Source: Acidobacteriota bacterium (GTDB taxonomy: Bacteria > Acidobacteriota > Terriglobia > Bryobacterales > Bryobacteraceae). From it: a stretch of 35,004 bases of DNA. Within the stretch, counting starts at the first letter, position 1. Each line of letters opens with the position of its first letter. The DNA lies in contig JACQZR010000052.1 in the NCBI GenBank assembly GCA_016213775.1, forward strand, positions 1 to 35,004, read 5' to 3'. Made by a program: the position numbers and the translations under genes. The notes under the pieces are model-generated. The model searched no databases. It was not told where the DNA came from and saw only the letters and a program-made list of their open reading frames with translations. Of the stretch, positions 1-35,004 are shown piece after piece.

Positions 1-1037
1 AGCGTGACGTTCGCAGTCAGCCATGGCGAATACACCATGCCACCAATATCCGGCGCTTGCTCGCTCACATACTGCAACACGAATGTCGGTGCGGCCCAAA
101 TGGCAAACTCGGCCAGATACTCCGTCTGTTCCGTCATCACGCGCACTCCCCGCTTCCCCGCTTCCACCCGCGTCACCATGCTTGACGGCTTCACATAGCG
201 CCCTACGCGTTTCAACAGTTGCCTGGTTAACCAGCCGTTGCCCTCGGGCCAGGTGAACGGTCCCTTGTCGTCATGCTCGCGCGAAGCAAAGTAGTGCACA
301 CCCGCCCACGCCGACGTATCCGCCGCCCGCGATCCGTAATCGTCGCGGCATCCATAGTCCACGTACCAATCGAGCGATGGCGCAGTGAAGCCGTTGTCGC
401 GCATCCACTGTTTCATCGAAACCCTATCCAACTCCGAAGCCTTCATTCCCGTAACAATCGGAATCGTGAACTCGCGCGTCGCGGCAAACTCCGCCATTCT
501 CTCCAGGAAACGCCGCAACTGCGCGCGCTCCTCGCGCGGCACCCCAACCTCCGGCTCCAACCCCTCCTGCCATTTCCCATGGATAAAAACCCGTTCCTGC
601 GGGCTGTGGCACAAGTGACGTTCTTCCCACCGTTCGCCGTCGCGCAGGCCAAGCTCCGCGCACAGCTCCCGAAGCAGAGCCGACTCTCGATTTGGCACCG
701 GCAGATAATGTGCAGCCCAAGGATATGCCGAAACTTCATTCTCTCCCCAGCGCGAATTCCCCCCTGGGTCCTTCTCCAACTCCAAAACCACAAAGTCGCG
801 AAATCCCTTCTTGTCCAGCCGCCACGCCGCCGACAACCCGCTGATGCCTCCACCAATAATCACCAGCGGAATCTTCACCTGCTGCTTCGGAGCGGTGAAC
901 TTCCGCCGGTCACGCAACTTGTGCCCAATGAGATGTGATTGATCGACGATGGTCCCCGACACCATCCTGTCGCTCTTCTGTGAAAGTCCCAACAGCGCCG
1001 CGCTGAATTGTCTTCGCCCAATGTCAACGGGCGACAT
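1..1037 (-). CDS. FAD-dependent oxidoreductase, flavin amine-oxidase-like (3' end beyond window)
   Basis: The reading frame opens at an ATG (1037-1035) and stays open to the window edge, giving about 345 residues of an incomplete protein. Residues 57-76 form a Rossmann FAD-binding motif (IPLVIIGGGISGLSAAWRL), followed by an acidic residue near 86 (VVLELE) and a PGG turn. This is the N-terminal layout of flavin amine oxidases and related NAD(P)-binding oxidoreductases. The N-terminus has a twin-arginine-like start (GRRQFSAALLGL), so Tat export is possible but the hydrophobic stretch is short. The start overlaps the end of the upstream spermidine-synthase-like gene by 14 bp, so the two are probably translationally coupled. 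From the context, an amine or polyamine-like substrate is an inference. The C-terminal substrate domain is not visible, so the exact subfamily is open. Confidence 0.85.
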   Translation of the reverse strand, partial: MSPVDIGRRQFSAALLGLSQKSDRMVSGTIVDQSHLIGHKLRDRRKFTAPKQQVKIPLVIIGGGISGLSAAWRLDKKGFRDFVVLELEKDPGGNSRWGENEVSAYPWAAHYLPVPNRESALLRELCAELGLRDGERWEERHLCHSPQERVFIHGKWQEGLEPEVGVPREERAQLRRFLERMAEFAATREFTIPIVTGMKASELDRVSMKQWMRDNGFTAPSLDWYVDYGCRDDYGSRAADTSAWAGVHYFASREHDDKGPFTWPEGNGWLTRQLLKRVGRYVKPSSMVTRVEAGKRGVRVMTEQTEYLAEFAIWAAPTFVLQYVSEQAPDIGGMVYSPWLTANVT

Positions 1038-2529
1038 CGGAAACCTCGCGCCACTCGCGCTCGTAGTAGCGCACCAGAACCTGATCGTTCAAACGGTTCG
1101 GCTCAGCCGGCACCGGGCCCATATCCTCAGGAAATTGAAACAACTGCGGCAACAGCGCGGCGTTCAGGAACTTCAGCCCAGCCGGCAGCGACGTGGGCAG
1201 CACATACTCGCGTTTCCCCGCCATCATGAAGCCCCACTCCCCAAACGCCGGCACGTACGCATGGTATGGAAATACCTTTAATCCCGCCTGCTTCATTGTC
1301 TCGCCGATGCACCAGAAACTCTGCCGCGCAAACAGCGGCGAAGTGCTCTGAGCCACCGCCAGCCCGCCCTCATTCAGATGCCGCGCCATCAATCGGTAGA
1401 ACGCCGTCGTGTACAACTTCCCCAACGAAAAATTCGTTGGATCGGGAAAGTCGATCACAATGAAATCGAACATCCGGTCCGTCGCGTCCAACCACGGAAA
1501 CGCATCCGAATTGATCACCTTCACCTTCGGCGCGGTCAGCGCCCCCTGATTCAGTCCCTTCAGAATCGGATGCGTGGAAAACAGCTCCGTCATTCCCGGA
1601 TCGAGGTCCACCAGTGTGATGCTCTCCAGCCGCGGGTACTTCAGAATTTCGCGCACTGCCAGCCCGTCGCCGCCCCCCAACACCAGCACGTGTTTCGCGC
1701 CGGCCACAGCCGCGAGCCCCGGATGCACCAGCGCCTCATGATACCGGTGCTCATCGCGCGAGCTGAACTGCAGATGCGCGTTCAGAAACAGCCGCAAATC
1801 GTCGCGATGTTTGGTCAAAACAATTCGCTGGTATTTTGTATTGCGCGCCAGAATCACCTCATCGGCATACAGCGCCCCATCGGCGATATCCAGAATATGA
1901 TCCGCATAAGACATCCCGATCCCGAGCGCCACCAGCACCACCAGGCACGCCGCGCGCAGACCCACCAGTCCGCCGATCCGTTCCCGAAACAGAAAGGTCG
2001 TCCACAGCGCCACCAGCACATTGATGACACCAAAGAACAGCGCCCCGCGCACAAGACCCAACTTCGGAACCAGCCACAAAGGAAAGATCAGCGAAGCCCC
2101 CAGCGCCCCCAGGTAATCAAACGTGAGCACTTGCGCCACAAGATCGCGAAACTCGAACCGGTCTTTCAGAATCCGCATCATCAGCGGAATCTCCAGTCCG
2201 ACAAGCACGCCAATGATCCCCACCAGTGCGTACAACAACACACGAAACCCCTGCGTGTAGGCAAACGCCAGAAACAGAATGGTGGAAGAAAAACCGCCGG
2301 CCACACCCACCATCAGCTCAATGGTGATGAACCGCGTTACCAGTCCCCTGCCGATGAACTTGGAGAGATAGCTCCCGATCCCCATCGCAAACAGGTAGCT
2401 GCCAATGATCGTAGAAAACTGCAACACGCTGTCGCCAAGCAAATAGCTCGCCAGCGTCCCCGCAAGCAGCTCATATACCAGCCCGCAAGCGGCAATCAGA
2501 AAAATCGTGACAAGAAGTAGAACCGCCAA
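1024..2529 (-). CDS. Membrane-anchored spermidine-synthase-like aminopropyltransferase
   Basis: This 501-residue protein has two parts. Residues about 3-205 hold a series of hydrophobic membrane segments. Residues about 225-490 form a class I methyltransferase-fold domain of the polyamine aminopropyltransferase family. Visible motifs are DEHRYHE (259-265, matching the DE-x-YHE motif of spermidine synthases), GGGDG (285-289, nucleotide loop), a VDLD segment at 307-310, SDAF at 341-344, and an Asp at 360 in IDFPDPT where spermidine synthases usually have DSSDP. The family transfers the aminopropyl group of decarboxylated AdoMet to an amine. The start is TTG, because a stop codon lies three codons upstream and the first membrane segment begins at once. 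A GAGGG stretch lies just before it. The gene lies 17 bp after the DUF350 gene and in the same unit as an AdoMet decarboxylase that would supply its co-substrate. The acceptor amine cannot be told from sequence. Confidence 0.9.
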   Translation of the reverse strand: MAVLLLVTIFLIAACGLVYELLAGTLASYLLGDSVLQFSTIIGSYLFAMGIGSYLSKFIGRGLVTRFITIELMVGVAGGFSSTILFLAFAYTQGFRVLLYALVGIIGVLVGLEIPLMMRILKDRFEFRDLVAQVLTFDYLGALGASLIFPLWLVPKLGLVRGALFFGVINVLVALWTTFLFRERIGGLVGLRAACLVVLVALGIGMSYADHILDIADGALYADEVILARNTKYQRIVLTKHRDDLRLFLNAHLQFSSRDEHRYHEALVHPGLAAVAGAKHVLVLGGGDGLAVREILKYPRLESITLVDLDPGMTELFSTHPILKGLNQGALTAPKVKVINSDAFPWLDATDRMFDFIVIDFPDPTNFSLGKLYTTAFYRLMARHLNEGGLAVAQSTSPLFARQSFWCIGETMKQAGLKVFPYHAYVPAFGEWGFMMAGKREYVLPTSLPAGLKFLNAALLPQLFQFPEDMGPVPAEPNRLNDQVLVRYYEREWREVSDVAR

Positions 2530-2546
2530 ACACCCTCACAAGCGCG

Positions 2547-2759
2547 CTAGTGCACGGCCGAGGCGATAATAATACACAGCCCCAACGACATCGCCCCCAC
2601 CATGATCGCCAGCGCGATGTTCTTCTCCTCCACAATCTCTTTCCACAAATCGTAGGGAGTCAGCTTGTCCACTACCACAAACGCAATCACGAAGATTAGA
2701 ATCCCCATCACTGCGAAGATCAATGCGTTGAGTGCGAATCCGGGATGGAACTCCGCCAT
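2547..2759 (-). CDS. DUF350 family small membrane protein
   Basis: A protein of 70 residues with two hydrophobic segments (about 10-30 and 48-67). They are separated by a conserved-looking charged linker, DKLTPYDLWKEIVEEKN, typical of the DUF350 (YjfL-like) family. The function of DUF350 is unknown. In E. coli the family member YjfL is encoded with a PspA-like protein and a glutathionylspermidine-synthetase-like enzyme, so a link to membrane stress and polyamines has precedent. The chosen ATG sits 9 nt after AGGAGG. An ATG two codons upstream (2765) overlaps the previous stop as ATGA but lies only 3 nt from AGGAGG, so it is less likely. It is sandwiched between a small membrane protein and the aminopropyltransferase. 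Confidence 0.8.
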   Translation of the reverse strand: MAEFHPGFALNALIFAVMGILIFVIAFVVVDKLTPYDLWKEIVEEKNIALAIMVGAMSLGLCIIIASAVH

Positions 2760-2761
2760 GC

Positions 2762-2950
2762 TCATTTCCCTCCTGTGTAGCGGCCAACGCCGCCGTAATA
2801 ATGCGAGCGCCATGCCCCCGGGTTGTCCCGGATCGACTTCGGCACATTCTTAACTTCATTCACTCGATCGAGGCTCCAGCCCCGAAACTGCGACCACCCC
2901 ACCCAGCCGGCGATCAATAGCCCGTAGATGGAAAACATAGATCGTAACAT
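2762..2950 (-). CDS. Small hypothetical membrane protein
   Basis: A 62-residue protein that starts with a hydrophobic stretch (about residues 4-19, SMFSIYGLLIAGWVGW) and continues with a polar part ending in a Gly/Tyr-rich tail (SHYYGGVGRYTGGK). I do not recognise a family. Its stop codon lies at the start region of the DUF350 gene (ATGA overlap with the upstream candidate ATG), and it follows the large DUF4178 gene by 15 bp. It is therefore very probably a real member of this transcription unit. A membrane-tethered accessory peptide is the most that can be inferred. Confidence 0.6.
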   Translation of the reverse strand: MLRSMFSIYGLLIAGWVGWSQFRGWSLDRVNEVKNVPKSIRDNPGAWRSHYYGGVGRYTGGK

Positions 2951-2965
2951 CTTTAAGCCTCGATT

Positions 2966-4297
2966 CTAATCCTCGTCCGAACTCGAACTCCCGCTCGATC
3001 CCCCGCCATAGTCGCTCTCCGCCCAACGCTTGCTCTCAAAACTCCCACTACGGATCGAAGTCCAAATCGGCGGAATCAACAGCAGTATCGCCCCAATCCA
3101 GAAATATCCCCACGTCGGAACATCGCGCTTCACCGTGATCTGGTACTTCACCGGAACACTGGCATTCGTCTCCGACGGATCGCCTTCCGGTTCCACTCGC
3201 AGATAATACTTGCCCGGCTCAATGGAAGGCAACACAACCGAATCCTTCTGCTTTCCCTCGGTCCAACTCCCGTCTGAGTCGCGCCCGCTGTAATAGCCCA
3301 CCTGCCGGCTGAAATCGAAGGCCTTCCCGTTCTCGGTATTGATCAAAGCGAGATTGAAAAACGCACCGTTGTTGTTGAGATCGGTGGCCAGGTCCACCTT
3401 CACGCTCGATGTTCTTCCCGGCAGTTCAAACACCGGCGTCACAAAGGAATGCTCCGCTTGCGTCCCGGCCTTGTTCTGCACGAAGGTGTAGGTCTCTTGA
3501 AACACTTTCCGGTTGGAATCAAACACCGACCAGAACAACTGCAGCACGAACAGCGCCGTCGTCCAGAACAGCCAGCGTCCCCACGACTTTGCCACCTCGC
3601 CCTTCTGCTGCGATGGCTGGTTGGCGAACACCCCCACTGGACTCGGCGGAGTGGTCTTCAACCCGAAGTTCTTCCAGATCGTCTCTGGCGCAGTGTACTC
3701 GCCAATCGACCAGTTCACCTCGTTGTCCGACGCTTCCGACGACAGAATATATGGCGGCGCGATATAGTCATCGCAAACGGCTTTCTCCCCCACGCGCACC
3801 TGCCACGGAAACTCGCCCATCACGTAAATGGTGGTCGCATCGTAGTGCTGGAAGTGCACGTACTTCGTCGCCAGATGCTGCTTCGCCGCGCGCCCGCCTT
3901 CCTGCGTGTTCATCGGCACACTTTTGATCGTCGTGATGTCGTTCCAGTGCCCGTTGTATTCGCTCAGGTACCGGAATCCCTTGAACGGATTGAAGAGAAG
4001 GTACTCGCTCCATGAGTACGGCACGCCGTCCGCCATCAGTTCCCGCACCTGGAATCCAATCACTTCATAGGGATCCCCGCGCATCTTTCCGCGCGTCCCC
4101 AGCGGGATCAACGGTTGATACCGTTCCGCCGCCTTGAACGTTTGCAGCACGGTCAGCGATGGCGACGTCGCATCCAGCACACTCAGGCATTGGATGCACA
4201 CCACCGTCGCCGCGCGTCCCATTCCACGCACCTGTACGCTACCGCCGCAGTTCGGGCAGCTCAGTGATTTCACATTCGGCTTCGGTGCCGAGGACAT
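2966..4297 (-). CDS. DUF4178 protein with N-terminal zinc ribbon and two membrane segments
   Basis: This 443-residue protein starts with a zinc ribbon (Cys14, Cys17, Cys34, Cys37). A DUF4178-type beta-rich region follows (about 60-210, with the WSEYLLFNP and GFRYLSEYNGHW stretches). There is a membrane segment at about 241-260, a domain of about 130 residues that would lie outside the cytoplasm, a second membrane segment at about 396-413, and a tail rich in Ser, Gly and Asp. DUF4178 has no known biochemical role. Its ATG directly follows the stop of the second DUF4178 gene, so the two are coupled. The topology would place the zinc ribbon and DUF4178 part in the cytoplasm and the 261-395 region in the periplasm, by inference from the two-helix layout. 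Confidence 0.85.
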   Translation of the reverse strand: MSSAPKPNVKSLSCPNCGGSVQVRGMGRAATVVCIQCLSVLDATSPSLTVLQTFKAAERYQPLIPLGTRGKMRGDPYEVIGFQVRELMADGVPYSWSEYLLFNPFKGFRYLSEYNGHWNDITTIKSVPMNTQEGGRAAKQHLATKYVHFQHYDATTIYVMGEFPWQVRVGEKAVCDDYIAPPYILSSEASDNEVNWSIGEYTAPETIWKNFGLKTTPPSPVGVFANQPSQQKGEVAKSWGRWLFWTTALFVLQLFWSVFDSNRKVFQETYTFVQNKAGTQAEHSFVTPVFELPGRTSSVKVDLATDLNNNGAFFNLALINTENGKAFDFSRQVGYYSGRDSDGSWTEGKQKDSVVLPSIEPGKYYLRVEPEGDPSETNASVPVKYQITVKRDVPTWGYFWIGAILLLIPPIWTSIRSGSFESKRWAESDYGGGSSGSSSSDED

Positions 4298-4933
4298 TTA
4301 CCAGCCTTCCAGTTCGCGCAGATTCTTCAAACGTAGCGTATCAAACTCGACGTGCTCCCCTAAGAATAGAAGCGGCGGTTCCTCTGAGTAGTCAATGGTA
4401 CCGAACTTCACGCCCTCCGTCTTCAGGTCCGCGAAGATCAAGTCCCTCTTGTCCCAATACTCAAACGGCAACTCGCCTTGCACGCCGAGATAATGCGCGC
4501 GGTTCACCGAAGTTAGCTCATACGTCACGCCCTGCCACGAAAACCTCTGCCCGGGCCGCACCTGCTCTTGCGGAGGCAGGGCAGTTTGAGGCTTCACCAT
4601 CCGCGTCACCGCATACTCCGCCATCGCGTCTGACAGCCACAGGCTCTCGCCGGTATTCGTTACGCAGTGCCACTCGTTCCAATACCCTTGCTCGTATTGG
4701 TAGATGATCCGCCCCACCACGCGGAATGCCTTGTTGCCATAGATTCCCTCGGTCAACAATTGAATCGGGGAAACCTCCGGCGGCAGATCCGCCACCTGCC
4801 CCACCTTCTTCAGATCGACGTCGTGCCGTACCAGAATCGACTGGCAATACGGACAGGTCGTCTGTACAGCGCTCGAAAACTGAAACTCAATCGGCGCCCC
4901 GCAATTCGGACATGTGCTCTTTGGCTGCGACAT
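4298..4933 (-). CDS. DUF4178 protein with N-terminal zinc ribbon, soluble
   Basis: A 211-residue protein with an N-terminal zinc ribbon (Cys8, Cys11, Cys27, Cys30) followed by a DUF4178 domain (about 50-205, with GYWNEWHCVT and WLSDAMAEY). It has no membrane segment, so it looks like the soluble partner of the larger DUF4178 protein encoded next. The reading frame is open further upstream, but ATG 4933 is preferred. It lies after a GGAGGGG stretch and overlaps the SpeD stop by one base (TAATG), a standard coupling arrangement. The two DUF4178 proteins share the Cys4 start plus DUF4178 layout, which suggests duplication with later gain of membrane segments in one copy. The role is unknown. Confidence 0.85.
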   Translation of the reverse strand: MSQPKSTCPNCGAPIEFQFSSAVQTTCPYCQSILVRHDVDLKKVGQVADLPPEVSPIQLLTEGIYGNKAFRVVGRIIYQYEQGYWNEWHCVTNTGESLWLSDAMAEYAVTRMVKPQTALPPQEQVRPGQRFSWQGVTYELTSVNRAHYLGVQGELPFEYWDKRDLIFADLKTEGVKFGTIDYSEEPPLLFLGEHVEFDTLRLKNLRELEGW

Positions 4934-5283
4934 TATTCCCCTCCGTATTGCCGGTCCATCCGCCGCACGCGTACCGACACGGCTCCAAACTCCGCACCCA
5001 GGTAGTACACCCAGTTGAACTCCGGCCGCGGTTTGCAGCAGAACAGACTCAAACACAACGAACCATGTTCCGGAAAAGTATGACAAGCGAGGTGAGACTC
5101 GGCAAGAATGACGAATCCGGTGAACCCGCCTGGCTCAGGAAACTGATGCCACTGCTGCTGCTCCACCGGATTCAGTTCCAGCGTTTCGATAAGCTGTGCA
5201 AACAGCCCTTGCAACCGGCCGGGATCCCGTAGGCTCTCCGCCGAACACCCGTAGGCGTCAACAATCCACTCGCGGCCCGTCAT
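4933..5283 (-). CDS. speD: S-adenosylmethionine decarboxylase proenzyme, prokaryotic type
   Basis: A small pyruvoyl enzyme of 116 residues that would decarboxylate AdoMet to give the aminopropyl donor for polyamine synthesis. The self-processing site is visible as LAESHLACHTFPEHG. Ser63 would become the pyruvoyl group, with His68 and Cys83 (in LFCC) as the other catalytic residues. With the ATG at 5283 these fall on the same numbers as the well-studied Thermotoga maritima enzyme (Ser63, His68, Cys83), which supports this start. An in-frame GTG at 5301 would add six residues. Neither start has a strong ribosome-binding site. The gene lies about 70 bp after the SPFH gene and overlaps the next gene by one base. 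Its product is the co-substrate needed by the aminopropyltransferase in the same unit. Confidence 0.92.
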   Translation of the reverse strand: MTGREWIVDAYGCSAESLRDPGRLQGLFAQLIETLELNPVEQQQWHQFPEPGGFTGFVILAESHLACHTFPEHGSLCLSLFCCKPRPEFNWVYYLGAEFGAVSVRVRRMDRQYGGE

Positions 5284-5351
5284 GGAGTTTGCACAAGACA
5301 CTCAGATTCTTTATCTGTGTGCATCTGTGTTCATTAGTGGCTTCACCCGAC

Positions 5352-6407
5352 TCACCCTTGCGCAGCCCCGCAATTCGGACAGAACTTCGCCTTGCCCGGC
5401 ATGCTCTGTCCGCACTCCATGCAGAACTTGCTCCCGGCAGCGGCGGCGCCACCCGCGGCAGGTCCTGCCGCAGGAGCAGCCGGAGGCGCCGGAGCCCCAC
5501 CCTGCGGACCTTGCGGCGGTGTCGGCGGAGGATGCCCGCCCATGAACGGCTGCTGCACCGCACCCATCATCGCCTGCGCCATCGCCACACCCATTCCCAA
5601 CTGCGCGCCCATCGCCGCCGTTCCGCCGCCTTCATTGGCCGCGGCAATCGGCATCGACTGCGCGACCTGAAACTGCGTGTACCGGTTCATATCGCCGATC
5701 ATGTTCATGCCGATGCGTTCGTCCAGGCGCTTCTGCAATTCTTCCGGCAGCGACAGGTTCTCAACAACCAGGCTGTCCAGGGCGATGCCGAGCTTGTCGA
5801 ACTCCGGTTTCAGATGTTGCGATATCAGATTCGCGAGTTCCACCTGATTCGCAGCCATATCCAGAAAAGGAATCTGGCTCTCGGCAAACGTATCGCTCAT
5901 CCGCCCGATGATCGTGTTCCGCAGTTGCCCTTCGATCTCGGCAACCGTGTACGTTTCGCGCGTACCGCTGACGCTCCTGTGAAACGCCCCGGGATCCGCC
6001 AGGTGCCACGAATAAATCCCGTACGCCCGCAGCCGCACTGCACCGAAATCCTTGTCCCGCACCGTGATCGGAGTCGCCGTGCCCCACTTCTGATTCACCT
6101 GTATACGAGTCGAGAAGAAGTACACGTCGCTCTTGAACGGTGACTGGAACAACTTGTCCCAGTTCATCAGGTTCGTCAACAACGGCAGCGTCTGCGTGTT
6201 CAGCGTGTGTAGCCCTGGACCAAATACGTCCGCCACCTTGCCTTCGTTTACGAACGCCGCCATCTGCGATTCGCGCACCGTCAGTTTGGCGCCGTTCTGG
6301 ATTTCCATGTCCTGCATCGGGAAACGGGATGCCAATATCCCATCCTCCGGTTCGGTCCAGTGGATAACGTCGATAAATTGTTTCTTGAGAAAGTCTCGAA
6401 TGGACAT
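5352..6407 (-). CDS. SPFH (band 7) domain protein with C-terminal zinc ribbon
   Basis: The protein has 351 residues. Residues about 20-260 match the SPFH/virion-core-like family of bacterial proteins, with stretches such as FGPGLHTLNT and RLRAYGIYSW. A low-complexity Pro/Gly/Ala linker follows (about 285-325). A C-terminal zinc ribbon ends the protein (Cys329, Cys332, Cys343, Cys346). SPFH proteins form large rings or scaffolds at membranes. This member has no obvious N-terminal membrane helix, so it may be recruited to the membrane by partners. It is the first gene of the eight-gene minus-strand unit. The ATG follows a GGAG stretch, and a TATACT hexamer lies about 25 nt upstream. A structural or scaffold role for the downstream membrane proteins is inferred from position. 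Confidence 0.88.
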   Translation of the reverse strand: MSIRDFLKKQFIDVIHWTEPEDGILASRFPMQDMEIQNGAKLTVRESQMAAFVNEGKVADVFGPGLHTLNTQTLPLLTNLMNWDKLFQSPFKSDVYFFSTRIQVNQKWGTATPITVRDKDFGAVRLRAYGIYSWHLADPGAFHRSVSGTRETYTVAEIEGQLRNTIIGRMSDTFAESQIPFLDMAANQVELANLISQHLKPEFDKLGIALDSLVVENLSLPEELQKRLDERIGMNMIGDMNRYTQFQVAQSMPIAAANEGGGTAAMGAQLGMGVAMAQAMMGAVQQPFMGGHPPPTPPQGPQGGAPAPPAAPAAGPAAGGAAAAGSKFCMECGQSMPGKAKFCPNCGAAQG

Positions 6408-6432
6408 TCAGTGTATGCTCCAGGTTCAATCA

Positions 6433-6438
6433 AGTATA
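6433..6438 (-). promoter_or_regulatory. Probable -10 box for the SPFH-polyamine unit
   Basis: On the minus strand the sequence reads TATACT, one mismatch from the sigma70 -10 consensus, 25 nt before the SPFH start codon. No convincing -35 box lies 16-18 bp upstream. The position between two divergent genes makes a promoter here likely. Confidence 0.4.
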
Positions 6439-6487
6439 CGCCACCTCTGTGACGTTTGTTCCCCCATTCGGAACGCCCCCAAAGCGC

Positions 6488-6493
6488 TAGCAT
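6488..6493 (+). promoter_or_regulatory. TANNNT element, possible leaderless promoter of the LD-carboxypeptidase gene
   Basis: TAGCAT lies 6 nt before the ATG at 6500. A -10 box at this distance would start transcription at or next to the start codon. GAGAGG abuts the ATG and is too close to act as a normal ribosome-binding site. It is the weakest match to TATAAT in the set of such elements in this window. Confidence 0.35.
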
Positions 6494-6499
6494 GAGAGG

Positions 6500-7516
6500 A
6501 TGCATCGCCGAGCCTTCTTCTTTTCTTCACTCGCCGCATCTCTCCCCGCCGCCGCCTCTCCACTCCGCCCCAAGGCCCTCAAACCCGGTGACGCCGTCGG
6601 CCTCATCACGCCCTCCACATTCGTCTCCGACCCGGACCGCATCGCCCTCGCCGAACGCACCCTGCGCTACTTCAACCTCAAACCCGTCTTCGGCCGCAAC
6701 GTCCGCAAACAGGAAGGATACGTCGGCGGCTCCGTCGCGGATCGAACCGCCGACCTCCACGACATGTTCCGCAATCCCGACGTAAAAGCCGTGTTCTGCA
6801 TTCGCGGCGGCTTCGGTTCCGCCCACCTGCTCGATTCCATCGACTATGAGCTGATCGCCCGCAACCCGAAAATTTTTCTCGGCTACAGCGATATCACGGC
6901 GATGCACCTCGCCATCCACCGGCGCACGGGGCTCATCACCTTCCACGGACCAGTCGTTCTCAGCCGCTACACGTCTTACACACAGGAACATTTCCGCCGC
7001 GCGTTGTTTGAAACAAAACCACTCGGCGTGTTGGGCAACCCTCCTGATTCCGACCCTCTCCGCCCGGCGCATGCCATCCGCACCATCCGTCCCGGCCGCG
7101 CCCGCGGTTCCCTCACCGGCGGCAATCTGACGCTCATCTCCACCACACTCGGCACGCCGTACGAAATCGACACCAAGGGCAAAATCGTCTTCATCGAGGA
7201 TGTCGACGAACAGCCTTACAGCATCGACCGCATGCTCACCCACCTCAAACTCGCCGGCAAACTCGACCAGGCCGCCGGCATCGTTTTTGGCGAGTGTGCC
7301 GACTGCAGACCCCGCGACTTCAAACCGTCCTTCAACTCCACGTTTTCGGTCGGCGAAATCCTCGACCGCATACTAGGCAAGCTCTCCATCCCAGTCTTCT
7401 CCGGCCTCACCATCGGCCACACTGAGGACCAGCTCACCCTCCCGCTCGGAGTCACCGCCACGCTCGACGCCGACAAGGGACAACTGATCCTCGAAGACCC
7501 CGCCACTATCGCTTGA
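6500..7516 (+). CDS. LD-carboxypeptidase, peptidase family S66 (LdcA/MccF type)
   Basis: A serine peptidase of 338 residues related to the murein tetrapeptide LD-carboxypeptidase LdcA, which removes the terminal D-Ala from cytoplasmic or periplasmic murein tetrapeptides, and to the microcin-immunity protein MccF. The S66 catalytic set is visible: Ser130 in GYSDIT, Glu233 in FIEDVDEQPY, and His307 in IGHTED. The glycine-rich FCIRGGFGS stretch (99-107) precedes the nucleophile elbow, as usual. The first 20 residues (MHRRAFFFSSLAASLPAAAS) look like an export signal with an Arg pair, so the enzyme may be exported, unlike E. coli LdcA. The length is typical for the family. The gene stands alone, divergent from the SPFH unit. 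Confidence 0.92.
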   Translation: MHRRAFFFSSLAASLPAAASPLRPKALKPGDAVGLITPSTFVSDPDRIALAERTLRYFNLKPVFGRNVRKQEGYVGGSVADRTADLHDMFRNPDVKAVFCIRGGFGSAHLLDSIDYELIARNPKIFLGYSDITAMHLAIHRRTGLITFHGPVVLSRYTSYTQEHFRRALFETKPLGVLGNPPDSDPLRPAHAIRTIRPGRARGSLTGGNLTLISTTLGTPYEIDTKGKIVFIEDVDEQPYSIDRMLTHLKLAGKLDQAAGIVFGECADCRPRDFKPSFNSTFSVGEILDRILGKLSIPVFSGLTIGHTEDQLTLPLGVTATLDADKGQLILEDPATIA

Positions 7517-7797
7517 CGCGCCGCCGTGTGAGTATTCCGACCTTCGGGCGGGGATTGTCAAGGCATCTGGGTCTTCCGATCCGATGTGGGCTTCTTGAAG
7601 AGAGTGGAAGCGAAGCCGCCGCGCTCCATTCATCGTCTCGATGAGCCCGCAAAGCTATCGCTCGGCAAGTTCATTGTCGCTCCACCACGTCCTGAGGTCT
7701 CAACTTCCGGATGCGCCGTCACTGGCCAACGCCGTGACTGGAGGGCGCATGCAGAAACAGCTTTTAACTCACTTTAGCGGGATGACGATTCAGGTCG
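7517..7797. other. Convergent intergenic region, no gene seen
   Basis: These 281 bp lie between the converging LD-carboxypeptidase and erythromycin-esterase genes. Short open frames here show no recognisable protein. A loose inverted repeat around 7721-7755 (GTCAC and GTGAC arms inside GCGCC and GGCGC arms) could fold, but it has no T-run and I do not call it a terminator. Confidence 0.4.
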
Positions 7798-9687
7798 TCA
7801 CGGGCGCATCGCCGGGTAGTCCAGGCGCTTCTTTTTGGTAATCACGCCACTAGGAACGTTGCCGGCTGTGGTGTTCGGAAACATGACGTCGGTGAAGAAC
7901 ATCGCGTCCAAGTTGCCCGTCCAGTCCGACCGCATCTGGGTATAGCCGAAAGGACGTGAGATGATGGGGTTCCTCAACCAGTGGCCGTTCGGCAACCCAC
8001 GAAAATCGACGAAGGCGTAAGGCCGTCCGGTGGCGTGCAGCAGCGTCTCCAGGCTGTCGGCGGCCGGCGGTTCCAACCTGCGCAGCACCGTCATCATCGG
8101 ATTAGCCGCCCAGATGCGATAGGCAGTAAAGCCAACGGTGTAAACCGCCTTGCCGAGTTGCTGGTGTACCACCTCACCCATGCTGACGAATTGGTCGTAG
8201 CTTATCTTCGGCGTAAGCGTGTCGATGCTGCCGACGTTCCGCGCCACGTGCAGGCTGGCGGCCCAGACAATGATTTTACGGCCGGCGTATCGCTCGTTCA
8301 CGAGCCACACCAGGTTCTCCGCCATCTTGCGGTCGCGAAACCCGTAATTGGATGTCGCGCGCAGTTCCTCCAGTGCCGCGAGATCCTCTAATGTCTTGAG
8401 GAAGAAGCGTATTTCGCCGGCATCCTTGACGGAGGCTGCCTTGCCCCGTAGAGCGGAGGTAAGCCTCTCGATAGCCGCACGGTTTTTCTCTCGATCCTCT
8501 CTCGTCGGCTTGTAGGCGCCCGCGTCGCGTAGTGCGGCACGAAGATCCGCGACGGTTTTGCGGTCGGCCGGTGACGCGAGCCTGGGATCCAGGCGGTCGA
8601 ACAACCCGAATAGCCGTCTCTGGTAAGACTCTACGGTGCCTCCGGCGCCCGACCACCAGAACTGCATATCGAAGCCGGTCTGACGAAGCGGCCGGCCCGT
8701 CTTTAGGGTCGAGCGGGCGTATTCGAACAGCGGCACAAGCAGGCCGCTGCGGCTCCAGTGGCCGTATATGCCCTGCTGGGCAGCTTCCGGCGCCGGCAGA
8801 TCAGATGCGAGCGTGCGATTCATTTCTTCGCACTCAAAGAAGCCCGACTCCCAGGCCAGCACGTCGAAACCCATGTGTTCGTGCAGGAAGCGAATCAACC
8901 GCGCCTTGGCATAGAACGTGGCGCCGTCGCCATGGCTCTGCTCGCCGAGTTGAACCACGCGAGGGTCGCCGATGATCTTCTTCAGCGGCATCAGGTCGGA
9001 GAAATCATCGTCCGCTGGGTCGATAGAGCGAACCGGCAACGCGTTCTTCAAGAGCCACTCGACTTTGGGCGCGTCCTCGGCGCGAGGCGCAACATCGCGA
9101 AACTGCGGCCGAACAGTGCCGAGCGCCTCAAAGGACATTTCATCGACGAACGCCTTGCACGACCCAAATAACATGATCCCGAAATTGATTCCTTCGGCCT
9201 CTTCGTCAATATTGCCGGCGATTTGATAGGTCTTCCACTCGGATGAGATGATTGGGCGCCTGTCCATGTCGTCGAAAAAGCTCATGACTTTGTTGGCAAC
9301 ATCCACGCGAAACCACATCTGGGCCTTACACTCACCGGCCATGCGAGCGTCACGGACCACGCGGACCGACGCGCTCAAGCGCGCATGCCGATTGCGGTAG
9401 GGGGCGGCGCTGAACGATTGCGTCAGCTTTCCTCTGCCCGCCGGTGCACCGCTGCCCTGACTCTCGATCACTACGCAACGGGTGCCCGGTTTCACGCACT
9501 CGTCTGTGATGCGGGCGACATAGCCCTGATCGCCGTTCGGAGCCTCCCAGCCCTTGGGGACGCTGCCAATTGCGCCTTGTCGGAAATCCAGGTTCACGGG
9601 CCCTGTCTGCGCGATCAGGAGCAGAGGCGTGACGGCCAACGAAATCGGTAGCCGGACGCATAGGGCGGCCAGGAGTTGTTTAAACAC
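7798..9687 (-). CDS. Secreted erythromycin-esterase family protein
   Basis: With the GTG at 9687 the protein has 629 residues. It begins with a signal peptide (about 1-27, LLAALCVRLPISLAVTPLLLIAQ). A beta-rich region of about 170 residues follows that may bind carbohydrate or mediate contacts. The erythromycin-esterase-like domain (about 220-600) starts with VVQLGEQSHGDG (Glu249, His252) and LAWESGF (Glu280), the conserved acid/His positions of the family. Known members hydrolyse macrolide lactones, but most chromosomal homologues have no proven substrate, so resistance should not be assumed. The GTG lies 7 nt after AGGAGG and directly begins a signal peptide, which decides this start. An in-frame ATG at 9852, also with an AGGAGA stretch, would add 55 polar residues before the signal sequence and is less likely. 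Confidence 0.85.
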   Translation of the reverse strand: MFKQLLAALCVRLPISLAVTPLLLIAQTGPVNLDFRQGAIGSVPKGWEAPNGDQGYVARITDECVKPGTRCVVIESQGSGAPAGRGKLTQSFSAAPYRNRHARLSASVRVVRDARMAGECKAQMWFRVDVANKVMSFFDDMDRRPIISSEWKTYQIAGNIDEEAEGINFGIMLFGSCKAFVDEMSFEALGTVRPQFRDVAPRAEDAPKVEWLLKNALPVRSIDPADDDFSDLMPLKKIIGDPRVVQLGEQSHGDGATFYAKARLIRFLHEHMGFDVLAWESGFFECEEMNRTLASDLPAPEAAQQGIYGHWSRSGLLVPLFEYARSTLKTGRPLRQTGFDMQFWWSGAGGTVESYQRRLFGLFDRLDPRLASPADRKTVADLRAALRDAGAYKPTREDREKNRAAIERLTSALRGKAASVKDAGEIRFFLKTLEDLAALEELRATSNYGFRDRKMAENLVWLVNERYAGRKIIVWAASLHVARNVGSIDTLTPKISYDQFVSMGEVVHQQLGKAVYTVGFTAYRIWAANPMMTVLRRLEPPAADSLETLLHATGRPYAFVDFRGLPNGHWLRNPIISRPFGYTQMRSDWTGNLDAMFFTDVMFPNTTAGNVPSGVITKKKRLDYPAMRP

Positions 9688-9937
9688 CTCGGTGCCTCCT
9701 TCAACGATGCAAGCATGTAGCTTAGCGCTGTGCGTCATCGACCGGGTACTTGCGCTCTTTGAGGTAGCCAATTCAACGGGCTCCAAACGGGCAGGATGCG
9801 TGACCCAGCAATCCAACATGACGGAGAGATCTTCGGATGGATTGTAGGCCATCGCCCTCTCCTGTCCCAACCGAGCCGTCCCGAAAAATGGCAATCGACG
9901 GTGGAAGCGCGACGGGAACTGGCCGGAGCTTGCGCCA

Positions 9938-10710
9938 ATGAACTGGACCACCTTCTTCGCTCTCCTCGCCCGAGACGCTCATGTCGCCCGGCGCAATTTC
10001 ATTCCGGTCATTCTCCAAACCATGCTCCAGCCGATGTTGTTCGTCTTCGTCTTCGGCCAGGTGATGGTGCGCAGCGGCATGATGGCATCCAGCTTCCAGA
10101 ACATCCTTCTCCCAGGCATCATGCCATCGGCATGGTGATGATGAGCGTGCAAGCAGTAGCCATGCCCCTGATCGCCGAATTCCAGTTCACTCGCGAAATC
10201 GAGGACCGCCTGCTCGCCCCGATGAACATCGAATGGCTCGCCATCGAGAAGGTGCTGGCCGGCATGATTTAGGCTCTCATCACCACCGCCGTCGTGGCGC
10301 CTGCGGGCTGGCTGGTCCTCGGCGGCAACACCGGCGTGACGCTCAACAACGTCCCTCAATTCGCGATCATGCTTGTTCTCGTGGCAATGCTCTCCGCCAC
10401 GGGCGGGCTCGCCCTGGGCTGTAGCGTCGACCAGACGCATATCGGACTGCTGTTCAGCCTCGTCCTTGCCCCGATGATCATGTTCGGCTGCACATACTAC
10501 CCATGGAGCGCTCTCTCCGGTTTCCCCATCGGTACAGAAGATCGTGCTACTCAACCCGCTCGTCTACGCCAGCGAAGGGTCTCCGCGGCACGATGACCCC
10601 GCGCGTCCCGCACATGCCCGTCTGGGTGGTGATCACGTTACTCGCCATTCTCGACGCACTGCTGATTGTCCTCGGCCTCAAACGCTTCGTGAAAAAAAGC
10701 CGTCGGCTGA
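9938..10710 (+). pseudogene. Decayed ABC-2 type transporter permease
   Basis: Joined across frames, this is a roughly 257-residue polytopic ABC-2 permease starting at ATG 9938 (NFIPVILQTMLQPMLFVFVF). Five lesions can be placed. (1) A one-base deletion near 10126; adding G restores IMAIGMVMMS. (2) A TAG at 10270-10272 where the family has a coding residue, probably from CAG. (3) An extra C in CCCC near 10525, restoring GFPSVQKIVLLNPLVYASEG. (4) An extra G in GGG near 10577, restoring EGLRGTMTP. (5) An extra A in the A7 run at 10692-10698, restoring FVKKAVG and a TGA at 10708-10710. No ATP-binding partner gene lies beside it. Some indels are in homopolymer runs, so sequencing error could explain some of them, but not the TAG. 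Neighbouring genes are intact, which favours true decay. Confidence 0.85.
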
Positions 10711-10720
10711 GTCCATTCAC

Positions 10721-10726
10721 TATAAT
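10721..10726 (+). promoter_or_regulatory. -10 box of the tRNA-Leu gene
   Basis: A perfect TATAAT lies 31 nt before the tRNA 5' end, a usual distance for a tRNA leader. No good -35 box is seen at 16-18 bp. Confidence 0.5.
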
Positions 10727-10757
10727 GAAGCTCAGGGACTCACCGTACGGTCCTCAT

Positions 10758-10846
10758 GCCCGGGTGGCGAAATCGGCAGACGCAAAGGACTTAAAATCCT
10801 TTTTTCCTAACGGAGAGTGTGGGTTCAAGTCCCACCCCGGGCACCA
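10758..10846 (+). tRNA. tRNA-Leu (anticodon TAA), CCA encoded
   Basis: A class II tRNA with a 7-bp acceptor stem (GCCCGGG at 10758-10764 with CCCGGGC at 10836-10842), discriminator A, and an encoded CCA (10844-10846). The anticodon arm is AAGGA-CTTAAAA-TCCTT, giving anticodon TAA, which reads UUA. A long variable arm follows, as expected for Leu, and the T arm has the GGTTCAAGTCCC pattern. UUA is a rare codon in a GC-rich genome. The gene lies directly after the decayed ABC permease. A tRNA 3' end can be an integration site, but I see no repeat of its end elsewhere in the window. Confidence 0.95.
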
Positions 10847-11039
10847 ACGCTCTTCAGGCATTGCTCCGAGCTTACGTAGGGCCTACCCCGTACCAACCGC
10901 AGACCCAGTACAAACTTCCCGCGCAGGCGACCCAATCCGCCCATGCTCAAGTACCAGCAAATTCCAACCCTACTCCTATTCTCCATCCGCCCCCCGCACA
11001 CTAATCTGTTGAAGCAAGCCCAAAGGAGGCGAAGTTTCC

Positions 11040-11804
11040 ATGCGGAGGATTGTTTTGAAGTCACTTTTGGCGGTTTTGATTGTGGCTGGCGCGCTGGCAT
11101 TCACACCGGTGGCGCGGGCAGCAAGCGTCACCATCACCGGGTCCAGCGGCTCCAACACCGCCAGCGCCACCTTCACCATGATCACCAGTTCCGTCCTCCA
11201 GGTCACCCTCTCCAACACCTCCCTCTCCGGCGCAACCTCCTTTGACGACGTTCTCACTGGCTTCTTCTTCTCGTCCAACATGGCTACCCTAAACCCGACG
11301 AGTGTCAGGGTTGCCTCCGGCTCATCCATCCGCAACTGCTCCTATTGCGGCACATCCACCAACGTCAGCACTCAGTTCCTATCCCAGAGCGGCTACATGG
11401 GCCTAAACGGAGAGTTCGCTTCCAACATCCTCGCCGCCACTGATTTCGGATTTCTCACCGACAGAGTCGGCACCACCAGCGTGAACACTCCCGGAACCAA
11501 CGGGATCGGCTACGGACTCGTCGCCAGCACCACCAACTTTGGCCAAAGCCTGTTCACTGGCTCTCCCCTCATCAGCAGCACCGTCATCGTCAACTACAGC
11601 CTGCTAGGAAGTGGCCTCGACCTCAACAGCATTACCGGAGGATTTCTCTGGGGGACAACGCTCGTTCCCCTTACCCCGTATTCGCCATATTCATTCTCGC
11701 CATACTCAGGCGATGCCGCAGTCCCCGAGCCTGGCACCGCCACAATGCTGCTGGTCGGCTTCGCAGGCGTCATCTTCGTCCAGCGCCGTCGCCGCCGCGT
11801 CTAG
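11040..11804 (+). CDS. PEP-CTERM sorting domain protein
   Basis: A secreted protein of 254 residues. It has an N-terminal signal peptide (about 1-27, ending VARA) and a Ser/Thr/Gly/Asn-rich body of low charge. At the C-terminus is a textbook PEP-CTERM tag: VPEPGTATMLL, a hydrophobic helix (LVGFAGVIFV), and a cluster of arginines (QRRRRR). PEP-CTERM proteins are processed by exosortase and are linked to extracellular polysaccharide in biofilm-forming Gram-negative bacteria. No exosortase gene is in this window. The body is not recognised. Two Cys residues lie close together (CSYCG). The ATG follows AAAGGAGG with about 10 nt spacing. Confidence 0.9.
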   Translation: MRRIVLKSLLAVLIVAGALAFTPVARAASVTITGSSGSNTASATFTMITSSVLQVTLSNTSLSGATSFDDVLTGFFFSSNMATLNPTSVRVASGSSIRNCSYCGTSTNVSTQFLSQSGYMGLNGEFASNILAATDFGFLTDRVGTTSVNTPGTNGIGYGLVASTTNFGQSLFTGSPLISSTVIVNYSLLGSGLDLNSITGGFLWGTTLVPLTPYSPYSFSPYSGDAAVPEPGTATMLLVGFAGVIFVQRRRRRV

Positions 11805-11843
11805 CCGCGCACCCTGCAATCCCAACCGCAAACGGAATTCGCA

Positions 11844-11849
11844 TACAAT
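11844..11849 (+). promoter_or_regulatory. TANNNT element, possible leaderless promoter of the beta-propeller gene
   Basis: TACAAT ends 6 nt before the ATG at 11856, and there is no Shine-Dalgarno sequence. A -10 box here would place the transcript start at the A of the start codon. Confidence 0.5.
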
Positions 11850-11855
11850 TGCCGT

Positions 11856-13112
11856 ATGCGGATGCTGCTTCCACTTGTCGCGATCGTAATAACCCTTCCT
11901 TCCCTTGCCGTGGCCGAGAACTGGCCTCAGTGGCGTGGCCCCAACCTCGATGGCACCTCCACTGAGAAAGGATTGCCCATCCGCTGGTCCCGAACGGAAA
12001 ACGTCACCTGGACCATCCCCATGCCCTCCCGCTCCGGCTCCACTCCCATCATTTGGGGCGAGCGCATCTTCCTCAACGTGGCCGATGGCGACAACCTCGA
12101 GCTGTGGTGCCTCAACCGCGAAAAGGGCGACATCCTCTGGAAGCGTCCCATGGCCCCCGGCAACTTCAAAATCAATAAGCAGAACATGTCGAGCCCGTCG
12201 CCCGTCGTCGACGGCACGAACGTCTACGTGCTCACCGGCACCGGCGTGCTCAAGGCTTTCACCTTCGAAGGCAAGGAGCTCTGGTCTCGCGAGATCCAAA
12301 AGGATTACGGCAAGTTCGGCCTCAACTGGGGCTACGGCTCGTCCCCTCTCCTCTATAAGAACGCGCTCTACGTTCAGGTTCTCCATGGCATGAAGACGCA
12401 GGACCCCTCCTATGTCCTCAAGATCGACACCGGAACTGGCAAGACCCTCGCGCGCACCGAACGTCCCACAAAGGCCAAGGTGGAAGCTCCCGATGCCTAC
12501 ACCACCCCAACCGTCGCTACTGTCGGCAGCAAGACCGAGATCATCGTCTCCGGCGGCGACCTCGTCACCGGTTACGACCCCGAGTCCCTCAAGGAACTCT
12601 GGCGCGCCGATGTCCTCAACCCCACCGCCTTTGCCATGAACCGCATCATCGCCTCTCCGCTCTACAAGAACGGCATCGTGTACGCTTCCTCTCGAGTGAA
12701 ACCCTTCGTCGCCGTCAAGCCCGGCGGTAGCGGTGATGTCACCCAATCCAACGTGCTCTGGACCTACGACAACGGCCCCGATGTCCCCACCCCGGTCACC
12801 GACGGCGAACTCCTCTATATCGTCAATGATCGCGGTATTGTCTTCTGTATCGATGCCAAAACCGGAGCCCAGGTCTGGGGCGGCGAGCGTATTGAAAAGG
12901 CAATCTACAGTTCCTCCCCCGTGCTCGCCGATGGCAAAATCTACGTCCCCAATGAGAACGGCACCGTCACCGTGTTCAAAGCCGGCCGCAAATTCGAACT
13001 CCTCGCCGAAAACAAGATGGAGGAGTACATGCTCAGCTCTGTGGCACTCTCCAAGGGCCAGATTTTCGTCCGCACAGAAAAGGCCCTCTACTGCATCGGC
13101 AAGCGCCAATAA
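11856..13112 (+). CDS. PQQ-like beta-propeller repeat protein, exported
   Basis: A protein of 418 residues with a signal peptide (about 1-20, ending AVA before ENWPQWRGP). Repeated blades with the PQQ-like pattern follow, for example LELWCLNREKGDILWKRP, VLKAFTFEGKELWSRE, VLWTYDNG and VFCIDAKTGAQVW. The ENWPQWRGPxxDG opening is typical of exported PQQ-like propeller proteins common in Acidobacteria and Planctomycetes. Such propellers can be scaffolds (BamB-like) or unlinked enzyme-like folds. Residues binding PQQ and metal in true quinoprotein dehydrogenases are not apparent, so an enzymatic role is not claimed. The gene follows the PEP-CTERM gene by 51 bp but appears to have its own start signal. 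Confidence 0.88.
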   Translation: MRMLLPLVAIVITLPSLAVAENWPQWRGPNLDGTSTEKGLPIRWSRTENVTWTIPMPSRSGSTPIIWGERIFLNVADGDNLELWCLNREKGDILWKRPMAPGNFKINKQNMSSPSPVVDGTNVYVLTGTGVLKAFTFEGKELWSREIQKDYGKFGLNWGYGSSPLLYKNALYVQVLHGMKTQDPSYVLKIDTGTGKTLARTERPTKAKVEAPDAYTTPTVATVGSKTEIIVSGGDLVTGYDPESLKELWRADVLNPTAFAMNRIIASPLYKNGIVYASSRVKPFVAVKPGGSGDVTQSNVLWTYDNGPDVPTPVTDGELLYIVNDRGIVFCIDAKTGAQVWGGERIEKAIYSSSPVLADGKIYVPNENGTVTVFKAGRKFELLAENKMEEYMLSSVALSKGQIFVRTEKALYCIGKRQ

Positions 13113-13175
13113 GTATCCTCTGGGGATGGCTTTTGCCGCCAGATTCCGCTTTACTAACTAGGGAGGGCCGCGCCC

Positions 13176-14024
13176 ATGCGTTTCGCCGTCAACCGCAAAC
13201 TCGCTGAGTTCAGTTCCGAGCAGGATTGGGATTCCACCTTGTGGGCCAGGGACATCGACGAAGGTGGAAACGTCACCCTAAAAATCCGCATCCGTGTCCA
13301 CTTCCGCACCGTCGAAGTGCGCAATGGACCGCAGGTCGGCTACTACCAGGAAGAGGACGACCGCTTCGGCACCATCGGCTGGGACAAGCTCATCTGGGAG
13401 CAGTGGCAGGCCGAATACTGCCGTGTCATTTCCAGTTACTGGGCCAAGACCTTCTGGCTCCTCACTCCGGAAAAGTACAAGGAGCTGGAGCGTGGCAACC
13501 ACAAGCCGAACGTCTCCTGCGCCATTGAAGTCGAGCCCGCTTTCTCACAGGGTGGTGCACACTACACCTTTAACATCATCCGCGTGGCCGATTACCGCGT
13601 CAATCGCGCCATGGCCGGAGGCAATGGATTCACCGGATGGCTGGCCGATGTCGAGCGTATCGCCGATGCCAATAACCAAGTCCGCATCGTCAACCTCAAA
13701 CACGCGGCCCACCTCTTCTACCTTCCGCACCGCACCCGCGACTGGGCCAACAACAATCGCTATTTCCGTTTCCAATCCCCCATCGTCGGAACCGGCGACT
13801 CCACCGCTTTTCAGGAAACCCAGCAGGACCGCACATTCAACCCAGGCGCTAAACTCGGACGCTCCACCCTCCACGCCCGTCCCTGGCAAATGGCCATGGA
13901 ACGACACTCCGGCCTCGAAGCCGACCAGTGGGAAGTCACCACATCACAACTCATCGCCGAGAAAACGCGGGGCTTCAAGCCACTGGCCCGCTCCGGGTCC
14001 TCGTCTTCGAGTTCCAAACGCTGA
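13176..14024 (+). CDS. Hypothetical protein
   Basis: A protein of 282 residues that I do not recognise. It has no signal peptide or membrane segment. It is rich in Trp, Tyr and charged residues, with a mixed alpha/beta look (for example IGWDKLIWEQWQAEYC and HAAHLFYLPHRTRDWANNN), and ends in a Ser-rich, basic tail (ARSGSSSSSSKR). The start is supported by an AGGGAGG stretch about 9 nt before the ATG. It lies 63 bp after the propeller gene and converges on the esterase gene with a gap of a single base. Coding character is good throughout. No function is proposed. Confidence 0.7.
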   Translation: MRFAVNRKLAEFSSEQDWDSTLWARDIDEGGNVTLKIRIRVHFRTVEVRNGPQVGYYQEEDDRFGTIGWDKLIWEQWQAEYCRVISSYWAKTFWLLTPEKYKELERGNHKPNVSCAIEVEPAFSQGGAHYTFNIIRVADYRVNRAMAGGNGFTGWLADVERIADANNQVRIVNLKHAAHLFYLPHRTRDWANNNRYFRFQSPIVGTGDSTAFQETQQDRTFNPGAKLGRSTLHARPWQMAMERHSGLEADQWEVTTSQLIAEKTRGFKPLARSGSSSSSSKR

Positions 14025-14025
14025 A

Positions 14026-14808
14026 TCACGACATCTCGCCCAACAACCGGACCGCTTCCTCCAGCCACCCCGAGTCCCACCGGTGCGCCCTCCACGTGGA
14101 ATTGTCGTAGTGATGCGGAATCTCCAACCGCTGCATCGCCTCGTGCGCCTGCTTCATATGTTCCGCGAACGCATCGTAGCCCAGCAGCGCTATCCGCTTC
14201 GCTCCCCCGCGAAAGCCGGCCGCCTTCTGTTCCAACAGCCGCGGAATCGTGTATGGCGCAAATCCCGCTTTGTCCCCAAATATCTCATTCATCCCGAACT
14301 GGTCCGGCGCGGTCTTCATCAACGGCGCATCCCACACTGCCGCGGCGTGAAACAGTTGCGGATGCCGCAGCAGCAGCGTCATCCCGCCGTTCCCCGACTT
14401 GCTGAATCCCACCAGCAGGCGCTTCGCTCCCGGAAACAAACGGTCCACCACCGGTACAACATCGCTCAGGAAATATCGCTCCTGGCGAATTTTCGCATTG
14501 TGCGGATGATCCGCATACCAGGGCCAGTGAGTGAAGCTGGGCGCGACAATGACCATCCCGTGCCGTTCGCCTAACCGCAGCCGCAGCGCTGTCTCAAACC
14601 CGTCGCCCCACCGGTAGCTAACGTCCGCATTCACCGGAAGCACATACAGCACCTTCTTCTCATGCTGCGCCGGTGCATACACGCGCAGCACGTTATCGTA
14701 CAACTGGTGTTCCGATCGAATTGAATAGGTCCGGTAGCGCAGATCCTGGCCGCTCTGCCCGCGCAGCAGTCCTCCGGCGACGGCCATCAAAGCAGTGCGT
14801 CGAATCAC
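14026..14808 (-). CDS. Alpha/beta-hydrolase, exported esterase-like
   Basis: An alpha/beta-hydrolase-fold protein of 260 residues. The nucleophile elbow is GFSKSGNGG (Ser at about 136). The likely acid is the Asp in AVWDAPLM, and the likely base is one of the His residues near the C-terminus (STWRAHRWDSGW). It resembles putative esterases related to the esterase D family, which act on small esters or on acyl groups of polysaccharides. The N-terminus (MIRRTALMAVAGGLLRG) is short and Arg-Arg-led and may be a Tat-type or lipoprotein-free signal. The start codon is GTG. GGGGAG touches it with no spacer, but a TAGAAT hexamer lies 6 nt upstream, as in other leaderless-looking genes here. It is divergent from galU. 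Confidence 0.75.
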   Translation of the reverse strand: MIRRTALMAVAGGLLRGQSGQDLRYRTYSIRSEHQLYDNVLRVYAPAQHEKKVLYVLPVNADVSYRWGDGFETALRLRLGERHGMVIVAPSFTHWPWYADHPHNAKIRQERYFLSDVVPVVDRLFPGAKRLLVGFSKSGNGGMTLLLRHPQLFHAAAVWDAPLMKTAPDQFGMNEIFGDKAGFAPYTIPRLLEQKAAGFRGGAKRIALLGYDAFAEHMKQAHEAMQRLEIPHHYDNSTWRAHRWDSGWLEEAVRLLGEMS

Positions 14809-14814
14809 CTCCCC

Positions 14815-14820
14815 ATTCTA
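14815..14820 (-). promoter_or_regulatory. TANNNT element, possible leaderless promoter of the esterase gene
   Basis: On the minus strand TAGAAT ends 6 nt before the GTG at 14808. This supports the GTG as the true start. Confidence 0.45.
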
Positions 14821-14850
14821 CGGCCACTGCGCACACCATCCCGGCACCCC

Positions 14851-14856
14851 TACAAT
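14851..14856 (+). promoter_or_regulatory. TANNNT element, possible leaderless promoter of galU
   Basis: TACAAT lies 7 nt before the ATG at 14864 and overlaps the earlier in-frame ATG at 14855. If it is the -10 box, the transcript would begin after 14855, which would exclude that start. Confidence 0.45.
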
Positions 14857-14863
14857 GAAATGG

Positions 14864-15748
14864 ATGGTCCCAAAAGTTCGGAAAGCAGTTTTCCCCGCCG
14901 CCGGTCTAGGCACCCGGTTTCTTCCCGCCACCAAGGCGCAGCCCAAAGAGATGCTTCCCCTCGTTGACAAGCCCCTCATACAGTACGGCGTCGAGGAGTC
15001 TGTTCACTCCGGCATCTCCAACATCATCATCGTCACTGGCCGCGGCAAGTCCGCCATTGAAGACCACTTCGATGTCAACTTCGAGCTCGAACATCTCCTG
15101 GAAACCCGTGGCAAACGCGAGCTGCTCACGAACGTGCGCAACATCTCCGAAATGATCGACGTCAGTTACGTGCGCCAGAAGGAGGCCCTCGGCCTTGGGC
15201 ACGCAGTCCTGCGCGCCAAGGAGATTGTTGGTCACGAGCCGTTCGCTGTCGTGCTTTCCGACGATGTTATCGACTCGGAAACTCCGTGCCTTCGCCAGCT
15301 CCTCGACATTTACGAGTTCTTTGGCGCCTCCGTCCTCGCCCTCATGGAAGTGAATGGCCCCGAAATCTCTTCCTACGGAGTGGTCGATGCCGATCCGGTA
15401 TCCCACAGCTCCGCCGGAGGCCGGCTCTACCGGATCCACAACCTGGTGGAGAAACCCAAAGCCTCCGAAGCTCCTTCCAACCTCGCCATCATCGGCCGCT
15501 ATGTCCTCACCCCCGAAATATTCACCTCCATCGAAGCCATCCAGCCGGGCTCGGGCGGCGAAATTCAATTGACCGACGCCCTCCGCCATCTCCTCCGCAA
15601 CCGGCCCCTCTATGGCTTCAAGTTCGAAGGCAGCCGCTTCGACGCCGGTGACAAGCTCGGATTCCTCAAAGCTACCGTCGAATTTGCCCTGCGCCGCCAC
15701 GATCTGGGTAAGGACTTCCGCGAATACCTCAAAACTCTCAAACTGTAG
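14864..15748 (+). CDS. galU: UTP-glucose-1-phosphate uridylyltransferase
   Basis: Makes UDP-glucose from UTP and glucose 1-phosphate, a precursor for exopolysaccharide, lipopolysaccharide and trehalose. The N-terminus carries the nucleotidyltransferase signature (VFPAAGLGTRFLPATKAQPKEML). Later motifs are VLSDDVID, the SYGVVDAD and VEKPKASEAPS stretches, GGEIQLTDAL and FDAGDKLGFL, in the order found in bacterial GalU. With ATG 14864 the protein is 294 residues, a normal GalU length, and starts MVPKVRKAVFP, close to the usual M-x-KAVFPAAG. In-frame ATG 14855 would add three residues. The reading frame extends further upstream, but that part overlaps the divergent esterase start and is not needed. 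A link to the glycosyltransferases elsewhere in the window is possible but not shown. Confidence 0.95.
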   Translation: MVPKVRKAVFPAAGLGTRFLPATKAQPKEMLPLVDKPLIQYGVEESVHSGISNIIIVTGRGKSAIEDHFDVNFELEHLLETRGKRELLTNVRNISEMIDVSYVRQKEALGLGHAVLRAKEIVGHEPFAVVLSDDVIDSETPCLRQLLDIYEFFGASVLALMEVNGPEISSYGVVDADPVSHSSAGGRLYRIHNLVEKPKASEAPSNLAIIGRYVLTPEIFTSIEAIQPGSGGEIQLTDALRHLLRNRPLYGFKFEGSRFDAGDKLGFLKATVEFALRRHDLGKDFREYLKTLKL

Positions 15749-15779
15749 GAGCCCATGGACATTTGCTCAACCTTGTGGG

Positions 15780-15815
15780 GCGGGTCCCCTGACACGCGCG
15801 CGACCCCCTGGTCGC
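15780..15815. repeat. Tandem hairpins with CCCCTG-type loops (REP-like element)
   Basis: Two hairpins sit side by side in the 92-bp gap between galU and the epimerase gene. The first pairs GCGGGT (15780-15785) with ACACGC (15792-15797), with one G-A mismatch and a CCCCTG loop. The second pairs GCGACC (15800-15805) perfectly with GGTCGC (15810-15815) around a CCCT loop. No T-run follows, so a simple intrinsic terminator is unlikely. The paired design resembles dispersed palindromic elements, but only one copy is in this window. Confidence 0.5.
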
Positions 15816-15840
15816 TCGCCGTGGGCAACCATACTCTCTC

Positions 15841-17274
15841 ATGACCATCCCCTTCGAACTCCCCTTCGGCGCCGGTGAAGTCCCGGCTATCGCTGAAATC
15901 CTCTTCCAGTTCGCCGGCGAGAAGACAATCAACGACGACACCCGCCAGCGTGTGGCCACCCGCGCCGCCGCGCTCGACCTCAAAACCATCACCCCCTACT
16001 GCGGCTCCCTGCAAAAGGACCCCACCCACCAATCCGCCTGGTTCCTCGCCGTCGACGGCACCTCCCACGGTGTCACCCGGCAACTCCTGCTGCGCATCGC
16101 CCTCGCCTCATCGCCTGCCAGCGCCCTCTTCCCCAACTCCGTCCTCATCGGCCGCATGCGCACCACCAGTAACCGCGAAATCGTTGCCAACACGGTTCCC
16201 TTCACCGCCGCCAACACCGAAGCCCTCCGCGCCTTCGCCGAAAAGGTTGACCGCGTGTTCCTGCCCCGTCCACAAGGCGGCCAGTCCGCAATCGCTGTCG
16301 GCAACCGCCATCCGGAAATCAGCCTTCCCGCCGCTTTCGACGCCTTCCGCGCCATCCATAAAAGGACTGGCCTCAACGTCGCTTCCATCGCCGCGTGCGA
16401 TGGCGAGGCCTACCACGCCGGACTCTGGGCAGCCATCCGTTCCGGCTGGCGCGAGGGCTACAACGCTGAAGCCGGCCATTTCCTCGTCACCGGCAACACC
16501 AGCACGGAAATCGCTCACTCCATCGCCGCCGCCAAGGAAGCCATTCGCCAGGCCGCGGACTACACCAAGTTCAGCACCGATACCTCGCACCTCTTCGATC
16601 CCCGCGCCGATACGCGCCATCGCGAGCCCTACTCCGACACCGAAGTGGAAGACCGCTTCGCTCAGATCCTCACCCCGGACGATGCCGGTTGGGTCCTGGA
16701 GGAATTCGGCACGCATTCCTTCACACCGCTGGAAATCAAGCGCCTCGCTGTCAAGTTCTGCCGCAGCCTCCTCCTGAATGAGGATCTATACGACCACATC
16801 AACCGCGTCAAACTACAATCCGCCTCCCGCTCCTTCGATTTCGAGCCTTCCCTCGACGAAGCCGATACGCTCACCACCCCAAAGGAACTCCTGTTCTACC
16901 TGCACTGGTTGAGAGCCCGCGGACGCCCCGCTCAACTCGTGCAGCCGAATCTCGGCTTCGAAGGCACCCCGCTCGAAGAACTCCGCGCCCGTGTCAGCGG
17001 ACTCGCCGCCGCCGCCCGCTACTGCAACGCGACTCTGTCCATTCACGGTAGCGGCAAACAGCCCGAGGTACTCGAAGCCATCGGCCGTGCCACCGGTGGC
17101 CGCTGGAACTACAAGATCTCCAGCGAACTGCAACTGCAGTTGTTCGAGGCCCCCGATGGCGACCAACGCTTCCTCAACGAAAAACTCAACGAACTTCCAC
17201 AAGACCTGGTCACGGAAGTCCGCCGCCGCAATACCGAGTACATTATCTGGGTCGCCGACCACCTCCGCGGCTAA
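15841..17274 (+). CDS. Tagaturonate/fructuronate epimerase family protein (UxaE-like)
   Basis: A protein of 477 residues resembling the UxaE family, which interconverts D-tagaturonate and D-fructuronate in galacturonate (pectin) breakdown in bacteria such as Thermotoga. Points of likeness are the length, the internal SFDFEPSLDEADTLTTP stretch (331-347), the TLSIHGSGKQPEV and IGRATGGRWNYKIS segments (398-426), and the central WREGYNAEAGHF (203-214) and STDTSHLFDP (245-254) segments. The His residues 213, 250 and 402 are good candidates for metal ligands. No signal peptide is present, so it should be cytoplasmic. No other uronate-pathway genes are in the window, so the substrate remains an inference. 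A CATACT hexamer lies 5 nt before the ATG. The small next gene begins 3 bp after the stop. Confidence 0.72.
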   Translation: MTIPFELPFGAGEVPAIAEILFQFAGEKTINDDTRQRVATRAAALDLKTITPYCGSLQKDPTHQSAWFLAVDGTSHGVTRQLLLRIALASSPASALFPNSVLIGRMRTTSNREIVANTVPFTAANTEALRAFAEKVDRVFLPRPQGGQSAIAVGNRHPEISLPAAFDAFRAIHKRTGLNVASIAACDGEAYHAGLWAAIRSGWREGYNAEAGHFLVTGNTSTEIAHSIAAAKEAIRQAADYTKFSTDTSHLFDPRADTRHREPYSDTEVEDRFAQILTPDDAGWVLEEFGTHSFTPLEIKRLAVKFCRSLLLNEDLYDHINRVKLQSASRSFDFEPSLDEADTLTTPKELLFYLHWLRARGRPAQLVQPNLGFEGTPLEELRARVSGLAAAARYCNATLSIHGSGKQPEVLEAIGRATGGRWNYKISSELQLQLFEAPDGDQRFLNEKLNELPQDLVTEVRRRNTEYIIWVADHLRG

Positions 17275-17277
17275 ATA

Positions 17278-17634
17278 ATGCATCCTGTCTCCCCTGGCGA
17301 AGCCTGCCTGTCGGAAGCCATCCGTCAGACACTCGCCGCTCCCCCCGCGCAGCGCGCCGCTCTGTTTGAGGAACTGGTCCGTGCCATCGAAGGTACCGTG
17401 TCCGCAACCTGCCCAGGCCACCCCTGGACCTGCCAAATCTACGACGGACTCGATGGCTCCCGCATCTTCCGTGGCGGCATCGGCACCTCGCTCGTCATCG
17501 ATCCGGATGGCCGCCTCTGGCGCGCCCGCAGCTACGAGGATTTCGAAACCACCTACCGCATCGAAAACAACGCTTGCGAAATCGAGACCCTTTGCCCTCT
17601 TTACGCACAAATGCGCCAGTATCTTCCGCGCTGA
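17278..17634 (+). CDS. Hypothetical protein coupled to the UxaE-like gene
   Basis: A protein of 118 residues, not recognised. It starts 3 bp after the epimerase stop codon (TAAATAATG), so it is probably made from the same mRNA by translational coupling. It has four Cys residues (in EACL, ATCPGHPWTCQ, NNACEIETLC), no membrane segment, and a central beta-like part (SRIFRGGIGTSLVIDPDGRLWRAR, 60-83). Its placement suggests a role with the epimerase or the same substrate, but the sequence alone gives no function. Confidence 0.65.
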   Translation: MHPVSPGEACLSEAIRQTLAAPPAQRAALFEELVRAIEGTVSATCPGHPWTCQIYDGLDGSRIFRGGIGTSLVIDPDGRLWRARSYEDFETTYRIENNACEIETLCPLYAQMRQYLPR

Positions 17635-17999
17635 ACACAATACTGTTCACTTCTTCTCCGGCGCGCAGACGAACTTTTCCAGCACTCGAATGGAGTTGTG
17701 TGATGGAGTGGCGCGAAGAGCAGAAACCGAGCAGCTTCGAACATGGGTGACGTTGCGACCGCGTCGATTCAGAGCTACGGGTCGTCGCTAAAGCTCTCCT
17801 GGGATGAGAAAAAGAACCCTATGCTGTTCCGGGCATGGGAGAAAGTGGATGGCGTATGGCGACTGAAGGGAGAGCAATTGCAGTCCGACCAATTGGGTCC
17901 ATTTCCCGCTTTCCGATCGGGACAACATCAGCCCAAGGCTCTGATATGCGTTTGTGCACGCGGCCCGGCTGTGCGGCGCCACTGAGCGATGAGTCGTCG
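17635..17999. other. Gene-poor 365-bp region with a possible gene remnant
   Basis: This gap lies between the 118-residue gene and the converging radical SAM gene. It holds one protein-like stretch on the plus strand (17743-17985, listed separately). On the minus strand, a short frame ends with a TGA at 17649-17647 (RVLEKFVCAPEKK). No terminator hairpin is clear. The mix of partial frames suggests decayed genes. Confidence 0.4.
17743..17985 (+). pseudogene. Possible small gene or gene remnant
   Basis: An 80-codon frame whose middle part looks like a genuine protein (SSLKLSWDEKKNPMLFRAW and VDGVWRLKGEQLQ, balanced charged and aromatic residues). Its end turns into low-quality sequence (ALICVCARGPAVRRH). 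The ATG has no ribosome-binding site. I do not recognise it. It is either a short unknown protein or, more likely, the remnant of a longer gene that has lost its frame. Confidence 0.3.
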
Positions 18000-19778
18000 T
18001 TACTGCATGACGCGCAGGGATGGTCCCGCACTGCCGGCTGCGGTGGTTGCGAAGTTCTCCGGGAGATCGCCATTGTCCTGGCGAAGATGCTTCCAGTGGT
18101 TCGGTTTGATGGTGGCGATCAGTTCCTTGCGGGTCTTGACGGCGAGCGGCTTGCCGCGGTAGATCTTGCCCATCTTCTCCATCAACCACTCCGGCAGCGC
18201 GCTGGCGAACAGCATCAGCGGCCAGGTGAAATTCGGCCCGTTCATTTTGCGCAGTTTCCACGCCCACACAGCGACGGCGCCGATGCGCCACGCCGTGGGT
18301 CCCCACCAACTGTGAAGGGCGGGCTTGAGGCTCATCTTCCAGCACTTCATCATGATTTGCCATTGCAGCGGCGTGAGCTCGCGGCTTTCCTGGACGCCCT
18401 CTTTCTCCGCGAAGCGGGTGTCGTGCAGGGGCGTGAAGATGGAGGGTACAAAGAACGCAAACAGACCGCGGCGTTCCACTTCGTAGAGCAGGTCGAGCGT
18501 GGCCTTGCAGTCGTCATCCGTCTCCCCCGGACTGCCCACAATCAGTGTCATCACGGGGAACCAGTTGTTGCGGTTGAGTGTAGTGAGACCCTGGATAAGA
18601 ACGCTGGGCCATTCATCGATCGGGAACGGCACGCCCTTTCCTGGCATGATCTGCTTCGCCATGCGGACCGAGCCTGTTTCCATGCCGATGAGGGGTGAGA
18701 GAATGCGCCCTTCGGGGTGCTTGCTCACTTGCGGTAGTTTCACCGGGCTCTTGTCGAGCAGGACGTTGCTCAGCTCTTCGATCAATTTGGGATCGACTAC
18801 CGCCGGCGCCATTGTGCTGTGGCTGAGCAGGTGATGCTTCACGCCGGGTGTGTTCACCACGTCGCGATAGAGATCGACCAGGGCTTCGCGGTTGGGAAAA
18901 TAGAACGGTACGTCCGTATGAACCTGGCCCCAGATGAACATGTCTTCGGTGGCCAGCGAGATCTGCGTGTTTCCGTCGCGCACGTTGGCATGGACGCCGC
19001 TCATGATCTTCTCTTTCGGGAAGTCGATTTGCGGATTGAGATCGGGCAGGCAGAAGTTGCACCGCCGTCCGCAGCCGGTTGTCATTTCCACCACGCCGAA
19101 GGTAGTGCGCTTGGACGGCGTCAGCAATTCGTCGCGTCCGGTGGGATGCTTCACCTGGACGAAACGCTCGAGGCGTTCGCCGCGCACGGCTTTGCGGAAG
19201 AGTTCCATCGTGTCGCCTGCTTCGCTGCGGCCATCGACAACGCAATCGACGCTCAACGAATCGAAGCTGTCCGTCTGCGAGATCTGCCAGCCGCCCGATC
19301 CGCCGACAATTACCTGAAACGCGGAGCGGTGCGGGCTCGCTTTCAACGTTTGAAACAGCTCCTTGGAATAGAAGGAATTGATCGGCTCCTTCGAAGATCC
19401 GAAGATCGATGCGTAAACGCCCGCCGCAAAGGTGACGCCGAGCGGATTGTGCGTCGACACGCCGATCACGCGTGTACGAGGACCGATGAACTTCGGCAGA
19501 TCATCCGGGTAACAGCAGACAATGTCGTGGTCTGAGAACTCCCGCAGCAGCGAGGATTCCACCAGGCGCACCCCGGCGGGCATGTAGCGCGCCGAGCCGT
19601 CGCTGTTGCGCTCCAATTCGCGCCACTTGGGATATTTCTGGTTGATGATGCCTTCCATCCGTTTGGGAAGCGATGCCAGCGCCATCTGGATAAAGTAACC
19701 GGCGTGGTCAATCGTTTCCGTCAATGGTGCGGTGAGAACGATCAGTTTGCCTTCGAAAGTGGAGGCAGTCTGCAGCAT
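18000..19778 (-). CDS. B12-binding-type radical SAM protein
   Basis: A 592-residue protein with two parts. Residues about 10-220 resemble the cobalamin-binding-like N-terminal domain of class B radical SAM enzymes (RVIGVSTHNPLG, FQVIVGGSGGW). Residues about 225-480 form the radical SAM domain, with the [4Fe-4S] motif C236-x3-C240-x2-C243 in TTGCGRRCNFC and a VGSPGETDDD segment late in the barrel. The usual DxHxxG cobalamin motif is not seen, so cobalamin binding is uncertain. A C-terminal extension of about 110 residues (rich in Trp, WWGPTAWRIGAVAVWAW) may touch the membrane. The substrate is unknown. The ATG follows GGAGC. The gene lies 35 bp after the sensor kinase gene and may share its transcript. 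Confidence 0.85.
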   Translation of the reverse strand: MLQTASTFEGKLIVLTAPLTETIDHAGYFIQMALASLPKRMEGIINQKYPKWRELERNSDGSARYMPAGVRLVESSLLREFSDHDIVCCYPDDLPKFIGPRTRVIGVSTHNPLGVTFAAGVYASIFGSSKEPINSFYSKELFQTLKASPHRSAFQVIVGGSGGWQISQTDSFDSLSVDCVVDGRSEAGDTMELFRKAVRGERLERFVQVKHPTGRDELLTPSKRTTFGVVEMTTGCGRRCNFCLPDLNPQIDFPKEKIMSGVHANVRDGNTQISLATEDMFIWGQVHTDVPFYFPNREALVDLYRDVVNTPGVKHHLLSHSTMAPAVVDPKLIEELSNVLLDKSPVKLPQVSKHPEGRILSPLIGMETGSVRMAKQIMPGKGVPFPIDEWPSVLIQGLTTLNRNNWFPVMTLIVGSPGETDDDCKATLDLLYEVERRGLFAFFVPSIFTPLHDTRFAEKEGVQESRELTPLQWQIMMKCWKMSLKPALHSWWGPTAWRIGAVAVWAWKLRKMNGPNFTWPLMLFASALPEWLMEKMGKIYRGKPLAVKTRKELIATIKPNHWKHLRQDNGDLPENFATTAAGSAGPSLRVMQ

Positions 19779-19813
19779 CGGGGTTGCTCCTGGAATTGCT
19801 GGATTGCTTCCGT

Positions 19814-21436
19814 TCAGTTTAGCAGTGGAAGCTCCAGCAGCAGGCAGGCGCCTTCGGTGGAATCGACAACCTTTAGTTCCCCACCGGCGGCGCGTGCGAG
19901 ACGGCGGCTGAGGGGAAGTCCGATGCCAACCCCCGGCGCTGATCGTGCGGCTTGGCCTGCCGACTTGCGGAACGGCTGAAACAGGCCGCGCGCGGCCGCG
20001 AGACCAGGTCCATGATCGGTCACCGTGATCCGCGCCATGCTGCCGAGCGTCGTGAGGTCGATGTGGATGCGGCGGTCTGTAGCCTCGCGCGCGTATTTAC
20101 AGGCATTGTCTGTGAGGTTGAACAGGATCCGTTCGATGGCTGCGGTATCTGTTGTCACCCTGCCCGCCGCGGCGTCCGGCGTGATGCTGAGCGCGAGATC
20201 CATGCCTGCGAGTGAGGCATGTTCGGTGAGACGGGTCCGCATGCGATCTATCAGGTCGCCTACTGTAACCGTCTCCCGTTCGCCGTAGCGGCCGCGTTCC
20301 AGCCGCGCGTAGGAGAGAACGTTCTCGACGAGGTGCATCAGACGTCCGGCTTCGCGGTGGAGCGTCTGGTGGTATTGGTTTTGCTTCGCGGGGTCGTTGG
20401 CCATGCCCTCGACGAGCATTTCGGTATACATCCGGAACGTGGTGAGAGGCGTGCGAAGCTCATGCGTGACGGCGGAAACGAAAGCCGCACGGCGTTGGCT
20501 GAGCGTGATCGCCCCCATCAGCAGCACGCCGACCGCAATAATCGCCACGATCATCGAGACCCATGCGATACGCAGCGAGAACAACAGCGGCGAGCGGTCT
20601 TCGCCCGGCGGGCTCGGCATTGGGCCAGGCACTAACCGCAATGGAAGTGAAGCGAGCGTGCGGCCCTCGGCGGGATCGAAGCGTTCGCGCTCCGGAATCA
20701 GACTTGCGGCGGGGAGCAGGTCTTTGATGCCGGTTAGCAGCATGGAGCGCACTTGCACGAGGTCGAGGGAACAGCCTTGCAAAAACTCCTTCGAGCCAAC
20801 TTGCACGTGGCGCGCGAGAATCAGCTCGTCGCCAGCCCACATGGGGGCCATCACGCCTGTCTTCACTTCGATGGCCCGCGGCTGCGCGGCTGGCTTCGGC
20901 AGGCGTGTCAGTTGTGGGACAAGCACCTGGGAATTCTGTGCGTTCAACTGGCCGCGCGCAGCGAACTCCTGAATGTTGCGCTGCGTTTGTAAGTTTGGCA
21001 GGAGCTGCTGTTGTGCCAATGGTGCCGCTACGGGTTTGGCGGACGGTAGCTCCGATTGTTGAACACTGATCCAGGTCTTGGGGATCGCGGCGGAGAGCAC
21101 TTTGGGATCGGCGAGGCTGCGGGGTATTTTGCCGGCAACCACTGCTCCCCCGGAATCCAGTTGGAACCGCTGCCTCACGAAGGGCGAGGTAGCGCCGGCG
21201 GCCGAGGGCGCGTATGCCGTGTATGGACGCGAGTTCTCCTGCACCACCAGCGCGGCAAGAGCGGTTTCCATACGCCACAGCGCGAGCCGGACACTTTCCT
21301 CCAACGCGGCGTCGGTGCGAGCTTTGTCTTCAGCCGAGGCCAATTGAAGGATCTTGGCGCTGCCCCACGCCATGACGGCGAGCATGCCGGCGGTAGCGGC
21401 TCCAAACACCACCCATGCGAGCCATGTGCGTTTCAT
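19814..21436 (-). CDS. Sensor histidine kinase, two membrane segments
   Basis: A protein of 540 residues. It has a membrane helix at about 8-30, a long periplasmic sensor region (31-287) with no recognised fold, and a second helix at about 288-310. The kinase core follows: phospho-acceptor His325 in SAVTHELRTPLTTFRMY, Asn444 in LTDNACKYA, the DHGPG box (474-478) and GVGIGL (502-507). All boxes for autophosphorylation are intact. The start codon overlaps the stop of the OmpR-type regulator gene (ATGA), so the pair is co-translated and almost surely cognate. The large sensor domain and the neighbouring VIT-VWA gene suggest it responds to an envelope signal (inference). Confidence 0.93.
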   Translation of the reverse strand: MKRTWLAWVVFGAATAGMLAVMAWGSAKILQLASAEDKARTDAALEESVRLALWRMETALAALVVQENSRPYTAYAPSAAGATSPFVRQRFQLDSGGAVVAGKIPRSLADPKVLSAAIPKTWISVQQSELPSAKPVAAPLAQQQLLPNLQTQRNIQEFAARGQLNAQNSQVLVPQLTRLPKPAAQPRAIEVKTGVMAPMWAGDELILARHVQVGSKEFLQGCSLDLVQVRSMLLTGIKDLLPAASLIPERERFDPAEGRTLASLPLRLVPGPMPSPPGEDRSPLLFSLRIAWVSMIVAIIAVGVLLMGAITLSQRRAAFVSAVTHELRTPLTTFRMYTEMLVEGMANDPAKQNQYHQTLHREAGRLMHLVENVLSYARLERGRYGERETVTVGDLIDRMRTRLTEHASLAGMDLALSITPDAAAGRVTTDTAAIERILFNLTDNACKYAREATDRRIHIDLTTLGSMARITVTDHGPGLAAARGLFQPFRKSAGQAARSAPGVGIGLPLSRRLARAAGGELKVVDSTEGACLLLELPLLN

Positions 21437-22146
21437 TGTGAATCCGCCGCGCCGTCCTCATGCGATGCGAAACAGTAGCCCTTGCCGCGAACGGTTTGGA
21501 TGATCTCCTCCGAGCTGTCGCGGAGTTTGTCCCTCAGGCGCGCAATGTGCATATCGACGGTGCGCGTCTCCATTCCTTTGGCGGTGATGTGCCAGACGCG
21601 GGCGAGGATTTCCTCGCGGGAAAGGACGCGCCCGGCGTTCATCGAGAGGTAGCGCAGCAGCTCGGTCTCCATGGAGGACAAGCTGCGCGCGGTGCCATCC
21701 GCGAATTGCACTTCGCCCGTTGCAGCGATGGCAACGCCGCCGGCAAAGTGAATCTGCGCGGCGGGGCGAGGGCGTTCGGGCGAGCGGCGCAGCACGGCTT
21801 CCATGCGCGCGATGAGTTCCTTGACGCTGAACGGTTTCACCAGGTAGTCGTCGGCGCCGAGCCGAAGCCCAGCGATGCGGTCGGCCTCTTCGCCACGCGC
21901 CGAGAGAATGATTACCGGCAGGGTCGGGAGAAAGCGGTGCACCTCGCGCAGGATGTCCAGTCCGTCGCCGCCGGGCAGCACCAGATCGAGCAGCAGCAGA
22001 TCATACGTGGCGCGGAGGGCCAACTCCACGGCGCCGGCCCTGCCGTCCGATTCCTCCAACGCATAACCGTGGAACTGGAGTGCGTCGGCAATTCCCGCGC
22101 GAATCGCCGCATCGTCTTCGATGATCAACACTCTCCTGACGGCCAT
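21433..22146 (-). CDS. Two-component response regulator, OmpR/PhoB type
   Basis: A 237-residue transcription regulator. The receiver domain (about 4-120) has the acidic pair Asp11/Asp12, phospho-acceptor Asp54 (LLLDLVLPGGDG), Ser82, and Lys104 (DDYLVKPFS). A winged-helix DNA-binding domain follows (about 135-228, with LSSMETELLRYL and RVLSREEILARVW, ending VRGKGYCF). All key residues are present. It starts 3 bp after the VIT-VWA stop and overlaps the sensor kinase start by 4 bp. It probably regulates this same unit, and an ACTTTCGAAAGT palindrome upstream of the VIT-VWA gene is a possible site. Confidence 0.95.
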   Translation of the reverse strand: MAVRRVLIIEDDAAIRAGIADALQFHGYALEESDGRAGAVELALRATYDLLLLDLVLPGGDGLDILREVHRFLPTLPVIILSARGEEADRIAGLRLGADDYLVKPFSVKELIARMEAVLRRSPERPRPAAQIHFAGGVAIAATGEVQFADGTARSLSSMETELLRYLSMNAGRVLSREEILARVWHITAKGMETRTVDMHIARLRDKLRDSSEEIIQTVRGKGYCFASHEDGAADSQ

Positions 22147-22149
22147 TGT

Positions 22150-24429
22150 TTACTTTGACTGTATCAGCACGGGCTGGCCATGAAAGAGCACGATGGCGTC
22201 GCCCTTCAACGATGCGAAACCACTGCGGCCTTGCGCCGTCATCTCGCTGGCGAAGGCGCGAAAGTCAGGCGTGCCGACTTTGATGGTGCGAGCCGGCTCG
22301 ATCTTCCGTGCCTGCGCGTAGAGGCGGCTGTCCACCCACTTGCCGTCCTTGAGGAAGAAGGTCAGATCGCTCGCCTGCTGGATTGTGTTGACGGCTGCCT
22401 GATTCATTTCCGCGGTGTAGTACGAGTTCCGGTTGTTCAGCGTCGTTTGCGACATCTGCACGTTGTTGTTGATGGATTGATTGACGGCGGCGAGGCCGGA
22501 GCGAGTTTGCATGGCGCGCTGCTGGAAGTCTGACGCTGCCTGGGACAGAACGGCATCCGGCTTGGTGAGATCACAGCCCTCGGTGGCAAGGAACGCGGTG
22601 TACTCGGTCATGATGCCGTACTGTGTGGAGAGCCGGAGAATCTCGGCGGTGAGTTCTCGGACGCGCGGGTTGTGGACGAGCGGGTGCGCCGCGGAGAGAC
22701 TGCGGATGCTCGGCGCATCGCCTCCCATCTGACGGAGCTCATCCACCATCACGCCGATCTTGCGGCTCGCCCACAGACGCGACACGAAAGAGTTTCGCGT
22801 AGTCTTGCGATCCATCTGGAAGGTTTGCGTGAAGCTCTGCGGGCGGCCGAGGAAGTTGCCGGATATGCGAATGGTCAGCGGCCGGTCCTGGTTGTAGCGG
22901 CCGAGGATCAGTAGCTGGCCGTCTTCGTAGAGGTCCGGCAGGCGCGCGGGCAGCAGGTCGACAAGACGGCCGGGATCCGGCGCGCCGCCGGCGGTGATGG
23001 CTTCGATTCGCGGCGCGGCGAGAACCGGGCCGGTAAGCCTCTGAAACACCTGCGCCACCTTCGTCTCCACCGATTCGCCGGGCAGGATGTAGGTGGAAGT
23101 GCCGCGATTCTCCGAGGAGATTTTGTCGAGCAACAGTGCGTTCACGTCCACCCCGACGCCGAATGCAAACACGCGGCGGTGCCGCGCATTGACTGAGGTT
23201 GCGGCGGAGCGGATCGCCGCTTCGGAGGTTGCACCTACCGTGGGAACGCCGTCGGTGAGAAACAGCACCACCGGCAGCGACCCTTCCGCCACGGGCAGCC
23301 GCATCGTCTCGCTGAGCGCGTCGTGGATGTTGGTGCCGCCGCCGGCGTTGATGGAATTGAGAAACACCAGCGCAGCCTGAAGATTGGCCGCTGTCCGCTG
23401 CATGGGGCGCGGCGAGTATACCTGCACTGCCTCGTTGTAGAGGACGATGTTGAAGAACTCGTTCTCGCCCAGGCTGGTGAGGGTCTGCCGCGCGGCCTCC
23501 TTCACCTGCCGTAGTTTGTCGCCTTGCATGCTGCCGGAGTGGTCCAACACAAGCGTCACGTCGCGGCGGATGGGGGCTTCTGATTTCTGGCGGGAAAGGC
23601 CGGCAGGCGGCCCGGCGAGCAGCAGGAAATAGCCGCCGCCGTCCCTATCATCAGGGCTTGCGTACAACGTGGACGTCACGCCCTGCTCCTGATAAAGAAA
23701 GGACAAGTGGAAGGGACCGGGTTCGGATTCGCTGCCTGCCGCCGTGCGCACGAACATCGTAGTGGCGTCCTCCCGCTTCAGCTCCACTCGATGAGTGGGC
23801 GAGTAGGCAGTGGAAAGCGGACGCAGTGTCTTGATCTTGACTGACACTTTCCAAGGGATGCGGTAAGCCAGCGACTCCGATTTGAGCAACTGATAATCCA
23901 CGCGGCCTCCGCTCAGAGGGAGAATCTGTTCATAAGTGAGCCGGACTTTCTGCCCCTGATTGGCTTCGATGGGAAAGACGGTGGAGCGCGCCATTCCATA
24001 GCCTGCAAACTCGAGCAGCGCCGGGTCCTTCAACTTCGATGTGATTTCGTTGTAGATGCTGGATGCTTCGGCTCGCGAGAGGATCTTCGCAGTCGCTTCC
24101 GGCGCCGAGCCCTGAAACGTGAAGGAGCGTACCACTGCGCCGTTGGGAACAGGGATCCACAGTTCGGCCTCGGTCCGGCTGGCGTGCGGATTGCGAAGCG
24201 TGATGTCGAGCGTGGTGGTAGCCGATTGTTCGCGAATGACGACTCCGGCCTCCACCGCTGTGACTTCCGGCCTGCGTGCGCCGATGGTGGTGAGAGCGCC
24301 CAGTTGCGGGACAATAACGGCGGGCATCGCGCCTGTGACCGGCGGCGTGGTCCGCGCGGTCTGCGCGGGGGCGTGCGGATAGCATACGGCGGCAAGTATG
24401 GCTGCGGCCGCGAGGGCAAATTGTTTCAT
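22150..24429 (-). CDS. Secreted VIT and von Willebrand factor A domain protein
   Basis: A protein of 759 residues with a signal peptide (about 1-23, ending APAQ). A VIT domain (about 50-175) follows, with hallmark stretches TLDITLRNPHASRTEAELWIP and AEASSIYNEI. Then comes a VWA domain (about 289-460) with an intact metal-ion site, DHSGSMQG (Asp296, Ser298, Ser300), and a FLTDGVPT stretch. The C-terminal third holds more beta-rich sequence and a Gln/Asn-rich part. This is the layout of inter-alpha-trypsin-inhibitor heavy-chain-like proteins of bacteria, which are thought to act in adhesion or envelope interactions. The frame is open for 94 more codons upstream, but ATG 24429 is followed by the signal peptide and preceded by AAAGGA at good spacing. 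It leads the regulator-kinase unit. Confidence 0.92.
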   Translation of the reverse strand: MKQFALAAAAILAAVCYPHAPAQTARTTPPVTGAMPAVIVPQLGALTTIGARRPEVTAVEAGVVIREQSATTTLDITLRNPHASRTEAELWIPVPNGAVVRSFTFQGSAPEATAKILSRAEASSIYNEITSKLKDPALLEFAGYGMARSTVFPIEANQGQKVRLTYEQILPLSGGRVDYQLLKSESLAYRIPWKVSVKIKTLRPLSTAYSPTHRVELKREDATTMFVRTAAGSESEPGPFHLSFLYQEQGVTSTLYASPDDRDGGGYFLLLAGPPAGLSRQKSEAPIRRDVTLVLDHSGSMQGDKLRQVKEAARQTLTSLGENEFFNIVLYNEAVQVYSPRPMQRTAANLQAALVFLNSINAGGGTNIHDALSETMRLPVAEGSLPVVLFLTDGVPTVGATSEAAIRSAATSVNARHRRVFAFGVGVDVNALLLDKISSENRGTSTYILPGESVETKVAQVFQRLTGPVLAAPRIEAITAGGAPDPGRLVDLLPARLPDLYEDGQLLILGRYNQDRPLTIRISGNFLGRPQSFTQTFQMDRKTTRNSFVSRLWASRKIGVMVDELRQMGGDAPSIRSLSAAHPLVHNPRVRELTAEILRLSTQYGIMTEYTAFLATEGCDLTKPDAVLSQAASDFQQRAMQTRSGLAAVNQSINNNVQMSQTTLNNRNSYYTAEMNQAAVNTIQQASDLTFFLKDGKWVDSRLYAQARKIEPARTIKVGTPDFRAFASEMTAQGRSGFASLKGDAIVLFHGQPVLIQSK

Positions 24430-24472
24430 CGCTGTTTTCCTTTGGTTAGTTAAGAAAGCGTGGCCACCGCTC

Positions 24473-24484
24473 ACTTTCGAAAGT
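24473..24484. promoter_or_regulatory. 12-bp perfect palindrome, possible operator
   Basis: ACTTTCGAAAGT is a perfect 12-bp palindrome, 43 bp upstream of the VIT-VWA start and between two divergent genes. It could bind a dimeric regulator. OmpR-type regulators more often bind direct repeats, so assignment to the adjacent regulator is uncertain. Confidence 0.25.
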
Positions 24485-24564
24485 ACACCGGATTCCGCCG
24501 ATTCCACGTAAAAGGTCTGTAACAAGGGGCACGCGGGCGGTAGCCAACCGGAACCCGGGTGGGA

Positions 24565-24570
24565 TAGTAT
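24565..24570 (+). promoter_or_regulatory. TANNNT element, possible leaderless promoter of the ThuA-domain gene
   Basis: TAGTAT ends 7 nt before the ATG at 24578, with no Shine-Dalgarno sequence between them. Confidence 0.45.
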
Positions 24571-24577
24571 TGTCCCC

Positions 24578-25444
24578 ATGCGGAATGGATTCCTGTTGTC
24601 GGTGATGATGGGTGTGGCGGTGCTTCCGGCTGCGGCGCAGGCGCCAGTGGCCCCGCGCATTCCCGGGCAGAACGTGAACGGGATGCGTGTGTTCATCTGG
24701 GCTGGTCTCAAGACGCATACCGCCGGGCAGCACGACTATCCGCAGTTTCTCGCCGATTGGAGCAAGCTGCTGACGGATCGCGGCGCGGTGGTGAACGGCG
24801 CACTACGTCCGCCCACGCGCGAAGACCTCGAGAAGACGGACGTTGTGGTGATCTACAAAGGCGACGCCGGCTACATCACGGGCGCCGACAAGGCTGCGAT
24901 GGAGTCTTACGTGCAGCGTGGCGGCGGCCTGGTGAGCCTGCACGATGCGCTGTGCGGGCCTGAGCCGGCGCAGCTAGCCAAGTTCGTCGGAGGCGGAAAG
25001 AAGCACGGCGAGGTGAACTACACATTGGACGCCCCCGTCACTTACACCGTGATGGACAAGTCACATCCCATCATGAAAGACATGACTACGATGACGCTGT
25101 TGGACGAAGCGTTCTTTAATATGACGTGGGCTTCGGACCCCGGAATTCACGTGTTGGCCACCGCGGAGATCGCGCCCACCCGCAGTGCCGGCGAGCATCG
25201 CGGCGAGAAGGTCCCGCAGATGTGGGCCTACGAGCATCCGGTGGCAGGCGGGCAGACGGCGCGCGCGTTCGTCTGGATGCAGGGCCATTATTACGCCAAT
25301 TTCTCCAACTACCAGATCCAACGGACCCTGCTGCGCGGCATCGCCTGGGCAGCAAAGAAACCCGCTGATGAGTTGGTGGATTACGTCGCGCCTCCACGTC
25401 CCGCGCGTTCGGACGCAGGGCCACAGCAACGGACCGTCCGCTGA
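24578..25444 (+). CDS. ThuA-domain protein, exported
   Basis: A protein of 288 residues. It has a signal peptide (about 1-21, ending AAAQ) and a ThuA-like domain (PF06283 type, a class I glutamine-amidotransferase-like fold) covering about 36-260. Visible features are RVFIWAGLKTHTAGQHDYPQ, DVVVIYKGDAGYI, YVQRGGGLVSLHDAL, a HPIMKDM stretch, and MWAYEHPVAGGQTARAFVWMQGHYYANF near the end. ThuA-type proteins occur in sugar utilisation loci, and in environmental bacteria they are common beside exported dehydrogenases. The catalytic role is not established. The tail is Pro/Arg-rich. It stands alone, divergent from the VIT-VWA unit. Confidence 0.88.
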   Translation: MRNGFLLSVMMGVAVLPAAAQAPVAPRIPGQNVNGMRVFIWAGLKTHTAGQHDYPQFLADWSKLLTDRGAVVNGALRPPTREDLEKTDVVVIYKGDAGYITGADKAAMESYVQRGGGLVSLHDALCGPEPAQLAKFVGGGKKHGEVNYTLDAPVTYTVMDKSHPIMKDMTTMTLLDEAFFNMTWASDPGIHVLATAEIAPTRSAGEHRGEKVPQMWAYEHPVAGGQTARAFVWMQGHYYANFSNYQIQRTLLRGIAWAAKKPADELVDYVAPPRPARSDAGPQQRTVR

Positions 25445-25454
25445 CGCGCCGGCA

Positions 25455-26090
25455 TCAAAGCTGGTCGCGATATTGATCGAGCACGATCTTCACCAACTGG
25501 CTGCGTGTGCGCGCATTCAGCTTCTCAAACAGCCCGCGTAGCACGGCTTTGACGGAACTCTCCGATATCCCGAGATGGTCGGCGATCTCCTTATTCGCGA
25601 GCCCTTGCAGAATCAGCCGCAACACCGAAAGCTCGCGGTCGGTGAGTCGCGGGCGCGTGTCCACAGCCGCCGGGTCCACTGCGGCGAACAGTCCCCGCAG
25701 ATAGCCGGGCTCCATCACGACATCGCCCGCGGCCACCTTGCGGATGGCTTCGCAGAGAGCATCGGGCGGATTGTGTTTGTGGAAGATGCCGCGAACCCCG
25801 GCGTGAACGAGTTGCATCGCTTCGAAATCGGAAACGCCGGCCGTCACTATGAGCACCGGCGCGTTCAACTGCTGCTCCCGCGCTTTGCGCAGGAACTCCA
25901 GCGCGCGGCCGTTTCCGAGATCCACGTCCAGCAGTATCAAGTCCGGGTAAATGCCGGGAAGGGCATCGAGCGCGGAGCGGACGGAATCCGCCTTACCGAG
26001 AACGGTGAACCCGCCTTTCCCCTCCAGCACGGTGGCGAGCCCTTCGCGAAACAGCGCGTGGTCGTCGATGAGAAACAGTTTTACCGGCAT
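25455..26090 (-). CDS. Two-component response regulator, NarL/LuxR type
   Basis: A 211-residue regulator. The receiver domain (about 3-120) has Asp9/Asp10, phospho-acceptor Asp55 (LILLDVDLGNG), Thr83 and Lys105. A LuxR-type helix-turn-helix follows (about 149-207, LTDRELSVLRLILQGLANKEIADHLGIS split over two helices, then SSVKAVLRGLFEKL). The open frame extends far upstream, but ATG 26090 is right. It overlaps the kinase stop by one base (TGATG), and MPVKLFLIDDH is a normal receiver beginning. It is therefore translationally coupled to the kinase and very likely its partner. Targets are unknown. Confidence 0.95.
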   Translation of the reverse strand: MPVKLFLIDDHALFREGLATVLEGKGGFTVLGKADSVRSALDALPGIYPDLILLDVDLGNGRALEFLRKAREQQLNAPVLIVTAGVSDFEAMQLVHAGVRGIFHKHNPPDALCEAIRKVAAGDVVMEPGYLRGLFAAVDPAAVDTRPRLTDRELSVLRLILQGLANKEIADHLGISESSVKAVLRGLFEKLNARTRSQLVKIVLDQYRDQL

Positions 26091-27529
26091 CAGGAAGCCA
26101 TATGACGGGCGGTGGAGAGTTCGATCTGGAACGCCGCTCCGTGGGCCGTTGGGACGTGCCGCAAGTCGCCGCCGTAGCTGCGAAGGATCGCCCGCGACAC
26201 GTACAGGCCAAGTCCCGTGTGCCCGCTCTCTGTATAGAAGGCAGTGAACAGCCTGCTCGGGTTGACCACTCCATGGCCGGAGTCGGTGAGCTGAATGATG
26301 ACCGTATCGGCACTGGAGGATGCGGATATTTCCAGACGTCGTTCCGCGGCGCCCGCCACGGCGCGCAGGCTGTTCTGCGCCAGGTTCATCATCGACTGGA
26401 GGACTCCATATGACTCGCCTCGCGCGGGCGGAAGCGAGGCAGGGACGTTCCATCGAATGGACGCGCCGGCGTCATCCCAATCCGGCTGAATGATGATGCG
26501 CAACTGGTTCAGCACCTCATTGACGTCGATCCACGGCAGCGATTCCGAGGCACGCAGCCGCAGCTCGGTTGATGCGATTTGAGACAGCGCTTCCACCAGC
26601 CCGTTGAGCACGCGCAGGTCGTCCTGGTGTTGGAATTTCGGATCGGCGGAAAGGCGAGTGTGGACGAGTTGGATGGCCCCGCAGACGTTGCGCATCTCGT
26701 GCGAGACCGCGGCGGCAACGATCTTGTTGTTCAGCAGAAGCTGGCGCAAGTTCTGCTCCTCGCGCTCCCGCACCTCATCGGAGACGTCGACTGCGATAGC
26801 GGCCAGGCGGCGTCCGTTCGGCGTGGAATACGTGGAGAACCAGGTGTGCGCCACAAAGAGGCTACCGTTGCCGCGACGGCCCTGGCATTGCGCGGCAGTT
26901 CGAAACGTCGGCAGGTCCGACCGCAGGCTGAGCGCATCGGCCAGCACCGGGAGATGCGAAGCGATCGCGCGCCCGGGAAGATCTTGCGGAGGCAGCGCAA
27001 GCAACTCAGCCGTGGCGCGGTTGGCGGCCAGGATCCGCCCCTCCTCATCCAGCGTCAGGATGGCTGCGGGGTTGGATTGTGCCAGCGCCTTGAGATGGCT
27101 TTCCGCCTCGCGCCGGAGGTTCGCCTGCTGCTCCAGTTCGACACTGTGATGCAGGATCAGCCGCCGGTTACGCACCAGTTCCTCGACGAATAACCCCGTG
27201 GCAGCGTAGGCGAGCAGTCCCATCAGGAATCGGAGAAAAGCGTCGGTGGGAGAAGTCGCGTTGACGAATACGGAGCGAAGCAAGGCCAGGAATAGGGCGA
27301 ATCCGAGGATCTGCCAGCGGGAAAAGGCAACCGCCGCCGGTAGCATCGGAACGATGTAGAGCACGCCAAGTGAGACGTCGTCCAGGATGAGATAGTCGAG
27401 GATGATTACGATGGCGAGAAGCGTGAATGACCAGGTAAGAAGCGACAGCGGCTTAGCAGCCAGGAGCCGGCTAAGGTCACCGGCGGGAAGGGAGGTATCT
27501 GCGTTCACGATGCGACTGAAACTACCCAT
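26090..27529 (-). CDS. Membrane histidine kinase with PAS domain
   Basis: A protein of 479 residues. The N-terminal membrane region has about four hydrophobic segments (28-45, 55-70, 73-90 and 98-117). A coiled-coil linker follows (about 118-148), then a PAS domain (about 148-255, AILTLDEEGRILAANRAT). The kinase core has His277 in AAAVSHEMRNVCGAIQL, a NLAQNSLRA N-box, DSGHGVV and HTGLGLYVS. The HEMRN H-box differs slightly from the common HELRTP form but is known in this kinase group. ATG 27529 is preferred over the GTG six codons upstream because GAGG lies just before it. It overlaps the LuxR-type regulator gene. Confidence 0.92.
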   Translation of the reverse strand: MGSFSRIVNADTSLPAGDLSRLLAAKPLSLLTWSFTLLAIVIILDYLILDDVSLGVLYIVPMLPAAVAFSRWQILGFALFLALLRSVFVNATSPTDAFLRFLMGLLAYAATGLFVEELVRNRRLILHHSVELEQQANLRREAESHLKALAQSNPAAILTLDEEGRILAANRATAELLALPPQDLPGRAIASHLPVLADALSLRSDLPTFRTAAQCQGRRGNGSLFVAHTWFSTYSTPNGRRLAAIAVDVSDEVREREEQNLRQLLLNNKIVAAAVSHEMRNVCGAIQLVHTRLSADPKFQHQDDLRVLNGLVEALSQIASTELRLRASESLPWIDVNEVLNQLRIIIQPDWDDAGASIRWNVPASLPPARGESYGVLQSMMNLAQNSLRAVAGAAERRLEISASSSADTVIIQLTDSGHGVVNPSRLFTAFYTESGHTGLGLYVSRAILRSYGGDLRHVPTAHGAAFQIELSTARHMAS

Positions 27530-27644
27530 TGTGCCTCGCCAGGCCACCGGCGGCGATCGAAAGTTGCGCTCCTGACCGAAAGATAGCCGAGACTGACCGA
27601 ATGGGCAGTGGTGGTTTTCCGTCGCGCCCTGTAACCTGTGTCCT

Positions 27645-27650
27645 TAGTGT
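27645..27650 (+). promoter_or_regulatory. TANNNT element, weak possible leaderless promoter
   Basis: TAGTGT ends 8 nt before the ATG at 27659. The match to a -10 box is weak, and it is listed only because it fits the pattern seen at other starts here. Confidence 0.25.
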
Positions 27651-27658
27651 AACGCCAG

Positions 27659-29008
27659 ATGGGAATTGTCGGCCAACAGATTGCGTTGGGTGGGCTTGGG
27701 GTGCACCTGCGCGAAAGGGAAAGGAGCGCCGCGCGGACGCGCATATGGTTGCGTAGCACGTTGATCGGGTTGGGTTTGTTGCTGGCGGCTGCCATCCCCT
27801 ATTTGCCTTTCCTGAGTTTGCCGCTCATTTCCGACGGCTACCTCCAAGTGGTTTTGGGCCGGCAATACGGGCGGCCTGAGTTCTGGGGGGACCTCGCCAG
27901 CGACGTTTTATACCGCACGCGGGCGACGTCGATTCTGCTGACGGCTATCGTGGATTATCTTTGGGGTGCTGAGGCTTGGGCGCACCGGCTGTTGAACGTA
28001 TTGGTGCACGCGGGGAACGTACTGTTAGTGGCTCTGCTGGGGAGTTGGGGGAGGATCGGATGGCGGGTGTCAGTGCCCGCGGCGGTAGTGTTCGCGCTCA
28101 TCCAGAACCATCAGGAGGCAGTGGTGTGGTGCGCTTCTCTGCCCGAACTGCTGGTGTTCGGATTCGCCGTGATCGCGCTTTTGGGATGGGTCCGATGGCT
28201 CCAGGGACGTGGTTCGATTTGGTGCGCAGTCTTCGCCGCCGGATTCGCGCTGGCGCTGCTGAGCAAGGAGTCCGCCGTAGTGGTCGTGCCGGCGGCAGGG
28301 TTGATCTGGTTCGTGGAAGGGCGCAGGACACGCGCGAGTGTGGTGGTATTAGCGGTGGCGGCTGCATCCGCAGCGTTCTACAGCTATCTGATCTTCGCAG
28401 CATCGGCGACTCACCTTCACTTGAACGATGGAACCTTCTCCATTCGCGCGCCATTCTACGAAACCATGACGGTCAGTGTCTGGCGCCTGTTGATGCCTTG
28501 GGGACTGATCAGTCTGGTCGTACTTTGGGCAACCGGAGTACGGCGGCACCTGGGACGCCTCCATGCCGCCGCGATTTGGATGATGCTGTCGCTTCTGCCG
28601 TACGCGTTTCTGTCCTACATGAACCGCGTGCCGAGCCGGCACACCTATCTGGCGACGTTGGGGCTTGCTATCTTGATTGTCCCCGGGTGGATCGCGTTGC
28701 GCGGCATGAAGCGTGGCCCTGTGCTGGCCGCGTCCGTGGCCACCGCTTTTGTCATCATTAATGTGACCTATTTGTGGACGAAGAAGTTGGACCAATACCG
28801 GCAGCGCGCGGAACCGACGGAGCGGTTTCTGAAGTTCGCAGCCGAGGATCGAACGCCCGTGCGCATTGTCTGCGGGCCATATGGGGAAGAAGTATACCGG
28901 TCGGCGGCGCGAGTGCGCTTGGGAATGGGACCCGAGTTCGTCGCGGGGCGGGTTGCGGTAGAGGAAGGTAGCCAATGGAGAGAGTATTGCGACACGGCAA
29001 GGCCGTAG
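27659..29008 (+). CDS. Polytopic membrane glycosyltransferase-like protein (GT39/GT83 or TMTC-like)
   Basis: A protein of 449 residues with about ten membrane helices spread over residues 30-375 and a soluble C-terminal part. After the first helix there is an Asp in a LPLISDGYLQ loop (Asp59). Between later helices is LALLSKESAVVVV (198-210). Both are usual marks of lipid-phosphate-sugar-using C-type glycosyltransferases such as the PMT/ArnT/TMTC groups. Such enzymes take sugar from a polyprenyl-phosphate donor and transfer it to protein or lipid outside the membrane. The acceptor is unknown. It overlaps the next gene by 34 bp. That GT2 enzyme could make the lipid-linked donor, a common pairing. 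Confidence 0.78.
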   Translation: MGIVGQQIALGGLGVHLRERERSAARTRIWLRSTLIGLGLLLAAAIPYLPFLSLPLISDGYLQVVLGRQYGRPEFWGDLASDVLYRTRATSILLTAIVDYLWGAEAWAHRLLNVLVHAGNVLLVALLGSWGRIGWRVSVPAAVVFALIQNHQEAVVWCASLPELLVFGFAVIALLGWVRWLQGRGSIWCAVFAAGFALALLSKESAVVVVPAAGLIWFVEGRRTRASVVVLAVAAASAAFYSYLIFAASATHLHLNDGTFSIRAPFYETMTVSVWRLLMPWGLISLVVLWATGVRRHLGRLHAAAIWMMLSLLPYAFLSYMNRVPSRHTYLATLGLAILIVPGWIALRGMKRGPVLAASVATAFVIINVTYLWTKKLDQYRQRAEPTERFLKFAAEDRTPVRIVCGPYGEEVYRSAARVRLGMGPEFVAGRVAVEEGSQWREYCDTARP

Positions 29009-29775
29009 AGGATTTCCGGTTCGGGTTCGGATTGAGCGTGTTCTTTCCGGCCTACAATGACGCGCCTTCGCTGCCGGGGCTGCTCGCCAGGACGTTCCGC
29101 GTCCTCAACGCCCACGTCACCGATTTCGAAGTGATCGTTGTGAACGACGGCAGTGTCGACGATACTGGACGCGTGCTCGAGCAAATGCGGATGGAGTACG
29201 GCGACCGGCTTCGCATAGTCACGCATGCAGTGAATCGCGGCTATGGCGGAGCGTTGCGGAGCGGCTTCGCGGCGGCCACCAAGGAGTTCGTTTTCTATAC
29301 CGATGGCGACGGTCAGTATGATGTGCTGGAACTGCCGTCTCTGTTGCGTCTCGCCGGCCCCGACGTTGGCTTGGTGAACGGCTACAAAACCAAGCGTCAC
29401 GACCCATGGCACCGCATCTGGATCGGCGCCACCTACAACGCCTTCGCGCGCCTTCTATTTGGCGTCAAGCTGCGCGACATCGATTGTGACTACCGACTCA
29501 TCCGCCGCGCCACTCTCGAACGCATCCAACTTACCAGCACCAGCGGTACCGTATGCGTCGAACTTGTCAAGAAGATCGAGCAGACCGGAACGCGGGTGCT
29601 CGAAGTGCCGGTGAGCCACCTGCCGCGGCTATTCGGCAGTTCGCAGTTCTTCCGAATCCGGTCGCTGCTGCAGACCTTGCGGCAATTGCTGGCGCTGCAC
29701 CATACCGTGGTGCTTCGCCCGTGGTGGGACGCGGTCCGCGAAACCGCTCGCCGCGCCGTCACCCAGTCCCGCTAG
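28975..29775 (+). CDS. Glycosyltransferase family 2, polyprenyl-phosphate sugar synthase-like
   Basis: A GT2 enzyme of 266 residues with a GT-A fold. Visible are SVFFPAYNDA (21-30), VIVVNDGSVDDT (53-64), NRGYGGALRSGF, and the nucleotide-sugar and metal-binding YTDGDGQYD (Asp110, Asp112), followed by a RHDPWHR loop. It is closest in look to dolichyl-phosphate mannose synthase-type enzymes, which attach a sugar to a polyprenyl phosphate. There is no C-terminal membrane domain, so it acts at the inner face of the membrane. The ATG is preceded by GAGGAAGG and lies inside the end of the membrane glycosyltransferase gene, so the two are coupled. Confidence 0.88.
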   Translation: MERVLRHGKAVEDFRFGFGLSVFFPAYNDAPSLPGLLARTFRVLNAHVTDFEVIVVNDGSVDDTGRVLEQMRMEYGDRLRIVTHAVNRGYGGALRSGFAAATKEFVFYTDGDGQYDVLELPSLLRLAGPDVGLVNGYKTKRHDPWHRIWIGATYNAFARLLFGVKLRDIDCDYRLIRRATLERIQLTSTSGTVCVELVKKIEQTGTRVLEVPVSHLPRLFGSSQFFRIRSLLQTLRQLLALHHTVVLRPWWDAVRETARRAVTQSR

Positions 29776-30013
29776 AAATTCAACCGCAGCACGACCTGGC
29801 CGCTCCGTGGCGTCCCCACCTGCGCCTGATTCGTTGCGCACGTACTCGTAGGTGCTTCCGTGCTCTGATTGGTTCCGCTCTAAGTGGTGAAGTTGACGCC
29901 GCCGCCGGCGCGCCCGGACTCCACCTCGGAAGTGCTGCTCCGGGGGGCACACGCGTTGGTAGGGACGGGGCCGTGAAGGCTCCCGTTTTTGTGGCGACGT
30001 TTGCCGCGGCCCG
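29772..30013 (-). pseudogene. Remnant of a large outer-membrane receptor, C-terminal tail
   Basis: On the minus strand, one frame runs from about 30000 down to a TAG at 29774-29772. It ends GTPRSGQVVLRLNF, an alternating beta-strand with terminal Phe, which is the outer-membrane barrel signature seen in TonB-dependent receptor-like proteins of Acidobacteria. Only about 75 codons remain. The frame carries an internal TAG at 29882-29880 (NFTT, stop, SGTNQ) and a TAA near 30015, and no start is present. The last stop overlaps the GT2 stop on the other strand in a CTAG. I read it as the surviving tail of a larger deleted gene. The specific family is inferred only from the terminal motif. Confidence 0.5.
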
Positions 30014-30355
30014 TTAGTTGTGGCGCCGAATGGGCGAGTGGGTTGACCCGGCGTTGCTCAACTCATCCTGCAGGCGTTCATTCTCGTTCCGCAGCCGCTG
30101 GTTCTCTGCTTCCAGCGGATTCCGCCGCGACTCCGTGGCAAGATTCGCCGGCGTCAGTTTCTGCAGGACGGCGTGCATACTCTCCGGCCGGATCAAAGCC
30201 CACGCCGCGGTTACGGAGACCACCAGTAACGCCACCGTGGCGACGATCTTAGTCCTGCCCGCCTCCGCCCTATCCCGCCGATCGCCCCTCTCCATCCAAG
30301 TCCGCCAGCGCTCGGCGATCAGAACCGCCTGATTGTCATCTTTAGTGGTGGTCAT
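30014..30355 (-). CDS. Small membrane protein with C-terminal coiled coil
   Basis: A protein of 113 residues with a charged N-terminus, one membrane helix (about 36-55, KIVATVALLVVSVTAAWALI) and a C-terminal heptad-rich part (about 78-102, LEAENQRLRNENERLQDELS) that should form a coiled coil. No family is recognised. It is the last gene of the five-gene minus-strand operon, 13 bp after its neighbour. A membrane-anchored oligomerisation or scaffold role can be imagined but is not shown. Confidence 0.65.
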   Translation of the reverse strand: MTTTKDDNQAVLIAERWRTWMERGDRRDRAEAGRTKIVATVALLVVSVTAAWALIRPESMHAVLQKLTPANLATESRRNPLEAENQRLRNENERLQDELSNAGSTHSPIRRHN

Positions 30356-30368
30356 TGTTTTCCCTTCG

Positions 30369-30584
30369 TTATGAGGTGGCGGCCGCGGGCCTTCTCAGCC
30401 CCCGGGGATCGAGCAGGAGTCGCAAACGGCCGAGCAGTGACTTGCCCATGTAGAGTTCACCGTGATTCACTTTGTATCCCGGCAGTTTTGGGTCGATGAA
30501 CTCTCTGCGGAAGAGTTGATCGGCGGCCAGCGCGGTTAACAACTCCAGTTCCGATAAGGTAAGCGTAACGCTGATGGGTGTCAT
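30369..30584 (-). CDS. Hypothetical small protein
   Basis: A protein of 71 residues with a beta-like start (TPISVTLTLSELELLTALAADQLF) followed by basic sequence (GRLRLLLDPRGLRRP). No family is recognised, and there is no signal or membrane segment. It lies 28 bp after one operon gene and 13 bp before the next, so it probably belongs to the same transcript. Confidence 0.6.
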   Translation of the reverse strand: MTPISVTLTLSELELLTALAADQLFRREFIDPKLPGYKVNHGELYMGKSLLGRLRLLLDPRGLRRPAAATS

Positions 30585-30612
30585 TTCCTGCCTCGTGATT
30601 CAGTTGAGAACG

Positions 30613-30915
30613 TCACCGTTCGCGGGATTCGCGATTCGCCCGGATCGCCTTGCTTCGCGGATCATCCATCAGCAAGCGCCGTACCCGGCCATCGGATTCC
30701 TGCCATTCCTTGATAAAGTATCCGGCGTAGTCGTGGGCCAGGGTCGCGTCGCGCTTCTCCGCCAGGATGGCGATCAGACTGTGCGTGCCCGCCCTGTCAC
30801 CTTCCGCCTGTCTCGCCACAACTTCCGCGAGCACGGCGGCCACGCGGTGGAACTCCGCCGCGACATGGGTCCTGATCCGCTCCGCCCACTCGATCTGGCT
30901 TTCGGTGCCGGTCAT
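30613..30915 (-). CDS. Hypothetical small helical protein
   Basis: A 100-residue, mostly helical, charged protein with no signal or membrane segment (EWAERIRTHVAAEFHRVAAVLAE, then IKEWQESDGRVRRLLMDD). I do not recognise it. It starts 9 bp after the stop of the 227-residue gene, which marks it as an operon member. Confidence 0.6.
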   Translation of the reverse strand: MTGTESQIEWAERIRTHVAAEFHRVAAVLAEVVARQAEGDRAGTHSLIAILAEKRDATLAHDYAGYFIKEWQESDGRVRRLLMDDPRSKAIRANRESRER

Positions 30916-30924
30916 GATGGGCCC

Positions 30925-31608
30925 TCACGGCCGGAAGTTCGGCCGGTTGGTGGAGCGCGCTTTCTCCCGTTCGCGGCGCTCTTCCTCTTCCTTCTTCTTC
31001 GCCGCGTCCATGGCCCGTTGCGGCGCGTCGATTACATCCAGCCGGCGGGATTCCACGATCGCCGCCTCGGCCAGTTTAGCCGGTCCCTTGGAACTCATCA
31101 CCAGCGCGAAACTGGTTTGATCTCCCGAGCGGATCAGATTATACGAATAATCCGGATTCTCCCACCGCCCCAGTACTATCGCGCTATCGCCGTAATTGGA
31201 TCGGTAGACGATCACCGACTTCGGTTTTGTCGCCGTGCCATAAGTGGTGGAAATGGCTTCCACTAAGTCCGATTCGGTCATCCCCTCAATTTTGCTACGG
31301 TCATAAGTGGCGACAATCTGAAATAGCTCGCCATTGTGAAACCGCAACACTGCTTCCCGCAATGGATCCAGATCGCTTCCCAGCTCTTTGATCGCGTAAC
31401 CAGGCCGCCAGTCGAGTTCCTGAACCAAGGCTGGCCTTTGACAGACCAGCCTCGCCTCCGAAGCGTTCAGGTCGGCCTTCTTAGCAATAGCCTCGATAGA
31501 ATCGCCGAATCGAAATTGACGGTAGCTGGAGAAATCAGCCCCGCTTACTACCGCAGTCCATACGAAAGTGGACATCGCTGCCGCGAGAAGCCCGCGCCGG
31601 CAGGTCAT
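30925..31608 (-). CDS. Hypothetical exported protein
   Basis: A protein of 227 residues with a signal-like N-terminus (about 1-23, TCRRGLLAAAMSTFVWTAVVSGA). The body is about 165 residues with two Trp-rich strands (VQELDWRPGY, VLGRWENPDYSYNL). The C-terminal tail is highly charged (AAKKKEEEERREREKAR). I do not recognise the family. The opening FRFGDSIEAIAKKADL is reminiscent of exported proteins that track an input signal, but that is only an impression. It starts one base after the stop of the first operon gene. Confidence 0.65.
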   Translation of the reverse strand: MTCRRGLLAAAMSTFVWTAVVSGADFSSYRQFRFGDSIEAIAKKADLNASEARLVCQRPALVQELDWRPGYAIKELGSDLDPLREAVLRFHNGELFQIVATYDRSKIEGMTESDLVEAISTTYGTATKPKSVIVYRSNYGDSAIVLGRWENPDYSYNLIRSGDQTSFALVMSSKGPAKLAEAAIVESRRLDVIDAPQRAMDAAKKKEEEERREREKARSTNRPNFRP

Positions 31609-31609
31609 C

Positions 31610-31846
31610 TTATTGCCTCGTCTCCGGGGTTTGAATGGTGGGGATCGTCAGCCGTGAATTCCGTGTCCAATTCACATACGCAAGGATGACGCAGAGTGCG
31701 CTGCTGGCCACAGCCACGGAGATCGGCAGATAGCCGGTCCGTCCGGACAACAGCAGTACCGCGGGACTGAACACGAATGCCAGGGCGAGTAATGCCACGG
31801 TCAACGTGTATTGGGTTCCTGTGCTTTTCGTCTCGTTTGCGAACAT
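31610..31846 (-). CDS. Small two-helix membrane protein
   Basis: A protein of 78 residues with two hydrophobic helices (about 15-34 and 41-58) and short polar ends. No family is recognised. The ATG lies 5 nt after AGGAGG. It is the first gene of the five-gene operon and follows a near-consensus sigma70 promoter about 100 bp upstream. The stop is directly followed by the ATG of the 227-residue gene. Confidence 0.65.
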   Translation of the reverse strand: MFANETKSTGTQYTLTVALLALAFVFSPAVLLLSGRTGYLPISVAVASSALCVILAYVNWTRNSRLTIPTIQTPETRQ

Positions 31847-31949
31847 GGCAACCTCCTACGGTTGTGGTGGTGCCTAAGTGGAAGGGACAGGATCCGCTGC
31901 TTAGCTCAGAAGACCTGCGGGGGAACATTCAACTGCTCGCCTGTTAACC

Positions 31950-31978
31950 ATTATCAGTGAATTTGTCTTGCCTGTCAA
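31950..31978 (-). promoter_or_regulatory. Near-consensus sigma70 promoter of the five-gene operon
   Basis: On the minus strand, TTGACA (31978-31973), a 17-bp spacer and GATAAT (31955-31950) give a near-perfect sigma70 promoter. Transcription would start near 31943, about 97 bp before the first gene. The region is clearly more AT-rich than its surroundings. Confidence 0.8.
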
Positions 31979-31995
31979 GTGGTTTCTGTGGCAAG
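31967..31995. promoter_or_regulatory. Inverted repeat overlapping the operon promoter, possible XRE operator
   Basis: CTTGCC (31967-31972) and GGCAAG (31990-31995) form a 6-bp inverted repeat with centres 23 bp apart, about two helix turns. Together they bracket the -35 box of the five-gene operon. Such a site between divergent genes could be the operator of the XRE regulator encoded next to it. Confidence 0.35.
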
Positions 31996-32023
31996 ATTTA
32001 GTTTGATGTTTACAAATTAAAGT

Positions 32024-32029
32024 TAAGAT
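32024..32029 (+). promoter_or_regulatory. TANNNT element, possible leaderless promoter of the XRE gene
   Basis: TAAGAT ends 6 nt before the TTG at 32036. It fits the same spacing as at other leaderless-looking genes in the window and helps accept the rare TTG start. Confidence 0.4.
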
Positions 32030-32035
32030 GCGGGG

Positions 32036-32920
32036 TTGCTTTTGGACGTCTCCCTATTGATTCGACAACGCTTGACCGAGCTCGGCATCGGCCAGAAAGA
32101 ACTTGCCGCCGCCACTGAGGTCACCGAATCGTACATCTCGCAATTGCTCGCGAGAAAGAAGCCACCTCCAGCCCCGGGCCGTACCGATATCTATGAAAAA
32201 ATAGGGCAGTTTCTCAATCTGCCGAACGGCGAGCTTTCCCGTTTGGCCGAGGCGCAGCGCAAAGAGCAGCTCAAGAAAAAGATTGAGGCCTACCCCGCGC
32301 CGCTCTTTCAGGCCTGCCGCGCTTTGATTATCCGCAAGTGCCATCCCGGCCATCGTGGCGAAGTCCAACGCATCTTCGAGAAGGAAACCTTCGGTGAACT
32401 CGAGCGGCTGGTCACCCAGAAGATCCTGGATGTCGCGCAGGGGGTGGCTCGGGAGGAGTTGCGGAGTGAGGAATGGCTGCGGGTGATGGCCCAACTGAGC
32501 GGCCGAAGCTACGAGCAGATGCGCGTCTCCATTCTCGAATTCCTGGATACCGACGTATTTCAGGTCTCCATGGACGGCTGCGTCTCCTTTCTCGACCCCA
32601 TGATTGATTCCTGGGACATCGACCTCAAGAGCTTCGGCATTGAGATCAGCCTCAATCGCAGACTCTCTCCCGGAAGTCTCAAACGCTTCGAGTTTGTCGA
32701 GATCGTTCCCAGGCAACCAGTGGATATCGAGCCAGGGTTTGAGCAGTTTCTTAACGATCCCACCATGAGCGGAGACGCCACGGAAGAGGAAATCGAGTAT
32801 CTCAAGAGAATGCAGTTCTGGGGAAAACGGCCCTCCGCGCTCTATTACTATCGCGAGTTACAGAGCCTGCGCGACCCTCTGCATTTCCCCGATTCGCTGC
32901 AACCAAAGGGTCCGGGTTAA
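32036..32920 (+). CDS. XRE-family helix-turn-helix regulator with large C-terminal domain
   Basis: A 294-residue protein. The N-terminal 60 residues are a Cro/XRE-type helix-turn-helix (RQRLTELGIGQKELAAATEV, then TESYISQLLARKK). The remaining 230 residues form a larger domain that I do not recognise, with a helical middle (75-170) and a later part with IDLKSFGIEISLNRR and EEEIEYLKRM. The start is TTG, because an in-frame stop lies just upstream and no ATG or GTG fits the helix-turn-helix beginning. It is divergent from the five-gene operon and shares its AT-rich control region, so it is the obvious candidate regulator of that operon and of itself. Confidence 0.82.
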   Translation: MLLDVSLLIRQRLTELGIGQKELAAATEVTESYISQLLARKKPPPAPGRTDIYEKIGQFLNLPNGELSRLAEAQRKEQLKKKIEAYPAPLFQACRALIIRKCHPGHRGEVQRIFEKETFGELERLVTQKILDVAQGVAREELRSEEWLRVMAQLSGRSYEQMRVSILEFLDTDVFQVSMDGCVSFLDPMIDSWDIDLKSFGIEISLNRRLSPGSLKRFEFVEIVPRQPVDIEPGFEQFLNDPTMSGDATEEEIEYLKRMQFWGKRPSALYYYRELQSLRDPLHFPDSLQPKGPG

Positions 32921-32948
32921 CTGCCAGCTCTGCTGGAGAAGGAATACC

Positions 32949-35004
32949 ATGAAAGAAAGTTCCAGGGTACGCAAGATCGCCTTCGTTGGCGACTACCTGC
33001 CGCGCAAATGCGGTATCGCCACATTTACTTCCGACCTGCTCTCGGCCGTCGCGGGCGCCAGTCCGCAATGCCAGTGCATTTGCGTTTCAGTAACTGACAT
33101 CAAAGGCGGTTATGAATATCCCGACGTCGTTCGCTTTGAGATAGAAGAACAGGATCTCTCTTCCTATCTCCGGGCCGCCGACTTCCTCAACATCAGCCAG
33201 GTGGACATCGTCTGTCTGCAGCACGAATTCGGCATCTACGGCGGCACCGCCGGCGGCCATATCCTCGCGTTCCTGCGCGAATTGCGCATGCCCGTCGTCA
33301 CCACTCTTCACACCGTCCTCGAATCGCCCAGGGCCGACCAGCGCCGGGCGATGGGCGAATTGATCTCCCTCTCCACCCGCCTTGTCGTGATGGCCGAGCG
33401 GGGAAAGCGCATGCTCCAGGAGGTCTACGACGCGCCCGCCGCCAAAATCGATCTCATCGCCCATGGCATTCCCGACGTTGGCTTTGTCGACCCGTCCTAC
33501 TTCAAAGACCAGTTCGGTGTGGAAGGGAAAGTGGTCCTGCTCACCTTCGGCCTCCTGTCGCCCAACAAAGGAATCGAATCGGTGCTCAACGCGCTGCCGG
33601 CGGTCCTTTCTGAATTCCCGGAGGTTGTCTATATCGTGCTCGGCGCAACGCACCCCAACGAACTGCGGGAACACGGGGAAGGCTATCGCCTGGGTCTGGA
33701 ACTCCTCGCCAAAAAGAACAAGGTCGAAAAGAACGTCATCTTCTACAACCAGTTTGTCGATCTGGAGAACCTGAAAGAGTTCATCGGCGCGGCCGACCTC
33801 TACATCACGCCTTATCTCAACGAGGCGCAGATCACCTCCGGTACCCTGGCCTACACCTTCGGTTCCGGGAAGGCGGTGATCTCCACTCCCTATTGGCACG
33901 CCGCCGAATTGCTTGCCGATGGACGCGGAGTGCTCGTCCCGTTCGGTGATTCCGGCGCGATTGCCGAGGCGGTCATCAGCCTGCTCAAGGACGACCCGCG
34001 CCGTCACTCCATGCGCAAGATGGCCTACAAGATCGGACGCGAAATGGTCTGGAGCAATGTCGCCCAGCAGTACCTGCATTCGTTCGCCACCTCGCGCCTC
34101 GATGGTCCCGCGCAATCCCGAAAATCGCTGGCCTCCAAGACCCTCGACAAGCGGCCAAGGGAACTGCCGGGAATGAAGCTCAATCACCTCTGGCGGATGA
34201 CCGATTCCACGGGCGTCTTTCAGCACGCCGTTTTTGGTGTGCCGAATTTCTCTGAAGGCTACTGCACAGACGACAATGCCCGCGCGTTCATCCTGGCGTT
34301 GCTGCTCGCTGAACTGGGCGAGGAGCCGGACAAGGCCCGCGCCATCGCCACTACTTCCGCCGCCTTCCTCCATCATGCGTTCAACCGCAAGACCCGCCGC
34401 TTTCACAACCACATGAGCTTCGATCGCCGCTGGCTCGACGAGGGCGGCTCAGAGGATTGCCAGGGACGGGCGCTGTGGGCTCTTGGCGCCGGTGTCGGCC
34501 GCTCCACCAACCGCGCTTTCCAGATGATGGCCGGGCAGTTGTTCGCGCTCGCCTTACCCTCTTTAACCGAACTGAGCTCGCCGCGGGCCTGGGCATTTGG
34601 ATTGATCGGCATCCACGAATACCTGCGGCGGCTGAGCGGGGACAGCGTCGCTCATCAGACGCGCGAACTGCTCACCTCCAGGTTGATGGAACTCTTCCGC
34701 CAAAGCTCCTCTCCCGATTGGTGCTGGTTTGAAGAAGAGCTGTCTTACGACAACGCCAAGCTCGCTCATGCGATGATTCTCAGCGGGCGAGCCATGGGCC
34801 AGCCCGCGGTGTTTGATCAAGGCTTGCAGGCGCTTCGCTGGCTCACCGAATTGCAGGTCTCTGAGAAGGGCCACTTCCGCCCTATCGGCAGCAACGGCTT
34901 CTACCGCCGTGGTGGCGTCCGCGCCACCTTCGACCATGCGGTCGACATCCCGGCGGTCCAGGCCGCCATCGTCCAGAGGGCCAAGGACCTTGGGGTTATG
35001 CCCA
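32949..35004 (+). CDS. Glycosyltransferase family 4 fused to a helical C-terminal domain (3' end beyond window)
   Basis: The frame opens at ATG 32949 after GGAG/AAGGA signals and is still open at the window end, giving 685 visible residues. Residues about 8-370 are a GT-B glycosyltransferase of family GT4, with a KCGIATFTSDLL start, LQHEFGIYGG, TLHTVLESP, the GLLSPNKGIE stretch and NEAQITSGTLAYTFGSGKAV in the nucleotide-sugar-binding half. From about 390 to the edge is a helical domain with YCTDDNARAF, EDCQGRALWALG and WCWFEEELSYDNAKLAHA, resembling an (alpha/alpha)6 toroid of the glycoside-processing type. The likely role is in glycan synthesis or remodelling, with substrates unknown. The gene follows the XRE gene by 28 bp, but the relation may be chance. 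Confidence 0.88.
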   Translation, partial: MKESSRVRKIAFVGDYLPRKCGIATFTSDLLSAVAGASPQCQCICVSVTDIKGGYEYPDVVRFEIEEQDLSSYLRAADFLNISQVDIVCLQHEFGIYGGTAGGHILAFLRELRMPVVTTLHTVLESPRADQRRAMGELISLSTRLVVMAERGKRMLQEVYDAPAAKIDLIAHGIPDVGFVDPSYFKDQFGVEGKVVLLTFGLLSPNKGIESVLNALPAVLSEFPEVVYIVLGATHPNELREHGEGYRLGLELLAKKNKVEKNVIFYNQFVDLENLKEFIGAADLYITPYLNEAQITSGTLAYTFGSGKAVISTPYWHAAELLADGRGVLVPFGDSGAIAEAVISLLKDDPRRHSMRKMAYKIGREMVWSNVAQQYLHSFATSRLDGPAQSRKSLASKTLDKRPRELPGMKLNHLWRMTDSTGVFQHAVFGVPNFSEGYCTDDNARAFILALLLAELGEEPDKARAIATTSAAFLHHAFNRKTRRFHNHMSFDRRWLDEGGSEDCQGRALWALGAGVGRSTNRAFQMMAGQLFALALPSLTELSSPRAWAFGLIGIHEYLRRLSGDSVAHQTRELLTSRLMELFRQSSSPDWCWFEEELSYDNAKLAHAMILSGRAMGQPAVFDQGLQALRWLTELQVSEKGHFRPIGSNGFYRRGGVRATFDHAVDIPAVQAAIVQRAKDLGVMP

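What the first reader, a model, noticed from the sequence alone, without database searches (positions are those of the whole stretch)
1..6407. Eight-gene SPFH, DUF4178, DUF350 and polyamine-enzyme module
One minus-strand unit joins an SPFH/zinc-ribbon protein, an AdoMet decarboxylase, two DUF4178 zinc-ribbon proteins, a small membrane protein, a DUF350 protein, a membrane-anchored aminopropyltransferase and an FAD amine-oxidase-like protein. The gaps are short and several genes overlap. DUF350 occurs with a PspA-like protein and a glutathionylspermidine-synthetase-like enzyme in the E. coli yjf operon, so a membrane-stress link has precedent. This fuller set with an SPFH scaffold, its own SpeD and a membrane SpeE-like enzyme suggests a dedicated membrane-associated polyamine or modified-polyamine system. 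Whether it is already described in this exact form cannot be decided here.
Basis: partly seen in the sequence, partly recalled or inferred. Interest (0 to 1): 0.75.

Follow-up and report, generated by a model that had tools for sequence, protein, structure and literature searches.

The report
Lysine-tailed membrane peptide and aminopropyltransferase operon
A conserved bacterial gene cluster pairs a membrane-bound polyamine-type enzyme with a tiny membrane protein whose last residue is nearly always a lysine, which suggests that the cell builds a polyamine tail directly on a protein, although this has not been tested.

Summary
The eight genes are real, at the stated coordinates, and packed as one unit (the last is cut by the contig end). 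The single-system idea holds: DUF4178, small protein, DUF350, membrane SpeE in this order recurs across Acidobacteriota and other phyla. The full order with SPFH, SpeD and FAD oxidase recurs in 16 of 80 named loci.

The kind is in print. The phage-shock-protein survey (PMC11237479) describes DUF4178/DUF350/TM-SpeE operons; Li et al. 2019 (not held; recalled) found that such SpeE fusions do not make spermidine.

I did not find the 62-residue protein at 2762-2950 described. A rule blind to the C-terminus picked a candidate in 122 of 137 loci; 119 end in lysine (-GK or -HK), against 5% background. Where no such gene was found, the DUF4178 protein itself often ends in -HK (6 of 12 such loci). Seven of seven PspA-type partner proteins end in -GK. 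Partners of peptide-spermidine-ligase-type genes do not (0 of 7; five end in -GG).

Best explanation: membrane SpeE aminopropylates this C-terminal lysine, making a protein-borne polyamine tail in the envelope. The evidence is genomic only; one locus lacked any tail, and the -GG part overlaps a ribosome-binding site.

The parts
5352..6407 (-). SPFH/Band-7 protein with C-terminal zinc ribbon, first gene; optional member of the module
   Evidence: Pfam PF13421 E 7e-74, PF13240 4e-6; SPFH found in 3 of 70 and 36 of 80 loci
4933..5301 (-). SpeD, S-adenosylmethionine decarboxylase (class 1b type), the only PF02675 match of this genome
   Evidence: PF02675 E 2e-24; one match in own genome; ESHxxxHTxPE motif in 87 of 90 SpeD ORFs of the loci
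4298..4936 (-). DUF4178 protein a, N-terminal zinc ribbon
   Evidence: PF13785 E 2e-14
2966..4297 (-). DUF4178 protein b: zinc ribbon, DUF4178 beta domain, helix 230-260, beta-sandwich 263-391, helix 396-426; in most relatives fused to protein a
   Evidence: PF13785 E 5e-16; AlphaFold2 model mean pLDDT 91.3; alignment A2
2762..2950 (-). 62-aa small membrane protein (called SMP here), N-terminal hydrophobic helix, C-terminus -TGGK; candidate amine acceptor
   Evidence: 63 of 63 profile-found relatives end in K; blind rule 119 of 122; no Pfam family over cut-off
2547..2759 (-). DUF350, half-length two-helix form (70 aa)
   Evidence: PF03994 E 5e-15 over profile 7-65 of 133; start from the DNA at the SMP stop
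1024..2529 (-). Membrane aminopropyltransferase: about seven N-terminal TM helices fused to a SpeE domain
   Evidence: NCBIfam PRK03612 E 4.5e-203; best PDB sequence and fold match 1uir; GGGDG and DExxYHE in 147 of 147 long SpeE ORFs
3..1037 (-). FAD amine-oxidase-like protein, N-terminal RRQF (Tat-like) signal; cut by the contig end
   Evidence: Pfam; profile A5 matches amine oxidases in PDB; N-termini

Best explanation
The module builds an aminopropyl (polyamine-like) tail on the C-terminal lysine of a small membrane-anchored protein. SpeD makes decarboxylated S-adenosylmethionine (inferred from family and motif). The membrane SpeE transfers its aminopropyl group to the epsilon-amine of the C-terminal lysine of the SMP (inferred). 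The product, a lysine carrying -(CH2)3-NH2, is chemically close to a spermidine tail and gives the envelope a tethered polycation. The exported FAD oxidase removes or further converts the tail (inferred). DUF4178, DUF350 and SPFH or PspA hold and regulate the complex at the membrane (inferred). Shown here: gene content, conserved order, co-occurrence with SpeD, retained catalytic motifs, and the lysine tail in several unrelated protein frameworks. Not shown: any reaction, the side of the membrane, or co-transcription.
For: (1) C-terminal lysine: 119 of 122 genes chosen by a rule blind to the C-terminus; in each of the 3 others the rule's second candidate ends in K. Background 116 of 2250 ORFs; other genes of the operon: DUF350 0 of 124, SpeE 3 of 144, FAD 1 of 112, SpeD 3 of 88, SPFH 0 of 39, DUF4178 11 of 176. 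(2) Of 12 loci where the rule found no gene, 6 (Rubrivivax, Rhizobacter, Aquabacterium and kin) carry the tail, hydrophobic stretch plus Gly-rich ...HK, on the DUF4178 protein; I looked for this after suspecting it. Two more such proteins are in L232 and L233. (3) Partner proteins of PspA-type operons, mostly lipoprotein-like, end in SGK, GGK or FGK in 7 of 7 loci (6 distinct). An Alteromonas 510-aa lipoprotein-like partner and an Ensifer 78-aa partner also end in SGK. (4) All 15 genomes whose SpeE locus had no DUF4178 on the same strand carry DUF4178 elsewhere; in the 13 not cut by a contig end a lysine-tailed partner is present. (5) The tail goes with SpeE: DUF1190 partners of glutathionylspermidine-synthase-type (YjfC-like) genes, two of them E. 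coli genes named peptide--spermidine ligase, end in K in 0 of 7, in GG in 5. (6) SpeE keeps GGGDG and DExxYHE (147 of 147) but has DFPDP in 137 of 147 where 1uir has DLTDP, so the donor site is kept and the acceptor wall differs. (7) Tail-bearing loci without a recognised FAD neighbour exist (L036, L066, L194), which favours SpeE over the oxidase as the partner of the tail.
Against: No biochemical data. In the GGK group codon -3 is GGA in 67 of 85, so the -GG- overlaps a GGAGG ribosome-binding site of DUF350; only the lysine is free of this doubt. One locus, L096, has DUF4178 and SpeD but neither SpeE nor a convincing lysine-tailed gene nearby. Topology is unsettled: positive residues put the SpeE domain outside if there are 7 helices, where decarboxylated AdoMet is not expected, while the AlphaFold secondary structure merges helices 5 and 6; if the domain is inside, a lipoprotein tail would have to be modified before export. 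SMP flank charges do not decide the orientation. The own genome has two PF02784 and three PF00491 matches, so it may make putrescine, the normal SpeE substrate.
Confidence: 0.4

Rival explanations
1. The membrane SpeE aminopropylates another substrate, such as a lipid head group or a small amine; the lysine tail is a charged docking or assembly element of the complex.
For: SpeE is membrane-embedded; the tails are cationic and the -GK/-HK end could bind DUF350, DUF4178 or anionic lipid. PMC11237479 (section 20 passage) proposes aminopropylation of other substrates.
Against: A docking element would be expected to be longer and shared; here only the last residue is common to unrelated frameworks. 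No lipid enzyme is a constant neighbour in the maps.
Confidence: 0.27
2. It is the genome's ordinary spermidine pathway: SpeE makes spermidine from putrescine, and the other genes are regulators.
For: SpeD is the only PF02675 match and this SpeE the only strong PF01564 match in this genome (a second PF01564 match is weak, E 2e-5). PF02784 and PF00491 matches may give putrescine. Catalytic motifs are kept.
Against: It does not explain the lysine tail, the exported oxidase or the membrane fusion. Li et al. 2019 (recalled, not read; title only in reference lists) reported absent spermidine and no complementation of an E. coli speE deletion by such fusions.
Confidence: 0.15
3. The exported FAD oxidase acts directly on the C-terminal lysine, as a lysyl-oxidase-like step giving an aldehyde for cross-linking; SpeE works on something else.
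For: FAD protein is amine-oxidase-like with RR in the N-terminal region in 114 of 118 and RR plus lipobox in 50 of 118 by a lax pattern.
Against: The tail persists where no FAD gene was recognised nearby (L036, L066, L194). The oxidase match is confined mainly to the FAD-binding part.
Confidence: 0.1
4. The lysine codon is a by-product of translational coupling: the end of the small gene is shaped by the ribosome-binding site of the next gene.
For: GGA GGx AAR at the end of many acidobacterial small genes with the next ATG a few bases on.
Against: In 31 deduplicated -HK genes the codons are CAC/CAT and AAA/AAG with all three stop codons and varied distance to the next gene, and several have their own AGGAG after the stop. 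PspA-type partners with GGK lack GGAGG there. DUF4178 proteins with the tail end the same way.
Confidence: 0.03

Closest known systems
PspA/CesT operon with 7TM-spermidine synthase, DUF350, DUF4178 and Ctha_1186 lipoprotein (second group of PMC11237479)
   Same: DUF4178, DUF350 and TM-SpeE with a small envelope partner between DUF4178 and DUF350; my type P loci (for example L036, L066) look like this group
   Different: The window has no PspA/CesT or lipoprotein; it has SPFH, SpeD, two DUF4178 proteins, a half-length DUF350, a 62-aa lysine-tailed protein and an FAD oxidase
Band-7/AdoMet decarboxylase/polyamine oxidase variant of the ATP-grasp group (same paper)
   Same: Band-7 replaces PspA; SpeD and an oxidase present
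   Different: That group is built on an ATP-grasp glutathionylspermidine-synthetase-like enzyme; here the enzyme is a TM-SpeE and no ATP-grasp gene was found among the eight
AdoMetDC plus MFS-SpdSyn fusion plus DUF350 clusters (Li et al. 2019, Biochem J; recalled, title seen only)
   Same: Same enzyme pair and DUF350
   Different: As I recall, the acceptor was left unknown; the lysine-tailed protein is the candidate proposed here
E. coli yjfIJKLMC and ygiBC (peptide--spermidine ligases YjfC, YgiC)
   Same: PspA or DUF350 context; an envelope partner next to the enzyme
   Different: Partner ends in GG and the enzyme is an ATP-grasp ligase; here the partner ends in K and the enzyme is an aminopropyltransferase
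Aminopropylated microcin C (Kulikovsky 2025, title seen in the reference list of PMC13381572)
   Same: Decarboxylated AdoMet used to aminopropylate a peptide product
   Different: Antibiotic peptide, not a membrane protein of a stress-type operon

Membership tests
PSP group 2 operon (PMC11237479) | DUF4178, DUF350 and TM-fused spermidine-synthase-like gene together | tested here: met
PSP group 2 operon (PMC11237479) | CesT/Tir-PspA dyad in the operon | tested here: not met
   No PspA among the eight genes; the two PspA matches of the genome are on other contigs, C57 and C260
PSP group 2 operon (PMC11237479) | Ctha_1186 lipoprotein | tested here: not met
   The partner is a 62-aa protein; Ctha_1186 itself was not compared, only the lipoprotein-like partners of type P loci
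Polyamine aminopropyltransferase (PRK03612) | Curated NCBIfam score cut-off | tested here: met
   675 bits against cut-off 472
Spermidine synthase (function) | Uses putrescine | not testable with these tools
   Needs an assay; acceptor-side DFPDP differs from DLTDP of 1uir
S-adenosylmethionine decarboxylase, class 1b | Self-cleavage motif ESHxxxHTxPE | tested here: met
   ESHLACHTFPE in the window; 87 of 90 relatives. NCBIfam TIGR03330 scores 70.3 against cut-off 75.65, just below
Peptide-spermidine ligase system (YjfC/YgiC type) | ATP-grasp ligase with a GG-ended DUF1190 partner | tested here: not met
   No such gene among the eight; partner ends in GGK
Known anti-phage defence system | PADLOC model match for module genes | tested here: not met
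   Only local matches: SpeE to mad2 (E 2e-17, residues 274-419) and FAD to C3a186 (3e-4); none for the other six

The most novel reading that the evidence does not exclude
A new kind of protein modification in bacteria: a genetically encoded C-terminal lysine on a membrane-anchored peptide is aminopropylated in place by a membrane spermidine-synthase-like enzyme, giving a tethered polyamine tail. It would be the counterpart of the E. coli-type route in which an ATP-grasp ligase joins ready-made spermidine to a peptide, there with -GG-ended partners. The chemistry may take place on the outer face of the membrane, followed by an exported amine oxidase.
Probability: 0.33. Interest if true: 0.92.

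Novelty: new variant of a known kind. Interest (0 to 1): 0.74.

Why it matters
Membrane-fused spermidine synthases beside SpeD and DUF350 are common in bacteria, but their acceptor is, as far as I recall the literature, unknown. A lysine tail that stays while the protein carrying it changes (small membrane protein, lipoprotein-like partner, or the end of DUF4178 itself) gives a concrete, testable acceptor. If right, polyamines in the envelope can be protein-bound and encoded, with two separate enzyme solutions (ligase on -GG, transferase on -K) in related stress operons.

Tried and rejected
Defence system: PADLOC gave only local matches. Solved relatives of DUF4178: the profile hits only zinc ribbons such as LysW, and Foldseek matches to the DUF4178b model are low TM-score beta-sandwiches, so no function was read from them. 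No putrescine, hence no spermidine: tested and not supported, as PF02784 and PF00491 matches exist (PF01276 none). SMP as Pfam DUF3262: one of 24 members, E 0.0013, below cut-off. Orientation of the SMP from flanking charges: not decided. The GG of GGK as a peptide motif: weakened by its overlap with a ribosome-binding site. In one search I first listed ORFs that were hydrophobic or ended in K, which is not blind; one search repeats the choice with a rule that ignores the C-terminus. The 28 non-acidobacterial genes were taken and so are not a blind set. The 80 named loci are the best 80 of 568 by similarity, not a random sample. Of nine YjfC-type plasmid loci fetched, five had an annotated DUF1190 gene; three had none and the unannotated Photobacterium record gave none in my ORF look.
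Full report
Observation. The eight minus-strand genes are present as described and closely packed. The window is the whole contig, so the FAD gene is incomplete. In this genome the module holds the only DUF4178 pair, the only SpeD and the only strong SpeE match.

Conservation. DUF4178 occurs in 76 of 396 sampled genomes of the phylum, 31 of 211 genera. I fetched the neighbourhoods of the other 75. Two types appear. Type W, like the window (70 loci by my profile), has the order SpeD, DUF4178 twice (mostly one fused gene), a small membrane protein (SMP), half-length DUF350, membrane SpeE, FAD oxidase; counts are. Type P (L036, L048, L066, L085, L088, L106) has a single DUF4178, a lipoprotein-like partner and longer DUF350; PspA was confirmed by Pfam in L106. 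SpeD is present in 74 of the 76 DUF4178 genomes and in 63 of the other 320 (Fisher p 4e-39, not corrected for relatedness). A scan of named genomes with SpeE gave 80 loci, the best of 568: DUF4178 in 66, FAD in 64, DUF350 in 58, SpeD in 48, SPFH in 36. The full order SPFH, SpeD, DUF4178, SMP, DUF350, SpeE, FAD was found in 16 of these 80 and in 2 of the 76 phylum loci, window included. By record title the carriers include Bryobacterales, Terriglobales, Gemmatimonadetes, Alpha- and Betaproteobacteria, Bacteroidetes, Verrucomicrobia, Planctomycetota, Elusimicrobia, Leptospiraceae and Myxococcales. A Novosphingobium plasmid carries it with public annotation: SPFH, DUF4178, DUF4178, a 48-aa hypothetical protein, DUF350, aminopropyltransferase, FAD-dependent oxidoreductase, SpeD.

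The lysine tail. The SMP has no Pfam family over cut-off. Its relatives found by profile end in K in 63 of 63 (60 GGK, 2 YHK, 1 SGK). I then chose the gene by a rule blind to its C-terminus: an ORF of 38-110 aa with a hydrophobic stretch, starting within -60 to +120 nt of the DUF4178 stop, not DUF350. Of 137 loci, 3 were at contig ends, 12 had no candidate and 122 had one; 119 of the 122 end in K (88 GK, 31 HK), and in the other 3 the second candidate does. Of the 12 without candidate, 6 have the tail on the DUF4178 protein itself, 3 have an SMP that the rule missed by distance or hydrophobicity (L037, L084, L120), 2 are type P with a GGK-ended partner (L048, L161, L161 being the same contig as L229), and 1, L096, has no convincing gene. 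In the Novosphingobium plasmid the 48-aa protein ends in SHK. Controls within the operon and background are: 116 of 2250 other ORFs of 250 aa or more end in K, and none of the other gene families is near that of the SMP.

The tail in other frameworks. Partner proteins of the type P loci end in SGK, GGK or FGK in 7 of 7 (L085 and L088 alike). An Alteromonas plasmid operon with TelA in place of PspA has a 510-aa lipoprotein-like partner ending in SGK, and an Ensifer plasmid has a 78-aa membrane protein ending in SGK just before SpeE. Fifteen genomes whose SpeE locus lacked DUF4178 on the same strand all have DUF4178 (two matches in 14, one in G403). Thirteen could be judged and all have a lysine-tailed partner: 10 SMP, 2 DUF4178 tails, 1 type P partner; two are cut by contig ends.

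A contrasting system. E. coli yjfC and ygiC are named peptide--spermidine ligases in RefSeq; Pederick et al. 2023 was seen only as a title. Their DUF1190 neighbours YjfM and YgiB end in GG. With five more from plasmids, 5 of 7 end in GG, one in CG, one in GS, and none in K. So the end of the partner differs with the enzyme.

A caution. In the GGK group the last codons are mostly GGA GGx AAR, a GGAGG site just before the DUF350 start (67 of 85 have GGA at -3). The double glycine is thus partly or wholly a translation signal. The lysine is not explained this way: the 31 -HK genes have mixed codons and stops and several have their own site after the stop, and the type P partners lack GGAGG there.

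Enzymes. SpeE keeps GGGDG and DExxYHE in 147 of 147 long ORFs, with DFPDP in 137, against DLTDP in 1uir. Its AlphaFold model (mean pLDDT 91.4) matches solved aminopropyltransferases. SpeD has ESHxxxHTxPE in 87 of 90. The FAD proteins begin with an RR-containing, signal-like N-terminus (114 of 118 with RR in the region, a lax test; 50 of 118 with RR and a lipobox), the window's with RRQF but no lipobox.

Topology. Counts of K and R in the SpeE loops (22 sequences) favour N-in and, with seven helices, a catalytic domain outside. The predicted secondary structure shows residues 127-180 as one helix, so the helix count is open. If outside, decarboxylated AdoMet would need a route across the membrane; if inside, lipoprotein-like partners would need modification before export. 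This is the weakest point of the model.

Reading. I take the lysine as the acceptor of the aminopropyl group. This fits the fixed last residue, the change of carrier, the link with SpeD and SpeE, and the recalled report that such SpeE fusions do not make spermidine. The role of the FAD oxidase, DUF4178, DUF350 and SPFH is conjecture. The ordinary spermidine pathway is not excluded, as this genome may make putrescine.

Literature. DUF4178 is found in one paper of the held library, PMC11237479; I read its section 19 whole and passages elsewhere. It names the operon kind, a lipoprotein and a band-7 variant, but section 19 mentions neither a small lysine-tailed protein nor C-terminal lysines. A search on aminopropyl, C-terminal lysine and related terms gave two papers unrelated by title. 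Papers outside the library may say more.

Noticed in passing
L194:9539-10645: In an Alteromonas plasmid operon with SpeE, SpeD, DUF4178 and DUF350, a TelA (toxic anion resistance) gene stands where other operons have PspA or SPFH.
   Followed up: partly
window:4298-4297 boundary; L038, L039, L059, L081, L095: The two DUF4178 proteins are separate genes in the window and a few relatives but fused into one gene of about 640-800 aa in most phylum loci.
   Followed up: partly
window:5352-6407 and L195:3583-4578, L226, L231-L233: The SPFH protein ends in a zinc ribbon in the window but in a SHOCT-like stretch in proteobacterial relatives (SHOCT E 2.5e-4, below cut-off, in L195).
   Followed up: no
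A4 alignment; window:4933-5301: Operon SpeD has NLYCC/LSLFCC where canonical SpeD has the DVFTCG type; in the phylum search operon SpeD scores about 70-95 bits and many unlinked SpeD 115-158 bits, which suggests a separate subfamily.
   Followed up: no
L067:15751-16830 (cluster c1, 25 of 76 loci): A polytopic membrane protein of about 360 aa without Pfam match often follows the FAD gene in one acidobacterial group.
   Followed up: no
window:6500-7516: A divergent S66 LD-carboxypeptidase gene starts 92 bases from the first gene of the module.
   Followed up: no
L118:5246-5535: SpeD appears as two overlapping ORFs in this contig, so the locus was not counted in the full-order tally.
   Followed up: no
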